Shown: piece by piece, positions 1 through 64,000 of the stretch
Layout of the letters: each line of letters opens with the position of its first letter
Numbering within the stretch: the first letter of the stretch is position 1
Source: Thermoleophilia bacterium
GTDB lineage: Bacteria > Actinomycetota > Thermoleophilia > Miltoncostaeales > Miltoncostaeaceae
NCBI GenBank assembly: GCA_009694365.1
Contig: SHVE01000008.1
Span: 1-64,000 of the forward strand
Reading direction: 5' to 3'
Length of the DNA: 64,000 bases
Position numbers and translations under genes: made by a program
Notes under the pieces: generated by a model
What the model was told of the DNA's origin: nothing
Database searches by the model: none
Seen by the model: only the letters and a program-made list of their open reading frames with translations

Positions 1-4
1 CGGC

Positions 5-406
5 GTGACCACGGCCAAAGATGCATTCCGCCGGGCGGGGTGCACGATCTTTGAGCCCGAGGAAACCCGAACCCCCACTCGATTCGCCGTCGCTCGCGGC
101 AAGGGCCCGATGTACGACATCAGGGTGCGCACGTGCCGACCCCCCGGTGGCAATTACACGTTCCTCACCAAGGCCGCGCTGGATCTCAGCGAATCGGTGA
201 TCGTGGTGTTGGTGCTCCTGCACGACGGCGAGTCGCCAGACCTCTATCTCATTCCCTCCCTCGCCTGGCACGAGCCAAGTTCCCTGCTGGTGGATCGTGA
301 CTACGAGGGTCTTGCGAGTGCGCCGGAGTGGGGGGTCTCGCTGTCCGGGAAAAGCATGGGACTCCTGAGCGATTTCAACTTCGCCCGGAGGGCGCAACAA
401 CTCTAA
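5..406 (+). CDS. Conserved hypothetical protein, possibly nuclease-like
   Basis: A 133-residue reading frame opens with GTG at the very edge of the window and stays open upstream of it, so the true start may lie outside. The central part (YDIRVRT, TFLTKAALDL, then a hydrophobic strand and LYLIPSLAW) and the later VDRDYEGLASAPEWG resemble small conserved hypothetical proteins that I recall being loosely linked to PD-(D/E)XK nuclease-type folds. That link is from memory, and no catalytic motif is provable here. It converges on the secreted protein gene that ends at 437. Confidence that it is coding is good; the function is unknown. Confidence 0.6.
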   Translation: MTTAKDAFRRAGCTIFEPEETRTPTRFAVARGKGPMYDIRVRTCRPPGGNYTFLTKAALDLSESVIVVLVLLHDGESPDLYLIPSLAWHEPSSLLVDRDYEGLASAPEWGVSLSGKSMGLLSDFNFARRAQQL

Positions 407-436
407 GCCGCAGCTTGATGCTGCCTATCGCCGCCG

Positions 437-2008
437 TCACCGCACGCCCACCGCCCGCCACCGCGACGGGTTGCCCGCGGCGTCAATCACCCGTACCACC
501 ATGGGGCCGGCGGGTGCTGGGATGGTGACCACCTTGGCGAAGGGGATGGTGTGCACCACGCCACGGCGACGGGATGACGCAACCTGGATGGACCGCACTC
601 CCGAGATGGCGTCGGTGGCCCATGTGGTGATGCGCACACGGCGCGTCCGGGCAGCGGTATGGGTCTTCGCGTTCGCCGCCTGCCCCACAACGTCCACGGC
701 CACCACCTTGGTCAGGACCGGGGTGGTGGTGTCCAGAATGATGTCGTCGGAGTACGTCTCCCGTGCCGAGATGCCCTTGCCCCTAAAGCGCACGTAGATC
801 ACATGGGGAAGCCGGGACCCCTCGTCGGCGACAAGCGTGAATGGCACCTCGTCGTGCACCGGCATCGAGTAGGAGGTGCGGAACCCGCCATCCGTGCTGA
901 TGCGCATGGTGGTTGCGCCATCCGGCCACGACACCGAGAGGGTGACCGTTGGAGTGGCCGTGAACCGGGCACCGTTGTTGATCGTGACGCCCGGATCCTC
1001 GGACCCGGGCGCGGGCCGCACATCGATCAGGCGCGCGTCGGTGGCGGTGCCACCACCGGGGGCCGTCACGCGGACGCCCACCACGGTCTCCGCGGAGAGG
1101 CCCACCGTCACCGACGGCGTGAGCCCGGTGTCCGTCTCGTAGATGTCATCGCCGTCGGTGTCCCACGCGTAGGTGAGCGCGCCGCCGTTCGGCACGCTCG
1201 CCATCGCACGCAGCACCGTGTCGCGCCCGGCGATCACGAAAGCCGGCTCGGCGTCCATCTCGACGATCGGCCCATCGATCACGGTCAGGGTCGCGATACC
1301 GGAGTCGGACACGTTCCCCACCATGTCCAGCGCCCGCACGTGCACAGAGTGCGCACCGTCCGGAAGCGTCGCCGCGGGGACCGACGCCACGCACGTGGAA
1401 CCGCATTCCTGGGCCTCCACACGCGCCACCGGCACCTCGTCCACCATCAGTTCGTAGTGCGACAGACCCGACCCGTAGTCGCCCACCGGGGTCCATGCGA
1501 TTCCGTCGGTTGAACGCGCCGATTCTTCCGAGATGAGCAACTGGGGCACTTCGGGCGGAATGGCATCAATCCGGAACCCCTGGGAAGTGCGTTGCGAGCT
1601 CCAACTGCACTGCATCGATCCCCAGCGGATGGCGCAGTTGTAGTTCATGCGCATCAGTACGGACACCACGTAGCGACCATCGACGAGGGAGCCGAACCAC
1701 TTCGATACGGTCGAATCGAGGAAGTACGGACCGTGCCCCCACACCTGCCGGCCACCCACCACGGCCGATCCCGACATCGTGGCATCACGGTGGAGCGACT
1801 CTGAAGCCCTGTCACCCCCGACCGGTCGGCGGTACGACATGCCCACTCCCTGCGGACCAGCCCACGCCTCGCCACCGGCAATCGTCACGCCGGACAGTTC
1901 GATGCGCAGGTCATTGGCAGACTGAGCGAACGTTGCCGGGGCAGTCGCGAGGCCAACCACGCCGACGAGCAGGGCAACGGATGCGAAATGCGGATGCAGA
2001 CGAGGCAT
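437..2008 (-). CDS. Secreted PKD/Ig-like repeat protein
   Basis: This is an exported protein of about 523 residues. The chosen ATG at 2008 is preceded by a strong GGAGG site and begins a classical signal peptide (MPRLHPHFASVALLVGVVG, cleavage probably after ATFA). The longer open frame to 2194 has no signal peptide. After an N-terminal beta-rich region comes an Ig/FnIII-like segment with DGAHSVHVRALDMVGN, then a PKD-type domain (ALTYAWDTDGDDIYETDTG), and a second repeat ending in TIPAPAGPMVVRVIDAAGNP. Such modules act in adhesion or polymer binding at the cell surface. No catalytic domain, LPxTG sorting signal or C-terminal membrane anchor is visible, so it is probably released. It is divergent from the secreted protein at 2591, with which it may share a regulatory region. 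Confidence 0.75.
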   Translation of the reverse strand: MPRLHPHFASVALLVGVVGLATAPATFAQSANDLRIELSGVTIAGGEAWAGPQGVGMSYRRPVGGDRASESLHRDATMSGSAVVGGRQVWGHGPYFLDSTVSKWFGSLVDGRYVVSVLMRMNYNCAIRWGSMQCSWSSQRTSQGFRIDAIPPEVPQLLISEESARSTDGIAWTPVGDYGSGLSHYELMVDEVPVARVEAQECGSTCVASVPAATLPDGAHSVHVRALDMVGNVSDSGIATLTVIDGPIVEMDAEPAFVIAGRDTVLRAMASVPNGGALTYAWDTDGDDIYETDTGLTPSVTVGLSAETVVGVRVTAPGGGTATDARLIDVRPAPGSEDPGVTINNGARFTATPTVTLSVSWPDGATTMRISTDGGFRTSYSMPVHDEVPFTLVADEGSRLPHVIYVRFRGKGISARETYSDDIILDTTTPVLTKVVAVDVVGQAANAKTHTAARTRRVRITTWATDAISGVRSIQVASSRRRGVVHTIPFAKVVTIPAPAGPMVVRVIDAAGNPSRWRAVGVR

Positions 2009-2590
2009 GGATCCTCCACAAACGAGGCCGTGAGGCCGTGGGACGAATACACCGAGGTCACTCAGCGCGGCGTCCACCCTTACGTCACGCACCGCATACC
2101 GACGGGCGTACCTCGTGAGCACGACGTCACCAGCGGCGGGCCCCGTGCGGTAGCTCGAACAATCCGGACGTCTCGGCACATTCCACCCAGACACTGCCGC
2201 GACGCCGAGTGGCCTCCCAAACCACCGTCGCCGGGACGATCCCCGCTGGTGAAGGCCCGGGAAATCTGGTGAACCTGCGCGGCGGACGATGGCTCACGCT
2301 CCCGGCGGCAATCGCCTGAACGATCGGCGCCGTCATCGTTTCGCTTCAGGCCTCATCGACGCCGAGAGGGGTACAAGGCCTGAGGGTCTCATGCGGTGCG
2401 CACAGGTCGAGCCAACGACTACCGAGAGCGTTATCGGACAGGAGAAGGTCGCGGTACGGACGATCCTCTGGCACCAAGCGGATGGGGCGGAGCGCCGACC
2501 GTCTCCTATACCATCGTCATGCTCCGGCGGGTCGCTATCGGCCGGTCCCATCAAAGCGCCGTTTGGCGTGAAGACAAGGGCGTACCGTCG
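2009..2590. other. Divergent intergenic region, no gene seen
   Basis: About 580 bases separate the divergent start codons of the two secreted-protein genes. Open frames here are shadows, with Arg/Pro/His-rich composition and no ribosome binding sites. It should hold promoters for both flanking genes, but I could not identify convincing -35/-10 pairs. Confidence 0.5.
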
Positions 2591-5182
2591 ATGTCATTGC
2601 CCCGTCGAGTCCTCACCATCGCGATCTCCGCCGCACTCGCCGTCGGCGTCATGGTGTCGCCCACTGCTGGTGCGCCCAGCGTCGCCACGCAGAAGCAGCC
2701 GAAGATCCCGCGTACGTCCACCTTTCGTACCGCACCGACCCACCCGTCCGTGGGGATCATCACGCTGCAGCCCAACATGCCGACCGGTGCGCAGGCCCGC
2801 GCCAACAAGGCGATCCAGACAGCGATGAAGACGGCGAACCCCGATGAAGGCAAGCCGGGGCCAGTGGTGACGAAGCCCTACCGCGGGCCGGCCATCGGTA
2901 TGCCCACGAAGATCGACCCGGAGAAGCCCGCTAACCCAGGCGGAGACACCATCACCGCGCCCGGTAACGACCCCGCTAGCGGAGGTACCACGCCCGTGGT
3001 CCGCGGCATGCGACGGGAGCACGCGGCTGATCCGCTGAGCGCGTTCCGGGTGTCGACCGTGGCCGACCCCTCCAAAGCGGCCGGGGGATTCGGTACCTCG
3101 TGGATCGGGGAGCCGACCAGCGCGAACGACCGCAACGCCATCCTGTACACGGCCAACTGGTATGCCGCGTACTCCTCGGACAACGGACGCACGTGGGGGT
3201 ACATCGACCCCGTGACGGCCTTCCCCAAACTCGACAACGGGTTCTGCTGCGACCAGTACGCCGTGTCCATCCCCCGCGATGGGTACAACAACATCGCCTG
3301 GGTCCTCCAGAACTCCGCGACCGCCACTCGCAACTCGTATCGGCTCGTGGTGCTGAAGAACCGGTCAGGCATCGAGTCACTCGATGGCACCTTGGAATAC
3401 TGCTCGTACACCATTGACAGCACCGACTTCGATCTGCCGAGCAACTACATGCTCGATTACCCCTCGATGCAACCCACATCGAAATACCTGTACCTGTCGG
3501 CCAACGCGGGCCTCATCGGTACCGGGTCGGTTGATCGGGCGGTTCTCTGGCGCATCCCGCTCAACGGGCTCGAGACCTGCAGCGGCTCGGCGCAGCAGTT
3601 GGTTCTCGATGATCAGCTAACGCTGCGCCCCGTCAACGGCGCAGGTTCCACCATGTACTTTGGATCGATCCCGAGGTATTCGGACACCTACGGCAAGAAG
3701 TTCAACATCCACTATGTCAAGGACTCATCCACAACCCTCAACTACTTGCAGAAGGACATCACCGACTGGCCCACGGGTGCAATGAGTTGCCCGCTCACGT
3801 CAACTTCGACGTTCGACCCCTGTGCGCGCCTGAGCGGTAAGAAGGTGCTCGCCGGATATCTCTCGACCAACCGCGTCGGATGGCTCTTCGTCACCGGCTC
3901 CGGCGGCAGCAGCACCAACTACCCCTACACGCGCGTGGTGCGATTCGACCCGTCATCGCTGGCGCTCAAGGCGGAGACCGACATCTGGAACGCATCCTAC
4001 GCGTGGACATACCCGTCAGCGGGCGTCACCCAGCGGGGCGACGTGGGTGGACTGCTCACGGCCACCGGTGGTGCGCTCAACCCCACCGCGCAGGCCTACA
4101 TCGTGGACGACATTTCCGACTGGTCGCCGCTCGCCATCCTCGGCATCACCTCCTCGGATGACGGACCGACGGTAACCTGCAACAGCACAGTGAGGGCCAA
4201 CTGCCTCGGCGATTACTACACGGCCGTCGCGTACACCGGGTGCTCCAACACTCTGCTCGCGACCACGGTCGTGGAGCAGACCACCGACTCGGTCAAGGGT
4301 CCTGCACACCGGTGGGCGTGGTTCGGACGTGACCGGGACGCCTGCGTCGATCTGCAAGTGACCGGCGTCACCGCTGGCGTGACGTCCGGCAGCACCGATC
4401 CGCTGCATAACGGCGGAACCATCTCGGTGGGTGACACCACCACGAACACGGGGTCCACCGCAGCGGTGGCCACCACCACCGCCTACTACCTGTCACGTGA
4501 CGACGACCAGTCGAGCTCCGACACGCGCCTAGGCGACCGTGCCGCGGGCACCATTTCCATCGGCTCGTCATCGGTCGGCGTGAACCAGTTGTTCACTCTT
4601 CCCACGTCCGCGCACGGCAACTACTACGTCATCGCCTGTGCGGATGACGACGCAGTGATCGACGAGGTGTCGGACACGAACAACTGCTTCGCATCGGCGG
4701 TGGTTGATGTGAAGTGGGACGTCACCGGCGTCACCTACGTGCTGTGGAATCGGTCCGTGGCGATGGCCGCGGCCACAGCCGTCAGGCCCATCAAACCGGG
4801 TGGGGCGATCAAGGTGAAGGTCGACGCGCGTATCGCGCCCATCGGAGGCGACCCCGACCGGCCGCTCAACCCCGACATCATCAAGACCCTGAGGATGCTC
4901 CCCCTCGACGTTTTCCTCTCGGTGGATCGCACGACGCCACCTCTCTACACGGGCCTCATCGGGCATATCCCCACCAGACCGATCGAGGTCATCACGCTTC
5001 CCGGAAGGAAGCGACAGGAGTGGAAAGGTCATGTCGCGGCCACCATCAATCTGCCGCGCATCATGCCTCCGGGTCGTTACTGGGTTCACGTGTGCGCCGC
5101 CAGGACGCTGGATGACCCGGAACTGGCGGGCAACTGTTCCACGATCAAGAAGCCGCTCATCGCGACCGTCGCCGCCGCGTAG
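2591..5182 (+). CDS. Large secreted protein with C-terminal CARDB domain
   Basis: Starting at the ATG at 2591 the product is 863 residues and begins with a signal peptide (MSLPRRVLTIAISAALAVGV, cleavage near PTAGA). A proline-rich spacer (about residues 30-145) is followed by a long region with Trp and Asp/Gly turns (NWYAAYSSDNGRTWGYIDP, SYAWTYPSAG) that looks like a beta-propeller or sialidase-like fold. A CARDB-type domain follows, with LHNGGTISVGDTTTNTGSTA and the typical AVIDEVSDTNNCF ending. A last beta-rich module closes the protein. CARDB is known as an extracellular adhesion-type domain. The longer frame back to 2396 lacks a signal peptide and was rejected. No enzyme active site can be assigned. 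The protein was probably exported by Sec and acts outside the cell. Confidence 0.75.
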   Translation: MSLPRRVLTIAISAALAVGVMVSPTAGAPSVATQKQPKIPRTSTFRTAPTHPSVGIITLQPNMPTGAQARANKAIQTAMKTANPDEGKPGPVVTKPYRGPAIGMPTKIDPEKPANPGGDTITAPGNDPASGGTTPVVRGMRREHAADPLSAFRVSTVADPSKAAGGFGTSWIGEPTSANDRNAILYTANWYAAYSSDNGRTWGYIDPVTAFPKLDNGFCCDQYAVSIPRDGYNNIAWVLQNSATATRNSYRLVVLKNRSGIESLDGTLEYCSYTIDSTDFDLPSNYMLDYPSMQPTSKYLYLSANAGLIGTGSVDRAVLWRIPLNGLETCSGSAQQLVLDDQLTLRPVNGAGSTMYFGSIPRYSDTYGKKFNIHYVKDSSTTLNYLQKDITDWPTGAMSCPLTSTSTFDPCARLSGKKVLAGYLSTNRVGWLFVTGSGGSSTNYPYTRVVRFDPSSLALKAETDIWNASYAWTYPSAGVTQRGDVGGLLTATGGALNPTAQAYIVDDISDWSPLAILGITSSDDGPTVTCNSTVRANCLGDYYTAVAYTGCSNTLLATTVVEQTTDSVKGPAHRWAWFGRDRDACVDLQVTGVTAGVTSGSTDPLHNGGTISVGDTTTNTGSTAAVATTTAYYLSRDDDQSSSDTRLGDRAAGTISIGSSSVGVNQLFTLPTSAHGNYYVIACADDDAVIDEVSDTNNCFASAVVDVKWDVTGVTYVLWNRSVAMAAATAVRPIKPGGAIKVKVDARIAPIGGDPDRPLNPDIIKTLRMLPLDVFLSVDRTTPPLYTGLIGHIPTRPIEVITLPGRKRQEWKGHVAATINLPRIMPPGRYWVHVCAARTLDDPELAGNCSTIKKPLIATVAAA

Positions 5183-5204
5183 CGGCGGCGCACTCCTCAC
5201 GTGG

Positions 5205-5890
5205 TCAGTCCGTACTGAACCCGCTGTTGATATCGAACGACACCGTGGCAGTCGGAGCGTTGGCCGTAAAATTGAGATCGATGGACCCCGGAGGTATGGA
5301 GCCCATCACCGTGCCGGGCATGAGCGGGAACGCCGACGTGAACATGGTGATGGACCGAGGAACCGGGACCGTCGCCACCAAGTACCCGACCAACTGGTCC
5401 ACCGTGATGGGCGCCGACGACGGCCAGCCGTTCACCTGGGCCGATCCGTACAGCCCAACCACAAGGTTTGACGATGTCTGGTTGACGATGGCGACACTTC
5501 CCGGGCTCCCGGATCCGACAGCGGTGATGGTGCCTCCACACCCACTGCCGCCTGCCTACCGATGAGGTTCAACGCGGCGGACAGAACCTCGATCTGCATG
5601 TCGGGGAAAATGCTCGCGCCCTGCGCCACGTACGCACCGACTTGGTCCCCGAAGGCCACCGTATTGATCGTGAACGGCATCTGGAGCACCGCGCCCACCG
5701 GGCGCATTCCCATGCTGCCGCACGAGTAGCAGTCCGCCCACGCCATTGCGATGCTGGCCCCACTCCCGACGAGCGCCGCGGCCGACTCCTGGTCGATCAT
5801 CAGCGAGATGCCGCGCGTTCCCGGCATCACCCAGTCGGAGGGCGTACCTCCGGTCTCGTGGGAACCGTGGGTCCGGGCGTAGGCCGTCAC
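5205..5890 (-). pseudogene. Frameshifted gene of unknown function
   Basis: Two minus-strand frames make one plausible protein only if joined. The first starts with GTG at 5890 (VTAYARTHGSHETGG), overlaps the stop of the upstream gene as GTGA, and reads well to about 5560 (MQIEVLSAALNLIGRQ). After that its composition turns Ser/Arg-rich. The second frame opens right after a TAG near 5557 and reads well from GTITAVGSGSPGSVAIVNQ to a C-terminus at 5205 (TVSFDINSGFSTD). No long homopolymer lies at the junction. It could be a decayed gene, an indel error, or two separate ORFs. The fold is not recognised; the absence of charged clusters and the Gly/Ser-rich strands suggest a beta-rich protein. Confidence 0.45.
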
Positions 5891-6744
5891 TCTTCGATGG
5901 CGAATCGCTGCAGTTCGGCGGCCACGAGGATGCTGGCGGCCTCCGTCGGGGTGAGCCCCTCCCCTGCCGCGAAGGCCGTGATGGTGGCGGCCGTGATGGT
6001 GATGGGAATACCACCCACCACGCCCGCGATGGCTGTTCGTCCCCGATCCCACACGAGACCGGGGAAGTCCGTGGGAATCGCCGCCTCGCCGATTCCCTGC
6101 CAGTACCTAGGCGCGACGGCCATGACTGCGGTCACGCGATCGATCACGTCGCCCGCGTAATCCCACTCCCGCCACCAACCGTTGTACGAGGGGTGCACGC
6201 GTACGGCCTCGCTCACGTCGGTGGGTCCGTGGTCCAGATTCACCACTGCGGCCTCACCCTTTGGCGCCTGTACCACGCCGATGGCCACCCCCGGCGCGAT
6301 TGTCTCCCAGCAGGTAACGCCCGGATCGGCCCTGGCCATGGTGAGGGCCCGGCGCCAGGCGTCGCGGGGGAAGAGCCAGCGACCCCAGCCGCGCGCAATG
6401 TCCTCAGGGGACGAGTGATAACCGATGGGCGTGCCCGCAGCAAGGTCGGGCAGGTCGCCGAAGGGCACGCGGGGAATGACCGCCACCGCTCCGGTGGCGG
6501 TCACGGTGAGGGTGTCGAGATCGGGCTCGTCGGGGGTGATGGTGAGCAGCGTGCGTTCCGACTTGGGATTGCGGGTGGGCAGGGCTTGGGTCCCGTTGAG
6601 GTGGATCTCATCGATGAGGGCCATCACATTGCCATCGATGGGGAGCGCGAACTCACCGCACGGGTGAATGTCGCCGGGCATGTCCATGAGATGCATCCAC
6701 ACCACTCCGCCCACGGCAAGGCCCGCTTCGGTGTGCAGGATCAC
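5887..6744 (-). CDS. Hypothetical protein
   Basis: A 285-residue product is read from a GTG at 6744 that overlaps the stop of the stress-protein frame (GTGA), and it ends in an overlap with the next gene, so it is part of the long minus-strand operon. It is acidic, with strand-rich segments such as EIHLNGTQALPTRNPKS and DLDTLTVTATGAVAVIPR, and ends in a helical region (LTPTEAASILVAAELQRFA). There is no signal peptide and no clear membrane segment, apart from an Ile/Thr-rich stretch near residue 245. I do not recognise the family. The tight overlaps and consistent codon use argue that it is translated. Confidence 0.6.
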   Translation of the reverse strand: MILHTEAGLAVGGVVWMHLMDMPGDIHPCGEFALPIDGNVMALIDEIHLNGTQALPTRNPKSERTLLTITPDEPDLDTLTVTATGAVAVIPRVPFGDLPDLAAGTPIGYHSSPEDIARGWGRWLFPRDAWRRALTMARADPGVTCWETIAPGVAIGVVQAPKGEAAVVNLDHGPTDVSEAVRVHPSYNGWWREWDYAGDVIDRVTAVMAVAPRYWQGIGEAAIPTDFPGLVWDRGRTAIAGVVGGIPITITAATITAFAAGEGLTPTEAASILVAAELQRFAIEE

Positions 6745-7575
6745 TCGGCGCGGACGACGAGCACCGACGACGGTACGCGGTGGGCCACGCGCTCGGACAC
6801 GCTGCCGAGAGCGCGGATACCCGACCGGCCACGGGCACCGAGGATCAGCAGGTCCACGTACTCTCCCACCGACGCGATGGCGTCAACCGTGCGGCCGCTG
6901 ACGACCCGCACCGGCAGGTCACCCACCACCCCCCGCGGCCACCGCCTGAGCGGGCACCCGGCCCGCGGTGATCACGGTGGCGTGAATGGCACCACCGGAG
7001 CACGCCACCATCTGCCGCGCCACCGCGAGCGCCGCCAGCGATCCGTCCGATCCGTCCACGGCAACCGCGATGCGCGCCGGAAAACGCTGGGAATCGAAGG
7101 GCGGCCGGGCAACGAGCACCGAGCAGGGCGCGTGACGCAGCATCTCGGTGGCGGCGCTCGGGATCGCCATCCCCAAGAGGCGCCCTCCGCCGTGGCTACC
7201 CATCACCACCAGATCGACATCGGCGGCGGCGGCCAGCAATACCTCATGGGTCGCCCCGGTGACCACGTGGGCCCGGGAAGCTATATCCGGTGGCATCTGC
7301 ATACACGCCTGCTCCGCCGATTCGCGGGCACGGACGTTCAGCACGACGCGCCCGAGGTGATCCGCGCCGGGTGCCGCCACCTGCTCAGGCGTCACAAGGC
7401 ACTCACCAGCCCAGCGGTTGATCGCGGCGACGTAGGGGACGGCAACGGCAAGGGCGATGACGGTGCCCCCGGGCGCTACTAGGTGGCCGGCCTGGCGGGC
7501 GGCCTCGAACCCGGCACGGGTTCCGTCGTTGGCGGCCATGGCGGAGCGGAAGGGCATGACGTGATCATGTCGCAT
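6741..7575 (-). pseudogene. Tandem universal stress protein, frameshifted
   Basis: The first frame begins with ATG at 7575, two bases after the stop of the zinc-ribbon gene, and encodes a first UspA domain (VVMGSHGGG nucleotide-loop segment) plus the start of a second (IAVAVDGSDGSLAALAVARQ). It then stops at 6919 after AVAAGGGG. The rest of the second UspA domain continues in another frame to 6741 (VGDLPVRVVSGRTVDAIAS, then LLILGARGRSG and GSVSERVAH). The break falls in a run of six G (minus strand) near 6930, so a one-base slip explains it. Universal stress proteins bind ATP or AMP in the cytoplasm and act in stress survival. Either a real phase-variable or decayed gene, or a homopolymer sequencing error. 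Confidence 0.7.
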
Positions 7576-7577
7576 CG

Positions 7578-7913
7578 TCAGGTGATGAGCGACCGCAGCA
7601 CGGAATGGTGATCCCCATCGACCGCGCGGACGAAGAGCCACCAGCAGTAGAAGTCGTCGCGGCGGTCCGAGGTGATGGCGATCCCCCGTTCCACCGACTC
7701 GGCAGGGGTGAGCCGGAACACGGCATCGAGCACGGCCGGTGCCGACAAATCGTCGGCGCCGAATCGCACGAGGGCGGACGCCACGGCAGCCGGGGCGTCA
7801 CCCTCTCCCCCCTCATACATCGCCCCGCACTCCGTACAGGCGCCCGGGGTGATGTCGTGCCTGCCCTCCACCACCACTGCACCGCAGAGTGGACAGTCCA
7901 ACGCTGCGCTCAC
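7578..7913 (-). CDS. Small zinc-ribbon protein
   Basis: The 111-residue product starts with GTG at 7913, overlapping the stop of the membrane-protein gene (GTGA). The first 40 residues carry two Cys pairs, CPLCG and CTECG, spaced as in a zinc ribbon. The remainder is a helical domain (DLSAPAVLDAVFRLTPAES) with a Trp pair in FYCWWLFVRAV. Zinc ribbons of this kind bind nucleic acid or protein partners; nothing here shows which. It sits in the overlapping operon between a membrane protein and the stress protein. An alternative longer start to 8006 would run antisense-like Arg/His sequence and was rejected. Confidence 0.6.
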   Translation of the reverse strand: MSAALDCPLCGAVVVEGRHDITPGACTECGAMYEGGEGDAPAAVASALVRFGADDLSAPAVLDAVFRLTPAESVERGIAITSDRRDDFYCWWLFVRAVDGDHHSVLRSLIT

Positions 7914-8641
7914 GATGTCGCGGAGGGGATGATGAGTGCCGCGAGGGCGATGACCCCGGCGATCACCGCCATCCAGGGCACACCACGGTCGCGCGTGAAC
8001 TTCCACACCACCCGGTAGCAGAACACGCTGCTGATACCGGTCAGCACGACCACGGCGTACTGGCCGGAGGCCACGAACCCGCGTGTGATGGCCACGCCAC
8101 CCAGCACCGTGGAGAGCAGGGCGCCGAGCGCCACCGAGTCCACCCCACCGGCGTTACCGTTCCGCAGATTGGTGGCCTCCCAGCCCATCCATCCGGCCGC
8201 GAAGACGAACCACACGGCGACCACCAACTCGGCGGTAGCGCGGCTGGCACTCGGAGTGGCGTTCCAGTCGATGAGCATGAGGACACCGACGATCAACTGC
8301 ACCACGCAGGCCACCGCGACGGTTGACCACGTGCGATTGAGGACACCGCGTTGGTCGAGCGAGAGGTCGGCAGGGTCGGGAACCCCGATGTCGGGATCGA
8401 CGGGGTGCAGACGACCCGCATCGATGAGCCGCGTGCGCATCCACATGCCGATGATGAGCACGCCAATGCCCGCCGCCGTACCGATGAGGAACGACATGAG
8501 GGCCACACCCGCCGGGGTCCCACCGGCCACACGCATGACGTTGTAGACGACCAGCCAGCCGACCAGAACGGCCGAGACGGACCGTGAGATGAGGCGTCCC
8601 GGCCGGGGCCACATGGACGTATGGGGCGCAGGGTGGATCAT
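7910..8641 (-). CDS. Multi-pass membrane protein
   Basis: The 243-residue protein starts at the ATG at 8641, overlapping the stop of the reductase gene as ATGA. It has about six hydrophobic segments: VSAVLVGWLVVYNVM, LMSFLIGTAAGIGVLIIGM, VAVACVVQLIVGVLMLI, LVVAVWFVFAAGWMGW, VALGALLSTVLGGVAIT and the C-terminal MAVIAGVIALAALII. The loop after the second helix is acidic and proline-rich. No transporter or enzyme signature is seen. The longer open frame to 9445 overlaps the reductase gene on the same strand in another phase and is not credible. Confidence 0.65.
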   Translation of the reverse strand: MIHPAPHTSMWPRPGRLISRSVSAVLVGWLVVYNVMRVAGGTPAGVALMSFLIGTAAGIGVLIIGMWMRTRLIDAGRLHPVDPDIGVPDPADLSLDQRGVLNRTWSTVAVACVVQLIVGVLMLIDWNATPSASRATAELVVAVWFVFAAGWMGWEATNLRNGNAGGVDSVALGALLSTVLGGVAITRGFVASGQYAVVVLTGISSVFCYRVVWKFTRDRGVPWMAVIAGVIALAALIIPSATS

Positions 8642-9375
8642 GTGCGCTCCCCGTAACCGCCATCCACGGACAGCACCTGCCCGGTCACGTATTCGGCGGT
8701 CACGAGATAGAGCATGGCATCTACCACGTCGCCGGGGGTGCCGAGACGCCCGAGAACCGTCTGCGCCGCCAGCCGCTCCTCCAGATCGCCGCCCGCATCG
8801 CCGTCGAGCAGCACGGGGCCGGGGGCGATGGCGTTCACCAGCACATCGGGTGCGTACGCCTGCGAAAGCAGCCGTGTGAGCATGACGAGGCCGGCCTTGG
8901 AGACGCAGTGTGGCGCGCGCTGGGGCCAGGGCTGTCGTGCACCCACGTCGGCAATGGCGACGATGCGACCGAACCCGCGGTGCGCCATGGCGGCGCCGAT
9001 GTGCTGGGCGAGAAAGAACGGGGAGGTGAGGTTGACCTGCAGGGTGCGGTCCCACATCGCTCGGTCCACCTGATCGAACGGAGCCGACTCCCAGGTGCTG
9101 GCCGAACTGATGAGGATGTCCACGCCACCCATCGCCTCCTCGGCACGCCTGGCCAGATCCTCCGCCGCACCGGGCTCCGAAAGGTCGGCGTTCATCGTGA
9201 CGGCGTTCACGCCCTTCGCCCGGCAGTCGGAGGCAAGCGCTTCCGCGGCCTCGAGCGACGACCGGTAGTGGATGGCCACGTTCACACCACACGAAGCGAG
9301 GGCCGCCGTGAGGGCCGCACCCAGACGTACCGCGCCGCCGGTGATGAGAGCGCTCATGCCCGTCGGATCGATCAT
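8638..9375 (-). CDS. Pteridine-reductase-like SDR with His in place of Tyr
   Basis: A 245-residue short-chain dehydrogenase/reductase starts with ATG at 9375, overlapping the rdgB stop as ATGA. The nucleotide-binding turn is TGGAVRLG (residues 12-19), followed by the NAD(P)-site Asp region, the core strand motif ISSAST, and IADVGARQPWPQ, where Asp143 sits in the place of the catalytic Asp of pteridine reductases. The catalytic Tyr of the Y-x-x-x-K motif is replaced: the sequence reads APHCVSKAG, so His156 stands four residues before Lys160. C-terminal GQVLSVDGGYG is typical of the family. The reaction is probably NADPH-dependent reduction of a small carbonyl or pterin, if active. A second in-frame ATG six codons downstream is an alternative start. 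Confidence 0.75.
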   Translation of the reverse strand: MIDPTGMSALITGGAVRLGAALTAALASCGVNVAIHYRSSLEAAEALASDCRAKGVNAVTMNADLSEPGAAEDLARRAEEAMGGVDILISSASTWESAPFDQVDRAMWDRTLQVNLTSPFFLAQHIGAAMAHRGFGRIVAIADVGARQPWPQRAPHCVSKAGLVMLTRLLSQAYAPDVLVNAIAPGPVLLDGDAGGDLEERLAAQTVLGRLGTPGDVVDAMLYLVTAEYVTGQVLSVDGGYGERT

Positions 9376-9944
9376 CCGAGCCCCAACAGTCGTGACATCC
9401 CACGCGCCGCCCGACCCCGGTGGGAGATGGCGGCCTTCTCGTCACGGCTCATGTCGGCGAGCGTACGGGTATCGGTACGAGGGCGGAACACGGGGTCGTA
9501 GCCGAACCCCTCCGACCCGGACGACGTGTGGGTGATCTCACCGGGGAGGACCCCACTGGCCACCAGAACGGCACCCGTGGGGCCGACGGCGTACAGAACG
9601 CACCCGAAGGCGGCCCCGCGGTTCTGGATGCCCTGCATCTCCTCGATCAGGCGGTTGCAGTTGTCCTCATACGTGGCGTCGGGACCCGCGTACCGCGACG
9701 AGTACACGCCGGGGCGCCCATCGAGGGCGTGGACGAAGAGCCCGGAGTCGTCGGCCATCACCCAGGCATCAACCGGGGCGTCCGCACGGAGGGCGTCGGC
9801 CTTGATTCGCGCATTCTGCACCAAAGTGGTGCCGGTCTCATCGGGGTCGAAACCGTCGGGAGCAACCGTCACCGTGGCGCCGTCGAGCAGGGAATCTAGT
9901 TCACGCACCTTGTCCATGTTGCCCGTGGCCAGGACGATGTGCAT
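9372..9944 (-). CDS. rdgB: Non-canonical purine NTP pyrophosphatase RdgB/HAM1
   Basis: A 190-residue cytoplasmic enzyme that hydrolyses ITP, dITP and XTP to monophosphates, keeping them out of nucleic acid. The N-terminal ATGNMDKVRE matches the family substrate-loop signature. MADDSGLFVHALDGRPGVYS holds the metal-binding acidic residues, and SEGFGYDPVF with the late SHRGRA segment are family hallmarks. The length is normal. Its ATG overlaps (TGATG) the stop of a 36-residue mini-ORF that in turn overlaps rph, keeping the rph-rdgB order common in Actinobacteria. The stop overlaps the start of the downstream reductase. Confidence 0.93.
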   Translation of the reverse strand: MHIVLATGNMDKVRELDSLLDGATVTVAPDGFDPDETGTTLVQNARIKADALRADAPVDAWVMADDSGLFVHALDGRPGVYSSRYAGPDATYEDNCNRLIEEMQGIQNRGAAFGCVLYAVGPTGAVLVASGVLPGEITHTSSGSEGFGYDPVFRPRTDTRTLADMSRDEKAAISHRGRAARGMSRLLGLG

Positions 9945-10089
9945 CAGGATGCGGCGGCCCCGCGTGGGATGACGGTGACGATTGCGCAGCGGGGAGCACG
10001 GGTATCCGATTCACTCACCGTGTCCGCGCCGAGCGTGGCCAGACCGATGTGCATCAGGATGCGACGGCCGCGCGCTGCATCACGGTCAG
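9924..10089. repeat. 56-bp imperfect direct repeat at rph-rdgB junction
   Basis: Copies at 9924-9979 and 10034-10089, 110 bases apart, share the block TGATGCACATCG plus flanks with scattered substitutions. Each copy contains the end of rph-type sequence, an overlapping TGATG and the first codons of rdgB. The divergence between copies shows that the duplication is not recent. Confidence 0.75.
9944..10054 (-). CDS. Chimeric 36-aa mini-ORF between rph and rdgB
   Basis: This small frame starts with ATG exactly overlapping the rph stop (TGATG) and ends with TGA overlapping the rdgB ATG in the same way. Its first residues [10 protein letters not shown] copy the RdgB N-terminus (MHIVLATGN), and its last residues TVIPRGAAAS copy the RNase PH C-terminus ([10 protein letters not shown]). 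The DNA shows a 56-base direct repeat (9924-9979 and 10034-10089), so it arose by tandem duplication of the rph/rdgB junction. Whether the peptide is functional is unknown, but coupled translation through it would be needed for coupling rph to rdgB. Confidence 0.5.
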   Translation of the reverse strand: MHIGLATLGADTVSESDTRAPRCAIVTVIPRGAAAS

Positions 10090-10770
10090 ATCGATGCAGC
10101 CGGCGAGAGCCAGGTCGAGAAGGCCGTCGATGACCGCGCGCTCGACGGGTGGGCCCTCCGCAGTCGCCTGCACTTCCACCACCAAACCGGATCCCGTGGC
10201 CACCACGTTCATATCCACATCGGCCGTGGAGTCCTCGGCGTAGCAGAGGTCGAGGAGGGACTCGCCGCCCACTACGCCCACGCTCACGGCCGCGATGGAG
10301 TCGAGCAGCGGGAGCGCCTTGAGCCGACCCGCAGCCACCAGACCCTGCAGTGCCATCTCAAGCGCCACGTAGCCCCCCGTGATGCTGGCGCAGCGCGTCC
10401 CCCCATCGGCTTGGATCACGTCGCAGTCCACCCACACGCTGCGCTCACCGAGCGCCGCGAGGTCCACCACCGACCTGAGGGACCGACCGATGAGGCGCTG
10501 GATCTCGGTGCTCCGGCCATCCACCTTGCCGCGAGTGGCGTCGCGCTGCTTGCGGGTGTCGGTGCTTCCGGGGAGCATCCCGTACTCGGCGGTCACCCAC
10601 CCCTTGCCCGATCCGCGGCGCCACGGCGGTACCTGCTCCTCGATCATCGCCGTGCAGATCACGCGTGTGTTCCCCACGGCCACCAGCACACTGCCCGTAG
10701 CGCTCGTGATGAACCCCGGGTCAAAGGTGGTGGACCGGAGTTGGTCCGGGGAGCGGCCGTCAATGCGCAC
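10054..10770 (-). CDS. rph: Ribonuclease PH
   Basis: A 238-residue phosphorolytic 3'-5' exoribonuclease that trims tRNA 3' ends. The opening [12 protein letters not shown], the phosphate-site region STDTRKQRD with [15 protein letters not shown], and [18 protein letters not shown] with [16 protein letters not shown] all match the family. The length is standard. It is the first gene of the long overlapping minus-strand operon (rph, mini-ORF, rdgB, reductase, membrane protein, zinc ribbon, Usp). The stop overlaps the mini-ORF start. Confidence 0.95.
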
Positions 10771-10821
10771 GCCGGGACATTACCGGTGGTGGCTCGCGGG
10801 AACGACGTCCATCCGAGGATT

Positions 10822-10926
10822 ATTAAGTGTCAGACACCGGGGTTCCACAGATCGACGTTGGTGGGCGGGAGGTGGGCACGAGAGCGTCGGTGGCAAATGT
10901 TAAGGGTCTGACACTTACCATTTGCC
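10822..10926. repeat. Palindromic element with inverted GTGTCAGACAC termini
   Basis: TAAGTGTCAGAC at 10825 and its inverted counterpart GTCTGACACTTA near 10906 bound a stretch of about 100 bases. The right copy sits inside a larger hairpin at 10892-10926: arms GGCAAATG and CATTTGCC with a further near-perfect inner stem, 15 of 17 positions pairing. The same core recurs near 24.76, 25.22 and 46.90 kb. It ends one base before the sirtuin ATG, so it may affect translation of that gene. Confidence 0.6.
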
Positions 10927-10927
10927 C

Positions 10928-11707
10928 ATGCGCGATTCCCCTGCGGCTCTTGCCCGGCTCCTCCACGATTCCCGGTATGCCGTCGTACTCACCGGTGCGG
11001 GGATCTCCACCGAGAGCGGAATTCCCGACTTCCGATCAGCGGGCGGAGTGTGGGAGAGCCACGACCCCATGACGGTCGCGTCGATGACCACCTTCACCAC
11101 CGACCCCGCGCTGTTCTGGCGGTTTCACCGGCCACGAATCGACATGTTGGGTCGTGTCGATCCGAACCCGGCTCACGTCGCGGTGGCGGAACTGCAGCGA
11201 CGGGGCGTGGTGAAGGCCCTCATCACGCAGAACATCGACCGGTTGCACTCGCGTGCCGGTAGCGAGGACGTCATTGAGGTCCACGGGTCACTGGACAACG
11301 GGTATTGCCTGCGCTGCGCGCAAACGGTGTCTATGGACGAACTGTGTGTACGCGCCGACGGTGCCGCCGACGGCGTGCCGAGATGCACCTGCGGCTACCA
11401 GATGAAGAGCGGTGTGGTGCTGTTCGGTCAGGCCATGCCCATCGCGGCGATCGAGGCCGCCTACCACGCATGCGAGCAGGCGGACATGCTGTTGGTGATC
11501 GGGTCGAGCCTGCTCGTGACCCCGGTGAGCACCCTGCCATCAATCGTGCTGTCCCGCGGCGGGAACCTCGCGATCCTCACCGAGGGCGAAACGCCCTACG
11601 ACGACCGCTGTGCCGTGCGCATCACCAAGAAGGCCGGCCCGACCATGCAGGCAGTGGTCAGGGCACTCTCGAGATCATCCCCGCACACACCGACGACACG
11701 AGACTGA
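10928..11707 (+). CDS. cobB: NAD-dependent protein deacylase, sirtuin
   Basis: A 259-residue sirtuin removes acyl groups from lysines using NAD. It shows TGAGISTESGIPDFRS (NAD loop), ITQNIDRLH, the catalytic His in EVHGS, the zinc site CLRC with CTCG, and GSSLLVTPV. The neighbouring SGVVLFGQAMP is also typical. The ATG at 10928 starts the family-like sequence; a TTG two codons earlier is possible. No Shine-Dalgarno is seen because a hairpin covers the upstream region. It is transcribed away from rph and is probably monocistronic. A second, degenerate sirtuin lies at 34.4 kb. Confidence 0.92.
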   Translation: MRDSPAALARLLHDSRYAVVLTGAGISTESGIPDFRSAGGVWESHDPMTVASMTTFTTDPALFWRFHRPRIDMLGRVDPNPAHVAVAELQRRGVVKALITQNIDRLHSRAGSEDVIEVHGSLDNGYCLRCAQTVSMDELCVRADGAADGVPRCTCGYQMKSGVVLFGQAMPIAAIEAAYHACEQADMLLVIGSSLLVTPVSTLPSIVLSRGGNLAILTEGETPYDDRCAVRITKKAGPTMQAVVRALSRSSPHTPTTRD

Positions 11708-11720
11708 GACACCGCGGGCG

Positions 11721-11960
11721 GTGATGGCGGCGACGATCGTGGCCATCATCGCGGCGGGATCAATCGGCCTCCCGGGTTACGGGGACGACAACCCCGAGCA
11801 GGGCATGCGGAACGCCGTGAGCACCGGGGTGGCAAGCGGCGAACAACGGCAAGGACATCGGCACCGGTGCGGAGCAGGGCGTGACGAGCATCGGCGGGAT
11901 CACGAATCACAATGGCGCAGTCGCCGACCTGCGGAGGGGCGGCATGCGCCTAGCCGTTCA
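11721..11960 (+). pseudogene. Possible frameshifted small secreted protein
   Basis: From the ATG at 11724 the frame reads MAATIVAIIAAGSIGLPGYG, a signal-like hydrophobic start, then DDNPEQGMRNAVSTGVASG. A one-base shift near 11842 restores protein-like sequence (NNGKDIGTGAEQGVTSIGG, ITNHNGAVADLRRGG). No stop follows in that frame before it runs antisense to murI. Composition resembles a short periplasmic or secreted peptide, but this is weak evidence. Confidence 0.25.
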
Positions 11961-12000
11961 CCGCGGCGATGGCGCCCCTCACACGCCCAGCACGCCCGGA

Positions 12001-12822
12001 CTACTCGCCCGGCGTGATCCCCGGGTCGACATGTTCCACGTCGCCGAATGGCATTTGCATGAACCGCGACCCGAGGGTGCGGAACACGTCGGGGTCACCC
12101 GAGCACGCGAAGGTATACGTGCCCTCGCGCTCGGCCGCGCGTCGCAGTCCCTGCCGATCGATGGTCTCCGCGATCTCACGGGCGATCTCCTCCCCCGACG
12201 AAATGAGAGTGACGCCCGGCAGCTGGCGTCGGATGAGCCGCGCCACCATGGGGAAGTGCGTACAGCCGAGGATGACGGTATCCACCTTCGCCTCGCGCAG
12301 CGGTCGCGTGTACTCGCGCACCATGTCCACAACGCCATCATCGAAGGGGTCACCGCTCTGGATCGCCGGGGCCAGCAGCGGACACGGCACGGCAGTGACT
12401 ACGGCGCTGGCGTCGTGGGCGGCGATCATCCGCTGGTACGACCCCGACGCCACGGTGGCCTCGGTGGCCAGCAGACCGATGCGACGTGTCGGGCTCGACT
12501 GCACTGCGGCGTGCGCCTCGGCCGTCATCACCCCGATGACGGGCACGTCGAGATGGGTTTGCAGATGCGCAAGCGCCGCCGCAGTGGCGGTGTTGCACGC
12601 CACGACGACCAACTTGGCGTCCCTCCCGATCAGCCAGCGGGCGATGGCCTCCGCGCGCTCACACAGGTCGTGGGCCGCCTTGTCGCCGTACGGGAACCAG
12701 GCGGTGTCGCCGAAGTACACGAAGTCCTCGGCGGGCAGCCGGGTCAGACACTCGTCGAGCACCGTGAGCCCACCCACACCCGAGTCGAACACTCCAATGG
12801 GCCTATCCGCGCGCGTCTCCAC
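12001..12822 (-). CDS. murI: Glutamate racemase
   Basis: A 273-residue cofactor-independent enzyme that makes D-glutamate for peptidoglycan in the cytoplasm. The two catalytic cysteines are present in VVACNTATAAAL (Cys76) and ILGCTHFPM (Cys187). GVFDSGVGGLTV and YFGDTAWFPYG form the substrate pocket. The GTG at 12822 was chosen because homology begins at RPIGVFDSG; the longer frame to 12942 runs antisense to the transporter gene. It is divergent from the DHA2 exporter with a gap of about 40-60 bases. In many Actinobacteria murI lies with rph and rdgB; here the sirtuin separates them. Confidence 0.94.
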   Translation of the reverse strand: METRADRPIGVFDSGVGGLTVLDECLTRLPAEDFVYFGDTAWFPYGDKAAHDLCERAEAIARWLIGRDAKLVVVACNTATAAALAHLQTHLDVPVIGVMTAEAHAAVQSSPTRRIGLLATEATVASGSYQRMIAAHDASAVVTAVPCPLLAPAIQSGDPFDDGVVDMVREYTRPLREAKVDTVILGCTHFPMVARLIRRQLPGVTLISSGEEIAREIAETIDRQGLRRAAEREGTYTFACSGDPDVFRTLGSRFMQMPFGDVEHVDPGITPGE

Positions 12823-12863
12823 CGCTGCATACCCTAGACGCCAACGAAGGGCGACCTCTCGAC

Positions 12864-14327
12864 GTGGCACTACGATCCCCCGCCGTGACCGACTCCGCCG
12901 CCACCGCGAGTGACCGCCGCAACCTGATTCTCGCACTGGCATGCCTCGGCAACTTCGTCGTGGTACTCGACGTGGCCATTGTGAACGTGGCGCTGCCGTC
13001 CATGCGCATGGACCTCGGATTCAGCCCCACCGGCCTGCAGTGGGTGGTCAACGCGTACACGCTCACCTACGCGGGATTCCTGCTGTTGGGCGGCCGGGCC
13101 GCCGACCTCTTCGGACGACGGCGCATGTTCATCGTGGGCCTGTCGCTGTTCACGGGTGCGAGCCTGCTCGGAGGACTCGCCCCCAGTGCCGAGGCGCTCG
13201 TCGCCGGGCGGGCAATCCAGGGCTTCGGGGCCGCCATCGTGGCGCCCGTCACCCTCACCATCGTGGCCATCACGTTCACCGAGCCGCGCGAGCGGTCGCG
13301 CGCACTGGGCTACTGGGGCGCGTCGCTCGCCAGCGGTGGCGCGGTCGGTGTCCTGCTCGGGGGAATCCTCACCGATCTCCTCTCATGGCGCTGGATCTTC
13401 CTCATCAACCTGCCCGTGGGGATCGTCGGCATCGTCGCGGCACGGGCGCTGCTCGTCGAGAGTCGCTCGATGCGTACCCGCCGCCTCGACATCGGCGGTG
13501 CGCTCACCATCACCGTATCGCTCACCGCGCTGGTCTACGGCGTAGTGGAGAGCAACGTCCGTGGCTGGTCATCCGCGTGGACCATCATTCCCATCGTCGC
13601 GTCCGTCGTCCTTCTGGTCACGTTCCTCGTCATCGAGGTGCGATTCGCCCCCGATCCCATCGCACCGTTCCGCATCTTCCGATCACGCGCCCTCGTCGGC
13701 GCCAACATCGCAATGGCGTGCGTGGGCGGATCGATGTTCGCCATGTGGTACTTCACCTCGCTGTACCTTCAGGACGTCCTCGGCCAGAGTCCCCTCACGG
13801 CGGGCCTCTGCTTCCTCCCCGCCGCGTTCGGCGTGATCGTGGGATCGCAGGTGGCCGGTCGGTTCGTGTCGCGGATCGGCCCGCGACCACTGCTCACCGT
13901 CGCGGGACTGCTCATCGCAGGCGCCCTCTACTGGATGTCGCACCTCACGGCGGACGGCTCGTACGCCACCGACATCCTAGGGCCCTTCATCCTCGTCTCC
14001 TTAGGCCTCGGTCTGTCGTTCCCGCCGGGCACATGGGCCGCCACGACGGGCGTCGCACCATCGGAAGCCGGGCTCGCCTCGGGCCTCGTCAACACCACGC
14101 GGCAGATCGGTGGTGCCATCGGGCTCGCCGTCCTCGCCACGATCGCCGCGCAGCACACCGGGTTCCTCGTGGGCGGTGAGTCGGGACCCGCCGCCCTTGC
14201 GGATGGCTACGGGCGTGCCCTGCTGGTTGCGTCGGTCGTGGCCCTGGGTGCCGTTGCCGCCGCCCTCACCATCCCGTCCTCGCGCCCCACAGAGACAACC
14301 GTAACCGTGGGGCAACCGCGCAGCTAG
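12864..14327 (+). CDS. MFS drug/proton antiporter, DHA2 (14-TM) type
   Basis: A 487-residue inner-membrane exporter of the EmrB/QacA group. The first helix carries FVVVLDVAIVNVALPSM (family motif D1), followed by LQWVVNAYTL, GGRAADLFGRRRMF (motif A) and AIQGFGAAIVAPVTL. About 14 hydrophobic segments follow, and motif C lies in WGASLASGGAVGVLLGG. Either the GTG at 12864 or that at 12885 may be the start; VTDSAATASDRRN from the latter looks more natural. It has its own divergent promoter region with murI. The substrate cannot be told from sequence. Confidence 0.88.
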   Translation: MALRSPAVTDSAATASDRRNLILALACLGNFVVVLDVAIVNVALPSMRMDLGFSPTGLQWVVNAYTLTYAGFLLLGGRAADLFGRRRMFIVGLSLFTGASLLGGLAPSAEALVAGRAIQGFGAAIVAPVTLTIVAITFTEPRERSRALGYWGASLASGGAVGVLLGGILTDLLSWRWIFLINLPVGIVGIVAARALLVESRSMRTRRLDIGGALTITVSLTALVYGVVESNVRGWSSAWTIIPIVASVVLLVTFLVIEVRFAPDPIAPFRIFRSRALVGANIAMACVGGSMFAMWYFTSLYLQDVLGQSPLTAGLCFLPAAFGVIVGSQVAGRFVSRIGPRPLLTVAGLLIAGALYWMSHLTADGSYATDILGPFILVSLGLGLSFPPGTWAATTGVAPSEAGLASGLVNTTRQIGGAIGLAVLATIAAQHTGFLVGGESGPAALADGYGRALLVASVVALGAVAAALTIPSSRPTETTVTVGQPRS

Positions 14328-14408
14328 CTCCAGGTCGGTGGATCCCCCGCGACCCCCCGCGACCTCGGCCAGAATGCCCGTCCGTGGCACCCGACGGGGT
14401 GGATCTCG

Positions 14409-14909
14409 CTAGTCCGCCAGTCGGCGGTAGCCGCCCTGCCACCAAGCGAGCGGCTGCCCGTCGGTCACCTCGGCCTGTACCACACGGCCGATGAGGATGG
14501 AGTGGTCTCCCCCGTCCACCACCTCATGCGGCTCGCAGACGAGGCGCGCGAGCGCACCCGGGAAGAGGGGCACACCGTGCAGTCCCGTGGTCACCTCGAG
14601 CCCCGCGAACCGGTCATCACGCGAGAACGCGAAGGTGTCGGAGATCGCCTCCTGCGTGACGGCGAGCACGTGCACGCCGAACCCGGGGGCCTGGGTGATG
14701 GCGTCATGGTGGTACGACGCATGACCGATGCACACCAGAATCAGCGGCGGGTGCAGCGACACCGACGAGAACGCCGACGCCGTGAGGCCCACGGGGCCGT
14801 CGGGACCGGACGCGGTGACGACCGTGATACCGCTGGCCCACCGTCCGAGGGCCGCCTTGAAGTCGGCCGGATCAACCGCCGCACCTCTGGGATCCGAATG
14901 CGTGCTCAC
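14409..14909 (-). CDS. Flavin reductase-like FMN-binding protein
   Basis: A 166-residue split-barrel protein of the HpaC/FMN-reductase family. Characteristic segments are FKAALGRWASGITVVTA, PVGLTASAFSSVSLHPPL (flavin phosphate contact) and LARLVCEPHEVVDGGDHSIL with the closing YRRL. Family members reduce FMN or FAD with NAD(P)H to feed two-component monooxygenases. No oxygenase partner is next to it. It converges on the transporter gene. Confidence 0.88.
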   Translation of the reverse strand: MSTHSDPRGAAVDPADFKAALGRWASGITVVTASGPDGPVGLTASAFSSVSLHPPLILVCIGHASYHHDAITQAPGFGVHVLAVTQEAISDTFAFSRDDRFAGLEVTTGLHGVPLFPGALARLVCEPHEVVDGGDHSILIGRVVQAEVTDGQPLAWWQGGYRRLAD

Positions 14910-15326
14910 GGGGCGGCACTGTATCCCGTGACGCCGGGTCCACGACGATGGGACCCAGTGCCCGGGCGATCAACCGGTGACACTCGGCAACCACCAGCAA
15001 CTCCCCGGGACCCCCACGCACACGGGTCGTCCCGACCTTCGCCGCCCTCGGCACGCCCGCTGATTCGTCGCTGTCCGCCGACGGGGTCCGGAGGCCTCCC
15101 GAGCACGGGTGACACGGTGGTGAACCCACGCACCACCGCGATCCTCGTCACCGACGGGAAGGCGGCCGGTCGTGCCATGGACACGCTCGGAATCGCCGAC
15201 ACCCTGCACGTGCAGATGACCATCACCGGTCGGGCAGTGGATGGGACGCAGATCGATGGCCCACCTGCGGAGAACGATTGCTCGTCGCCCCGCCGGTCGT
15301 GCCACTACCAACCGGTCACAGCATGA
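14910..15326. other. Intergenic stretch, no convincing gene
   Basis: About 420 bases without a supported gene. A short plus-strand segment near 15120-15290 (TTAILVTDGKAAGRAMDTLG, then IADTLHVQMTITGRAVDG) has protein-like composition but no start with a ribosome site and no clean boundaries. It may be a gene remnant. Confidence 0.4.
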
Positions 15327-15521
15327 TCAGGAGTACGAGGGGGGCGCCGCGGTCTGTGAGGGCCCCATGATGAGCACAACGATGAGTGCGATGACCGGGA
15401 GAAAGAGGGCAAACACCCCGAACCCGAGTTGGCTGCGGTTGTTGCGACCGGCGACGACCACGGTGGTGGCGATCAGTGCGATGTAGATCGCGAACGAGAC
15501 AATCCAGATCAGAATTCCCAC
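15327..15521 (-). CDS. Small two-helix membrane protein
   Basis: A 64-residue product with two transmembrane segments, ILIWIVSFAIYIALIATTVV and GVFALFLPVIALIVVLIMG, separated by a short basic loop (AGRNNRSQLGF) and ending in a Pro/Ser tail. It is divergent from the gcvP leader. The layout resembles small membrane proteins with a phospholipase-D-nuclease N-terminal type hairpin, but no function can be assigned. Confidence 0.65.
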   Translation of the reverse strand: MGILIWIVSFAIYIALIATTVVVAGRNNRSQLGFGVFALFLPVIALIVVLIMGPSQTAAPPSYS

Positions 15522-15600
15522 TGTGCCTCCATGCTCAGGATATGACGGTGAGTCTCACCACGGTGTCGGACGTCGTTGCTACGGTTCCCTCACCGATCGC

Positions 15601-15776
15601 CCGTCGTGGGAGAGCCCGGCTTCGAGTCGGCGCCGAAGGAGCAACCGCCCCGGAATCTCTCAGGCACCCGAACCGTGGTGGGCGCGGTAACGCTGGAGAG
15701 AGGGTGCTCGCCACCCCGCCGATGGGGAAAGCCCGCACTGCGGGTGCATCTCTCAGGCACACGGACAGCGGGGGCT
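15601..15776 (+). promoter_or_regulatory. Tandem glycine riboswitch
   Basis: Two aptamers lie upstream of gcvP. Aptamer 1 runs from about 15605 (GGGAGAGCC) through GCGCCGAAGGAGCAA to ATCTCTCAGGCA near 15667. Aptamer 2 runs from about 15692 (TGGAGAGAGG) through CCGATGGGGAAAGC to ATCTCTCAGGCA near 15761. These are the conserved cores of the gcvT-type glycine riboswitch, usually an activating switch that turns on glycine cleavage when glycine is plentiful. About 30 bases separate it from the gcvP ATG. Confidence 0.93.
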
Positions 15777-15808
15777 CGTAATCGCACGCACGGCGAGGGA
15801 GCCTCATC

Positions 15809-18676
15809 ATGTCCAACCACACCAGTCTCACCGATCTCGAGGGGAACGACGAGTTCCTCGCACGACACATCGGGCCGTCCGATGCGGAGGTGGCCGCCAT
15901 GCTCCGTGTGGTGGGCGCTGACTCTTTGGATGACCTCATCCGCCAGACCGTCCCCGGGTCCATCCTGCTCGACGCGCCACTCGACCTCCCCGCCCCGGTT
16001 ACCGAGCGGAACGCGATCGCGCGCCTGCGGGGAATCGCCGCCGACAACACGGTGATGACCTCGCTGATCGGGATGGGCTACAGCGACACGATCACCCCAG
16101 CGGTCATCCAGCGCAACATTCTCGAGAACCCCGCGTGGTACACGTCGTACACGCCGTACCAGCCCGAGATCTCACAGGGGCGCCTCGAGGCGTTGCTCAC
16201 CTTCCAAACCGTGGTGGCTGACCTCACCGGGCTGCCCCTCGCGAATGCCTCCCTGCTCGACGAGGGAACGGCGGCCGCCGAGGCCATGACCATGGCGCGG
16301 CGGGCGAGCCGGGCCGACTCGCCCGTGTTCTTCGTAGATCACGACTGCCACCCCCAGACCATCGCGGTCGTGGCCACCCGCGCCGAGCCCATCGGTATCG
16401 AGGTAGTGGTGGGTGACCCCGAGGTCGATCTGCCGGACGCGCTCTTCGGCGCCCTGCTCGCCGTACCCGGATCGAGTGGGGCGGTACGCGACGTCTCCCC
16501 CGTCATCGCCCGCGTGCACGCACTGGGTGGACTCGCGGCGGTGGTGGCCGACCCCCTCGCAATGGTGCTGGTGACGCCTCCGGGTGACATGGGTGCCGAC
16601 ATCGCCGTGGGATCGATGCAGCGCTACGGCGTGCCGATGGGCTTCGGCGGCCCGCACGCCGGGTTCATTGCCACGCGTGAGGAGTTCGCGCGCTCGCTCC
16701 CCGGTCGCCTGGTCGGGGTGTCCCTCGACGCCGCCGGACGCCCGGCGCTGCGCCTTGCTCTACAGACCCGTGAGCAACACATCCGCCGCGAGAAGGCCAC
16801 CAGCAACGTCTGCACTGCGCAGGCCCTCCTCGCCATCATCGCGGCCATGTACGCCTCGTGGCACGGGGCCGAGGGGCTGCGCCGCATCGCCGAGCGCACT
16901 CTGCGCCTCACCTCCATCGTGGCCCGGGGACTCCGTGATTCCGGTATCGAGGTGGTGGGTGACACGTGGTTCGACACGCTCACGGTGCGCGTGCCCGGAC
17001 GTTCCCCCCAGGTCCTTGCTGCCGCCCGTGCGGAGGGCATCAATCTGCGCGAGGTGGATAACGACACCGTAGGACTGTCTTTCGACGAAACCTCCACCCC
17101 TGGCGTCGTGGTGAGCGTGTGGCGGGCCTTCGGGATAACGGCATCGGTGGATGCGCTCGACCCGGTGGTGGCCGAGGGAATCCCCGTCGGACTCCGCCGC
17201 ACGCGCGCCATGCTCCAACACCCGGTGTTCACCCGCTACCGCACCGAGCACGAGATGCTGCGGTACCTGCGTCGCCTCGAGGACCGTGACCTCGCCCTCG
17301 ACCGCACGATGATCCCTCTGGGCTCGTGCACGATGAAGCTCAACGCTGCCAGCGAGATGATGCCCATCACGTGGCCGGAGTTCGCAGGTATCCATCCGTT
17401 CGCCCCCATCGATCAGACCACCGGATACCGCCGGATGTTCGACGACTTAGAACGTGCGCTCTGCGAGGTGACCGGCTACGACGCCGTGTCGCTCCAACCC
17501 AACGCCGGGTCGCAGGGCGAACTCGCGGGGCTGCTCGCCATCCGCGGGTACCACCGTGAGCGCGGCGACGCGCGACGCACCATCTGTCTCATCCCGTCGT
17601 CCGCCCACGGAACCAACGCTGCATCCGCCGTGATGGCCGGGATGAGCGTGGTGGTGGTGGCATGCACGCCCGACGGCGACGTGGACCTGGCCGATCTGCG
17701 TGTCAAGGCCGATGAGGCCAGTGACCGCCTTGCGGCGGTGATGATCACCTACCCCTCCACGCACGGCGTGTTCGAGACCGACGTGGAGGAAATCTGCGAG
17801 GTCGTCCACGCCCGCGGGGGACAGGTGTATGTGGACGGCGCCAACCTGAACGCTCTGGTGGGGCTGGCCAAGCCGGGCCACTTCGGGGCCGACGTGTCAC
17901 ATCTCAACCTGCACAAGACGTTCTGCATCCCCCATGGCGGTGGCGGACCGGGTGTCGGTCCGGTGGCCGTGCGTGCCCATCTGGCGCCGTACCTGCCCAA
18001 CCACCCACTGCGCGCCGATGCCGGTCCCGCCTCGGGCGTGGGTCCTGTGTCGGCCGCACCCTTCGGATCCGCCGGGATCCTGCCGATCCCGTGGATGTAC
18101 ATCACCCTGATGGGGGCCGAAGGGCTGAGACAGGCGTCCGCGGTGGCGATCCTCAGCGCCAACTACGTCGCCGCGCGCCTCTCCCCCCACTTTCCTGTAC
18201 TGCACACGGGTGCGGGTGGCCGGGTGGCGCACGAGTGCATCCTCGACCTACGCCCCATCAAAGATTCGTGCGGGGTGACCGTGGACGACGTGGCCAAGCG
18301 GCTCATGGATCACGGGTTCCACGCCCCCACCATGTCGTTCCCGGTCGCCGGAACCCTCATGGTGGAGCCCACCGAGAGCGAGGCGCAGAGAGAGCTCGAC
18401 CGGTTCTGCGACGCCATGATCAGCATCCGCGAGGAGATCGCACGCGTGGAGAGCGGCGAGTGGGACGTGGACGACAATCCGCTGCGCCACGCACCCCATA
18501 CGGCGGAGGATGTCGCCACCGACACCTGGGGTCGCCCCTACGGACGCATCGTGGCCGCGTACCCCCTCCCCGGTACCAAGGTGTCGAAGTACTGGCCCCC
18601 CGTTGGCCGGATCGACTCGGTACACGGCGATCGGAATCTGGTCTGCTCGTGCCCGCCGGTGGAGGACTACGCCTAG
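15809..18676 (+). CDS. gcvP: Glycine dehydrogenase (P protein of glycine cleavage)
   Basis: A 955-residue single-chain P protein decarboxylates glycine with PLP and passes the aminomethyl group to lipoyl-GcvH. The N-terminal half starts [17 protein letters not shown] and contains [16 protein letters not shown]. The C-terminal half holds the PLP lysine in [16 protein letters not shown] (about residue 702). The length is normal for the fused form. It is preceded by a tandem glycine riboswitch. gcvT, gcvH and lpd are not in the window, so the gene is apart from its partners. Its TAG shares bases with the stop of the convergent VWA gene (CTAG). Confidence 0.96.
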
Positions 18677-20511
18677 GTCGTCAAGCGCCGGTAGAGCTGC
18701 GGCAACTTCTGCGGCAACGTCCTCACGTCATCGATGACCACGAAGTTGGCGTCGCTGTACATCTGCGGGAGGTAGTCCGCACCCTCCTGGTCCACCGTCA
18801 CGCAGAAGAGGTGAATCTTCTCGCGGCGGGCCTCGCGCAGGGCCATCTGGGTGTCGGCCTGGGCGTACGTGCTGTCCTGGTAGGTGTCGCTGTCGTACGG
18901 ACGGCCGTCGGTGAGCAGGATGAGCAGTTTGACGTTGGAGTCGACGCTCTTGAGGCGATTGGTGGCGTGGCGGATGGCCGGACCCATACGCGTCTTCGAC
19001 CGACCGTAGATGCCCCCGATACGCGAGCGCACGCGGTCGTCGTACCGCTCGCCGATCTCCTTGACCGTGTAGAACTGCGCGTCGTCGCGGCCGTTGCCCG
19101 AGAACCCGTAGATGCCGTACTCGTCACGAATGGCCTCGAGGGCCTCGCACATAAGGAGGAGGCTCTCCTTCTCGATGTCGATGACGCGCTTGCGGCCGTC
19201 GATCTTGCGGTCGGTGGATGACGACATGTCCACGAGAAACGCCGTGGTGACATCGCGGTCCTTCTTGTCGCGCTTGATATACACGCGCTCGGTGGGTGTG
19301 ACGCGGGCCCGTCGGTCAACCACATGCTCCACGAGGCCGTCCAGATCGAGGTCGTCCCCCTCGGCCTGGAAGCGCATCTTGCGCAGGCGTTCGGGACGCA
19401 TGAGCTGGAAGTTCCTGCGGATCTGGGTGACCACACCACTGAACTCGTGGAAGGTGGCGGCCACGAAGGCGGGGGACTCGCGTGTGGCGCGCGTCTCGCG
19501 CAGCGTGCACCACGCCGGCCGGTAGTCCTCGATGCGGTGGTCCCACTCGTCGAACATGAACACTTGCTCGCCGAGGTCCTCCTCCTCGCCCGTGCCCAGT
19601 GCCACGTCGGGGCCAGCACCCTCGGGGGTCATGCCACCCGGGCTGTCCACCTCGTCCTCACTCTCGGGATCGCTGCCCCGGCCGACCTCGTCGCTGTCGG
19701 AATCGGCATCCGATTTCTGCGCGGCGACATCCTCGTCCGACGTCCCCACCGTGGACGGCTGGGCCGAGGTGGCCTGGTCTGACTCCTCGGGCACCTCGTC
19801 GGTCTCGCCCCTGCCGTCCCGATCGGGGTCGGCCTGGTCGCTGTCCGCTTCGATCTGGTTGCCCGTCTCGCCCGAATCGGGACGCACCAACTCCTCCATG
19901 ACCGGAGGGACGAAGGGCGGCATCTCCATCGGCTGGTACTCGTCGATCGCGTTGACCTCGACATCGCCCGTCTCGGGCTCGCCCTCCGGATCGTCCTCCG
20001 CCCTGCTCGGCAGGCGTTGCATCGCCTCCTCGGAGAAGGGCTCGGCGATCCCGCGTCGACCGGCAGCCATGACGTCGTCGATCATCGAGTAGATACGGGC
20101 TGTGACGCGCGCGGTGTCGCCCACGGTGGCGCCCGTGGCCGCCACGCCGTCGAGCAGCGCGATGGCGTTCCGGCTGGCCTCGCGCACATGCGCCGACATG
20201 GTGTCGAAGGGTGGCTGACCGTCCATGGTGGACACCAGAAGGGCGTCGATGACCTGACCCACCTCGGGCAACTCGACCTGACCCATCTCCGCGCGGCGCA
20301 GCAGCGTCTGCGTCTGCATGAGGTCCATGTCGCGGACGATTCCCGGGTACGTACGACGGATCTCCGCCTCGATGCGCTGGCCCTCGACAATGTTGAAGAG
20401 GTCGCGAGCGAGCGCCGGTGACGGAAACAATGCGTAGAACTTGGTGAGATCGCTCTGGCGACGCCATTCTTGGACCGCGGCGGCGGCCACTGGGGGCTGA
20501 CGGGTGCTCAT
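18673..20511 (-). CDS. VWA-domain protein, CbbO/NorD-type
   Basis: A 612-residue protein with an N-terminal helical region, a long acidic Asp/Glu/Ser-rich linker (about residues 195-305) and a C-terminal von Willebrand A domain. The MIDAS motif is DMSSSTD. It is followed by the family-specific [39 protein letters not shown] and late [19 protein letters not shown]. CbbO/NorD proteins work with a CbbQ/NorQ AAA+ ATPase to activate or insert metal into an enzyme such as Rubisco or nitric oxide reductase. Here the start overlaps the helical-repeat gene (ATGA), and the ATPase gene is upstream. No client enzyme is nearby. Confidence 0.85.
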
Positions 20512-21596
20512 CGGACCACCGTCCGGTACTTGGTGGTGATCTCCTCGACGGCGTCCGGAATGTCGCCGAGACTGAAGGAATACGTGCCGAACTCGATGCG
20601 AGCGGCACCGTGAGCGGCGGCCACCTTGTAGGCGGTGAAGTTGCGCTCGTCGTCCTCAAAGAACCGCATGTCGGCGGGAAGGATGATGTGGTCGGGGCCG
20701 AAGCGATCAACCGATTCCATCTCATCGGTGCCGCGCACGGCGACATCACGACCCGACAACGCCGTGGCATAGAGTTTGAGAACGCGGGCCACTCGGCGCA
20801 GTGGCAGGCCTTCGCGCAGCTCCTCGAGCACCTCGAGCGCGTACTTGGAGCCCATGCGGAAGTACCCGTGGCCCACCTCACGGTTCTTCTCGAGCACGTC
20901 GAGCCCACGACGCGTCCACTCGGCGGCACCGTCGTGGGACACGCGCTCGCTGTTGAGCAGGTCGAGCAGAGTGTTGGCGGCCTCGAGCGCGGCCTCGGGG
21001 TCGGCGGCGGCGACGAACCGCAGTTCGCGCAAGTAGCACTCGCGGTGCCGGGGACGCAGGCGCGCGAGGATGGGTGGTAGCACCGCGGCCAGCTCCTGCG
21101 CGTGTTTGGCACGCCGCTCGTCACGGCGGTCGCGAACGGCGAGCAGCGACTTGAGATCGTTGACACGCTCCCGTTTGGGCTCGATCTCATGGAGCTCGAG
21201 CTCCAAGTCTTTAAGTTCCTTCGCGAACGCCAGCATTTCGTCGTCGTCCAGCGGCCCCTGGGTGGCATCGGCGACGATCTCGACGTAGGCATCGGCGATC
21301 ATGGGGTCGGGCGCGTCGTAGAGGTCCGGCAGTTGCTTGGCGACCTCGACGCCCGACTTCCAGCCCACTGCGGCGATGGCGCGCACCTGATCGAGGTACC
21401 GCTCGACGGCCGCGTCGTCCTGCCCCACGATGAGTCGCGGCAACTGGCGTGCCACCTCCACCCCCAACTGGTACTTGAGGGCGGAGATCTCCTGCACTAA
21501 GCGCAGGTAGTCGTCGCGGCGCTCCTCGGGGACGGACGCGAGCTGGTCACGGCCCACGTACAGACCGACATCGCCGGCTCCACTATGAGTGCTCAC
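20508..21596 (-). CDS. Helical-repeat partner protein of the CbbQ/VWA system
   Basis: The GTG at 21596 starts a 362-residue protein; the longer frame to 22028 is antisense to nothing but lies over the ATPase gene in another phase. Two similar units, ISALKYQLGVEVARQLPRL and AAVGWKSGVEVAKQLPDL, suggest HEAT/ARM-like repeats. They are followed by a coiled-coil-like charged stretch (KELKDLELELHEIEPKRERV) and further helical repeats. The C-terminal part (ADMRFFEDDERNFTAYKVAA) is distinct. In CbbO/NorD proteins a helical N-terminal region precedes the VWA domain, so this gene and the VWA gene may be a split or duplicated version. Confidence 0.75.
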   Translation of the reverse strand: MSTHSGAGDVGLYVGRDQLASVPEERRDDYLRLVQEISALKYQLGVEVARQLPRLIVGQDDAAVERYLDQVRAIAAVGWKSGVEVAKQLPDLYDAPDPMIADAYVEIVADATQGPLDDDEMLAFAKELKDLELELHEIEPKRERVNDLKSLLAVRDRRDERRAKHAQELAAVLPPILARLRPRHRECYLRELRFVAAADPEAALEAANTLLDLLNSERVSHDGAAEWTRRGLDVLEKNREVGHGYFRMGSKYALEVLEELREGLPLRRVARVLKLYATALSGRDVAVRGTDEMESVDRFGPDHIILPADMRFFEDDERNFTAYKVAAAHGAARIEFGTYSFSLGDIPDAVEEITTKYRTVVR

Positions 21597-21627
21597 GGGC
21601 GGCCCCGGTCCTCTGCGGTCACCCGCC

Positions 21628-22440
21628 CTAGAACTGGGTGCCGATGAGCTCGAGGATGGATCGCTGCATCTCGAGGTCGTCTGTGATCGGCTTGCAGATG
21701 GTTGCCTCGCAGGCCACGATCGGGTCCACACCACCCTCGATGAGCTGACCGGCGTACACGAGCAGGCGGGTGGACACCCCCTCCTCGAGGCCGTGGGTTC
21801 GCAGGTTGCGCACCTTCTCGGCGATCTTGACCAAGCGGCTGGCCGTCTCCTGATCGATTCCCGACTCCGACATGAGGATGGTCTCCTCGGCGTCGGGCGG
21901 CGGGTAGTCGAAGTCGAGTGCGACGAAGCGCTGCTTGGTGGAGTGCTTGAGGTCCTTGAGTACCGACTGGTAGCCAGGGTTGTACGAGATGACAAGCATG
22001 AAATCCGGTGGCGCCTGAACGACCTCACCCTTCTTCTCGAGCGGCAGGATGCGCCGATCGTCGGTGAGAGGGTGGATCACCACGGTGGTGTCCTTACGGG
22101 CCTCCACCACCTCGTCGAGGTAGGCGATCCCACCGGCCTTGACGGCCGTTGTGAGCGGGCCGTCCTGCCACACGGTCTCATCTCCCCGGAGCGTGTACTT
22201 ACCGACGAGATCGGATGCCGTGAGGTCCTCGTGGCACCCCACGGTTACGAGGATGCGCTCGAGCCTCCAACTCATGAACTCCACGAACCGGGTCTTCCCG
22301 CAGCCCGTGGGGCCCTTGAGCATGACCGGGAGGTGTGCGGCGTACGCGGCCTCGAAGAGTTCCACCTCGTTGCCGAGGGGGAGGTAGTAGGGCTCCGCTG
22401 CAAGGCGGTAATCCTCTACGCGCTGGGTCTCGACCGCCAT
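21628..22440 (-). CDS. MoxR-type AAA+ ATPase, CbbQ/NorQ family
   Basis: A 270-residue ATPase with Walker A GPTGCGKT (about residues 41-48), [20 protein letters not shown], Walker B IAYLDEV, a sensor region [10 protein letters not shown] and [12 protein letters not shown]. These are strong CbbQ/NirQ/NorQ/GvpN-type signatures. The proteins form hexamers that remodel target enzymes with a VWA partner, encoded just downstream. It is the first gene of the three-gene minus-strand operon. The start context has AGGAGC upstream. Confidence 0.9.
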
Positions 22441-22527
22441 GTGCCGTGCTCCTTAGATTCGAGAGGATCGTTCAGAAGTGGTTGAGAATCCTACCAGCGA
22501 GATGGCACCCCGCCCGGAACCCGTTCC

Positions 22528-22577
22528 CTCGGGTCAGGACCTCGGGTCAGGACCTCGGGTCAGGACCTCGGGTCAGG
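22528..22577. repeat. 13-bp tandem repeat, nearly four copies
   Basis: The unit CTCGGGTCAGGAC repeats three times plus a partial fourth copy. The last copy contains the stop codon of the small protein gene that ends at 22573, so the array extends its 3' untranslated region. Copy number may vary between strains. Confidence 0.85.
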
Positions 22578-22869
22578 GCTCCCAGACGGGTGGAAGGTCG
22601 AGTTCAAATTCGCCGCCGTCGGGATAGTTCTTGGCGTACCACTCCGTAAAGTTCGGAATAGTGAACCCCACGACCGCACGGCTTTGTGGCTCGACCCGAA
22701 CGAGAACCTCGCGCACCTCGTCGAACACCGACGACGCCGGTACCGGGGCTCCGAACACCGCCGTGAAGGTGTCGGCGGCGGAGTCGTAGTGGGTAAGTGA
22801 CTCGGTCGCGTTTCGGAGAGCGTTCTCCTCGGCGTAGTTCGGGCCGTCGCCCTCGTTGCCGTCCGCCAT
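22573..22869 (-). CDS. Small acidic protein, paralogue of the 33.8 kb protein
   Basis: A 98-residue acidic protein from the ATG at 22869. Its second half VLVRVEPQSRAVVGFTIPNF followed by TEWYAKN and GEFELDLP matches the pattern of the 100-residue protein at 33762-34064 (TVFFDPEDHEVLGFSITEF, GEFEVVLP). The shared layout is a strand, a Pro, then V-x-GF-x-I-x-x-F, an aromatic pair and GEFE-x-x-LP. It may belong to the DUF2283-like small proteins, but this is uncertain. It is divergent from the acetolactate synthase gene. Confidence 0.65.
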   Translation of the reverse strand: MADGNEGDGPNYAEENALRNATESLTHYDSAADTFTAVFGAPVPASSVFDEVREVLVRVEPQSRAVVGFTIPNFTEWYAKNYPDGGEFELDLPPVWEP

Positions 22870-22975
22870 TGTGCGCCTCCTCGCTGCGATCGCCGCCCGA
22901 CGGGAATCGCGGGCCGGTGGGCTAATGTACCCCGTCCATTTGGATTCGAGGCCGCACTGCGGCGGGAGGTCTGGG

Positions 22976-24694
22976 ATGCGCGGCGTCGACGCCACCCTCG
23001 AAGTTCTAAAGCGCGGCGGCGTGGATGCGATCTTTGGCATTCCCGGCGGTCCCCTCATCCCGCTGTTCGACGCGCTGTTCGACGACCCCGACCTGAGGCT
23101 CTTCCTCACGCGCCACGAGCAGGGGGCTGGCCACATGGCCGAGGGCTACGCCAAGGTGAGCGGTCGAGTGGCGGTGTGCACCGGTACCTCCGGCCCCGGG
23201 GCCACCAATCTCGTCACCCCCATCGCCGACGCCTACATGGACTCGATCCCGATGATCGCCCTCACGGGGCAGGTGGGGTCCGCTCGTGTGGGAACCGACG
23301 CCTTTCAGGAAGCCGACATCGTCGGAATCACCCTGCCCATCGTCAAGCATTCGTACCTCGTCACCGATGCCGCCGAACTCCCCACCGTGCTCACCGAGGC
23401 GCTGTGGCTGGCCCAGAGCGGTCGCCCCGGCCCTGTGCTCGTGGATGTGTGCGTGGACCAGTGGGCCGTCGAGGTGGACGACTACACCGGCCCGTACCCC
23501 CCGCCCATGCCGGGTTACAACCCACGCATGGGCGCTGGCCATCCCAAGGTCCTCGCAGCGGCAGCGCGCGCCCTCGCCGGTGCCACGAAGCCGATGATTT
23601 ACGCCGGTGGGGGCATCATCGCCTCCGGGGCATCCGAGGCCCTCACCCGAATGGCCGAAGTGGCGCAGATCCCGGTGACCACCACCCTCATGGGTCTCGG
23701 TGGGTTTCCCGCCAACAATCCGCTGTACACCGGTATGCCCGGCATGCACGGCATCGCGGCATCCACCTTCGCCCTTCAGGAGAGCGACGTCATCCTGGCC
23801 ATCGGCGTGCGGTTCGATGAGCGCGTCCTCTCGACCGTCATGAAGGAGTGGGCACCCAACGCCAAGATCATCCACATCGACATCGACCCCGCCGAGATCA
23901 GCAAGAACCGCGACGCCCATATCGGTATCGCTGGCGAGGCCAAGGATGCCCTCGAGGCGCTGGCCGAAATCTACGTCGCTCAGGAGGCACGCCACGACGA
24001 GGAGTCGCGTGGTGCGTGGCTGCGCAAAATCCATGCGTGGATCGACGAGTACCCGTTTGAGATCGACGACGACGAGCCCGGGGTCATCGCTCCGCAGAAC
24101 GTCATCAAGGCGATCTACGAGATCACCGGTGGCGACGCCATCATCGCCACCGAGGTCGGGCAGCACCAGATGTGGGCCGCCCAGTTCTACCGCTTCAACA
24201 AGCCACGTCGCTGGATCACCTCCGGTGGCCTCGGCACCATGGGGTTCGGCCTCCCCGCGGCCCTCGGCGCCCAGGTGGCCATGCCCGACGAACTCGTGGT
24301 GGACATCGCGGGTGACGGATCGTTCGAGATGACTCTTCAGGAGCTCTCCACCGCGCAGACCTACGGCCTCCCGGTGAAAATCGTCATCATCAACAACGGG
24401 TTCCTTGGCATGGTGCGCCAGTGGCAGGAACTCTTCTGGGACAAGCGTTACTCCAACACGTCATTCGGCGCGTTCCAGCCCGACTTCGCCCGCCTCGCCG
24501 GCGCCTACGGCATCCCCGGCATCCGCATCGAAGACCCGGCGGAACTCGAGGACGCCCTCCGCGACACCCTCGCCACCGACGGCCCGGCGCTCATCGACGT
24601 TGCGGTCAACCGCAACGCCAAGGTCTTTCCGATGGTGCCCCAGGGCAAGGGCCCGGACTCGGTGATCGTGCGCGACCCCACGAAGGCGCGATAG
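22976..24694 (+). CDS. ilvB: Acetolactate synthase large subunit
   Basis: A 572-residue ThDP enzyme that condenses pyruvate with pyruvate or 2-ketobutyrate in branched-chain amino-acid synthesis. The ATG at 22976 follows a GGGAGG site and starts a family-like N-terminus (IFGIPGGPLIPLFDAL). The catalytic Glu is in RHEQGAGHMAEGYAK. The ThDP/Mg motif is GDGSFEMTLQEL with the Asn pair in IVIINNGFLGM. The length is normal. No ilvN regulatory subunit or ilvC follows, which is unusual for an anabolic enzyme; a catabolic or other ThDP function cannot be ruled out. Confidence 0.88.
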   Translation: MRGVDATLEVLKRGGVDAIFGIPGGPLIPLFDALFDDPDLRLFLTRHEQGAGHMAEGYAKVSGRVAVCTGTSGPGATNLVTPIADAYMDSIPMIALTGQVGSARVGTDAFQEADIVGITLPIVKHSYLVTDAAELPTVLTEALWLAQSGRPGPVLVDVCVDQWAVEVDDYTGPYPPPMPGYNPRMGAGHPKVLAAAARALAGATKPMIYAGGGIIASGASEALTRMAEVAQIPVTTTLMGLGGFPANNPLYTGMPGMHGIAASTFALQESDVILAIGVRFDERVLSTVMKEWAPNAKIIHIDIDPAEISKNRDAHIGIAGEAKDALEALAEIYVAQEARHDEESRGAWLRKIHAWIDEYPFEIDDDEPGVIAPQNVIKAIYEITGGDAIIATEVGQHQMWAAQFYRFNKPRRWITSGGLGTMGFGLPAALGAQVAMPDELVVDIAGDGSFEMTLQELSTAQTYGLPVKIVIINNGFLGMVRQWQELFWDKRYSNTSFGAFQPDFARLAGAYGIPGIRIEDPAELEDALRDTLATDGPALIDVAVNRNAKVFPMVPQGKGPDSVIVRDPTKAR

Positions 24695-24752
24695 CCAACC
24701 CCCACCGTGCGCGACGGGGCAGGAAACGCCCCGTCGGCCCTCCGCCACCGGA

Positions 24753-24796
24753 CTGTTAGGTGTCAGACACCAATGGTCGACCGTCAGACACCGGGG
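24753..24796. repeat. Two GTCAGACACC palindromic motifs
   Basis: GGTGTCAGACACC at 24759-24771 is a perfect odd-length palindrome, followed by a half-degenerate copy CCGTCAGACACC at 24781-24792. They lie just outside the left direct repeat of the IS-remnant island. Confidence 0.7.
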
Positions 24797-24848
24797 GTCA
24801 CCGGGGTACTGCCGGATTGCGCGACGGTCCACCCATCTCCAGCCACAT

Positions 24849-24971
24849 CTAGATGTAAGGCGCCAACACGTTGTTCATACGGAGCCATCCTGCAGGATAG
24901 GCCACCTCGCCGTCACGCAACTTCCGCATGACCTGCTCGGTGGTGTGACGTCTGCGCTTTGTGAGTGCCAT
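24849..24971 (-). pseudogene. IS3-type transposase remnant (OrfA start fused to a C-terminal tail)
   Basis: A 40-residue frame starts MALTKRRRHTTEQVMRKLRD, closely like the N-terminus of IS3-group OrfA proteins (KRRRHTPEQ-type). After GEVAYPAGW it ends RMNNVLAPYI, resembling the C-terminal tail of the neighbouring plus-strand remnant (GNNVLASHI). This looks like an element that lost its middle. It is too short to be an active transposase. Confidence 0.55.
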
Positions 24972-25084
24972 CTTCTACCCCTTCGGGGCGTTCGTGGCTC
25001 TCAAATCACCTGGACCGATTATTGGGTCACCTCACTGGGCCGACGGAGCGATCTATGGCTCCTCAGCCGAACGAACCGGTGCCC

Positions 25085-25203
25085 TGTCCGATTCGCTGCG
25101 GTTCGCCAATCACCACCGACCCCACGCATCCCTCAACCGACCGACGCCAGCCCCTCGGCTGGCGTCGCTCTTGGGGAACAACGTCTTGGCGAGCCACATT
25201 TAG
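25085..25203 (+). pseudogene. IS3/IS481-type transposase C-terminal remnant
   Basis: The plus-strand frame ending at 25203 reads RFANHHRPHASLNRPTPAPR and then NNVLASHI before its stop. NHHRPHASL followed by TPA-x-RL is the hallmark of the C-terminal end of DDE integrase-fold transposases of the IS3/IS481 groups. The catalytic part is gone; sequence upstream of about 25085 in the same frame is not transposase-like. Confidence 0.6.
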
Positions 25204-25221
25204 GGGTTGACGGGAACCCCC

Positions 25222-25238
25222 GGTGTCTGACACTTACC
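25222..25238. repeat. GTGTCTGACACTTA palindromic motif
   Basis: GGTGTCTGACACTTACC is the inverted counterpart of the motif at 24759 and extends with TTACC exactly like the copy before the sirtuin gene. It lies just inside the right direct repeat of the IS-remnant island. Confidence 0.65.
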
Positions 25239-25500
25239 AATCGGACCGGGCGGGGTGATGCCGGATTGCGCGACGGCGGGTGTATCGGGATACCTTTCCC
25301 GGTGCGAGCGGGAATGGGAATGAGAACCGGTACGACACGATGTCGCCCGGGGCGAGCCGGTCCCCGGGTGTCTTTCTCAGGCGACCAGTGTCCGTTGACG
25401 AACCCGTCATGCTGGGTGACACTTGATGCGTTCCCCGCTTCTGCCCCCACCTGCGAGGTCGCAACCCGGATTGAGTACGGCATCGGAACATACGGGCGGA

Positions 25501-26355
25501 ATGGCGATTGGATCGCTCGCACAGCGCACCGGCGTGCCGGTGGACACCCTACGCGCCTGGGAGCGCCGTTACGGCGTGCTCCACCCCAGCCGTACCGACG
25601 GCGGGCAGCGCCGCTACGACGACGGTGACGTGGAGCGAGTGCTGTGGCTCGCGGCGCGCGTGCTCGAGGGCCAGCGCATCTCCGATGCCGTGGGTGCCCT
25701 CACATCCCTCGAGCAGGATCAGACCGACGGGGCACTTCCGCCCACGGCCGCCCTCGCTGCACGGCTGGCCGCCGCGTCCCGCCAGGGGGACGGCGGCCGG
25801 GTGGACGCCGAGCTCGACCGTGCCTTCGCCGCGTTACCCCTCCTGCAGGCGATGGAGTTCGTCGTATTCCCCGCGCTCGCCGAACTCGGTCGCCGATGGG
25901 CGGACGGTGAGGCAGTGGTGGTCGCCGAACACCTCTTGAGCGAGGCCACCCATCACCGCCTGTCGGCCCGCCTCTCCGCAGCGCGCAGGTCCCGGGGGCC
26001 GATCGCCATCGTTGCCTGCCCCACCGGTGAGCGTCACGCGGTCGGAGCCCTCACGCTGTCGGTGCTCATGGCACAGGATGGCTGGTGCGTCAGTTTCCTC
26101 GGGCCCGACACCCCCCTGTGCGACGCGGATGCGGTCGCGAGTTTACGACGCGCCCGGGCGTGCGTGGCTGTGTGCACCCTTCCGGGGTCAGCCGGTGCCG
26201 TCGTGAACGAGATCCTCGCTCTTCCGCACTCCCACCTCTGGGTGCTCGCGGGGCCGGATGCCGCGGAACAGGGTGCGTGCCCGGTTCCCGTCTGGGGTCC
26301 CTCGCTCACGGCGGCGCGTCAGGCCGCCACCGAGCGCGCCGGCCACTGGGACTGA
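25501..26355 (+). CDS. CarH/LitR-like MerR regulator with B12-binding photoreceptor domain
   Basis: From the ATG at 25501 the product is 284 residues. Residues 1-70 are a MerR winged helix (IGSLAQRTGVPVDTLRAWER, RYGVL). Residues 85-160 form the helical cap of a cobalamin-binding domain with the signature W-x9-EH: Trp133, Glu143, His144. The Rossmann part has GERHAVGAL, where His179 aligns with the lower axial ligand of Thermus CarH (His177). The upper ligand His132 of CarH aligns with Ala134 here. CarH proteins bind adenosylcobalamin, repress promoters in the dark and fall apart in light. No carotenoid or photolyase genes adjoin it. An earlier ATG at 25423 would add 26 unstructured residues. 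Confidence 0.85.
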   Translation: MAIGSLAQRTGVPVDTLRAWERRYGVLHPSRTDGGQRRYDDGDVERVLWLAARVLEGQRISDAVGALTSLEQDQTDGALPPTAALAARLAAASRQGDGGRVDAELDRAFAALPLLQAMEFVVFPALAELGRRWADGEAVVVAEHLLSEATHHRLSARLSAARRSRGPIAIVACPTGERHAVGALTLSVLMAQDGWCVSFLGPDTPLCDADAVASLRRARACVAVCTLPGSAGAVVNEILALPHSHLWVLAGPDAAEQGACPVPVWGPSLTAARQAATERAGHWD

Positions 26356-26369
26356 TCACACGTCCTTCG

Positions 26370-26406
26370 GACGCGAACGACCCGCACTACCGGGGTCGTT
26401 CGCGTC
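26370..26406. terminator. Bidirectional hairpin between convergent genes
   Basis: GACGCGAACGACCC pairs perfectly with GGGTCGTTCGCGTC over 14 base pairs with a 9-base loop. It lies between the end of the B12 regulator gene (26355) and the end of the convergent DUF35 gene (26425). No long T run follows on either strand. Confidence 0.65.
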
Positions 26407-26424
26407 GTCAGACGCCGACCCGAT

Positions 26425-26922
26425 CTATTTCCTGCGCACCCGTGCCGTCGGGCCCGGGGTGGAGGCAGCGGCGACCTTTACGGCGCGCGCCGTGCGTACG
26501 GCCGGAGTCGCCGGTGAGGGTGCGTCGTCATCCACGACGAACTTGTACGAGTAGTAGATGTCGCCCTCGTGGCCCAACTTCATGCGCCGCAGCGTGGCCA
26601 CGACGCGCGTGCCCACCTCCACGTCGTCGGGAGCCACGCCCATGACCGGCGCGGGAATGATGACGCCCTCGTCCATGAGGATGTGCCCCACCACGTACGG
26701 CTCCTGCCCCAGAAACTCGCGTGGCGGGTAGTAGACCACCGTGTAGTTGGTGATCTCACCCGTGCCCGAGAGCTCCGACTCGGTGAGGCCGTCGTTGCCG
26801 CACTTGTAACAGTGGCTGCGCTCCCACCACGGCGAGAGTTCGCCGCACGTGTCGCACTTCATGGCGTACAGGTGAAGCTTGGGTGCACCCAGCCGGGTGA
26901 ACTCGATCGCGGAAACGGTCAT
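26425..26922 (-). CDS. DUF35 zinc-ribbon/OB-fold protein
   Basis: A 165-residue DUF35 protein with a rubredoxin-like zinc ribbon (CDTCGELSPWW then CYKCG) and an OB fold (GEITNYTVVYYPPREFL, VATLRRMKLGHEGD). It ends in a basic Ala/Pro/Arg tail of about 35 residues (RTARAVKVAAAS). DUF35 proteins pair with thiolase-fold enzymes and bind acyl-CoA, as in the archaeal thiolase/HMG-CoA synthase complex and the steroid aldolase Ltp2-ChsH2. The gene lies three bases after the thiolase gene, so pairing is likely. It is the last gene in the minus-strand CoA cluster. Confidence 0.9.
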   Translation of the reverse strand: MTVSAIEFTRLGAPKLHLYAMKCDTCGELSPWWERSHCYKCGNDGLTESELSGTGEITNYTVVYYPPREFLGQEPYVVGHILMDEGVIIPAPVMGVAPDDVEVGTRVVATLRRMKLGHEGDIYYSYKFVVDDDAPSPATPAVRTARAVKVAAASTPGPTARVRRK

Positions 26923-26925
26923 CGG

Positions 26926-28104
26926 CTAGCCCTCGATACGCTGGTAGACGTGGATGGCGCCCACGGAGCCCGGGCCGCCACGGCATGCGGAGAGGCCGAT
27001 CTCGGCGTCTTTGCGCTGCGTGCCCTCCGGTGCCGTGCCGCGCAACTGCTCCACGATATCCACGGCCTGCGTCGCGCCGGTCGCGCCCAGCGGGTGGCCC
27101 TTGCAGAGCAGGCCGCCGGATGGGTTCACCGCGATCTTGCCGTCGAGCCAGGTGGAACCGTCCACTGCCCCCTTCCAGCCCTCACCCATCGGGGCGAATC
27201 CCAGCCCCTCGATACCGAGGGGCTCCTGGATGGCGAACGAGTTGTAGATCTCGGCCACGTCGACGTCGTCGGGCGTGATACCGGCCATCTCGTACGCGCG
27301 GCTGGCGGGGCGGTGGAACAGGTTGTAGCCGTCCATGAGCGTGTCGCTGGCCTGATACCAGGTGCCGGTGGCCATGGAGGTGGCCGTGATGTACACCTGC
27401 GGACGGTTCGCTTGAGCCGCGAGGATCTCGGGACGCACCAACACGAGCGCCGACGCGGCGTCGGTCATCGGGCAGACCTCATACAGCTTGAGCGGGTCGG
27501 CAACCTTGGGACTCGCCATCACCTCGGCCACGGTGCACTCGAAGCGCAGATGGGCCGAGGGGTTCCGGGCGCCGTAGTAGTGGTTCTTGACCGACGTGTG
27601 GGCGATGTCCTCCTCGGTCACACCGTAGGTCTGCATGTACTTACGCGCAGTGAGCGCGGTGCCCGACGGGAACGTGAGCCCGGAGAAGTACTCCTCCTTG
27701 CTGTCGGCGGCCTGGGCGATGATCGAGGTACCCTCGACGGTGGCGAGGTCGTTCATCTTCTCCATGCCCAACACCATCACGGTGTCGTACAAGCCGGATG
27801 CGATGGCCACACAGCCCAGATGGAGGGCCCACGCGCCGGTGCCACACGCGGCCTCCACGCGCACCGCGCCTCCGGGCACGATTCCCAGGTGGTGGGCGGC
27901 CATGAGGGCGGTGGAGTTCTCGTAGTTGAAGCCCACCGATCCGACGTTGCCCACGTAGAGCATCTGAATGTCACTCGCCGACACACCGGCGTCGGCCAAG
28001 GCCTTGCGGCCGGCCTCGATGCCGAGGTCCTTGAGAGACTTCTCGTGCTGAATCTTGTGCGGGGTCTTACCAATCCCCAGTACGCCGACGCGCATGGTGC
28101 TCAT
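26926..28104 (-). CDS. Thiolase-family acyl-CoA acyltransferase (catalytic Cys present)
   Basis: A 392-residue thiolase-superfamily protein of the SCP2-thiolase/acetyl-CoA acetyltransferase type. The nucleophile is in VEAACGTGAWAL, the His loop in VNPSGGLLCKGHPLGATG, and the C-terminal Cys region in LSACRGGPGSVGAIH. A family-typical AEIYNSFAIQEP follows DDVDV. It should make or cleave a beta-ketoacyl-CoA. It is adjacent to a DUF35 partner gene (3-base gap) and follows an HMG-CoA-synthase-like gene, the same trio used by archaea for acetoacetyl-CoA/HMG-CoA synthesis. The actual substrate is unknown. Confidence 0.88.
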   Translation of the reverse strand: MSTMRVGVLGIGKTPHKIQHEKSLKDLGIEAGRKALADAGVSASDIQMLYVGNVGSVGFNYENSTALMAAHHLGIVPGGAVRVEAACGTGAWALHLGCVAIASGLYDTVMVLGMEKMNDLATVEGTSIIAQAADSKEEYFSGLTFPSGTALTARKYMQTYGVTEEDIAHTSVKNHYYGARNPSAHLRFECTVAEVMASPKVADPLKLYEVCPMTDAASALVLVRPEILAAQANRPQVYITATSMATGTWYQASDTLMDGYNLFHRPASRAYEMAGITPDDVDVAEIYNSFAIQEPLGIEGLGFAPMGEGWKGAVDGSTWLDGKIAVNPSGGLLCKGHPLGATGATQAVDIVEQLRGTAPEGTQRKDAEIGLSACRGGPGSVGAIHVYQRIEG

Positions 28105-28119
28105 GGTCTCTCCGGTCCC

Positions 28120-29112
28120 TTAGTGGGGCTGCTGCTGGCGCCCCTCGGTCCAGCGGTAGTACGTGCCGAGAGCGATGGGCTCGCCCTCGTCGATCTTCGC
28201 CCGCGTACCGGAGCCCGCGGGCTTGGCGGTCACCGTGATCGCCTGTGCGATTGCCTCGCCTCCGCCGTATGCCAACGCGAGAAGCGTGCTGCCCTTCCTG
28301 GCGTCATCAAGGCCGATGGCGAGTGCAAGACCCACCGATGCGGCACCCACGTTGCCGATGTCACCCACGAACGAGGTGTTCTCGGTCTGCGTGGGCTTCG
28401 CCCCAAGTTTGGCGAGCCCCCGCAGCACCTGCGGGTGCGGCTGGCTGGGACAGATGGAGGTGTACTTCCCCGTCGGGCGCCCAGTGATGGTCTCAAGCCC
28501 CGTGGCGGCGGCTGCGGTGGCCTTACCGTAGGCATCGAACAGCACCTCCAGACGGAAACGCGGCTCCGGCTCACGACCAAGCATCCACACATCGAAGACC
28601 TCCTCGGATGCCCGGGACTGCGGACCGAGGGTGGCGATACCGATGGCATTCGCCGACGGGTCGACGACGAATGCTGCCGCCGCGCCGGCGGAGAGCACAT
28701 CGGCCACGCGATCGCGATAGGCCACCAGATGGTCCGTGGCTACTACGAGAGTAGGGCCCACGTCGAGGGTGGCCGCGATACGGAAGGCGTCGAGCAGTCC
28801 GGTCGCATTGGCCCCGAGGTCGATGGCCACGGCGCCATCATCAATGCGCAGGGCACGGGCCAGGGTGGCCGACAACTTGCGGAGCCCGAAGGGCGGGGCC
28901 TGGGTGACGGTGATGACCGCCCCCATACCCCGCGCGCCCTTCAGCGCCTCACGACTCGCCTCAAACGCCATCGTGAGAGTGTCCTCATCGATGGACGGCG
29001 TGGCGAGAGCGCGCGACCGGGGACGGCCCGGTCGCCCGTAGAACGCCTGGATCTCACCGAGCGGAGCCCGGTACTTCGGCACATAGGACCCGTAGCTGGT
29101 GAGTGACGCCAT
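28120..29112 (-). CDS. HMG-CoA synthase-like protein lacking catalytic residues
   Basis: The ATG at 29112 lies two bases after the ligase stop and gives 330 residues. The N-terminus LTSYGSYVPKYRAPLGEI and PSIDEDTLTMAFEASREAL match archaeal-type HMG-CoA synthases, as does NTSFVGDIGNVGAASVGLAL near the C-terminus. The nucleophile segment, ACKAGTAG in true synthases, reads GANATGLLDAF here, with no Cys. The catalytic His of the HQP motif is replaced in CPSQPHPQVL. The protein is therefore probably a structural scaffold or a differently acting enzyme in the thiolase/DUF35 complex. Its place between ligase and thiolase genes supports a CoA-linked role. Confidence 0.8.
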   Translation of the reverse strand: MASLTSYGSYVPKYRAPLGEIQAFYGRPGRPRSRALATPSIDEDTLTMAFEASREALKGARGMGAVITVTQAPPFGLRKLSATLARALRIDDGAVAIDLGANATGLLDAFRIAATLDVGPTLVVATDHLVAYRDRVADVLSAGAAAAFVVDPSANAIGIATLGPQSRASEEVFDVWMLGREPEPRFRLEVLFDAYGKATAAAATGLETITGRPTGKYTSICPSQPHPQVLRGLAKLGAKPTQTENTSFVGDIGNVGAASVGLALAIGLDDARKGSTLLALAYGGGEAIAQAITVTAKPAGSGTRAKIDEGEPIALGTYYRWTEGRQQQPH

Positions 29113-29114
29113 GA

Positions 29115-30770
29115 TTACCGCTTCACCTTCACGCCGGCCACCTCGCGGTCCCACGTGTCCGCGGTGATGCCTTCGTCACGGAGCTTCACCTTCTGTACGC
29201 GCTCGGTGGGAGTCTTCGGCAGCGCGTCCACGAAGCGGATGTAGCGGGGCACCATGAAGTACGGCATGCGCGCAGCGAGGAACTCGGTGAGCTCAACCGG
29301 GTCGGGCGCCGTGCCCTCTGCGACACAGACGATCATGATCTCGTCCTCCGACGATGCGCCCTCGTCGGCCTTGACGCCGATCGCCGCCGCCTCCCGGACG
29401 TTGGCGTGCTCGGCAACCTGACGCTCCACCTCCATGGACGACACGTTCTCGCCGCGGCGGCGGATGTAGTCCTTCACGCGGTCCATGAAGTAGATGTAGC
29501 CGTCGGCATCCATCCGACCGAGGTCCCCGGTGTGGAGCTTCAGGTTCCGGAAGTCCTCGGCGGTCTTCTCGGGCATCCCGTAGTACGCGCGCATCACGAT
29601 GTTCGGGATCTTCATGTCCACGACGATCTCACCGGGCGTCTCCGGCGGCAGGGGGCGATCTGTGCCCGGCTCCACAACGGTGACCTCATATCCGGGGTTG
29701 GCAACGCCGATGGTGCCCGGAACCGGGTCACGCGTCGGGTCCATGTAGGTCGCCATTCCGGTCTCGGTGAGACCGTAGCCCTCGATGAACTTGACGCCGA
29801 AGCGTTCCTGGAAGTCGTAGTAGATGTCCTTCGGCGCCGGGGCGGCAAAGACGGTGTGGACCGTGTGCTGTGTGTCGAGGTCGGACTTCGGGATGTTCCA
29901 GATGAAGTACGAGACCGCGCCGATCGAGTTGAAGATGGTCGCCTCGGCATCGATGACCTGCTGCCAGAAACGACTCGACGAGAAGCGCTCGGTGTAGGCG
30001 ATACGACCACCGGCCACGAGGGCGGGGTAGCCCGACAGCACCTGAGCGTTGCTGTGGAACAGCGGAAGGCACGAGAAGAACGTGTCGTCCGCCAACTCCT
30101 CGATGGAGCGACCGGACGTCTTCGACACGACCTCCATGAGGCCGCGCGCCGAGAAGTAGTCGGCGGCGTTCTGCTTGATGACACCCTTCGAGCGACCCGT
30201 GGTGCCCGAGGTGAACATGATGCGGGCGTCATCCACCCAGGAGTACTCGACGTCGGGCTCGGAGTCGGAACTCTCCATGAAGGCTGCGAGCGACTCCCAC
30301 CGGAGCGACGGATCCGGGCCCTCCTGCGCGCCGGTCTGCATCACGATGACGTGCTCGATGAGCGGCAGATCCTTCGCGATGAAGTCCAGACGGTCGAGGA
30401 AGACGTCGGAGATGATCAGCTTCTTCGCCTCGACCAAGTTAATGGTCCAAGAGAGGAAGTCGCCCTTGTAGGCGGTGTTGATGGAACTCATCACTGCGCC
30501 GGCCTTGAGGATTCCGTACCAGACCGGCAGGAACTCCTCGCAGTTCGGAAGCATGACGCTGACCGACTCGCCCTTCTCCACACCACGAGCGATCAGAGCG
30601 TTGGCCACGCGGTTGGAACGAGCGTTGACCTCGCCGTAACTCACCCACGAGTTATCGGCAAATTTCAGGTAGTCGCGGTCCGGATGGGCCTCGGCCCGAT
30701 CCCTGAGTACCTTCGCGAGGATCCACTGGGTGGGGTCCTCCTTCGCGTACCAATCACTCCAATCGGCCAT
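29115..30770 (-). CDS. AMP-forming acyl-CoA synthetase
   Basis: A 551-residue ANL-superfamily ligase that activates a carboxylic acid with ATP and CoA. The P-loop is IMFTSGTTGRSKGVIKQ, followed by FIEGYGLTETG, LHTGDLGRMDADGYIYFMDR, and the hinge KDYIRRRGENVSS. The C-terminal catalytic Lys lies in TPTERVQKVKLRD. It resembles the CaiC/FadD group. It heads the HMG-CoA-synthase-like gene with a two-base gap, so translation is likely coupled. The substrate would be the entry acid for the pathway encoded in this cluster, perhaps a branched or cyclic acid. Confidence 0.9.
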   Translation of the reverse strand: MADWSDWYAKEDPTQWILAKVLRDRAEAHPDRDYLKFADNSWVSYGEVNARSNRVANALIARGVEKGESVSVMLPNCEEFLPVWYGILKAGAVMSSINTAYKGDFLSWTINLVEAKKLIISDVFLDRLDFIAKDLPLIEHVIVMQTGAQEGPDPSLRWESLAAFMESSDSEPDVEYSWVDDARIMFTSGTTGRSKGVIKQNAADYFSARGLMEVVSKTSGRSIEELADDTFFSCLPLFHSNAQVLSGYPALVAGGRIAYTERFSSSRFWQQVIDAEATIFNSIGAVSYFIWNIPKSDLDTQHTVHTVFAAPAPKDIYYDFQERFGVKFIEGYGLTETGMATYMDPTRDPVPGTIGVANPGYEVTVVEPGTDRPLPPETPGEIVVDMKIPNIVMRAYYGMPEKTAEDFRNLKLHTGDLGRMDADGYIYFMDRVKDYIRRRGENVSSMEVERQVAEHANVREAAAIGVKADEGASSEDEIMIVCVAEGTAPDPVELTEFLAARMPYFMVPRYIRFVDALPKTPTERVQKVKLRDEGITADTWDREVAGVKVKR

Positions 30771-30811
30771 CGCCGTGATCTCCCTCGTCTTCGTCGTTGT
30801 CTCGCGCGGCG

Positions 30812-31246
30812 TCAGCCGGCGGGGGTGAACCTGGGCATCGTGATCTCATCGGTCACGTCGTCATAGACCAGACGGACCTTCATCCCGATCTGCACCGCGT
30901 CGTGCTCGAGGGAGGGGAAGCCCTCCTCGTCCTTCACGAGAATGCTCATCATGCGCGGGCCTTCGTCGAGGTCGATGAGCGCCACGATGTGCGGCGGATC
31001 GCCCTTGTAGGCCTTGCTCGGCCCGAAGAAATGGGTCGAGTAGGTGTAGACGGTGCCGTTGCCGGATGCATCCATCCAACTGGTCTCGTTCAGCGTGCCC
31101 GGTGCGTACTTGCGTGGGTACCAGAACGGCTTTCCGGTCTCATCGCACGGGATGATGAACCGGTGCTCCTTGAGGGCGGCCCAGAAGGTGGCGTCCTCCG
31201 GACGAAGGTCCGGGAGCGGCTTGGTGTAGGCGGGCTTCTCTGACAT
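30812..31246 (-). CDS. DUF35-like OB-fold protein without zinc cysteines
   Basis: A 144-residue DUF35-family protein: DATFWAALKEHRFIIPCDET aligns with the N-terminal helix and ribbon, and GNGTVYTYSTHFFGP with the OB fold, ending VRLVYDDVTDEITMPRF. Only one of the four zinc-ribbon cysteines remains (IIPCDETGKPFWYPRKYAPG), so zinc binding is probably lost. Its partner is likely the thiolase-fold protein encoded 39 bases upstream (31286-32524). The start has an AGGAGAT site upstream. Confidence 0.82.
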   Translation of the reverse strand: MSEKPAYTKPLPDLRPEDATFWAALKEHRFIIPCDETGKPFWYPRKYAPGTLNETSWMDASGNGTVYTYSTHFFGPSKAYKGDPPHIVALIDLDEGPRMMSILVKDEEGFPSLEHDAVQIGMKVRLVYDDVTDEITMPRFTPAG

Positions 31247-31285
31247 TGCTCGGTATCTCCTCGTTCGTCTCGGTCGTGAGCGGAA

Positions 31286-32524
31286 CTACGCCGCCGACGG
31301 CGGCTCACTGGACAGGACCAGCGCGCTCGTGGCCGCGAGAATGCCGCCCGAGCCGTTCGTAATCGCGAGCTTCGCGCCGGGAACCTGGTGGTTGCCGCCG
31401 TTGAACTCGGTCTTCGCAGAATCGTCCGCCTCGCCGCGCAGTTGCAACACCGCTTCGACGATGTGGTGCATGGCACCGAGGTGGGCCTGACGGATCAGGC
31501 CGCCATGGGTGTTCATCGGGAGCGTTCCGCCAAGTTTGCCGTTGCCCTCAAGAACCCAGTCGCCGGCCTCGCCGGGACCACACACGCCAAAGCCCTCAAG
31601 GGCGATGAGCGGAGTGAACGAGAATGAGTCGTAGATCTCGGCCACGTCGAGGTCCTGAGGCGTGATGCCGGCGACCTCCATGGCACGGCGACCGGCACGG
31701 CCGAGGCCGTCGCGGACGGAGGCCACGGATTCGGCCTGTGAGATGTACTGATGGGAGAAGCCCTCACCGATACCGGTGATGTAGACCGGCGTCTTCTTCA
31801 TGTTCGCGGCGCGCTCAGCCGTGGTGACGATGAACGCTGCGGCACCGTCGGAGACGAGCGAGCAGTCCATCGCGTGGAACGGCGTCGCGATCCAGCGATC
31901 GGCCATCACGTCCTCCACGGTCACCACATTGCGGAGCATGGCGTTCCATTTGAGGGCGGCATGCTCGGACTGGGTGGCGACGACGGCCGCGAGGGCCTCC
32001 TGCGGAACGTTGTGCTCGTGCATGTAGCGCTGGGCCAGAAGGCCGTAGCCCCCGATGGTGGTGAGGCCGAACGGGGCCTCGTACGCACCGTGGCTCATCT
32101 CGCGTGCCATTGCGATCATGCCCGACGATGAGATCCCGGAGCGTGTGTTGTCACCGCGCACGCACAGAACCGTGTTCGCGAGACCGGCATCGATGGCCAT
32201 CGCGGCCTGGACGGCCATGAGCGGCGCGGTCGCGCCACCAACGGCGACCGAGGCGAAGTAGCCCGGCTTCATACCCATGTAGTCGGCAAGCGTCGTGGCG
32301 TGCATCAAGGTGCTCTCGACGAACGAGAACGCCGTGACGATGCCGTCCACGTCCTTGAGTTCGAGCCCGGCATCGTCGAGCGTCGTTTTTGTCACCTCGG
32401 CCAGAAGCTCGAACGAGCCGCGGTCGCTGATGATGCCCTGCTCGGTCTCGCCGACACCTGCGATGCAGATGCCCTTCGCGAGCATGCGGCGTGCTTCCTT
32501 GACGTCGGGGGTACCCTCGGCCAT
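31286..32524 (-). CDS. Thiolase-fold protein lacking the nucleophilic Cys (aldolase-like?)
   Basis: The ATG at 32524 has a strong GGGAGGA site and gives 412 residues. It is thiolase-like throughout (ICIAGVGETEQGIISDR, DLDVAEIYDSFSFTPLIALE, MNTHGGLIRQAHLG). Where thiolases have a Cys it reads SVAVGGATAPLM, and the GHP loop is changed to RQAHLGAMHH. Such Cys-less members include Ltp2, which with a DUF35 partner performs retro-aldol cleavage of steroid side chains. Retro-aldol activity is an inference here. It is the first gene of the CoA cluster. Confidence 0.83.
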   Translation of the reverse strand: MAEGTPDVKEARRMLAKGICIAGVGETEQGIISDRGSFELLAEVTKTTLDDAGLELKDVDGIVTAFSFVESTLMHATTLADYMGMKPGYFASVAVGGATAPLMAVQAAMAIDAGLANTVLCVRGDNTRSGISSSGMIAMAREMSHGAYEAPFGLTTIGGYGLLAQRYMHEHNVPQEALAAVVATQSEHAALKWNAMLRNVVTVEDVMADRWIATPFHAMDCSLVSDGAAAFIVTTAERAANMKKTPVYITGIGEGFSHQYISQAESVASVRDGLGRAGRRAMEVAGITPQDLDVAEIYDSFSFTPLIALEGFGVCGPGEAGDWVLEGNGKLGGTLPMNTHGGLIRQAHLGAMHHIVEAVLQLRGEADDSAKTEFNGGNHQVPGAKLAITNGSGGILAATSALVLSSEPPSAA

Positions 32525-32708
32525 TCCTGTCCTCCCTGACCTGTGTTCACGGCTCCGGACGCGACAACCGCGGCGGCCGATCACTCTCGTGTCGGGACCG
32601 CTGCGACGGTGGCTGGAACCTCGGTCGCGCGGCCCGTGGAAGGGACCGCTCTCTCGCCGGTGGGGGACCATACCGACATCGCAACATCCGTGTCGTGTTT
32701 ACGGTGCG

Positions 32709-33158
32709 TCAGGAGGGACGACCCGCACCCCGCAGCGGTAGTCCGGCACGCAGTTCCCTTAGTCCCTCGGCGCACACCCCGTACTCCAACCACGGGCAGC
32801 CACCGCACAGATCGGTCAGGTCCTCAGGCGCCACGGTGTCCCTCACGCGCTGCCTCAGGTCGGACCACGGCATCTCCTCACCCTGAACCACTCCCAGTCG
32901 CTCGGCCACCCGGGCGTCCTGGCGCACCACCGACTGCCCGTACCTCATACAGCCACCGGACGAGAGGCTCGGGCACGCCCGGCACACGGCGTCCGACCCG
33001 ATCCTTACGCGCACCGGGGTGCTCGGCACATCGCGCAGGCGCGCGACAACCGCCGACAGCGATGCCACGAAGTCGGCCGAGTACCCCATACCGCGGAACC
33101 CGTGGACACACAGCGCGTGGTGTGCGGAGAGTTCGATGGGGCGCACTGCGGGGGTCAT
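32709..33158 (-). CDS. DUF1284 cysteine-rich protein
   Basis: The ATG at 33158 gives 149 residues. ELSAHHALCVHGFRGMGYSA and DFVASL match the DUF1284 N-terminus, and four or more cysteines in CRACPSLSSGGC and LCGGCPWLEYGVC suggest an iron-sulfur or zinc site. The function of DUF1284 is not established. The longer frame to 33575 is Arg/Gly-rich and lacks a start with a good ribosome site. It lies 185 bases downstream of the CoA cluster head on the same strand orientation but is read independently. Confidence 0.75.
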   Translation of the reverse strand: MTPAVRPIELSAHHALCVHGFRGMGYSADFVASLSAVVARLRDVPSTPVRVRIGSDAVCRACPSLSSGGCMRYGQSVVRQDARVAERLGVVQGEEMPWSDLRQRVRDTVAPEDLTDLCGGCPWLEYGVCAEGLRELRAGLPLRGAGRPS

Positions 33159-33761
33159 CTCGGTAATCGTGGGGCTCCCCAGTCGCGGCCCGACCGGCTC
33201 GGTGGCGTCCTCTGCGAGGTGGCGACCATCAGCGGATGGGCCACGACCTCGGGCACCGGACTGTACGCATACCCACGGCGCAGCGGCCTCACGGATTCGG
33301 GCAACCTCCGGCGTAGGATGGGCATCGCCAGCCAGATTGTGGTCGCGAGGCAGGAACTGCGTCGGCCATCGCTTCGCGGAGTTTGGACGTGATACCGGTG
33401 TCGCCGCCGAACTGTCATACGGACCCCACGCCCGCGGCGCCGGGACACCGGGGCACGCTGTTTCACCTTCCGGTCCCCGTCGTCGGAGCTCGCGGAACGA
33501 CCTCGCTGCTCGCCCCGCGACTCCTCGCACGCGGAGACGGCACCCCGGTGCGCGTCCCCCACCGCCGTCCGACATGACCTCCTCGATCAGGGCACGAGAG
33601 CACTCCTCCTCCGTGCGGCCACCGAGTCCTTAGCGCCGAACGGAAATCCCGGCCGCCGGTACCGCGCCGACACCCTCGGGACAGTTCGGCTGGATCGGGG
33701 ACACGTGGCCCCGCTACAATGAATCTTCCGAGTCTGGAACCCACAGCGGCAACAAGGAGCA
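33159..33761. other. Long non-coding stretch, no supported gene
   Basis: About 600 bases between the DUF1284 gene and the 100-aa protein gene. Frames on both strands are Arg/Pro-rich shadows. It must contain the divergent promoters for the two flanking genes. No hairpin terminator or known RNA was recognised. Confidence 0.45.
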
Positions 33762-34064
33762 ATGGTGGCCGACGATCCCTATTACAACCCGGAGACGGAC
33801 ACGTACCGCGTCATCCACAAGGGTCATGCGAGCGCGTCCTCGGTCACCAACACCTTGGGTGTCACCGTCTTCTTCGACCCCGAGGACCACGAGGTTCTCG
33901 GCTTCTCGATTACGGAGTTCTCCGCATACTACGAGGCCAATGTGACCGAGGAGGGAGAGTTCGAGGTCGTACTTCCCGCACGAATCCCGGTGAACATGGA
34001 GGAGGAGATGGACTTCGACAAGGAGTCCATCCAAAGCCACGTCAGGATCGCCGAGATCTACTAG
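33762..34064 (+). CDS. Small acidic protein, paralogue of the 22.6 kb protein
   Basis: A 100-residue acidic protein with a strong AAGGAG site before the ATG. TNTLGVTVFFDPEDHEVLGF, SITEFSAYYEANVTEE and GEFEVVLPARIPVNM share the pattern of the protein at 22573-22869. The end is rich in Glu and Asp (MEEEMDFDKES). No cofactor motif is visible. It is flanked on both sides by non-coding DNA, so it is a monocistronic orphan. Confidence 0.7.
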   Translation: MVADDPYYNPETDTYRVIHKGHASASSVTNTLGVTVFFDPEDHEVLGFSITEFSAYYEANVTEEGEFEVVLPARIPVNMEEEMDFDKESIQSHVRIAEIY

Positions 34065-34431
34065 ACGGCGCGAGTGGGCTGACTCTCCGGCACAGGCATC
34101 CGGGTGGCCATCCGGATCAGTGCATCGCCATCATGCGAAGGGTCGCTCTGGGGCGCCCCTTCGACGTTCCGCAGAGTGACACCCGCCCACGGACAGCGAA
34201 CCCCGCGGGCGGGCAGGGCGGGTCACGTCATTCCCGAGGATCCGGTGATGACCACGCCGCCCGGGCCGAAGTTCGAGAGGGTCGCCCCGGTGAGGTGCGC
34301 CCTCCATAGCATCACAGGTGGTGGGCTGGAGGCACGACAATCCCTGCCGCCGCCAGGACGGTGCCGACGGGCGTGACGCGCTCGCGACGCGATCGGAATC
34401 GGGATCGCTCACACGATCGGCACCACCGGTG
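34065..34431. other. Intergenic region, nothing recognised
   Basis: About 370 bases between the 100-aa protein and the convergent degenerate sirtuin gene. No credible ORF or terminator was found. Confidence 0.4.
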
Positions 34432-35187
34432 CTACGCGAGGATCCGCGCGGCGACACCGTTGATTACGTCAGGCGCCGGCCAGCGGATGACCATCTCGGC
34501 GTAGCGGTCGTAGCGCGTCGGGGTCATCCCCACCATCACCACCCGTCCGCCCGTCTGAAGCGGTACCGACGGCAACATGGCCATCGGATCGGTGCGCAGT
34601 TGGGTGTCGAACACCACGAAGAGGTCACACCGTGTCGCGAGGTCCCAGGCCCGGACGATCGCGGGCTCCACGAGGGGCTCACCCCACAGGGTCCCGGTGG
34701 GGCGCAGCGGGTAGCCGCAGTCGTCGCGCGTGCACCGGGGCACGCCGTCATTGCCGCTGGCGATCAGGTCGACAACCTCCGACAGCGCGTAGACATCCCG
34801 ACACCGGTCGCATCGGCATGACATGACATTGGCGTGCACCTCCACTACGTCGGGACTGCCGCCCTTACGGTGCAGGTCGTCAACAGCCTGCGTAATGAGG
34901 CCCGTGATGACCCCTGCCCGCTGGAGGCGGGCGATGGCCATGTGTTCCTCGCGTGGCTCACGGGCAACGGCCTCAAGCGCCCGCGGGACCCAGGTGGCCC
35001 AGAAGCAGACGGGCTCAGCCAACAGTACCTCGAGGCTCATGATGTCGCTCCACGCGGGGCTGGCGGCCTTGGCCTCGGTGTCCTCGGTGGCGCCCAAGCG
35101 GACGCCCGTCAGGACCACCAATCGCTCGGCCTCACCCATGAGGGTCGCCAGACGGGTGACGTCCGTCTCAAAGGCCTCGTTCATCAT
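34432..35187 (-). CDS. Degenerate sirtuin-like protein
   Basis: A 251-residue protein with a recognisable Sir2 layout but altered NAD loop: LVVLTGVRLGATEDTEAK replaces the normal GAG-x-S-x-x-SGIPDFR, and TQAVDDLH replaces TQNIDRLH. A His remains in EVHANVM, at the catalytic position, and the zinc cysteines are intact (CRCDRC, CTRDDCG). The C-terminal half FVVFDTQLRTDPMAMLPSVP aligns with the GTSL-V-P region. Loss of the NAD-loop residues suggests no deacylase activity; it could bind another nucleotide. It ends convergently with the 100-aa protein gene and lies six bases downstream of the MFS gene. Confidence 0.75.
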   Translation of the reverse strand: MMNEAFETDVTRLATLMGEAERLVVLTGVRLGATEDTEAKAASPAWSDIMSLEVLLAEPVCFWATWVPRALEAVAREPREEHMAIARLQRAGVITGLITQAVDDLHRKGGSPDVVEVHANVMSCRCDRCRDVYALSEVVDLIASGNDGVPRCTRDDCGYPLRPTGTLWGEPLVEPAIVRAWDLATRCDLFVVFDTQLRTDPMAMLPSVPLQTGGRVVMVGMTPTRYDRYAEMVIRWPAPDVINGVAARILA

Positions 35188-35193
35188 CGGATC

Positions 35194-36381
35194 CTAGGCG
35201 GCGGTCGTCTCGATGGGCGTGAGATCACGCAACGCGCGGATACCCACCACGCCCAACCAGAGCGACGCCGCGGTGGCCGCCATGGCCAGCGCCCCGAGTG
35301 CCCAGGTGAGCCCCACGGCATCGGCGATGAGCCCCACGATGATGAGCGGCACCGAGAACCCGCCCAAGTAGCAGGCCACGTAGTAGGCGGACAGCAACTT
35401 CCCGCGGTCCGCGACCGGGGCGATCTCGGTGCACAGGTCGACCCCTCCCTTCATCACCAGCCCGCAGGCGCCACCCGTGACGGCCACGCACGCGAGCAGC
35501 ATCGCCGTCGATCCGACCGGTGCGGCGATGACCACTCCGGCGAAGGCGGGGCAGGCGATACACAGCCCGGTGAGGATGGATCGTCGCGCGGGCAGGTTGG
35601 GCACGATCGCTTGGCTCAGCGCACCGGTCGCCAGCACGAGAAACCCGGAGGCACCCACCAGCGCGTAGTTGGTGACGCCGAGAACGCGGACGCAGAACAC
35701 CGGCACGAGTGACAGCGACACGCCGTCGAACAGGCTGAAAATCATCCCGGAGGGCACCAGCACCCGCCAGAACACGGCGCGTTCGGCCGGTGGCACCTCG
35801 AGCCGCAGCCGGATGGGTCGGCGGTGTCGCTGTACCACTGTCTCGGGCAGGAACCACACGATTGTGGCCGCGATGGCGAGTAGCACCAGATGCGCGGCGA
35901 AGGGGACCTGAAAGGGGTTTGGGGCGTATTGGATGAGAACGCCACCGATCCCCGGACCGAGCCCGAGCCCCAGACGCACCGAGATTGACGCCAGTGCGGA
36001 CGAGAACCGCCGCCTGCCCAGTGGGCTCCCGTCTATCAGGAACGCCGTGCAGGTACCGAAGAAGGCACCCGTGGCCGCCCCTTGGATGGCCCGGGCGATC
36101 AGCAGCCCAACGAGGCCGGGCTCCGACAGGATGATCACCTGGGCGATTCCCAGAGTGGTGATGGCGCCCAGGAGCACCGGACGTCGCCCGATCTGGTCGG
36201 AGAACTGCCCGAGGCTGAGCATCGAGGGCACGAGCGCCAGCACGTACATACCTAAGAACAGGGTGACGACTGTGTCGTTGAACCCGAGGTCGGACTGGTA
36301 CAGCGGGATGAGCGGGGTGATGAGGCTCGTGCCCACCGCGAAGAAGAGCAGGACGACCCATGTGCGCCAGACGCGACTCAT
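35194..36381 (-). CDS. MFS transporter, 12-helix type
   Basis: A 395-residue major facilitator with about 12 hydrophobic helices. The N-terminal helix is VLLFFAVGTSLITPLIPLYQ, followed by LGQFSDQIGRRPVLL (motif A-like) and IARAIQGAATGAFFGTCTAF. The central loop (ETVVQRHRRPIRLRLEV) separates two six-helix halves. The substrate is unknown. It is translated just upstream of the degenerate sirtuin gene, so the two may be co-transcribed, and it follows the PrmA-like gene after 12 bases on the same strand. Confidence 0.85.
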   Translation of the reverse strand: MSRVWRTWVVLLFFAVGTSLITPLIPLYQSDLGFNDTVVTLFLGMYVLALVPSMLSLGQFSDQIGRRPVLLGAITTLGIAQVIILSEPGLVGLLIARAIQGAATGAFFGTCTAFLIDGSPLGRRRFSSALASISVRLGLGLGPGIGGVLIQYAPNPFQVPFAAHLVLLAIAATIVWFLPETVVQRHRRPIRLRLEVPPAERAVFWRVLVPSGMIFSLFDGVSLSLVPVFCVRVLGVTNYALVGASGFLVLATGALSQAIVPNLPARRSILTGLCIACPAFAGVVIAAPVGSTAMLLACVAVTGGACGLVMKGGVDLCTEIAPVADRGKLLSAYYVACYLGGFSVPLIIVGLIADAVGLTWALGALAMAATAASLWLGVVGIRALRDLTPIETTAA

Positions 36382-36393
36382 GTGACGGGCACC

Positions 36394-37197
36394 CTAGGTG
36401 GGGAGCAGGACGGCGCACTTCCAGCGCCCCACCTGCTCGCACCGTACGACGTCGTAGCCGCGCACGGTCCACGCAGCGAGGACTTCCGCCATCCCGTCGG
36501 GCCGCAGGCCGGAGATCATGAGCGCGCGCGGCCCGTCGTTGCCGCATACGGCGAGCAGGGCATCCTGCGCCGGGCGCGGGGCGTTGGCCAGCACCACACG
36601 CCCGGTGATGTCGGCAGGGTCGAGGTGGTCGAGCGCCACCCGTCGACATTCCACGGAGTCGGCCAACCCACTGGCGGCAGCCGACTTCCGAGCCTGCGCC
36701 ACGGCACGCGGGTCCACGTCAACCGCCAGCGCCGTGCCGCGCCCGAGCCGCGCCCAGACGAGCGCGAGGGTCCCACTCCCGCACCCGGCATCGAGGACGG
36801 GTCCATCGGGCAGGAGTTCGAGCAGGTTTAGACACATGCCCGTGGTGGGGTGTTCGGCAAGGCCGAATCCCTCCCCCGTGACCAGAACGACCTCGGGCAG
36901 GTCATCTGGTGCCGGTGCGTGCCCCAGCGCGCGCCGGTACACGCCCCCGCCCACCGCTGCGGGAAAAGGTAGCGGGGGCGATGCACCCGGAACCTCATCC
37001 CAGGGCAGACCGAACGCCGCGAGGCGCCGTGCCTGTTCAATCGGATCACGCCCACCCGCGAGCGGTGCGCACTCAACACCACCCGCCACCCACGCAACGG
37101 GCTCCAACTCGGCGATGGCGGCGAACGCGTGGGCGATTGCCCCCGGATCGGCGTGCACCCGGATGCGCGCCGGAACCGCGGACGTAGACTCACCCAC
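36394..37197 (-). CDS. PrmA-like SAM-dependent methyltransferase
   Basis: From the GTG at 37197 the product is 267 residues. GEGFGLAEHPTTGMCLNLLE and LDAGCGSGTLALVWARLG (SAM motif I) are characteristic of PrmA, the ribosomal protein L11 methyltransferase. TALAVDVDPRAVAQARKSAA is motif II, and VVLANAPRPAQDALLAV is in the place of the ANI-L motif IV. The N-terminal domain is short and unusual. It may methylate a lysine in a protein or another substrate. The GTG sits almost back-to-back with the divergent aldehyde dehydrogenase start, so the true start may be further downstream. Confidence 0.75.
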   Translation of the reverse strand: MGESTSAVPARIRVHADPGAIAHAFAAIAELEPVAWVAGGVECAPLAGGRDPIEQARRLAAFGLPWDEVPGASPPLPFPAAVGGGVYRRALGHAPAPDDLPEVVLVTGEGFGLAEHPTTGMCLNLLELLPDGPVLDAGCGSGTLALVWARLGRGTALAVDVDPRAVAQARKSAAASGLADSVECRRVALDHLDPADITGRVVLANAPRPAQDALLAVCGNDGPRALMISGLRPDGMAEVLAAWTVRGYDVVRCEQVGRWKCAVLLPT

Positions 37198-37198
37198 C

Positions 37199-38506
37199 GT
37201 GAGCACCGCGACGCAGATGATCGCCGTCGCCCGGTACGCGGTGGCGGAGCTCGCAACGATGGATCTGGACGCCCGTCTCGACCTGGTGGCATCGGGGGCG
37301 CGGGCGATCGCCGCCGAGGCCCAGATCATCGAAGACATGGCGGTATCCGAGGCCGGGCAGGCACGCGCGTTCGCGCGCCGTGAGATCGCGAGCGCGCTCG
37401 CGTTGCTCGACGCCCTTCCCCAGATGGCCGAGGCCATTCGACCGCGCGACGTCCCCGCGCGATCGGGACGTACGCGCCTCGAATGGGCGCCCTACGGCGT
37501 GGTCCTCGGCCTCCACGCCGCCAACTCGCCCATCTGGGTGCCCACGCTCGTCGCGGCATCCGCCGTGGCTGGGGGCAACGCGGTGCTCGCCCGGCCGTCG
37601 CGGCGCGTCGGCGGCACCACGGCGCGCGTGCTCCAGGCCCTCACCTACCGATGGCCGGTGGGCGCCCTGCAGGTGGTGACGGCCCCACCCGAGGAGGCCG
37701 AGGCCATGATCACCGCGCCCGGTATCGGCGCCGTTGTCGCACATGCGTCCACGGCCACCTGCCGGCGGCACATGGCAGCTCTCGCGGCCGCCTATGCCAA
37801 CGGCACCACCATGCGCCCGTACATCCCCGAGGCGTCCGGCAACGACGCCATGGTGGTGCTGGACGGGGCCGACATGGACCGCGCGGCGGCCGCGGCGGCC
37901 CTCGGCGGGTTCGCCAACGCCGGGCAACTCTGCATGGCAGCAAAGCGCATCATCGTGGAACGGGCGGCCCGCGACGAATTCGTCCCCCGCCTCATTACGG
38001 CGGTGGGCGGCCTGGTTACCGGCCCGGCGGATGACGAGGCCACCGATGTGGCACCCATCGCGGGCCCCGCGCGCGAGCGCGCGCGTGCCGACATCGACGA
38101 GGCGGTGGCGGCGGGCGGAATCGTACTGACGGGTGGCGAGGTGGGCGGGGTGCTCATGCCAACCGTGGTACTGCTCCCCGTGCCCGCCCGTGAATGCCGC
38201 CTGTGGCGCGAGGAGTCGTTCGCGCCCGTACGGGGCTTGGTTGTTGCGGATGACGCCCGGCACGCCGTCATGCTGGCCAACGACTCGCCGTTCGGCCTCG
38301 GTGCGGCGGTGTTCGGACCGCACGACCGCGCGTGCACCGTGGCATCCGCGCTCACCGGAGCACGCATCACCGTCAACGAGGGTCCGCTGTACCAGGACCC
38401 GTATCTGGTGGTGGGTGGGGTGGGCGATTCGGGTTTCGCCGGTGCGCGACCCAAGGTGGAGCAACTCGTCTACGCGCGTCGAGTGCACGTCGCCGACGGC
38501 GCCTGA
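37199..38506 (+). CDS. Aldehyde dehydrogenase-like protein
   Basis: From the GTG at 37199 the product is 435 residues (an ATG at 37217 is an alternative). The NAD-binding and catalytic elements are APYGVVLGLHAANSPIWVPT, a Cys in FANAGQLCMAAKRI (catalytic position), and REESFAPVRGLVVADD near the end. The catalytic Glu of LELGG is not obvious; the corresponding segment reads YIPEASGNDAMVVLDGAD. The protein is shorter than typical ALDHs (about 480-500). It may be an ALDH relative of altered mechanism. It is divergent from the PrmA-like gene and convergent with another ALDH gene, with only five bases between the stops. Confidence 0.72.
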   Translation: MSTATQMIAVARYAVAELATMDLDARLDLVASGARAIAAEAQIIEDMAVSEAGQARAFARREIASALALLDALPQMAEAIRPRDVPARSGRTRLEWAPYGVVLGLHAANSPIWVPTLVAASAVAGGNAVLARPSRRVGGTTARVLQALTYRWPVGALQVVTAPPEEAEAMITAPGIGAVVAHASTATCRRHMAALAAAYANGTTMRPYIPEASGNDAMVVLDGADMDRAAAAAALGGFANAGQLCMAAKRIIVERAARDEFVPRLITAVGGLVTGPADDEATDVAPIAGPARERARADIDEAVAAGGIVLTGGEVGGVLMPTVVLLPVPARECRLWREESFAPVRGLVVADDARHAVMLANDSPFGLGAAVFGPHDRACTVASALTGARITVNEGPLYQDPYLVVGGVGDSGFAGARPKVEQLVYARRVHVADGA

Positions 38507-38511
38507 AACCC

Positions 38512-39900
38512 TCAGGCGAGCACGCGCAGGTGCTGCCACCGGATAAAGGCCTCGAGTCCGGGCCGACCGAGTTCGGCGCCGATGCCCGACCCCTTCCACC
38601 CCGCGTACGGAGCGTACGGAACGACCACGCGCCAGCCGTTGACCACCACCGTGCCGCAGTCGATGCGCTCCGCCACCTCGAGGGTGCGTCGCGAGGGCCC
38701 GCCGCACACGTAGGACACGAGGCCGTAGTCGGGGCGGTTCACCTCCGCGATGGCCTCGTCCACGGTGTCGTACGGGATAACCGCGACGATGGGGGTGAAC
38801 GACTCCTCGTCGATGAGGAGCACACCCGGTCCCGCGCCCGTGACCAACGCGGGCTCCACGTAGTTGCCGTCGAGCAGTGCACCACCCTCGACCGTGGCTC
38901 CCTTCGCGCGGGCGTCATCCAGGAGCATCGCGTGGCGCGCGCGACCCCGATCGGTGGCCATGGGACCTAACGCCACCGTGGCGATGCTCGCACGCAGCCG
39001 ATCGAGAAGACCCGCCTCGAGCGCACGCGGAACGAGCACCCGATTGACCGAGTAACACGCCTGGCCGCAGTTGGCGTAGCCCTGAACGACGGCCACCTCG
39101 GCCGCAACGTCGAGATCCGCGTCATCGAGCACCACAAGTGCGCCATGGCCTCCGAGTTCCAGCGACAGCGCCTTGAGGCGCGGCGACGCCCATGCGGCGA
39201 CCTGTTCGGCCACGCGGCGCGACCCGGTGAACGCCACCTTATCCACGCCCGGATGGGTGCACAGGGCCTCACCAAGAATCAGGCCGTCACCGGTGATGCA
39301 CGACACCACGCCATCCGGGATCCCGGCCTCGGTGGCGAGATCGCACAGCATCCGGGCGGCGAGAGGTGCTTCGGTGGAGGGCTTGACGATCATGCAGCAC
39401 CCGGCCGCGAGGGCCGGACCCAGCTTCCACAGCACCAGTGCGACGGGGAAGTTCCACGGGGTGATGGCGGCCACCACACCGATGGGCGCGGGGCGCACGA
39501 TGCTCCCGGTGGAAAGGGTGGCGCCGGGGAGATGCATGATCCACAGTCGCTCCGCCTCACCGGCAAAATGGTGCATCACTTCACAGCTTCGGGCCACCTC
39601 GGCCTGGGCCTCGGCGAGGGGCTTACCTTCCTCGCGGTGAATGAGCTCCGCGATCTCCGGCTGGTGACGATCGAGCACCGCGGCGTATGCGCGGATGTGG
39701 GCGGCGCGACCCAACGGTGCCAGTGCCTCCCACGCAGGGAGCGCAGCACGGGCGGCGGCCACTGCCGCCTCGACATCCTCGGGTCGTCCGGCGGCCACCT
39801 CACCTATCACCGCGCCCGTCGCGCGATCGGTGATGGGTAGCCAATCGGGCGTATCCACGCGCAGATCCCCAATGACCAAGGGGTACCGGGGTACTGCCAC
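38512..39900 (-). CDS. NAD(P)-dependent aldehyde dehydrogenase
   Basis: The GTG at 39900 gives 462 residues. It contains VVAAITPWNFPVALVLWKLG, the Rossmann turn VAFTGSRRVAEQVA, the catalytic Glu in SLELGGHGALVVL and the catalytic Cys in YANCGQACYSVNRV. The EESFTPIVAVIPYDTV segment is conserved. It resembles succinate-semialdehyde and lactaldehyde dehydrogenases. The gene follows the 135-aa hypothetical after four bases. The longer open frame to 40161 overlaps that gene and is not used. Confidence 0.88.
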   Translation of the reverse strand: MAVPRYPLVIGDLRVDTPDWLPITDRATGAVIGEVAAGRPEDVEAAVAAARAALPAWEALAPLGRAAHIRAYAAVLDRHQPEIAELIHREEGKPLAEAQAEVARSCEVMHHFAGEAERLWIMHLPGATLSTGSIVRPAPIGVVAAITPWNFPVALVLWKLGPALAAGCCMIVKPSTEAPLAARMLCDLATEAGIPDGVVSCITGDGLILGEALCTHPGVDKVAFTGSRRVAEQVAAWASPRLKALSLELGGHGALVVLDDADLDVAAEVAVVQGYANCGQACYSVNRVLVPRALEAGLLDRLRASIATVALGPMATDRGRARHAMLLDDARAKGATVEGGALLDGNYVEPALVTGAGPGVLLIDEESFTPIVAVIPYDTVDEAIAEVNRPDYGLVSYVCGGPSRRTLEVAERIDCGTVVVNGWRVVVPYAPYAGWKGSGIGAELGRPGLEAFIRWQHLRVLA

Positions 39901-39904
39901 GGGG

Positions 39905-40312
39905 TCAGGCCGTCCCGGAAACCCGTACGACGTGCCGAACACGCCACGCGGGCTGGAATCCGTCCACGTCCTGGATGTCGAACCGGGACAGGTGGCGGGC
40001 ATCCTGCGCGTCGGCCGCCCACACCTCGATCTCATGGACGTCGCGGCGCTCGAAGAACGCGCCCTCGGCCTCCCACACCGCGTAGACCACGCGGTAACGA
40101 TGGGTTCCGGGTGCCTTGGGGGTGAGGGGCTTAAGCACGCCCAGCGACCACTTGTCCTCACCCGATGCGCGGTCGGCGAGGGCCTTGGCAGCGGTACGGC
40201 GGGCGCGTGCCAAGTCGGGCGCCTCGAACACGACGCGGCCCGCCACGCGGGGGCGTCGTGCCCCCGGGGGCCGACGCAGCAGGGTGATCTCCCAAGAGGG
40301 GAACGGTGTCAT
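39905..40312 (-). CDS. Hypothetical protein
   Basis: A 135-residue protein with mixed charge, rich in Arg and Trp (FPSWEITLLRRPPGARRP, YAVWEAEGAFFERRDVHEIE). It is read from ATG 40312 and is followed four bases later by the aldehyde dehydrogenase start, suggesting one transcript. The strand-like pattern (VRVSGTA end) hints at a small alpha+beta fold. No family is recognised. Confidence 0.6.
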   Translation of the reverse strand: MTPFPSWEITLLRRPPGARRPRVAGRVVFEAPDLARARRTAAKALADRASGEDKWSLGVLKPLTPKAPGTHRYRVVYAVWEAEGAFFERRDVHEIEVWAADAQDARHLSRFDIQDVDGFQPAWRVRHVVRVSGTA

Positions 40313-40337
40313 GGACCGGGCACGTTACCCCCGGTCC

Positions 40338-40376
40338 GCATTCCGCGCCTGAATGCGCGGAATGCGTGATTATGCT
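40338..40376. promoter_or_regulatory. Perfect 11-bp inverted repeat and putative -10 box
   Basis: GCATTCCGCGC and GCGCGGAATGC pair perfectly around a 6-base loop (40338-40365). A TATGCT hexamer at 40371-40376 could be the -10 element for the plus-strand cobalamin-riboswitch transcript, with the palindrome lying over the -35 region. The inverted repeat may therefore be an operator. It also lies about 25 bases upstream of the divergent minus-strand gene start. Confidence 0.4.
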
Positions 40377-40423
40377 GCACTTATCAAACCCGGGCCGACA
40401 CCCCGGGAGGAGGCTAGGGTGGG

Positions 40424-40605
40424 GTCGCTTTCGGTTGGTGGTCACCCTCCGGGGTGCGTGAGAGGGAAGCCGGTGTGACTCCGGCGCGGTCCCGCCACTG
40501 TGACCCGCGAGCGTCACCACTAGGCGAGAAGCCGGCCACTGGTCCGCACGGACCGGGAAGGTGTGGATGACGTGATGACCGGGGAGTCAGGAGACCTGCC
40601 GCTGA
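40424..40605 (+). promoter_or_regulatory. Adenosylcobalamin (B12) riboswitch
   Basis: The leader carries GGTTGGTGGTCACCC, then GAGAGGGAAGCCGGTG, GACTCCGGCGCGGTCC and CGCCACTGTGACCC, and ends with the B12 box GAGTCAGGAGACCTGCC near 40584-40600. These are conserved blocks of the cobalamin riboswitch in the usual order and spacing. It normally lowers expression when adenosylcobalamin is abundant. The ATG of the secreted DUF4430 protein is about 40 bases downstream, with GAAGGAG just before it. Confidence 0.95.
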
Positions 40606-40645
40606 CCGTGAGACACACATCCTTTCGTGGATCGAAGGAGTCCGA

Positions 40646-41398
40646 ATGACCAAGTACCTCGGCCGCATCGCGGCCGTCACCGTCGTGGGTGCGCTCGCGC
40701 TCGCCCCGATCGCATTTAGCGCGGTATCCCCTGGCCCCACCGACATCTCCACCGTCATCTCGGTGGAGGGTCCCACCCGAAACATGGTCATGCCCATGGC
40801 GGCCACCGTGCCCACGGCGGCCGGCATCGCCACCGTCACCGATTCGACGGGCCAGCGGGTCCGTATGAGCCGGAGGAGCGTGGGCGTGCTGAGCCTCAGC
40901 ACACTCAAAACGGCCGGCGTCAAAGTGAAGTGGGTGTACTACCCCGCCTTCCAGGCCCCCTACATCGAAACGATCGGCGGCGTCGCGCCCAAGGGCCTCA
41001 AGGGCTGGTCGTTCCGGGTCAACGGTATCGCGTTCAACCGGTCCTCCAATATGGTGAACTTGGGTCGGGGCGACCGCGTGGTGTGGGCGTGGGGTACCGG
41101 GAAGGAGCCGGCCCTCACCATCACCCAGCCGGCCACGGGCTCCGCACCGGGCGCAACGGTGAGCGGCGTCAGCGTCACGGCCGTCATCACGCAGGTGACG
41201 ACCACGGGCGTCCGTAGCCCGGCATCCGGTGCCACGGTCACCTACGGAGGCGCAACGGTGACCACCGGCGCCGACGGAACTGCCACGTTCACGACGGTTT
41301 CCGGCGTCAACGTCCTCCGCGCGATCAAGGCCGGACGTGTGCCGTCCATTATGTCCATCTGCACAATCGGCACCTCGCCGGAGTGTCTGGCGGCGTAG
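40646..41398 (+). CDS. Secreted DUF4430 protein, transcobalamin-like
   Basis: A 250-residue exported protein with a signal peptide (MTKYLGRIAAVTVVGALALA, cleavage near AFSA). Residues about 75-150 fit a DUF4430 domain: VGVLSLSTLKTAGVKVKWVY, GLKGWSFRVNGIAFN and RGDRVVWAWGTG. DUF4430 is the domain also found at the C-terminus of intrinsic factor and transcobalamin, and such proteins may bind cobalamin outside the cell. The last 100 residues are a Thr-rich Ig-like repeat. Control by an adenosylcobalamin riboswitch supports a B12 role. No LPxTG or lipobox is seen. No BtuCDF-type genes lie in the window. Binding is inferred, not proven. Confidence 0.85.
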   Translation: MTKYLGRIAAVTVVGALALAPIAFSAVSPGPTDISTVISVEGPTRNMVMPMAATVPTAAGIATVTDSTGQRVRMSRRSVGVLSLSTLKTAGVKVKWVYYPAFQAPYIETIGGVAPKGLKGWSFRVNGIAFNRSSNMVNLGRGDRVVWAWGTGKEPALTITQPATGSAPGATVSGVSVTAVITQVTTTGVRSPASGATVTYGGATVTTGADGTATFTTVSGVNVLRAIKAGRVPSIMSICTIGTSPECLAA

Positions 41399-41405
41399 GC
41401 AACCG

Positions 41406-42374
41406 ATGGACGGACACGCCCACGATCTCGTTGCCGCAGGGGCTCGGGCCCTTGCGAACGGCGAGCTCGTGGCGTTTCCCACCGAGACCGTCTACGGCCT
41501 GGGGGCCGACGCACTCAACCCCCAGGCCGTAGACCGTGTCTTCACCGCGAAGGGCCGGCCGCGGGATCACCCGCTCATCTGCCACGTGGGATCCATTGAC
41601 GACATGACCCCGCTGGTTGCGGAGGTCACGCCCGACGCCCGCGTCCTGGCCGAGGCCTTCTGGCCGGGGCCCCTCACCCTTATCCTCAGGCGCTCCCACC
41701 GCGTGCCGGATGCCGTCACCGGCGGCCTTGACACCCTCGCCGTGCGCGTGCCCGCGCATCCCCTCGCACTCGCTCTGCTCACCGCGTTCGGAGGGCCCGT
41801 GGCCGCGCCATCGGCAAACCGGTTCGGGCGCCCGAGCCCCACGCGCGCGGAAGATGTGGCGTTCGAACTCGGCGACGCCGTGAGTGTCATCCTCGACGGA
41901 GGTCCCTGCGAGATCGGCATCGAGTCCACCGTTCTGGACCTCACCACCGACCCCCCCCAGATCCTCCGGCCCGGGAGCATCGGCGCCGACGCGATCGCCA
42001 CCATCATCGGACGACCGGTGAGTGCCACCCCCACCGGGCCCTCCCGCGCACCCGGCATGCGGGAGCAGCACTACGCCCCGGGGGCGCGGGTGGAGATTCT
42101 CGCCGCACGTGCCGTGCCCCGTCGCGCGAGGGTCCTCCACGCCAACGGAGTCGCCGTGGCCGTGCTCGCGCCGGATGAGATCCCCGCTCTCCCACCGTCG
42201 GCGTTGCTGCTCGGTCCGGCCCGAACCCCGGCCGCGTACGCCGCCATTCTCTATGCCGCCTTCCGTCGCGCGGACGCAGCGGGCGTCACCGTCATCCTTG
42301 CCGTGCCACCGCCGGATGAGGGAATCGGCACCGCAATCCGCGACCGCCTCGCGAGGGCCGCCGCAGGCCGCTGA
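41406..42374 (+). CDS. Threonylcarbamoyl-AMP synthase, Sua5 type
   Basis: The ATG at 41406 gives 322 residues. The YrdC domain has AFPTETVYGLGADALN, the nucleotide pocket AKGRPRDHPLICHVG, RVPAHPLALALL and APSANRFGRPSPT. A C-terminal Sua5-specific extension follows (APGMREQHYAPGA linker, then about 90 residues). The enzyme makes threonylcarbamoyl-AMP for the universal t6A modification at tRNA position 37. It starts eight bases after the stop of the riboswitch-controlled gene, so read-through from that promoter is possible. Confidence 0.93.
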   Translation: MDGHAHDLVAAGARALANGELVAFPTETVYGLGADALNPQAVDRVFTAKGRPRDHPLICHVGSIDDMTPLVAEVTPDARVLAEAFWPGPLTLILRRSHRVPDAVTGGLDTLAVRVPAHPLALALLTAFGGPVAAPSANRFGRPSPTRAEDVAFELGDAVSVILDGGPCEIGIESTVLDLTTDPPQILRPGSIGADAIATIIGRPVSATPTGPSRAPGMREQHYAPGARVEILAARAVPRRARVLHANGVAVAVLAPDEIPALPPSALLLGPARTPAAYAAILYAAFRRADAAGVTVILAVPPPDEGIGTAIRDRLARAAAGR

Positions 42375-42417
42375 TCGTTCCCCCGCTCTCCGCGTGCGAG
42401 GAGCCTACAATCGACCC

Positions 42418-43020
42418 ATGGTGCGCACCGCAGTCATCGCACTTATCCTGGCGGGCGGGGTACCGCTCGCCGTGGCGACACCGGCCGCCACCACCGGGCC
42501 GGTGGCCCCGGCGGCCCGGAGCGGGGGCTCGGTGCTCACTGGCACCTACGACCGACTGGTGGGTGGGCGTATCGATCTGGCCGCCCTTCGCGGGCGCGTC
42601 GTGCTGGTGGTCAACACCGCGAGCCGCTGCGGCTTCACCCGCCAGTACGCATCGCTCGAGACCCTTTGGAGGACCCGACGCGCCGAGGGCGTCACCGTCG
42701 TCGGCGTACCGTCACACGACTTCAAGCAAGAGCTGCCGAGCAATGGCGAGGTGGTGCGGTTCTGCACACGCAACTTCGGTGTGTCGTTCCCCATGCTCCG
42801 GATATCCACGGTGACCGGCCCGCGTGCCATCCGGCTGTTCACGGGACTCGCCGCCCCGTCGTGGAGTGGCGCGCCCACGTGGAACTTCACCAAGTACCTC
42901 ATCGACCGACAGGGGCGACCGGCGATGCGCCTCGCCCCATCCATCACCCCGGACTCCCCCACCATGACGGCCGCGATCAACGCGCTGCTGGCCGAACGCG
43001 GCATACGGAGGGGAACCTAG
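42418..43020 (+). CDS. Secreted glutathione peroxidase family protein
   Basis: The ATG at 42418 gives 200 residues with a signal peptide (ALILAGGVPLAVATPA). The peroxidatic Cys lies in LVVNTASRCGFTRQYASLE. The usual PCNQFG motif is GVPSHDFKQELPSN, so the catalytic Gln/Asn positions are changed, while WNFTKYLIDRQG is conserved. The protein would act on peroxides outside the cytoplasmic membrane, likely with a thioredoxin-like reductant rather than glutathione. Its stop overlaps the convergent GMC oxidoreductase stop as CTAG. Confidence 0.85.
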   Translation: MVRTAVIALILAGGVPLAVATPAATTGPVAPAARSGGSVLTGTYDRLVGGRIDLAALRGRVVLVVNTASRCGFTRQYASLETLWRTRRAEGVTVVGVPSHDFKQELPSNGEVVRFCTRNFGVSFPMLRISTVTGPRAIRLFTGLAAPSWSGAPTWNFTKYLIDRQGRPAMRLAPSITPDSPTMTAAINALLAERGIRRGT

Positions 43021-44528
43021 TCGGGAGTCACCGCCCACGCGCCATGCCCGGTGGCATACAGGAATTCGGACCCGAGCTTCTCCGACAGCGCGATGACGGC
43101 GAGATGGGTGTTGGCCGACGGCACGCGTGGGATGACCGACGCATCCATGCACCACAGTCCACGAATCCCCCGGACGGCCCCGAAGGCGTCGGTGACCGCC
43201 ATCGGATCGTCACCCCGGCCCATGCGAAGAGTCCCGACGGGGTGGTGGAACGTCTCGACCGTGCGCAGCGCATGGTCCGGGTCGTCCATGTTGGGCCACG
43301 GATCAAGCATGTCCGCGAGCGGCGCCGTACGGGCCACCGCCATGAGTTCGCGCCCGGCGACCACGGCGAGTTCGCGATCCCCCGCATCCTCCATCCACCC
43401 CATGTGGAGAACGGGCTGGTGCATGGGGTCGAGCGACTGGATGGCCACCCGCCCGGTACGCCCCCGGGAATCGGCCACCTGCACGTTGACCTCGCTGATG
43501 CGGTGCCCGCCATCGACAAACCCGACGTAGGGCATGATCTGAAAGAGGCGTTCCTCGCCACGCACTTCCGCCGTCGCTGTGAGCAGCACCTGGATCCAGG
43601 GGTGTGGCCACGGGGGGATGTCGCCGCCGACCCAGAAGCGGTATGAGATCTTCGGGTGGTCCTGCATGCCACGGCCCACACCGGGTAACTCGTGCACCAC
43701 CGGGATGCCGTGGGGTGTGATGGCATCCGCCGGACCGATGCCCGACCGCAGCAGCACTGGCGGGCTCTGGTAGGTGCCGAGGCAGAGGATGATGTGGTCC
43801 GCCTCGTACGTCACCCGCTCACCGGTGGCCTCGCGGATCACCTCGAGTGCCGTGGCCCGCGTGCCGTCCATGACCACGCGATCCACGCGCACCCCCACCT
43901 CGAGCGTGAGGTTGTCCCGCGAGAGCGCCGGGTCGAGGTAGTGGTCGGCTGGCGTCTGTCTCATCCCGTCGCGCATGTTGAACGGCGTCGGGCCCACGCC
44001 CAGAGATCCCGGGGCGTTGTGATCGTCAACCCAGTCGTGACCGCGTGACAGGGCCGCCTCGGCGAAACGCTCGATGAGCGGATACCACGTGTCGCGTGGA
44101 TGACGGGCGATGGGAATCGGTCCGTGGTCACCGTGGTAGGGCCGATCGCCAAAATCGGCATCGGTCTCGATAAACCGGAACCACGGCAGCATCGCCTGCC
44201 AGTTGAGGCCGGAAGCAAAATCCGCCCACTCGTCGTAGTGCTCGGGCAGACCGCGCAGCGCGATGGCCGCGTTGGTGATGGAGGACCCCCCCACCACCTG
44301 ACCGCGTGGCACGTGCACTCCGCGCGGTGACGCCCCCGCCTGCGCCGTGAAGCCCCAGTCGTGGGTCTCCTTGATGATGCGGTAGGCGTGGGCCAACTCC
44401 GGTGGCCAGTCGCCCGGTCGGTAGTGCGGCCCGCTCTCCAGAAGCACCACATCCACCCCGGGGGCAGCCGACAGGCGCGCCGCCAGGACGCACCCCGCGG
44501 TACCGGCCCCGGCGATGACAACCCTCAT
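43017..44528 (-). CDS. GMC-family FAD oxidoreductase
   Basis: The ATG at 44528 gives 503 residues. The FAD turn is VIAGAGTAGCVLAARLSA, followed by LLESGPHYRPGDW and HVPRGQVVGGSSITNAAIAL (GMC signature 1), DHIILCLGTYQSPPVLLRSG (signature 2) and LPGVGRGMQDHP. The catalytic His is in FHHPVGTLRMG, with the second base in VPSANTHLAV. Such enzymes oxidise alcohols to aldehydes or ketones, often choline or alkanols. It is 16 bases downstream of an SDR gene, pointing to a joint alcohol-degradation step. Confidence 0.9.
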   Translation of the reverse strand: MRVVIAGAGTAGCVLAARLSAAPGVDVVLLESGPHYRPGDWPPELAHAYRIIKETHDWGFTAQAGASPRGVHVPRGQVVGGSSITNAAIALRGLPEHYDEWADFASGLNWQAMLPWFRFIETDADFGDRPYHGDHGPIPIARHPRDTWYPLIERFAEAALSRGHDWVDDHNAPGSLGVGPTPFNMRDGMRQTPADHYLDPALSRDNLTLEVGVRVDRVVMDGTRATALEVIREATGERVTYEADHIILCLGTYQSPPVLLRSGIGPADAITPHGIPVVHELPGVGRGMQDHPKISYRFWVGGDIPPWPHPWIQVLLTATAEVRGEERLFQIMPYVGFVDGGHRISEVNVQVADSRGRTGRVAIQSLDPMHQPVLHMGWMEDAGDRELAVVAGRELMAVARTAPLADMLDPWPNMDDPDHALRTVETFHHPVGTLRMGRGDDPMAVTDAFGAVRGIRGLWCMDASVIPRVPSANTHLAVIALSEKLGSEFLYATGHGAWAVTPD

Positions 44529-44544
44529 ACGATCACCCCCCCGG

Positions 44545-45306
44545 TCATGCGGCGGCGAGCCGGCCGCCATCGACGAGCAGCACCTGACCGGTCATGAACC
44601 CGGCGGCGTCCGAGAGCAGGAAGACGATGGGCCAGGCGGCCTCGGCCACCGTCCCCACCCGGCCCATGGCCGTCTTGCTCACAAACTTCTCGGCGAGGGC
44701 CGGATTGGCGGCCATCAGTTCACCCACGAGTTCGGTGGTGATGGTCCCGGGGGCGATGGAGTTGACGAGAATGCCCGACGGTCCGAGTTCCACGGCCAGA
44801 GTGCGGGTCATGGAATCCAGCGCGGCCTTGGTCGCGTTGTAGGCCACGATGTTGGGAAGCCCGGCGAAGGCCGCGATGGACGACAGGTTGACGATGCGCC
44901 CACCGCGTCCGGTATCCAGCATGGCGGGAACGACCGCGCGCGCGAACATGGCGGCGGCACGGAGGTTGACCCTGAGGACGTGGTCCCACTCGTCGTCCGT
45001 CGTCTCGACGGCCGGGTGGTAGTAGGGGCTGATGCCGGCGTTGTTGACGAGCCCCCACACATCGCCGAGGGCGCAAGCTGCAGCAACCGCGCGGGCCGCG
45101 ACGTCGGGGTCGTCCACACTGCCCACCACCACGGCCGACTCCCCGGGCAACGACGCCGCCACGGCCTCGAGATCGTCGGCAGTGCGGGCGACCAGCACCA
45201 CCTTCCCACCGGAGTGCGAGACCGCCTCGGCGGTGCCCTTGCCAATACCGCGTGACGCGCCCGTGATGATGACGACGCGATCGGTCAGGTCGAAGTAGGT
45301 GCTCAT
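44545..45306 (-). CDS. Short-chain dehydrogenase/reductase
   Basis: A 253-residue classical SDR. The cofactor turn is [16 protein letters not shown], the structural NAG lies in [11 protein letters not shown], and the catalytic Ser, Tyr and Lys in [20 protein letters not shown] followed by ATKAAL. The substrate loop region leads to [12 protein letters not shown] at the end. It is the likely first gene of a two-gene unit with the GMC oxidoreductase, and is divergent from the acyl-CoA dehydrogenase gene. The substrate is unknown. Confidence 0.9.
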
Positions 45307-45456
45307 GCCTCACAGCGTACCGTTGGGGTGCACGGCGGGCGATCGGGCCACCTGTCCCTCGCTGTCCGATGTCCGTATGCGAGTGGTCGACGTCGCGCAT
45401 ACAATCGGGCGACCGCCCCGGCGACCCCAAGCGCCCATCCGAGAGGTACGACACCG

Positions 45457-46599
45457 ATGCTGAGTTACGCCTTCACCGAGGAGCAGGAGGACCTTCGCGC
45501 CATGGTGCGTGAGTTCGCCGAGGCCGAGATCGCCCCGCTCGTCGAACACGCCGAGCGTAACGAGCAGTTCCCCGTCGAGGTGATGCCGAAACTCGGTGAA
45601 CTGGGCCTCCTCGGAATCGTCTTCCCTGAGGAGTACGGCGGCATCGGAGCCGACAAGATCACGGAGTGCATTTTCGTCGAGGAGATGACCAAGGTCTGCG
45701 CCGGCATCACCGCATCCGTCAACGCCCACGCCGACCTCGCCGCGTTCCCGATCTACAAGTTCGGCACCGAGGATCAAAGGGCCGCGTACCTCCCGGACGC
45801 CATCGCCGGTAAGACCATCGGTGCCTACGCGATCACCGAGCCCAACACGGGCTCCGACGCCGCCGGCCTCGCCTCGACCGCCAAGAAGACCAGCGGCGGG
45901 TACGTGATCAACGGCCGCAAGAACTTCATCACCAACGGCACCATCTGCGACTTCTGCCTAGTCGCCGCCTACACCGACAAAGAGCGGCGCGGGGAAGGCA
46001 TCAGCGTCTTCATCGTCGACCGGACCACCCCGGGCTTCGAGGTCACCCGCAAACTCGAGAAGATGGGTCACCGGTCGTCCGACACCGCCGAGTTGGTGTT
46101 TGAGGACTGCGAGGTCCCGGAGGAGGCGCTCCTCGGTGGCAAGGAGGGATCCTTTGCTGCCCTGATGGAAGCCCTCATCACGGGCCGCATCTCGCACGGC
46201 GTCAAGTCGGCGGCCATCGCCGAGGCCGCCCTCGATCAGGCCATCGCGTACGCGAAGAACCGCGAGGCCTTCGGCCGCTCGCTCACCAAGTTCCAGTCGG
46301 TGCGCTTCAAGTTGGCCACCATGGCCACCAAGATCGAGGCCGCCAAGGCCCTCGCCTACAAGGCCGCCTGGCTCTACTCCACCGGCCAGCCCTGCGTGAA
46401 GGAGGCCTCAATGGCGAAGTACTTCTCCGCCGAGGTCGCCGACGAGGTCACCCGCGAAGCGGTACAGATCCACGGCGGCTACGGATACATCGTGGAGTAC
46501 CCGGTGGAGCGCCTCTACCGTGACGCCAAGCTCGCCTCGATCACCGAGGGCACCTCGGAGATCCAGCAGATCATCATCAGCCGGGAACTCGGCCTGTAA
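45457..46599 (+). CDS. Acyl-CoA dehydrogenase
   Basis: The ATG at 45457 gives 380 residues. The FAD and acyl-CoA elements are [48 protein letters not shown] and [16 protein letters not shown], with the catalytic Glu in [11 protein letters not shown]. It oxidises acyl-CoA to enoyl-CoA and passes electrons to ETF. It has its own AGAGG-type site. Its last codons, ending AGCCGGGAACTCGGCCTGTAA, are part of a repeat present twice more downstream. Confidence 0.94.
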
Positions 46600-46747
46600 T
46601 CAGGCCCCGCCCCACGTAGTTGAGGTGATCGAGCGCGATGGGCGGGCCGGGAACTCGGCCTGCAATCGGGCCCCGCCCCACACGCCATCGGCAACTGCTC
46701 TGATCGCGCGGGACGGGAACTCGGACTGCAATCGGGCTCCGCCCCAC
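46581..46747. repeat. Three 35-nt repeats at exact 66-bp spacing
   Basis: Repeats at 46581-46615, 46647-46681 and 46713-46747 share GGGAACTCGGCCTG and CCCCGCCCCAC with a few substitutions. Two 31-nt spacers separate them and show little similarity except the final bases. The first repeat is the 3' end and stop codon of the acyl-CoA dehydrogenase gene plus 16 bases. The first copy can fold into a GGCCTG/CAGGCC stem. The layout is CRISPR-like, but no cas genes and no other evidence of CRISPR exist here. Confidence 0.8.
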
Positions 46748-47063
46748 GCGTCCGTCCGAATGAGGCGTGGGCACCACTCCCCGTACCGCCCACCGCCTGT
46801 GTCCCCGGGGTCCCCACCCCGGAGTCCTTGCACTCTGAGCCGGACCCACGACGACAAGGCCACCCGACCGCACACCACATCGAGAACCTGGACAACACTG
46901 ATTGTTAAGCGTCTGACACTTAACAATTGGGCGTGGCGGCTTTGGACATGGGGTGGACTTCCCCCGCTTCGTTGGACCGGGGAAATCTCATGGCTTCCGG
47001 TGCGAACGGGGGATCGAATGGCACCGGCCCGCCAGCGCGTGGCGAGCCGGTGCCGGCCCAGAA
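46748..47063. other. Non-coding tail with a palindrome
   Basis: About 315 bases follow the repeat block and precede the MaoC gene end. Nothing coding is supported. The only structured item is the palindromic element at 46901-46927. Confidence 0.4.
46901..46927. repeat. Hairpin with TTAAG-GTCTGAC-CTTAA core
   Basis: ATTGTTAAG pairs perfectly with CTTAACAAT, and the inner GTC pairs with GAC, giving a 27-base hairpin with one mismatch. The core matches the palindromes near 10.83, 10.91, 24.76 and 25.23 kb. It lies between convergent genes where REP-like sequences are common. Confidence 0.7.
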
Positions 47064-47516
47064 CTAGCCCTTGCGCTGGATGAGCATGTTCCAGACGCCG
47101 CGCTGCACGACCTTGTCCTCCTGATTCAGAACCTCGATGTCGTACTTGCACCAACCGGCCTTCGGATTCTTCTCGTTCTCGGCCTTCTCACCGATCGTGC
47201 GCTTCACGCGGAGGGTGTCACCGATAAACACCGGGGCGCGGAACTGCCACGAGTCGAGACCCACGAAGGCGGCCGTCGCGATCTTCGGCTCCATCTTCTC
47301 GACCTGAAGGCCGGTGGCGATCGAGGTCACCAACATTCCGTGGGCGACGCGTTGGCCAAAGACAGAATCCTTGGCGCCAACGGCATCGATGTGGAACCAG
47401 TTGAAGTCACCGGACACGCCGCAAAAGTTGACGACGTCCGCCTCCGTGACGGTACGACGTAGCGACTCGGCGCTGTCGCCCGTGTTCAGTTCCTCCCAGA
47501 AAAGACGCTCAGCCAC
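47064..47516 (-). CDS. MaoC-like dehydratase/hydratase
   Basis: The GTG at 47516 has a GGGAG site and gives 150 residues with the hot-dog fold. The catalytic Asp/His motif is DFNWFHIDAVGAK, followed by VFGQRVAHGMLVTSIATG. FRAPVFIGDTLRVKRTIGE is also typical. MaoC-type hydratases add water to enoyl-CoA or act on related substrates. It is on the opposite strand to the acyl-CoA dehydrogenase gene and is preceded by a terminator on the same strand. Confidence 0.88.
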   Translation of the reverse strand: MAERLFWEELNTGDSAESLRRTVTEADVVNFCGVSGDFNWFHIDAVGAKDSVFGQRVAHGMLVTSIATGLQVEKMEPKIATAAFVGLDSWQFRAPVFIGDTLRVKRTIGEKAENEKNPKAGWCKYDIEVLNQEDKVVQRGVWNMLIQRKG

Positions 47517-47690
47517 TCGAAACTCCCTCGGCAATCGTTGCGGGTGCCCGGAACCGGGCCCCAAGGCCGTGCGAAGCATAACCGGGCACGCCCTCGAGCA
47601 GGGTTCTCTGCCGCAGCCTGTCCGGTCGAACGGCGTCGGACACGATCGCGAGCGACGCCGCGGTCGGCTGCCACCGCGCCCGGAAACGAC

Positions 47691-47729
47691 GAAGCCCCCG
47701 GGCGGATGTCCGCGCCGGGGGCTTCGTTT
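47691..47729 (-). terminator. Rho-independent-type terminator
   Basis: GAAGCCCCCGG and CCGGGGGCTTC form a strong stem around a short variable loop, flanked by T-rich sequence in both directions. It lies just after the aminotransferase stop on the minus strand and before the MaoC gene. Confidence 0.8.
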
Positions 47730-47749
47730 CACTGCAGTACCGGCGGTTC

Positions 47750-48943
47750 CTAGAGCGCGCCGACAGCCTTCGCGATGCGGTCCAGACCCTCCTCGAGCTG
47801 CTCGTCCGGAGAGGCGTACGTGAAGCGGATGTGGCCCTCGCCGCGGTCACCGAAGGCGTTACCAGCGACCACGCCGACGCCGTAGTCCTCGACGACGTAG
47901 TCGGCGAACTGCTGGGCGGTCATCCCGGTCCCACGGATATTCGGGAACACGTAGAACGAGCCGTCCGGGGTCGGGCACTCGATGCCATCAATCGCGTTGA
48001 ACTTCTCGACGACCATGTCGCGCTTCGCCTTGAGGCGGGCGGTCTGCGCCAGCACGTGGTCCTGCGGACCGGTGAGGGCAGCGAGGCCGGCGAGTTGCAC
48101 GAACGCGGGCACGTTGGTGACCGAGTTCTGCTGGAAGATGTCCATCGCGGTGATGAGTTCCGCGTTGGCCACGCACCAGCCGATGCGGAACCCGGTCATG
48201 ATGTAGGTCTTCGAGAAGGTGTCGACCACGATCGACTGATCCTTCATGCCGTCCACGTACGAGATGCTCTTGTGCTCGCTGGGCGAGTAGACCATGTGCG
48301 AGAAGATCTCGTCGGTGAGCACAACGATGCCGTGCTCCTTGCAGATGGCGGCGATCTCGTCGAGCTGACCCACGATCATCCCGTTCGGACGCTGCGGTGT
48401 GTTGATCACGAGCATCTTGGTCTTGGGCGTGATCAGTGACTGCAACGAGTCGAGATCGAATGCGAAGTCGGGCTCCACGAGTGGGGCGTATACAACCTTG
48501 CCGCCGGCGTAGGTGATCCAGAACTCGTCCGGGGGATAGCCGGGGTTCGGGAAGATGACCTCATCGCCCTGGTCCACGATGGTGAGGAGTGACTGCGTGA
48601 GCGCGTGCTTGGCGCCCATGGTCACGAGAACCTCCTCGCGTATGGTGGGACGACCACGGTTGGTCATCTCCTCGGCGATGGCGTCGCGCAACTCGGGCAT
48701 CCCCGGACCCGGCACGTAGCGCACGTGGCCGTCGTGCACCGCGCGGGCAGTAGCCTCGACGATGTGGGGAGCCGGGTAGAACTCGTCGCCCTGGAAGTCA
48801 CCCTTTTCGAAATGGAGAATCTTCTTGCCGGTCTCCTTCTCGATGGACTCGGCCTTGCGCATCGCCGCCCATTGCTTCGGGAGGACGAAATGCTGGGTGC
48901 GACTGGACAGCGCGTCGCGGATGTCCGTGAGAGCGTCACTCAT
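47750..48943 (-). CDS. PLP-dependent aminotransferase, class I/II
   Basis: A 397-residue aspartate-aminotransferase-type enzyme. LHFEKGDFQGDEFYPAPHIV and VRYVPGPGMPELRDAIAEEM start the fold, NTPQRPNGMIVG corresponds to the substrate-binding segment, and the PLP lysine lies in VDTFSKTYIMTGFRIGW. The C-terminal half ends with IRFTYASPDEQLEEGL. It follows an AGGAG site and overlaps the IclR-like ORF by ATGA. The amino donor cannot be told. Upstream regulation through the IclR-like protein and a hairpin is suggested. Confidence 0.92.
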   Translation of the reverse strand: MSDALTDIRDALSSRTQHFVLPKQWAAMRKAESIEKETGKKILHFEKGDFQGDEFYPAPHIVEATARAVHDGHVRYVPGPGMPELRDAIAEEMTNRGRPTIREEVLVTMGAKHALTQSLLTIVDQGDEVIFPNPGYPPDEFWITYAGGKVVYAPLVEPDFAFDLDSLQSLITPKTKMLVINTPQRPNGMIVGQLDEIAAICKEHGIVVLTDEIFSHMVYSPSEHKSISYVDGMKDQSIVVDTFSKTYIMTGFRIGWCVANAELITAMDIFQQNSVTNVPAFVQLAGLAALTGPQDHVLAQTARLKAKRDMVVEKFNAIDGIECPTPDGSFYVFPNIRGTGMTAQQFADYVVEDYGVGVVAGNAFGDRGEGHIRFTYASPDEQLEEGLDRIAKAVGAL

Positions 48944-49221
48944 CGGGGTCCAACTCCTTTCGGTGTCATGCGACGCCCGACTATCGGGCGTCGCGGAGGC
49001 TGGGTGCGCGCGTCGCGCTCCAGCAAACCCACGGCCTCGAGGTTGACCAGAAAGCGGTGGACCGTGCTCTTGTGCAGGCCGGTGCGACCCGCGACGTCGG
49101 TGACACCGAGGTCAGGATCCTCGGACGAGAACACGTCGAGAATCGCGTCCACGCGCTCCACCGCCTGGATGCGGTAGCGGGATGGAGCCGGGCTCGTATC
49201 TATGTGGGCGATGGTTGCCAT
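48940..49221 (-). CDS. IclR-family HTH-only protein
   Basis: From the ATG at 49221 the product is 93 residues. SRYRIQAVERVDAILDVFSS and VTDVAGRTGLHKSTVHRFLV form the winged-helix DNA-binding domain typical of IclR regulators, continuing NLEAVGLLERDA. The usual 180-residue effector domain is missing; the frame ends after a short Arg/Pro tail and overlaps the aminotransferase ATG. It may be a truncated regulator that still binds DNA, or a remnant. An earlier ATG at 49272 is possible but would place the operator inside the gene. Confidence 0.65.
   Translation of the reverse strand: MATIAHIDTSPAPSRYRIQAVERVDAILDVFSSEDPDLGVTDVAGRTGLHKSTVHRFLVNLEAVGLLERDARTQPPRRPIVGRRMTPKGVGPR
48971..48993. promoter_or_regulatory. 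Perfect 10-bp hairpin near the aminotransferase start
   Basis: CGACGCCCGA and TCGGGCGTCG form a perfect stem around a three-base loop, within the last part of the IclR-like ORF and about 30 bases before the aminotransferase start. It has no T tail. It may be an attenuator or operator. Confidence 0.5.
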
Positions 49222-49222
49222 T

Positions 49223-49239
49223 GTCTCGTATCGCGAGAC
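49223..49239. promoter_or_regulatory. Palindromic candidate operator
   Basis: GTCTCGTATCGCGAGAC is a near-perfect palindrome (arms GTCTCG/CGAGAC) directly before the IclR-like ATG. A related CGTATCGC-type sequence, followed by ACGAGACG, lies near 49338. Autoregulation by the IclR-like protein is plausible, unproven. Confidence 0.45.
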
Positions 49240-49406
49240 CGCGTCTTGTGACGGTTGCGACGAAGGCGGCATTCGTATCAGGACGTGGGGTGCATCGGCA
49301 AGGGGCTCTTCATCGGAACCTTCCCCCGTATCGCATCACGAGACGCCTCATTCGCGGACCGGACTACTCTGCCGGGACCACACGCGAATTACATGGGAGC
49401 TGAGGC

Positions 49407-50414
49407 GTGGCCTACGAGGACATCATCTACGAGACCCGCGATGGTCGAGCAACGATCACCATCAACCGCCCGGAACGCCTCAATGCATTCCGCCTAAAGA
49501 CCGTTGTCGAGATGGGCGAGGCCCTCGAGGCCGCCGCCGACGACGAGTCCATCGGAGTCGTGGTGCTCACCGGCGCCGGTGAACGCGCCTTTTGCGTGGG
49601 CGGCGACGTGGCCGACCCCACGCGTACCGCCGCCGAGAAGCGCCACCTGCACACCGTGTCGTACCGTGTGGCCAACGCCATCCGCAACAACGGGAAGCCG
49701 GTCATCGCCAAGGTGCGTGGCTACTGCATCGGTGGCGGGAACGAACTCAACGTCCTCTGCGACCTCACGCTGTCGGGTGAGTCCGGTCGCTTCGGCCAGG
49801 CGGGGCCCAAGATTGGGTCGGCCCCCCTGTGGTGGGGCTGCCAACTGATGCCGTCCGTGGTCGGAGCGAAGAAGGCCCGCGAAATCCTCTTCCTCGCCCG
49901 CCAGTACGACGCGTATCAGGCGATGGAGATGGGCCTCGTCAACCAAGTGGTTCCGGACGCCGATCTCGACGCCCTCGTGGACGAGTGGTGCGACGAGATT
50001 CTGCGGAAGTCACCGCAGGGCCTCCGCCTCGCCAAGATCTCGATGAACTCGGCGAGCGACGCGCTCTACTCCTCCGTGCAGCACGGCCTCGAGCTCGTCG
50101 CCTTGAACCACGTGTACGGCCCGGAGCCCAAGGAGGGCATCGCGTCGTTCCAGGAGAAGCGACCCGCCGACTGGCGCCGATTCCGCGATGGACAGGGACC
50201 CGACCCGGCAACCCCGCCGCTCTCGTCCACGGCCCCGAAGGCAGTGGCGAAGGCCGCTCCGAAGGCGGCGACGAAGGCCGCTCCGAAGGCGGCGACGAAG
50301 GCCGCTCCGAAGGCGGCGACGAAGGCCGCTCCGAAGGCGGCGGCGAAGGCCGCTCCGAAGGCAGTGGCGAAGGCCGCTCCGAAGGCAGTGGCGACCCGGG
50401 CGGCCCGCCGGTGA
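49407..50414 (+). CDS. MenB/BadI-like crotonase with Lys/Ala/Pro tail
   Basis: A 335-residue crotonase-fold protein. TINRPERLNAFRLKTVVEM, FCVGGDVADP, YCIGGGNELNVLCDLTLSGE (oxyanion region), FGQAGPKIGSAPLWWG and ARQYDAYQAMEMGLVNQVVP resemble 1,4-dihydroxy-2-naphthoyl-CoA synthase and ring-cleaving hydrolases such as BadI. The end (FQEKRPADWRRF) is typical. Beyond residue 275 comes a low-complexity tail of seven 8-residue units such as PKAATKAA, like histone H1 tails. Its TGA overlaps the cofG start as GTGA, so it is in the F420 operon. A role in F420 is not obvious. Confidence 0.85.
   Translation: MAYEDIIYETRDGRATITINRPERLNAFRLKTVVEMGEALEAAADDESIGVVVLTGAGERAFCVGGDVADPTRTAAEKRHLHTVSYRVANAIRNNGKPVIAKVRGYCIGGGNELNVLCDLTLSGESGRFGQAGPKIGSAPLWWGCQLMPSVVGAKKAREILFLARQYDAYQAMEMGLVNQVVPDADLDALVDEWCDEILRKSPQGLRLAKISMNSASDALYSSVQHGLELVALNHVYGPEPKEGIASFQEKRPADWRRFRDGQGPDPATPPLSSTAPKAVAKAAPKAATKAAPKAATKAAPKAATKAAPKAAAKAAPKAVAKAAPKAVATRAARR
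50235..50402 (+). repeat. Seven 24-bp in-frame tandem repeats
   Basis: The unit is about GAAGGCCGCTCCGAAGGCGG and encodes PKA(A/V)(T/A)KAA. Three central copies are nearly identical, suggesting recent expansion or homogenisation. The tail would be strongly basic and flexible. It lies at the end of the crotonase gene. Confidence 0.85.
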
Positions 50415-51622
50415 ACGAGGCGGCCCTTGCATCCCTCACGTCCACACGGCGTGATGTGGTGGAGAAGGCGCTGTCGGGCGACCGCCTGACGCGCGACGAC
50501 TCTCTGGCGCTGGCCGGTGCCAGTGGTGCCGAGCACCCGGTCCTCTGGGCCGCAGCGGCCCACCTGCGCGATCTCACCCGCCCCCCCATCATCACGTACT
50601 CGCGCAAGGTCTTCATCCCCCTCACCAACCTGTGCCGAGACGTGTGCTCGTACTGCACGTTCGCCGTGGACGAGGGGAGCGTCCGGGCGCACACCATGAG
50701 CCCGGACGAGGTTCTGCAGATGGCCGAGGCGGCCAAGGCGGTGGGATGCAAGGAAGCCCTGTTCTGCATCGGTGATCGCCCCGAGGTGCGCTGGCCCGGT
50801 TACCGAGACATCCTCAAGGGCTTCGGCCACGACACCACGCAGTCGTACCTCGTCGCCATGTGCCGCATGGTCATGGAAGAGACCGGGCTCCTCCCCCACC
50901 CCAACGCCGGGATCATGAGTGAGCGCGAACTTCGTGAACTGCGCGAGGTGTCACCCAGCCAGGGGATCATGCTTGAGAGCACGTCCGAGCGGCTCTGTGC
51001 GCCGGGCGGTCCTCACGAGCACGCGCCCGACAAGAAACCACGCACGCGCCTCGCCATGATCCGTCGTGCCGGACGACTGCGTATCCCGTTCACCACCGGA
51101 ATCCTCATCGGACTCGGCGAGACCGCCGAGGAGCGGGTGGACGCCCTCCTCGCGATCCGCGAGCTTCACGCTGAGTACGGGCACATCCAAGAAGTGATCG
51201 TCCAGAACTTTCGCGCCAAGCTCGAAACGCCCATGGCCGATGCCGGTGAGCCCGGACTCATCGACCTCATGACCACCTGCGCCATCGCGCGCCTCGTCCT
51301 CGGTCCGGACATGAACATCCAGGCGCCCCCGAACCTGTCGTCCGACTACGGACCGCTGCTCCTCACGGGCATCAACGACTGGGGCGGCGTCTCACCGGTC
51401 ACACCCGACTTCATCAACCCCGAGCGCCCATGGCCCGACCTCGCCCTCATGGCGGGCATGTGCCGAGAGTCGGGCTACCCGTTGCGCGAGCGCCTCACGG
51501 TGTACCCCGAGTACGCGCTCGATGACGAGTGGATCGACCCGGCGGTACGCCCCCACGTGCGGGCACAGGCCGACGAGGCGGGGTATCCGCGTTCCGACGC
51601 GCTGGATACGGTGTCCGCGTGA
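50411..51622 (+). CDS. cofG: FO synthase subunit 1 (radical SAM)
   Basis: From the GTG at 50411 the product is 403 residues. The radical SAM cluster motif is NLCRDVCSYCTFAV, and further family segments are CKEALFCIGDRPEVRW, IMLESTSERLCAPGG and TTGILIGLGETAEERVDALL. With CofH it makes 7,8-didemethyl-8-hydroxy-5-deazariboflavin (FO), the chromophore of F420. In most actinobacteria CofG and CofH are fused as FbiC; here they are separate genes with a GTGA overlap. Confidence 0.93.
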   Translation: MNEAALASLTSTRRDVVEKALSGDRLTRDDSLALAGASGAEHPVLWAAAAHLRDLTRPPIITYSRKVFIPLTNLCRDVCSYCTFAVDEGSVRAHTMSPDEVLQMAEAAKAVGCKEALFCIGDRPEVRWPGYRDILKGFGHDTTQSYLVAMCRMVMEETGLLPHPNAGIMSERELRELREVSPSQGIMLESTSERLCAPGGPHEHAPDKKPRTRLAMIRRAGRLRIPFTTGILIGLGETAEERVDALLAIRELHAEYGHIQEVIVQNFRAKLETPMADAGEPGLIDLMTTCAIARLVLGPDMNIQAPPNLSSDYGPLLLTGINDWGGVSPVTPDFINPERPWPDLALMAGMCRESGYPLRERLTVYPEYALDDEWIDPAVRPHVRAQADEAGYPRSDALDTVSA

Positions 51623-53457
51623 CCGATCGCGTCACGATCCTGCGTCTGGGCGAGGACCGCGCCGACGGCGCCACCGCCCACGAGTCCGTGGCGTGGGACG
51701 ACGCGTCCATCGGAGTCGCGCTGTCGGCGCGCACCCTCCCGGTATCGGTGGGTACGCCCAACCGTGGGTGCGCGACCTTCGTGACCTCGTGGGACGATGC
51801 GATCGCACTCGCCGATGACGGCATCGATGGCGGTCGCATCACTATCACCCACGACACCGCGCGTGCTGACGTGCTCGACGGCCTTACCCGATCACGCGCC
51901 GCGTTCCTGCGCACCACGCCCACCCAACTCGCCGAGGCTGTCGACCTCGCAGGTCTTCCGGGTGTCACCACCCGCGTCTCGGTGGTGGTCGCCGACCTCG
52001 ACCAGGCAATCGCGACCGTTCGTGGAGGGGCGCGCGACCTCGTCGTCGCGGGCTGGGGTGACGCCGACCTCGCCGCACTTCGCGACGCGATCCTTCCCGA
52101 GGTGCTGGTGGAGCGCACCGCGCTGCCGCTTGGAACCCCCATCGAGGCCATGCGCGACATCGTGGCGCTGCCCGTACTCACATGCTGGCTTTCGCAGGTG
52201 GACTGCCGGGGTGCCGCACGCCCTCGCCACCCGTGGGCACCCGGCCGCGACATGCACCCCCCGGTACCCGCACGCCGCATGTCGAGCGAGTGGCCCGATG
52301 CCGCGTGGACCGACGCCGAGTGGACGCGCAACCCCGACCACGTCGCGCCCGACCTCGCCGCGATCCTTGAGCGCTCGCTGGCCGGTTGTCGGCCCACCGT
52401 GCCCGAAATGGTGCGCATGTTCGAGGCGCGCGGCGACGAGGTCGACGTCATCGCCCATGTCGCCGACGTACTGCGTGAGCGCACCAACGGCGACCGGGTC
52501 ACCTACGTCATCAACCGCAACATCAACTACACCAATCAGTGCTATTTCCGGTGTGGTTTCTGCGGATTCTCCCGCGGGCCCAAGAGTTACAACGCCCGCG
52601 AAACCCCGTACCGCATGGATCTCGACGAGGTGGTCAGCCGATCGCAGGAGGCGTGGGACAAGGGCGCCACCGAGGTCTGCCTCGTCGGTGGTATCCACCC
52701 CGACTTCACGGGCGACTTCTACGCGTCGGTTCTCGAGAGCATCAAGGCCGCGCTGCCCGAGATGCACGTGCACGCGTTCACCCCGCTCGAGGTGTGGCAG
52801 GGTGCGCACACCCTAGGCGTACCCGTGCGCGACTACCTCGAGCGCATGAAGGCGTCGGGCCTCGGGTCGCTGCCGGGCACCGCCGCGGAGATCCTCGACG
52901 ACGACGTCCGCGCGCATCTGTGCCCCGACAAGATCCGGACCGCCGAGTGGGCTGAGGTGATGATCACCGCGCATGAGTCGGGTATTCGTGCTACCAGCAC
53001 CATCATGTGCGGTCACATCGACGGGCCGGTGTCGTGGGCCAACCACTACGAGGTCTTGCGCCAGATCCAACAGCGCACCGGCGGGTTCACCGAGTTCATC
53101 CCGCTGCCGTTCGTGCACATGGCATCACCCATCTTCATCCAGGGCCGCTCACGGCCCGGCCCCACCTGGGACGAGGTCGTGCTCATCCACGCCGTCGCCC
53201 GCATCGCCTTCGACGGGCTCATCCCCAACATTCAGGCGTCCTGGGTGAAGCTCGGCCTCGACGGCGGCGCCAACCTCCTGCACGCGGGGTGCAACGACAT
53301 GGGTGGCACACTCATGAACGAGAGCATCTCGCGCTCGTCCGGTGCCTCCCACGGCGAGGAGGTCACCGCCGACGAGTTGGAGGCCGCGATTCGTGCACAC
53401 GGGCGCACCCCCGCCCGGCGCACCACGCTCTACGAGATCGTCGAGACCCCGGTCTAA
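51619..53457 (+). CDS. cofH: FO synthase subunit 2 with extra N-terminal domain
   Basis: A 612-residue protein from the GTG at 51619. Residues from about 230 onward are CofH: NRNINYTNQCYFRCGFCGFS (cluster motif), HAFTPLEVWQGAHTLG, TATSTIMCGHIDGPVSWANH-type segments, and MGGTLMNESISRSSGASHGE. The first about 230 residues (TILRLGEDRADG, LPVSVGTPNRGCATF, WDDAIALADDGIDGGRITIT, GARDLVVAGWGDADL) are not part of CofH or of known FbiC linkers that I recognise. This domain looks like an alpha/beta fold and could be a substrate-binding or regulatory module. The CofG and CofH genes overlap by GTGA. Confidence 0.85.
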   Translation: MTDRVTILRLGEDRADGATAHESVAWDDASIGVALSARTLPVSVGTPNRGCATFVTSWDDAIALADDGIDGGRITITHDTARADVLDGLTRSRAAFLRTTPTQLAEAVDLAGLPGVTTRVSVVVADLDQAIATVRGGARDLVVAGWGDADLAALRDAILPEVLVERTALPLGTPIEAMRDIVALPVLTCWLSQVDCRGAARPRHPWAPGRDMHPPVPARRMSSEWPDAAWTDAEWTRNPDHVAPDLAAILERSLAGCRPTVPEMVRMFEARGDEVDVIAHVADVLRERTNGDRVTYVINRNINYTNQCYFRCGFCGFSRGPKSYNARETPYRMDLDEVVSRSQEAWDKGATEVCLVGGIHPDFTGDFYASVLESIKAALPEMHVHAFTPLEVWQGAHTLGVPVRDYLERMKASGLGSLPGTAAEILDDDVRAHLCPDKIRTAEWAEVMITAHESGIRATSTIMCGHIDGPVSWANHYEVLRQIQQRTGGFTEFIPLPFVHMASPIFIQGRSRPGPTWDEVVLIHAVARIAFDGLIPNIQASWVKLGLDGGANLLHAGCNDMGGTLMNESISRSSGASHGEEVTADELEAAIRAHGRTPARRTTLYEIVETPV

Positions 53458-53765
53458 CTGTTCTCCCCCGCACGTTGACAACCGGATTCATCGCCACAGC
53501 TCGATCGATGGACCGATAAACGGGGTTTCCTCAGGTGACCGGGCGGCGGCACCGACTTCACGGTCCGTTGGGGAACCGTCCACCGATCGATCGTGTTCAC
53601 AGCGTGTGTGGGGAGGACAGCGAACGTCTGGACTCGCCAGGGACCGCGCGACCAACTGCGCCCCTGAGATCTCATGACGTCACCGGATCAACGGTGGGTA
53701 GGTACCGCGATGCATCCATGCACGCGACGGAGTACGACACCCAACCCTCTCGGGTCGCAGCCTGA
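53458..53765. other. Convergent intergenic region
   Basis: About 310 bases between the converging cofH and fprA genes. Short partial inverted sequences with CGATCGATGG and CCGATCGATCG occur near 53500-53590, but no credible ORF or canonical terminator was found. Confidence 0.35.
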
Positions 53766-55166
53766 TTACGCTTGGTCGCGCTTCCGCAACGAGCGGAGCA
53801 TGTTCTCGATGCGGCCGAACTTGATGCGAGGGGCACCGACCTCGGCGCCCATGCGCTTCTCCACCTCGTCGAGGTACCGCCAGTCGTCGTAGGAGACCAG
53901 ATCACCCTGGCGCTCACGCAGAAGGCGCGCCAGCACCGGGCGTTTCGGCACCGCACGCTCCAGATGGCCCGCGCGGAGGTCCTCGAGCAGCGACTCGACG
54001 GTCTCCTGAGCGTCGGGCTTGTTAGTACCGATGATCCCGGTGGGTCCCCGCTTGATCCACCCGGCCGCGTACTGGCCCGGAAGCGGACGACCGTCGAGAG
54101 GGTCCATCACGCGACCGCGGTCGTTCGGAATCGTGCCGCTCACGGCGTCGAACGGCACTCCCGAGACCGCCACCCCCTGGTAGCCGATCGCCCGGAAGAC
54201 GAGACGCGTCGGGATGACCTCACGCTCCTGGGTCATCCGTGCCCGCAGGGCACCGCGGTCGCTCCGGTAGAGCTCGTTGCGGGCGACCTCGATCCCCTCG
54301 ACGTGCTCGTCGCCCACAATCGCCACCGGCGACGTGAGGAAGCGCATGACGATACGGCGGTCCCGACCGCGCTCCCCGCGCGCGGCCAGTTCACCGAGGA
54401 GGGCGAGGTTCTGATCCCGGCCGCGCTCGGGCCCAAGTTCCACCTGCTTGCGCGAGTTCTCGTCGAGCACGAGGCTGGCCGGATCGACGATGACATCCAC
54501 ATCGTCGCGGCCGGCCACCTCGCGGAACTCCTTCGGAGTGAAGGCGGCCTGCGCCGGACCCCGACGGCCCAGCAATACGACCTCGCGCACTGCGCTGGCG
54601 CCGAGGGCGCGTACGGCGTGGCGTCCCATGTCCGTGCAGGCGAGTTCGTCGGGTGGCATCACCAGCATGCGGGCGATGTCTATGGCCACGTTGCCGTTGC
54701 CCACCACCACCGCCTGGGAGCCGGAGAGGTCGTAGGTCCGACTCCGGTTGACCGGGTTCGCGTTGTACCATCCCACGAACTCACTCCCCGAGTGGCTACC
54801 CGGCAGGTGCTCGTGCGGAATCCCCATGCGGCGATCCGATGACGAACCCACCGCGTAGATGACGGCCTGAAAGTACTCGAGCAGATCGTCGTGATCGATG
54901 TGGCGGCCCAACTCGACGTTGCCGCGAAAACGGAACTCGGGGTGCTCGGCGATCCGGTCGTAGATGCGCGTGACCGATTTGATCTTTTGATGATCCGGGG
55001 CCACACCACCACGGACGAGGCCGAATGGCGTGGGCAGGCGATCGAACATGTCGATCTGCACCGTCACGTCATCGTGGGAGAACAGGTGCTCCGCCGCGTA
55101 GAAACCCGACGGGCCGGATCCGATGATCGCGACCCGGAGGGGATCGTCCGGGGTACCGACCGGCAT
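53766..55166 (-). CDS. FprA-like NADPH:ferredoxin reductase
   Basis: A 466-residue flavoprotein with the FAD motif VAIIGSGPSGFYAAEHL, PTPFGLVRGGVAPDHQKIK and the NADPH motif VVVGNGNVAIDIARML, closing with YAAGWIKRGPTGIIGTNK. These are strong FprA/adrenodoxin-reductase-type signatures. It passes electrons between NADPH and ferredoxin. Its ATG overlaps the cofE stop (TGATG), so it is the last gene of the cofD-cofC-cofE-fprA operon, perhaps supplying electrons to F420-linked or radical SAM chemistry. Confidence 0.92.
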   Translation of the reverse strand: MPVGTPDDPLRVAIIGSGPSGFYAAEHLFSHDDVTVQIDMFDRLPTPFGLVRGGVAPDHQKIKSVTRIYDRIAEHPEFRFRGNVELGRHIDHDDLLEYFQAVIYAVGSSSDRRMGIPHEHLPGSHSGSEFVGWYNANPVNRSRTYDLSGSQAVVVGNGNVAIDIARMLVMPPDELACTDMGRHAVRALGASAVREVVLLGRRGPAQAAFTPKEFREVAGRDDVDVIVDPASLVLDENSRKQVELGPERGRDQNLALLGELAARGERGRDRRIVMRFLTSPVAIVGDEHVEGIEVARNELYRSDRGALRARMTQEREVIPTRLVFRAIGYQGVAVSGVPFDAVSGTIPNDRGRVMDPLDGRPLPGQYAAGWIKRGPTGIIGTNKPDAQETVESLLEDLRAGHLERAVPKRPVLARLLRERQGDLVSYDDWRYLDEVEKRMGAEVGAPRIKFGRIENMLRSLRKRDQA

Positions 55167-55972
55167 CAGAGCACCACCCCGTCGGCGTCGGTCGGGGCGC
55201 GAAACACATCTTGGGACTCGGTGCGTACGAGGGATGTCAGTGACCCGGGCGACGGGGTCGTGGTGAGACCGCGCACCAGTACCGCCGGGCGTCCCGACGA
55301 TTTGCCCATGAGCATCCCGGCCGCAGCAGCGATCTCATCCCCCAACGCCTGATCCGTTGCCACCAGCATCCGTCCCTCCCTGTCGCGTTCCCCGCGATGA
55401 TCGATCACCGGCTCGAATCCCGCAACTCCCACCGCCACGTTCACGAGGCCCCGGCGAAATGCGCGGCCATGGGTGTCGGTGATCACAACGCCCACCCTGC
55501 CACCCGCCGCCTGCGACAGCACGTGCTGAATGCGCCGCGCGGACGCATCGGGGTCAAGTGGTAGCAGTACCACGGTGCCGTCGGCGGTATTTGACGCGTC
55601 CACGCCCGCATTCGCGCAGATGAACCCGTGATGGGTCTCGCAGATGAGTAGTGAGCGACGACGACGCAGGATCTGTCGGCTCTCGCCAAGAATCACCTCG
55701 CAGAGCGCCGGATCCTTGCCCGTGGCCTCACTCAGTCGCCGGGCCTGCTCGCCCGGCACCACATCGGCGAGCACGCGCACGCGCCCCTCCGCCTTGCTCA
55801 CCACCTTGTGCGCGACGGCCAGTACGTCCCCCGGGCGCACCCCCGCCCGCGACGCCGCCTCGGCGAGCATCACCGCGATGTCGTCCCCGGGCACGATGGC
55901 GGGCAGCGGGTCCACCACCATGATGCGCACGTCCTCACCGGGTGCCCCTCCCCACTGGTCGCGGCCGCTCAT
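55166..55972 (-). CDS. cofE: F420-0:gamma-glutamyl ligase
   Basis: A 268-residue enzyme adding glutamates to F420-0. DVLAVAHKVVSKAEGRVRVL, ICETHHGFICANAGVDASNT, VVITDTHGRAFRRGLVNVAV and VDHRGERDREGR-type segments match CofE and the N-terminal domain of FbiB. There is no C-terminal nitroreductase-type domain, so it is a stand-alone CofE. It overlaps cofC upstream (ATGA) and fprA downstream. Confidence 0.92.
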   Translation of the reverse strand: MSGRDQWGGAPGEDVRIMVVDPLPAIVPGDDIAVMLAEAASRAGVRPGDVLAVAHKVVSKAEGRVRVLADVVPGEQARRLSEATGKDPALCEVILGESRQILRRRRSLLICETHHGFICANAGVDASNTADGTVVLLPLDPDASARRIQHVLSQAAGGRVGVVITDTHGRAFRRGLVNVAVGVAGFEPVIDHRGERDREGRMLVATDQALGDEIAAAAGMLMGKSSGRPAVLVRGLTTTPSPGSLTSLVRTESQDVFRAPTDADGVVL

Positions 55973-56637
55973 CCGGTGCCCACCGGCGTGGCCTGCGTCA
56001 GGCCGAGGGTGGCGAGCGCACGGCCGGTGGCGCCACCCGGATCCCGCCGTGTGAGCTCGGCGAGGTCGGCCGGGGTGTCCACATCGAGGGCCATCCCTAG
56101 ATGGTCGACGACCTCGGCGAGAAGCCCGAGGGCCGACGCCTGTGCCAGATGCCGGGCCAGGGAGCCCGGACCGAGTTCAGGAACCAGCGCGTCCGGTGGT
56201 GTCAGCAGCATCGCGTTGGTGCCCGTGCCGTCACCAGACCGCGCCAGCACCACGGAGTCGGCATCGGGGGCGGCGCCCACCAGATGGTCGATATCCGCCG
56301 CCGTGAGGAGGGGGAGGTCGCTCACCACGACCAGCGCACGACGGGAGCGCAGCGCCGCGATACCGCGCTCCACAGCGGCGTTCATGCCCTCGGGCGGGTC
56401 GTGATCGCTGACCGCCCGCGCCCCGCTGCTTTCGGCCACGGCACGGGCCCGCGGATCGGATGTGACCACCACGATCTCCCCCACGCACGTACTACCGGCC
56501 AGAGCCGAGAGTACGTCCCCTAACATCGCCGATTGAAGTACACGGCGCTCGCGGCGATCGAGGACGTTGGACAGACGACCGAGGGCGTAACCCAGGCGCT
56601 TCACCGGTACCACGGCGCCCACCTCGTGTCTCATCAC
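55969..56637 (-). CDS. cofC: 2-phospho-L-lactate/PEP guanylyltransferase
   Basis: A 222-residue nucleotidyltransferase (CofC/FbiD). AVVPVKRLGYALGRLSNVLD, EIVVVTSDPRARAVAESSGA, GMNAAVERGIAALRSR, ALVVVSDLPLLTAADI and DGTGTNAMLLTPPDA match the family. It activates phospholactate or PEP with GTP for transfer to FO. It is encoded between cofD and cofE with ATGA overlaps on both sides. Confidence 0.9.
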   Translation of the reverse strand: MMRHEVGAVVPVKRLGYALGRLSNVLDRRERRVLQSAMLGDVLSALAGSTCVGEIVVVTSDPRARAVAESSGARAVSDHDPPEGMNAAVERGIAALRSRRALVVVSDLPLLTAADIDHLVGAAPDADSVVLARSGDGTGTNAMLLTPPDALVPELGPGSLARHLAQASALGLLAEVVDHLGMALDVDTPADLAELTRRDPGGATGRALATLGLTQATPVGTG

Positions 56638-57560
56638 GCGCCCACGGCCTCGAGCGCCGTGTGCGCCAGACGCTCACGGGCCGCGTGGTCGGGCATGAGC
56701 ACATCGGTAATGACCGGGCACACGTGGAGGGCCTCGATGGCCTCGGCGTCGCCCGCATCGTCGTGGTGAATGAGAAACGTTCCACAGACGTCGGCGTAGA
56801 TCTCGGCCATCTGGCGCGCCGAGCACTCGTCGTAGCCGGCGCCGGCGAGAAACCGCTGGGCCGGTCCCTCCACGGGGCGACCGGCGATGATGGGGCTCAC
56901 CCCCACCACGCGCTCCCGGCGGGCCGCGAGGGCCTCACGGATCCCCGGCACACCGAGGATGGCTCCGATCGAGACAATGGGGCTGGACGGCGCGATAACA
57001 ATGGCCTCGGCGGTCCGGATGGCGTCGAGGACCCCGGGGGCGGGGGACGCCACGTCGATTCCATCCATGCGGATCGACGTGATCTCCTCAGCCGCGCCGT
57101 CGCGCACCAGATACTCCTGAAAGCGCCGCTCGCCTGACGGGGTGGTGATGAGCGTGCGTACAGGGTCGTCGGTCATCGGTAGGACCCGCGCCTCCACGCC
57201 GAGGCGACTCCGGAGGTCGTCAACCACCTCCGACAGCACGGCACCGTCCCGCATCATCAGCGTGCGATGGATGTGCGTGGCCAGATCACGATCTCCCAGG
57301 CCAAACCATGCCGCGCGACCGTAGGTGGCCAGACCCTCGAGGCACCGGAAGGTGTCGTCGGCATACCCCCATCCGCGATCGGCCACCACGCCGCCGAGCG
57401 CGTACAAGTTGATGTCGAGGTCGGGACAGACGAGAAGGCCAAAGAACTCCCCATCGTCACCGGTGTTGACGATGGCGGTCAGATCGCGCTGGCCCCGGGC
57501 CAGCGCGATTCCATGCACCATCTTCGACCCACCGGTTCCCCCGGCGAGGGCGACGATCAC
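56634..57560 (-). CDS. cofD: 2-phospho-L-lactate transferase
   Basis: From the GTG at 57560 the product is 308 residues. The N-terminal ALAGGTGGSKMVHGIALARG binds GDP-activated substrate; TAIVNTGDDGEFFGLLVCPD, IVIAPSSPIVSIGAILGVPG and VCGTFLIHHDDAGDAEA are conserved in CofD/FbiA. It transfers the phosphoenolpyruvyl or phospholactyl group to FO. It starts 35 bases after the EamA transporter stop, so that gene may be in the same operon. Confidence 0.93.
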   Translation of the reverse strand: MIVALAGGTGGSKMVHGIALARGQRDLTAIVNTGDDGEFFGLLVCPDLDINLYALGGVVADRGWGYADDTFRCLEGLATYGRAAWFGLGDRDLATHIHRTLMMRDGAVLSEVVDDLRSRLGVEARVLPMTDDPVRTLITTPSGERRFQEYLVRDGAAEEITSIRMDGIDVASPAPGVLDAIRTAEAIVIAPSSPIVSIGAILGVPGIREALAARRERVVGVSPIIAGRPVEGPAQRFLAGAGYDECSARQMAEIYADVCGTFLIHHDDAGDAEAIEALHVCPVITDVLMPDHAARERLAHTALEAVGA

Positions 57561-57594
57561 GTAGGGGAGTAGGTCGTGCTCACGGGGGGCGAGG

Positions 57595-58545
57595 CTACCA
57601 GCGCCGAGAGGCCCCCCGGGGGGCGACCGGTGGCGGATCCCCTCCGCGTGAGCTCGCACGGCGGGCCGGGATGAGCACCATCTGAAGACCACCGCACACG
57701 AGTACGAGGCCCACCCACAGGTTGACGTCGGGGACCTCACCGAGCAACGGCCACGCCGTGAAGACCCCGATGACCGGAACGAGAAAGAACCAGGCGGACA
57801 CCGTGCCCGCGGGAGCACGACCGAGCGCTATGTAGAAGAGGGCGAACGGGATCGCCGACCCAACGAGGGCGATGAGGAGGATGAGGCCGACCTCGCGGCC
57901 GCCGGTGGTCGGGGGGACTCCCTCCACCACGAGACCGATCAGGGCGAGGACCGCCCCGCCCACAATCATCTGCCAGGCGGCAATCGCGACCGGACGGGCA
58001 CCTGCCCGGAGCCGTCCGGCCACGGCAACGGTACCCACCGCCCAGAACAGGGCCCCGCCAGCAACCAGAAGGGAGATGAGCGACAGACCGCTCGCCCCGT
58101 CCCACACCACGACCCCCGCGCCGATGAGGCCAACGAACATGCCGGCCCACTGTCGACGATTCATGTGCTCGCCGAGGAAGACGACGGCGAGGAGGGCCAC
58201 GAAGATGGGGTCGATGTTCGCGAGTACCGCAGCGATGCCCGCCCCCTCATCGGCGATACCGATGAACGTCGCCCCGTAGAAGGCGACCGACTGTGTGAGG
58301 GCGAGGATGATCACCACCCACCACGAGCCCGTGGGCATGATGGGGTGCCGCATCACCAAGAGCGCGATGACCATGAGCAGGCCACCCACCCCGACGCGGG
58401 CCGCAGCGGAGAGCAGTGGTGGCCAGGTCTCCACGAGCCAGCCCGAGGGGACGTAGGTGACGCCCCACGCCACCATCGCCAGAACAGCGAGCAGGGTGGC
58501 CGACTGTTGCGGGCGCGCCTCGGTCGGCGGCTCCGGGGAGATCAT
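57595..58545 (-). CDS. EamA/DMT-family permease
   Basis: The ATG at 58545 gives 316 residues with about ten hydrophobic helices in two repeated halves. The first helix is LLAVLAMVAWGVTYVPSGWL; FYGATFIGIADEGAGIAAVL and GEHMNRRQWAGMFVGLIGAG are characteristic of the first EamA unit, and PFALFYIALGRAPAGTVSA of the second. It is an exporter or importer of small metabolites. Its 35-base gap to cofD suggests co-transcription. The substrate is unknown. Confidence 0.85.
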   Translation of the reverse strand: MISPEPPTEARPQQSATLLAVLAMVAWGVTYVPSGWLVETWPPLLSAAARVGVGGLLMVIALLVMRHPIMPTGSWWVVIILALTQSVAFYGATFIGIADEGAGIAAVLANIDPIFVALLAVVFLGEHMNRRQWAGMFVGLIGAGVVVWDGASGLSLISLLVAGGALFWAVGTVAVAGRLRAGARPVAIAAWQMIVGGAVLALIGLVVEGVPPTTGGREVGLILLIALVGSAIPFALFYIALGRAPAGTVSAWFFLVPVIGVFTAWPLLGEVPDVNLWVGLVLVCGGLQMVLIPARRASSRGGDPPPVAPRGASRRW

Positions 58546-58756
58546 CGGCAATTGCTCACAGGATGCATGGCGATTCAGATGTGATTCGCCATGGCCGCGC
58601 ACTCCCCTTCCGGAACCGGTCGGCCCGATCGGCACGGTCGGCATGCCTCATCATAGTTTGTAAACATCCGCACTAACTCGATCATGATGCCGAGATAGCC
58701 CATTCCGTCTGACGATCCGGCCTCCGGATGTCGGTCGCGACCACCGTTTCCACGCG

Positions 58757-58786
58757 TTGACGCAGCACAGGTACGTGACATATGCT
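58757..58786 (+). promoter_or_regulatory. Sigma-70-type promoter
   Basis: TTGACG at 58757-58762 and TATGCT at 58781-58786 are separated by 18 bases, close to consensus. It lies about 100 bases before the first acetoacetate-decarboxylase-like ATG, leaving a leader of about 95 bases. Confidence 0.65.
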
Positions 58787-58889
58787 GCGTGCATCGTCTG
58801 GTGGACGACCCCTCCCCCGATTCACCGGGATGAGGCCTGACATCAGGTAACTGCAAGACCCTATGACTCTTTCAAGGGGGACGCCATTA

Positions 58890-59915
58890 ATGGCTGAGCT
58901 TTTTGCTGTTACGTACATCCCCGGCTTTGAAACCGGAGAGATTCCACCGTCACCCGTCGATCGTGACGAGAAGACGGCTTTCATTTACAGCCTCGTTGAC
59001 CCGGTCTGGGACATCGACACGCTGCCGCTGACCTACACGAACTCCCGTTGGTCGGCTTTCTTCTATCGCGCGGACGCCAAGCGCCTCCGCCGCGTTGTGC
59101 CGGACTGCCTCGATGTCGAGGACGACATCGTTGAGCACTGGTACGTGGACCACCGCAGCACCATGCTTGGTCCTTACGGCGAGTGGGGCCTCACGGTCGC
59201 CTGCTCCCACAAGGCTGGCGATGGTAAGACCTACTACGCCGGTTACTACCCGTACATGTACCTGACGCAGGACTCCGCTATCGACGCTGGTCGTGTGCTT
59301 GGTTTCCCCAAGAAGGAAGCCTTCATTCGCACGATCGAGCACGGTGGCTCGCCTGACGATGGTTACGGTGTGTACGACGGCAAGGACTGGAAGTGGAACC
59401 ACTTCTCGTTCCTCATGATTCGTAACGGATACGTGATTCACAGCGCCATCGGTAAGTACGACGACGCTGAGCTGTCGGCCAAGCCCGCTTTCTACGGCAA
59501 CACCGACTACGGCCGTATGAACATGAAGGTCGTCACCGCTCCGGACGTTTCGAGTTCCGAGTGGCAGCTTGTGTACCTCCCCTCGATGGTGACCAAGGAC
59601 CTCGCGACTGCCATGGGCCGTCCGGAGACCGAGGGTAGCCACCGTTTCCAGGTGAAGCCGGAGTCAATCCGTACCGCTTCCCCTAAGAACATCGAGTGGT
59701 TCCAGCAGGCAACTCCGTTCGACAACCTCGGTGCCGAGATGCCGGTGGGCGAGATGATCGGTCTCATGACCTTCTCGTTCGACCTCATCATCCCGGGTGG
59801 CCAGACTCTCTGGACCGAGACCTTCACCCGTGACGCCACGTGGGCGGGCGCTGCCAAGCCTTACCGGTACGGCATGCGTCACCGTTTCCCGAAGCCCATC
59901 GGCCTCGGCGCGTAG
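58890..59915 (+). CDS. Acetoacetate decarboxylase-like protein 1
   Basis: The ATG at 58890 follows AAGGGGG and gives 341 residues. LGFPKKEAFIRTIEHGG holds the Schiff-base lysine position of acetoacetate decarboxylase (in the pair PKK), and YAGYYPYMYLTQDSAI, GRMNMKVVTAPD and HRFQVKPESIRTA are shared with the paralogue. Codon use is visibly richer in T-ending codons (CGT, GCT, GGT) than neighbours, typical of highly expressed genes. It has a good promoter upstream. The substrate is not acetoacetate for certain; the family also includes aldol/dehydratase-like enzymes. Confidence 0.8.
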   Translation: MAELFAVTYIPGFETGEIPPSPVDRDEKTAFIYSLVDPVWDIDTLPLTYTNSRWSAFFYRADAKRLRRVVPDCLDVEDDIVEHWYVDHRSTMLGPYGEWGLTVACSHKAGDGKTYYAGYYPYMYLTQDSAIDAGRVLGFPKKEAFIRTIEHGGSPDDGYGVYDGKDWKWNHFSFLMIRNGYVIHSAIGKYDDAELSAKPAFYGNTDYGRMNMKVVTAPDVSSSEWQLVYLPSMVTKDLATAMGRPETEGSHRFQVKPESIRTASPKNIEWFQQATPFDNLGAEMPVGEMIGLMTFSFDLIIPGGQTLWTETFTRDATWAGAAKPYRYGMRHRFPKPIGLGA

Positions 59916-59942
59916 TCAAAAGCCGAGAGAGGAGAAAACACA

Positions 59943-60962
59943 ATGGGACAGATTGTTGACGTTACGTCGACCCCGTGGATTGACTCGGGCGACGCACCGC
60001 CGCTGGCACTGGATCGCGACAAGCGCGACATCATCAGCCAGGGGATCGCGGACCCGCTTGTCGACTACGACATCGTGCCGCTCACCTACACCAACTCACG
60101 TTGGTCGGCATTCTTTTACCGCGCCACCGAGAAAGATCTGAAGCACGTTCTGCCGAAGTGTCTGGAGCTCGAGGACGACGTCGTCGAGTTCTGGTACGTG
60201 GATCACCTCCACACCGGTCTCGGCCCGTACGGCGAGTTCGGTCTGACGGTGGCCGCTTCCCACAAGAACGGCGACGGTAAGACGTTCTACGCGGGTTACT
60301 ACCCGTATATGTACCTCACGCAGGATGCCGCTGTGTTCGCCGGCCGTGAGCCCTTCGGATTCCCGAAGAAAATCGCCTACATCGTCACGCTTGAGCACGG
60401 TGGCAAGGATGACGACGGCTACGGTGGGTTCGGCAACGACTACTTCAACTTCACGATGGAGCGTCGTGGTTACCTCATTCACACCGCAACCGGTCGTTAC
60501 GACGACGGCGAGCTGAGCGCGAAGCCTGCGTTCTACGGCGACCCGAGCTACGGCCGCATGAACCTCCGTCTGATCACGGACCCGTCCCTCAGGACGACGA
60601 AGTGGGACCTGACGTATCTCCCATCGGAGATCACGCCTGGCCTCGCTGCGGCGATGGGACGGCCCGAGACTGAGGGTCAGCACCGTTTCCAGTTGAAGCC
60701 GGAGTCGATTCGTACCGCTACGGCGGGCGCGATTCGCTCATGGGCCCTGCAGGCAACCCCATGGGACAACATGGGTGCCATGCTTCCGGTCAGTGAGATG
60801 ATCGGCCTCATGTCCTTCAACTTCGACTTGATCATCCCGGGTGCGGACACGCTCTGGACCCAGACGATCGAGCGTACGCCTGAGGACATCGGGGACCTGC
60901 TGTTCTCGACGCCGTACCAGTACACCATGCGTCACCGCTTCCCCAAGCCTCCGGGCGTCTGA
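59943..60962 (+). CDS. Acetoacetate decarboxylase-like protein 2
   Basis: A 339-residue paralogue of the preceding protein, from an ATG with AGGAG upstream. It shares TYTNSRWSAFFYRA, GYYPYMYLTQDAAVFAGRE, FGFPKKIAYIVTLEHGG (catalytic Lys position), RMNLRLITDPS and MRHRFPKPPG. The gap to the first gene is 27 bases, so they are co-transcribed; codon use is similarly biased. The pair probably forms a hetero- or homo-oligomer and arose by duplication. Confidence 0.8.
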   Translation: MGQIVDVTSTPWIDSGDAPPLALDRDKRDIISQGIADPLVDYDIVPLTYTNSRWSAFFYRATEKDLKHVLPKCLELEDDVVEFWYVDHLHTGLGPYGEFGLTVAASHKNGDGKTFYAGYYPYMYLTQDAAVFAGREPFGFPKKIAYIVTLEHGGKDDDGYGGFGNDYFNFTMERRGYLIHTATGRYDDGELSAKPAFYGDPSYGRMNLRLITDPSLRTTKWDLTYLPSEITPGLAAAMGRPETEGQHRFQLKPESIRTATAGAIRSWALQATPWDNMGAMLPVSEMIGLMSFNFDLIIPGADTLWTQTIERTPEDIGDLLFSTPYQYTMRHRFPKPPGV

Positions 60963-60986
60963 GTCCAACTCAGGGAAGGGAAGTAC

Positions 60987-61024
60987 ACGAAGGGCGGGTC
61001 TTCGGACCCGCCCTTCGTCGTTTT
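60987..61024 (+). terminator. Rho-independent terminator with TTCG loop
   Basis: ACGAAGGGCGGGTC and GACCCGCCCTTCGT pair perfectly over 14 bases around a TTCG tetraloop, followed by CGTTTT. It directly follows the second decarboxylase-like gene. Confidence 0.93.
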
Positions 61025-61272
61025 CGGGGTCTCATCCCCCAGTCCCCGCTCGGGTTGGGAGGCGACCGGAGGCGGATGAGATCCAGACCGGCATGTCCCC
61101 AAACGACACACGCGGCCTCGGAATCAACCGGCGGATCACCGCAGGGGTGACCCCCGGCCGGCGGGGTACCGCGACCGACGCCATCGTGCGGTAGGCCGCC
61201 ACCAGCGCCCGCAGTGCACGGCCGTGCGTTCCCGCGGGCGCGGCGGGTCGAGACCGCCGCCCTCCCCACTCC

Positions 61273-62940
61273 CTACTCCGGGCGGGAACGCTCCCTGCGT
61301 ACCGTGACCTTGCGGCCCTTCAGTGTGGTGCCCCGCAGGGCGGCGATAACGGAATTCGCCCGATGCGCAGGTACGTCGACCAACGCGAACCGATCGGCGA
61401 TCTGGATTGCCCCGATCTCACGGCCGGGGATGTCGGCCTCGCTGGCAATGGCCCCCACCAGATCCTGCGGACGAATGCCGGCGATCCGGCCAGCACCCAC
61501 GAAGAGGCGCGCCATACCCTGGGGCGGATTGGGTCCGGGGCCGTGCGGAGCTCTGCGGGGACCCCGGCCCTCGGTGCCGGTGCCGGTGCCGGAGTGCGAC
61601 GACCGCTCCTGACGTACGGGCGCATCGGGGATCTCCTCGTCGCCCATCGGACCACCCGATGACTCGTGTGCGATGCGTACGGCGGCGGCCGCGATGTCGA
61701 GGACGTCAAACTCCTCACCAAGGGCCTCCACGACCACGCGGAACGAGTCCAGATCCTCCTGGAGGATGGCCTCGCGCAGGGTGGCGCTCGTCACCTCCAG
61801 GCGCCGGGCGCGGAGATCGGCGACCGTGGGCAGCGCCTGCACCGGAATACGCTGGCCCGTGACGCGCTCGATGTTGCGCAGCATGCGGTGCTCGCGCGGC
61901 TCGGCCAGAGTGATCGCAACGCCGTCACGCCCGGCGCGGCCCACACGCCCGATTCGATGCACATACGACGCCGGGGCCGATGGCACGTCGTAGTTGATGA
62001 CGTGGGTGAGGACGTCGATGTCGAGCCCGCGAGCGGCAACATCGGTCGCCACCAGCAGTTCGACCGCACCGGAACGCAGGCGACCCATCACCCGATCGCG
62101 CTGCTCCTGGGTCATCCCGCCGTGCAGGGCGTCGGCGCGATACCCGCGACCGTTGAGCGACTCGACGAGCGACTCCACCTCGATCCGGGTGCGGCAGAAG
62201 ACGAGGGCAGCAGCCGGTGCCTCGGCGTCGAGCACGCGTACGAGGGCCGCAGGCTTGTGTGCCCGATGCACCACGTATGCCTCCTGACGGGTCCGCGGGG
62301 TCTCACCGGCAACCTGCGGGGCGTCCTCGATGCGCACGCGCACCGGATCCTTCAGGTGCCGATCGGCGATGGCGGCGATGCGCGGCGGCATGGTGGCCGA
62401 GAAGAGCACGGTCTGGCGATCGGCCGGAGCGACGGAGAGGATGACCCCGATGTCCTCGGCAAACCCCATATCGAGCATCTCGTCGGCCTCGTCGAGCACC
62501 ACGACCTGTACCGACCCGAACTTTAGGGTGCCACGGGCCAGATGGTCGCGGACCCGGCCCGGCGTCCCCACCACCACGTCCACTCCGCGCTCGAGTGCCG
62601 TGATCTGCCGAAAGATGGGCTGGCCACCGTAGATCGGCAACACGGAGGTGTGGAGTGCCCGCCCGTAGCGATGCACGGCCTCGGACACCTGCATGGCCAA
62701 CTCACGCGTGGGTACGAGGATGAGCGCACGGGGTTCGCGACCAACACCACCGCGCAGGCGCTCGAGGAGCGGCAGCGCGAACGCCGCCGTCTTGCCGGTA
62801 CCGGTCGCGGCGTTGCCCAACAGGTCGCGGCCCAAGAGCAGCGGCGGGATCGCCGCCTGCTGGATGGGTGTCGGTTCCTCATATCCCAACTCCGCCAAGG
62901 CTGCGAGAAGGTCATCCCCGAGACCGAGGTCGTCGAACAT
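61273..62940 (-). CDS. deaD: DEAD-box RNA helicase, DeaD/CsdA type
   Basis: The ATG at 62940 gives 555 residues. The Q motif and motif I are LAELGYEEPTPIQQAAIPPL and GNAATGTGKTAAFAL. Then come LVPTRELAMQ, VGTPGRVRDH, VVLDEADEMLDMGF, VLFSATMPPRI, HRIGRVGRAGRDG. The C-terminal part carries an RNA-binding DbpA-like domain (GMARLFVGAGRIAGIRPQDL, ALVDVPAHRAN). Such helicases remodel structured RNA in ribosome assembly and cold adaptation. The gene stands alone, ending after the decarboxylase terminator. Confidence 0.95.
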   Translation of the reverse strand: MFDDLGLGDDLLAALAELGYEEPTPIQQAAIPPLLLGRDLLGNAATGTGKTAAFALPLLERLRGGVGREPRALILVPTRELAMQVSEAVHRYGRALHTSVLPIYGGQPIFRQITALERGVDVVVGTPGRVRDHLARGTLKFGSVQVVVLDEADEMLDMGFAEDIGVILSVAPADRQTVLFSATMPPRIAAIADRHLKDPVRVRIEDAPQVAGETPRTRQEAYVVHRAHKPAALVRVLDAEAPAAALVFCRTRIEVESLVESLNGRGYRADALHGGMTQEQRDRVMGRLRSGAVELLVATDVAARGLDIDVLTHVINYDVPSAPASYVHRIGRVGRAGRDGVAITLAEPREHRMLRNIERVTGQRIPVQALPTVADLRARRLEVTSATLREAILQEDLDSFRVVVEALGEEFDVLDIAAAAVRIAHESSGGPMGDEEIPDAPVRQERSSHSGTGTGTEGRGPRRAPHGPGPNPPQGMARLFVGAGRIAGIRPQDLVGAIASEADIPGREIGAIQIADRFALVDVPAHRANSVIAALRGTTLKGRKVTVRRERSRPE

Positions 62941-62959
62941 CAACTTGTGAATAGGGCCC

Positions 62960-64000
62960 TCAGTAGACGAAGACAGGAGTGGTGTACGTCGCGAACTCGT
63001 ACACCGTAGGCGCATTCGGTGAGGCGATGCGAATACAACCGTGCGATGCCGGATATCCGGGGACGTACGGGTGCTCGTGGAACGCGTACCCGCCAATGAA
63101 GTACGAGGCGTACGGCATCCACGTGGAAAACGGGCGCGACCAGCTCATCATCTCCTTGCGCAGAACGGTGAAGTCACCCCGCGGCGTGTTACCGGCCGCG
63201 CCGCTCGAGATGTGGATCGCACGCACGGTGCGTCCGTTGTCGACTAGGAGCATTACCTGCTTGTCGATACTCACCTCGACGATGCGGCCCTTGGGCGTGC
63301 GCGGCGCCACGGGACGATCCGCGATCATGAGGAGCTCCCGTGTGGCGGCACCAAGGGCGCCGTCACGCGTGAGCCCCGACCAGCCTTGGAAGGCCATGAG
63401 AGCCTGCTCCACTGCGTCGGGGGACGTGTCGCCGACCGTCACGTTCTCCGACAGATACCCCAACTGCGCGAGGCGGTGGACGAGACCCTCGGACGTGTGC
63501 AGCGCGAATGCGGACTGCAGAAGGTCGCGCAGGCGCGGGGTGATGCGCCCGGCGGCGGAGAAATCGCCCGATGCGTGGACCGCACCACCCACCGTGACCA
63601 TTGCGACCGTACTGCCCCACCCCTTAGCGGCGAGCCGTTTACGGAGGTCCGCCGACAGGGCCGGCGAAACCATGGCATCGGCCGATCCGCGCACGATGGT
63701 GATCGGCGCACGGTTCCGTGGCGCCGCGATCGTGCTGTGCCCCGTCAACTGGAGTGGGAACCGCACCTGAGCCAGTCCGTCGAGTACCACGGTGCGGGTG
63801 GGATCGAACCCCGAGATGGCGAGGGCTCCGTCGATGCGACCGGGCAGCGTGGTGGTCATGGTCACGGCGAACGCCGCGCCGCTGCTCTCACCGACGCTCA
63901 CGAGGCGCACCGTGTCCATGTCGGTGCGCCGGTCGAGGATGTCGAGCAACTCGCCGACGGCCAGAATGTCCGTCGCGCGGCGACCTCCCGCCTGCAAGGG
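62960..64000 (-). CDS. Alpha/beta-hydrolase-like / peptidoglycan-binding / L,D-transpeptidase fusion (partial)
   Basis: The frame runs to the right edge of the window, so the N-terminus is missing. The N-terminal part (SVGESSGAAFAVTMTTTLPG, then GALAISGFDPT) looks like an alpha/beta hydrolase with a Gly-x-Ser-x-Ser-type nucleophile turn and a possible His in GAVHASGDFS. A short helical peptidoglycan-binding-like unit follows (SPDAVEQALMAFQGWSGL, TRDGALGAATRELL). The C-terminal YkuD domain ends with the catalytic block GYPASHGCIRIASPNAP. L,D-transpeptidases cross-link peptidoglycan. The three-part fusion is unusual. Confidence 0.75.
   Translation of the reverse strand, partial: PLQAGGRRATDILAVGELLDILDRRTDMDTVRLVSVGESSGAAFAVTMTTTLPGRIDGALAISGFDPTRTVVLDGLAQVRFPLQLTGHSTIAAPRNRAPITIVRGSADAMVSPALSADLRKRLAAKGWGSTVAMVTVGGAVHASGDFSAAGRITPRLRDLLQSAFALHTSEGLVHRLAQLGYLSENVTVGDTSPDAVEQALMAFQGWSGLTRDGALGAATRELLMIADRPVAPRTPKGRIVEVSIDKQVMLLVDNGRTVRAIHISSGAAGNTPRGDFTVLRKEMMSWSRPFSTWMPYASYFIGGYAFHEHPYVPGYPASHGCIRIASPNAPTVYEFATYTTPVFVY

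Follow-up and report, generated by a model that had tools for sequence, protein, structure and literature searches.

The window, by which we mean the whole stretch of 64,000 nucleotides that was analyzed, comes from a genome of 1.5 Mb that is 98% complete; statements about that genome rest on family and profile searches. Within the window, a cobalamin riboswitch stands ahead of a gene for a secreted DUF4430 protein, here called P0001, and two further genes follow on the same strand. In window coordinates, the features of the locus are as follows:

40422..40617, + strand, cobalamin riboswitch aptamer (RF00174), by cmscan and repeated in the whole-genome search
40620..40640, + strand, expression-platform hairpin TCCTT(T)CG-TGGAT-CGAAGGA, from the minimum-energy fold of a 39-nt segment
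40635-40640, + strand, Shine-Dalgarno sequence AAGGAG, buried in the platform hairpin
40646..41398, + strand, secreted DUF4430 protein P0001, 250 aa (PF14478; AlphaFold2)
40646..40723, + strand, Sec signal peptide, residues 1-26 (MTKYLGRIAAVTVVGALALAPIAFSA), by eye from the sequence
40745..41098, + strand, beta-grasp domain, residues 34-151, with the beta-domain fold of haptocorrin, intrinsic factor and transcobalamin (VIA-align)
41102..41374, + strand, C-terminal Ig-like domain, residues about 153-243, from structure matches
41406..42374, + strand, Sua5/YrdC threonylcarbamoyl-AMP synthase (PF01300, 213.7 bits)
42418-43020, + strand, glutathione-peroxidase (GPx) gene, after Sua5/YrdC

An earlier note on this DNA had recognized the leader as a cobalamin riboswitch by its pattern, and the search with RF00174 bears this out: cmscan aligns the full model (1-189) with 108.1 bits and E 4e-26, far above the gathering score of 31.5 bits. 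The genome holds one other copy, at C1:24918. Its naming in the earlier note as an adenosylcobalamin riboswitch is not established: the model cannot discriminate among corrinoids, and the cobalamin riboswitches that have been tested range from promiscuous to semiselective, with many corrinoids triggering the response (PMC9600662). Between the aptamer and the start codon, the 39-nt segment folds into TCCTTTCG-TGGAT-CGAAGGAG, where the upstream pyrimidine run pairs with the Shine-Dalgarno sequence. Most of 17 relatives, when folded, show an equivalent pyrimidine/purine hairpin ahead of the start codon, made of other letters (e.g., CCTC/GAGG and ACCCT/AGGGT) and with a loop core CGnGGA. A longer, 61-nt fold around the start codon does not favor the hairpin (z +1.46), and the platform therefore rests on the shorter segments and on conservation across relatives. 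Judged from the sequence, the hairpin probably blocks translation in the ligand-bound state; that it hides the Shine-Dalgarno sequence points to control at the level of translation, under which the Sua5 gene downstream would be left unaffected. Elsewhere in the window, a glycine riboswitch aptamer (RF00504, 60 bits; 15597-15685) lies upstream of a full-length gcvP glycine dehydrogenase gene (15809-18676), an ordinary arrangement.

The DUF4430 gene had been described as the only one under the riboswitch, and this holds in part: it is directly under it, but the start codon of Sua5/YrdC comes just 7 nt past its stop (41398-41406), followed by GPx, all on the same strand, and the riboswitch transcript may thus be common to them. 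We regard Sua5/YrdC as a neighbor and do not think it part of the B12 function. As claimed before, the annotated part of the window shows no gene for B12 transport. Two observations from other parts of the window concern repeats: in an enoyl-CoA hydratase gene (PF00378; 49407-50414), a 24-bp tandem repeat (50235-50394) gives rise to an Ala/Pro/Lys-rich C-terminal tail, similar to those of histone-H1 type and unusual on such an enzyme, and a perfect 13-bp tandem repeat is present in 3.9 copies (CCTCGGGTCAGGA) at 22527-22577.

The description of P0001 as a signal-peptide protein with a DUF4430 domain stands, the Sec-type peptide being apparent by eye and PF14478 matching with 28.9 bits against a cutoff of 23.8 (profile positions 24-71 of 72). 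NCBIfam has no model for the protein, and a by-eye reading of its sequence revealed no lipobox, LPXTG sortase motif or C-terminal membrane helix. The AlphaFold2 model, built from 29 sequences, has a mean pLDDT of 86, with low values at residues 7-32; a model built from 6 sequences (pLDDT 50) was discarded. In comparisons with VIA-align, the beta-grasp domain matches haptocorrin (4kki) with Z 13.1 and an rmsd of 1.7 over 95 residues, intrinsic factor with Z 12.2-12.5 (2pmv, 12.2) and transcobalamin with Z 11.6-12.3 (2bb5, 11.9; isolated human TC-beta 5no0, 12.0), and the best 15 structural matches are cobalamin carriers, plus 3u7z from Ruminococcus gnavus, which has the same fold. Identity to the human carriers in the structural alignment is 8-17%, and structure comparison alone found the relationship, as neither single-sequence nor profile searches of the PDB sequences retrieved transcobalamin. 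In this model-based comparison, the common fold does not prove a common ligand. The matches of the Ig-like domain reach Z 8-9, a level where the tool warns of a merely common fold; at the end of the protein, C239 and C247 are invariant in the short clade. The likeness to intrinsic factor and transcobalamin proposed in the earlier note is therefore that of one half, since the beta-domain fold is present (Z 11.6-13.1) and the alpha/alpha toroid is absent from the 250-aa polypeptide, which consists of the beta and Ig-like domains only, the toroid half being encoded separately. The genome has one further DUF4430 protein, lipoprotein-like, at C2:29078.

A search for homologues of P0001 in 61 Thermoleophilia genomes gave 35 stretches in 30 genomes, and the proposed pairing of riboswitch and DUF4430 gene recurs in these relatives: RF00174 is directly upstream in 28 of the 35, lacking in four, while two are cut by contig ends and one fell outside the check. 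With about two cobalamin riboswitches per 1.5-Mb genome, 28 linked loci cannot be due to chance. For comparison, 29 DUF4430 loci with high scores were taken from other classes of the phylum, and no cobalamin riboswitch lies within about 1.5 kb of any of them; one further locus of that set, from Thermoleophilia, does carry one. The linkage is thus special to the class or a subgroup of it, and DUF4430 is by itself no sign of B12: the riboswitch marks a class-specific set, and a scavenging role would not be common to all DUF4430 proteins. Near one of the outside-class loci there is an FMN riboswitch (L099:1160-1353); for some DUF4430 proteins, the vitamin served may be a different one. Among the closest relatives with a name, which are MAGs, are a lake isolate and a Miltoncostaeales bacterium (class Thermoleophilia).

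The missing half and the parts of a transporter were located on other contigs of the window's genome:

C7:1761-2612, alpha/alpha toroid protein, E 2.5e-104 to the toroid profile
C1:25009-26547, fused EcfAA', directly behind the genome's second B12 riboswitch
C1:26544-27161, S component, directly behind EcfAA', E 6e-97 to the class profile
C1:115544, EcfT, T component PF02361, 56 bits

A toroid protein, in most cases secreted and 280-300 aa long, is encoded downstream at 25 of the 28 loci with a riboswitch, either adjacent or later in the same gene run; there is none at the loci of the window's genome, G009 and G014, the last being interrupted by a contig end between the two genes. The profile of these proteins matches the alpha/alpha toroid of squalene-hopene cyclases (E 2.6e-20), and the same fold forms the N-terminal half of transcobalamin (PMC1796856). 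The toroid gene on C7 lies close to a tRNA, as the riboswitch-DUF4430-toroid locus often does in relatives, and has neither a riboswitch nor a DUF4430 gene beside it; that the two halves are unlinked in this genome speaks against a split carrier. The protein also matches weakly the NCBIfam family NF053823 (SCO2321, a Streptomyces toroid-like membrane protein; 38.5 bits vs. a cutoff of 300), on the function of which we found no literature. As the two halves of human transcobalamin, TC-alpha and TC-beta, when produced apart, come together in vitro only with cobalamin (PMC5599065), a carrier of two proteins is plausible.

The transporter parts make up a complete ECF set, with ABC_tran twice, a T component and an S component. 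The earlier note had named BtuF and BtuB as partners to look for; a BtuF-type protein (PF01497) has no match in the genome at E 0.01, a search in which 13 of 14 control genomes do match, and the probable partner is instead the ECF transporter under the second B12 riboswitch. The S component scores 18.9 bits to ECF-ribofla_trS and 13 bits to ECF_trnsprt, both below the family cutoffs, and its substrate assignment consequently rests on the riboswitch and the context. That context is explicit outside the genus, where four genomes (G038, G048, G058 and G060) have, behind one riboswitch and in one run, DUF4430, a lipoprotein DUF4430, EcfT, EcfAA', the S component and the toroid, the last being fused to the S component in G060; in G024, the same gene set is split over two adjacent riboswitch units. 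Across the 61 genomes, a DUF4430 homologue and the S component occur together in 26, DUF4430 alone in four, the S component alone in 11 and neither in 20 (Fisher p 6e-5, a value inflated by the relatedness of the genomes). Among the four with a DUF4430 protein and no detectable S component is G011, which is 91% complete and has the riboswitch and the toroid.

The window's genome encodes MetH, a methylmalonyl-CoA mutase C-terminal B12 domain and a radical-SAM protein with a B12-binding domain; the searches found no CobS and no corrin-ring methyltransferases, the only TP methylases being a uroporphyrinogen methyltransferase (SUMT)/HemD fusion and RsmI. From this gene content, the organism is most likely a B12 auxotroph. 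The same inventory bears on an account in which P0001 does take part in corrinoid uptake but its ligand is a precursor or another corrinoid (cobinamide or a non-cobalamin cobamide), or in which it is only a scaffold or adaptor for the transporter and does not itself hold the ligand. The breadth of corrinoids that trigger cobalamin riboswitches (PMC9600662), the binding of cobinamide by TC-beta as well (PMC5599065), the low identity of 8-17% to the human carriers and the capture of substrate by ECF S components themselves (PMC5997447) all fit it. Nevertheless, no CobS was found that would complete cobinamide, and the structural resemblance singles out cobalamin carriers; we consider this account unlikely.

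The history of the locus offers further grounds for weighing alternatives. A neighborhood of aldehyde dehydrogenase, a 135-aa ORF, a short DUF4430 gene, Sua5 and GPx is shared by the window and by G009, G013, G015, G007 and G018, except that GPx is not seen in G015, where the contig ends. Only the window's genome (G000) and G009 have a riboswitch at this Sua5 site; the intergenic region ahead of the short DUF4430 gene is 333 nt in the former and about 393 nt in the latter vs. 148-193 nt in the other four, too short for the 196-nt aptamer. In those four, another DUF4430 gene, longer and accompanied by a toroid, lies elsewhere, and the riboswitch is found at that site in G013, G007 and G018, while in G015 a contig end intervenes. 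In G018, the short copy at the Sua5 site (L043:7849-8600), with two in-frame stops and a frame change, is a pseudogene, and the genome keeps its riboswitch, long DUF4430 and toroid locus. With the riboswitch at the short copy here and at the long loci in relatives, it appears that in the window's lineage the place of the beta half under riboswitch control has passed to the short paralogue. In a riboswitch tree of modest support, the aptamers of the window and G009 fall together, apart from the long loci of the genus, and that of G011, located ahead of a short-type gene and a toroid, groups with the long loci; the order of events that we infer for the locus should be read accordingly.

Proximity might suggest a relic riboswitch, or one that mainly serves Sua5/GPx, the DUF4430 protein being incidental, for Sua5 begins 7 nt downstream on the same strand. 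Yet the Sua5 neighborhood does without a riboswitch in G013, G015, G007 and G018, riboswitches precede DUF4430 at many other loci, and the aptamer retains its full 108 bits; we give this idea next to no credence. B12 riboswitches are known to control alternative isozymes. By analogy, P0001 could be a surface protein that the riboswitch represses and whose role lies outside uptake; it might, for instance, act as an adhesin repressed by B12 or provide a substitute function that does not need B12. The Ig-like domain, the Sua5-site copy without riboswitch in four genomes and the lack of an anchor or transporter gene beside P0001 in the window agree with such a role, which is nonetheless rendered decidedly improbable by the cobalamin-carrier fold and by the toroid and ECF genes linked to the DUF4430 gene in several families of the class.

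We consider it likely that P0001, under the control of its riboswitch, supplies the beta half of an extracellular B12 binder that resembles transcobalamin, is naturally split and serves an ECF importer. Against this count the four syntenic copies without a riboswitch, one of them a pseudogene, the sub-cutoff scores of the S component, the unlinked toroid gene with no riboswitch of its own, the four genomes with a DUF4430 protein and no detectable S component, and the DUF4430 loci outside the class that lack the riboswitch. When corrinoid is low, the Shine-Dalgarno sequence would be free and the protein made and exported, to be retained at the surface or released; when corrinoid is high, the downstream hairpin would hide the Shine-Dalgarno sequence and synthesis would stop. 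Outside the membrane, the beta-grasp domain would bind a face of the corrinoid, the beta protein and the C7 toroid would close around it as the transcobalamin halves do, and the loaded complex would hand B12 to the importer formed by EcfAA', the S component and EcfT from C1, possibly via the C2 DUF4430 lipoprotein. A B12-acquisition role for a riboswitch-controlled, secreted, transcobalamin-like protein in an actinobacterium, as the earlier note had suggested, is well supported by the fold, the conserved riboswitch linkage, B12 auxotrophy and the ECF association, binding itself being predicted. A broader account holds that Thermoleophilia have a naturally split transcobalamin, whose separately encoded, secreted halves enclose B12 extracellularly and pass it to an ECF transporter, all under cobalamin riboswitches, and that the window's lineage has dismantled this arrangement, with a beta-half paralogue at another site now under riboswitch control; it has, in our estimate, an even chance of being right.

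ECF transporters are usually described as operating without an extracellular binding protein. The system bears on whether such an importer can take its substrate from an extracellular capture protein, and it also has a bearing on the competition for B12 among small-genome lake bacteria unable to make it; its small proteins are on offer for testing how the halves of a B12 carrier assemble. Of the known importers, ECF-CbrT (PMC5997447) likewise has EcfA/A', EcfT and an S component, and such a transporter is apparently the B12 import route of this genome; here, however, EcfA is fused to EcfA', known S families show only a weak relationship to the S component, and the importer comes with extracellular DUF4430 and toroid proteins. 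In role, the predicted cell-exposed capture of B12 for a dedicated transporter resembles that by the surface-exposed B12-capture lipoproteins of gut Bacteroides (PMC6143338), but the organism is of another type and no outer-membrane route is seen here. Human transcobalamin, intrinsic factor and haptocorrin share the beta-domain fold (Z 11.6-13.1) and the existence of a toroid partner, whereas here beta and toroid are separate polypeptides, an Ig-like domain is added and identity is 8-17%.

The closest precedent is the transcobalamin-like SLBB clade, for which Burroughs et al. (2007) predicted that bacterial proteins, some with toroid fusions, scavenge B12 with CbiO/CbiQ partners (PMC1796856). 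Both systems have a secreted bacterial beta-grasp domain homologous to the C-terminal domain of transcobalamin, an associated alpha/alpha toroid, ECF genes of CbiO/CbiQ type and no B12 synthesis. They differ in that the beta half and the toroid are separate genes here and that, with the parts spread over the window's genome, the beta half stands alone there under its own riboswitch. That paper mentions riboswitches nowhere (0 occurrences), and our literature search, which covered few of the subscription journals, found no paper joining DUF4430 with the cobalamin riboswitch. While the prediction of B12 scavenging has been known since 2007, the riboswitch link, the split halves and the relocation and dispersal of the parts appear to be new, and with them the earlier prediction for bacterial transcobalamin-like proteins gains an independent, regulatory argument.
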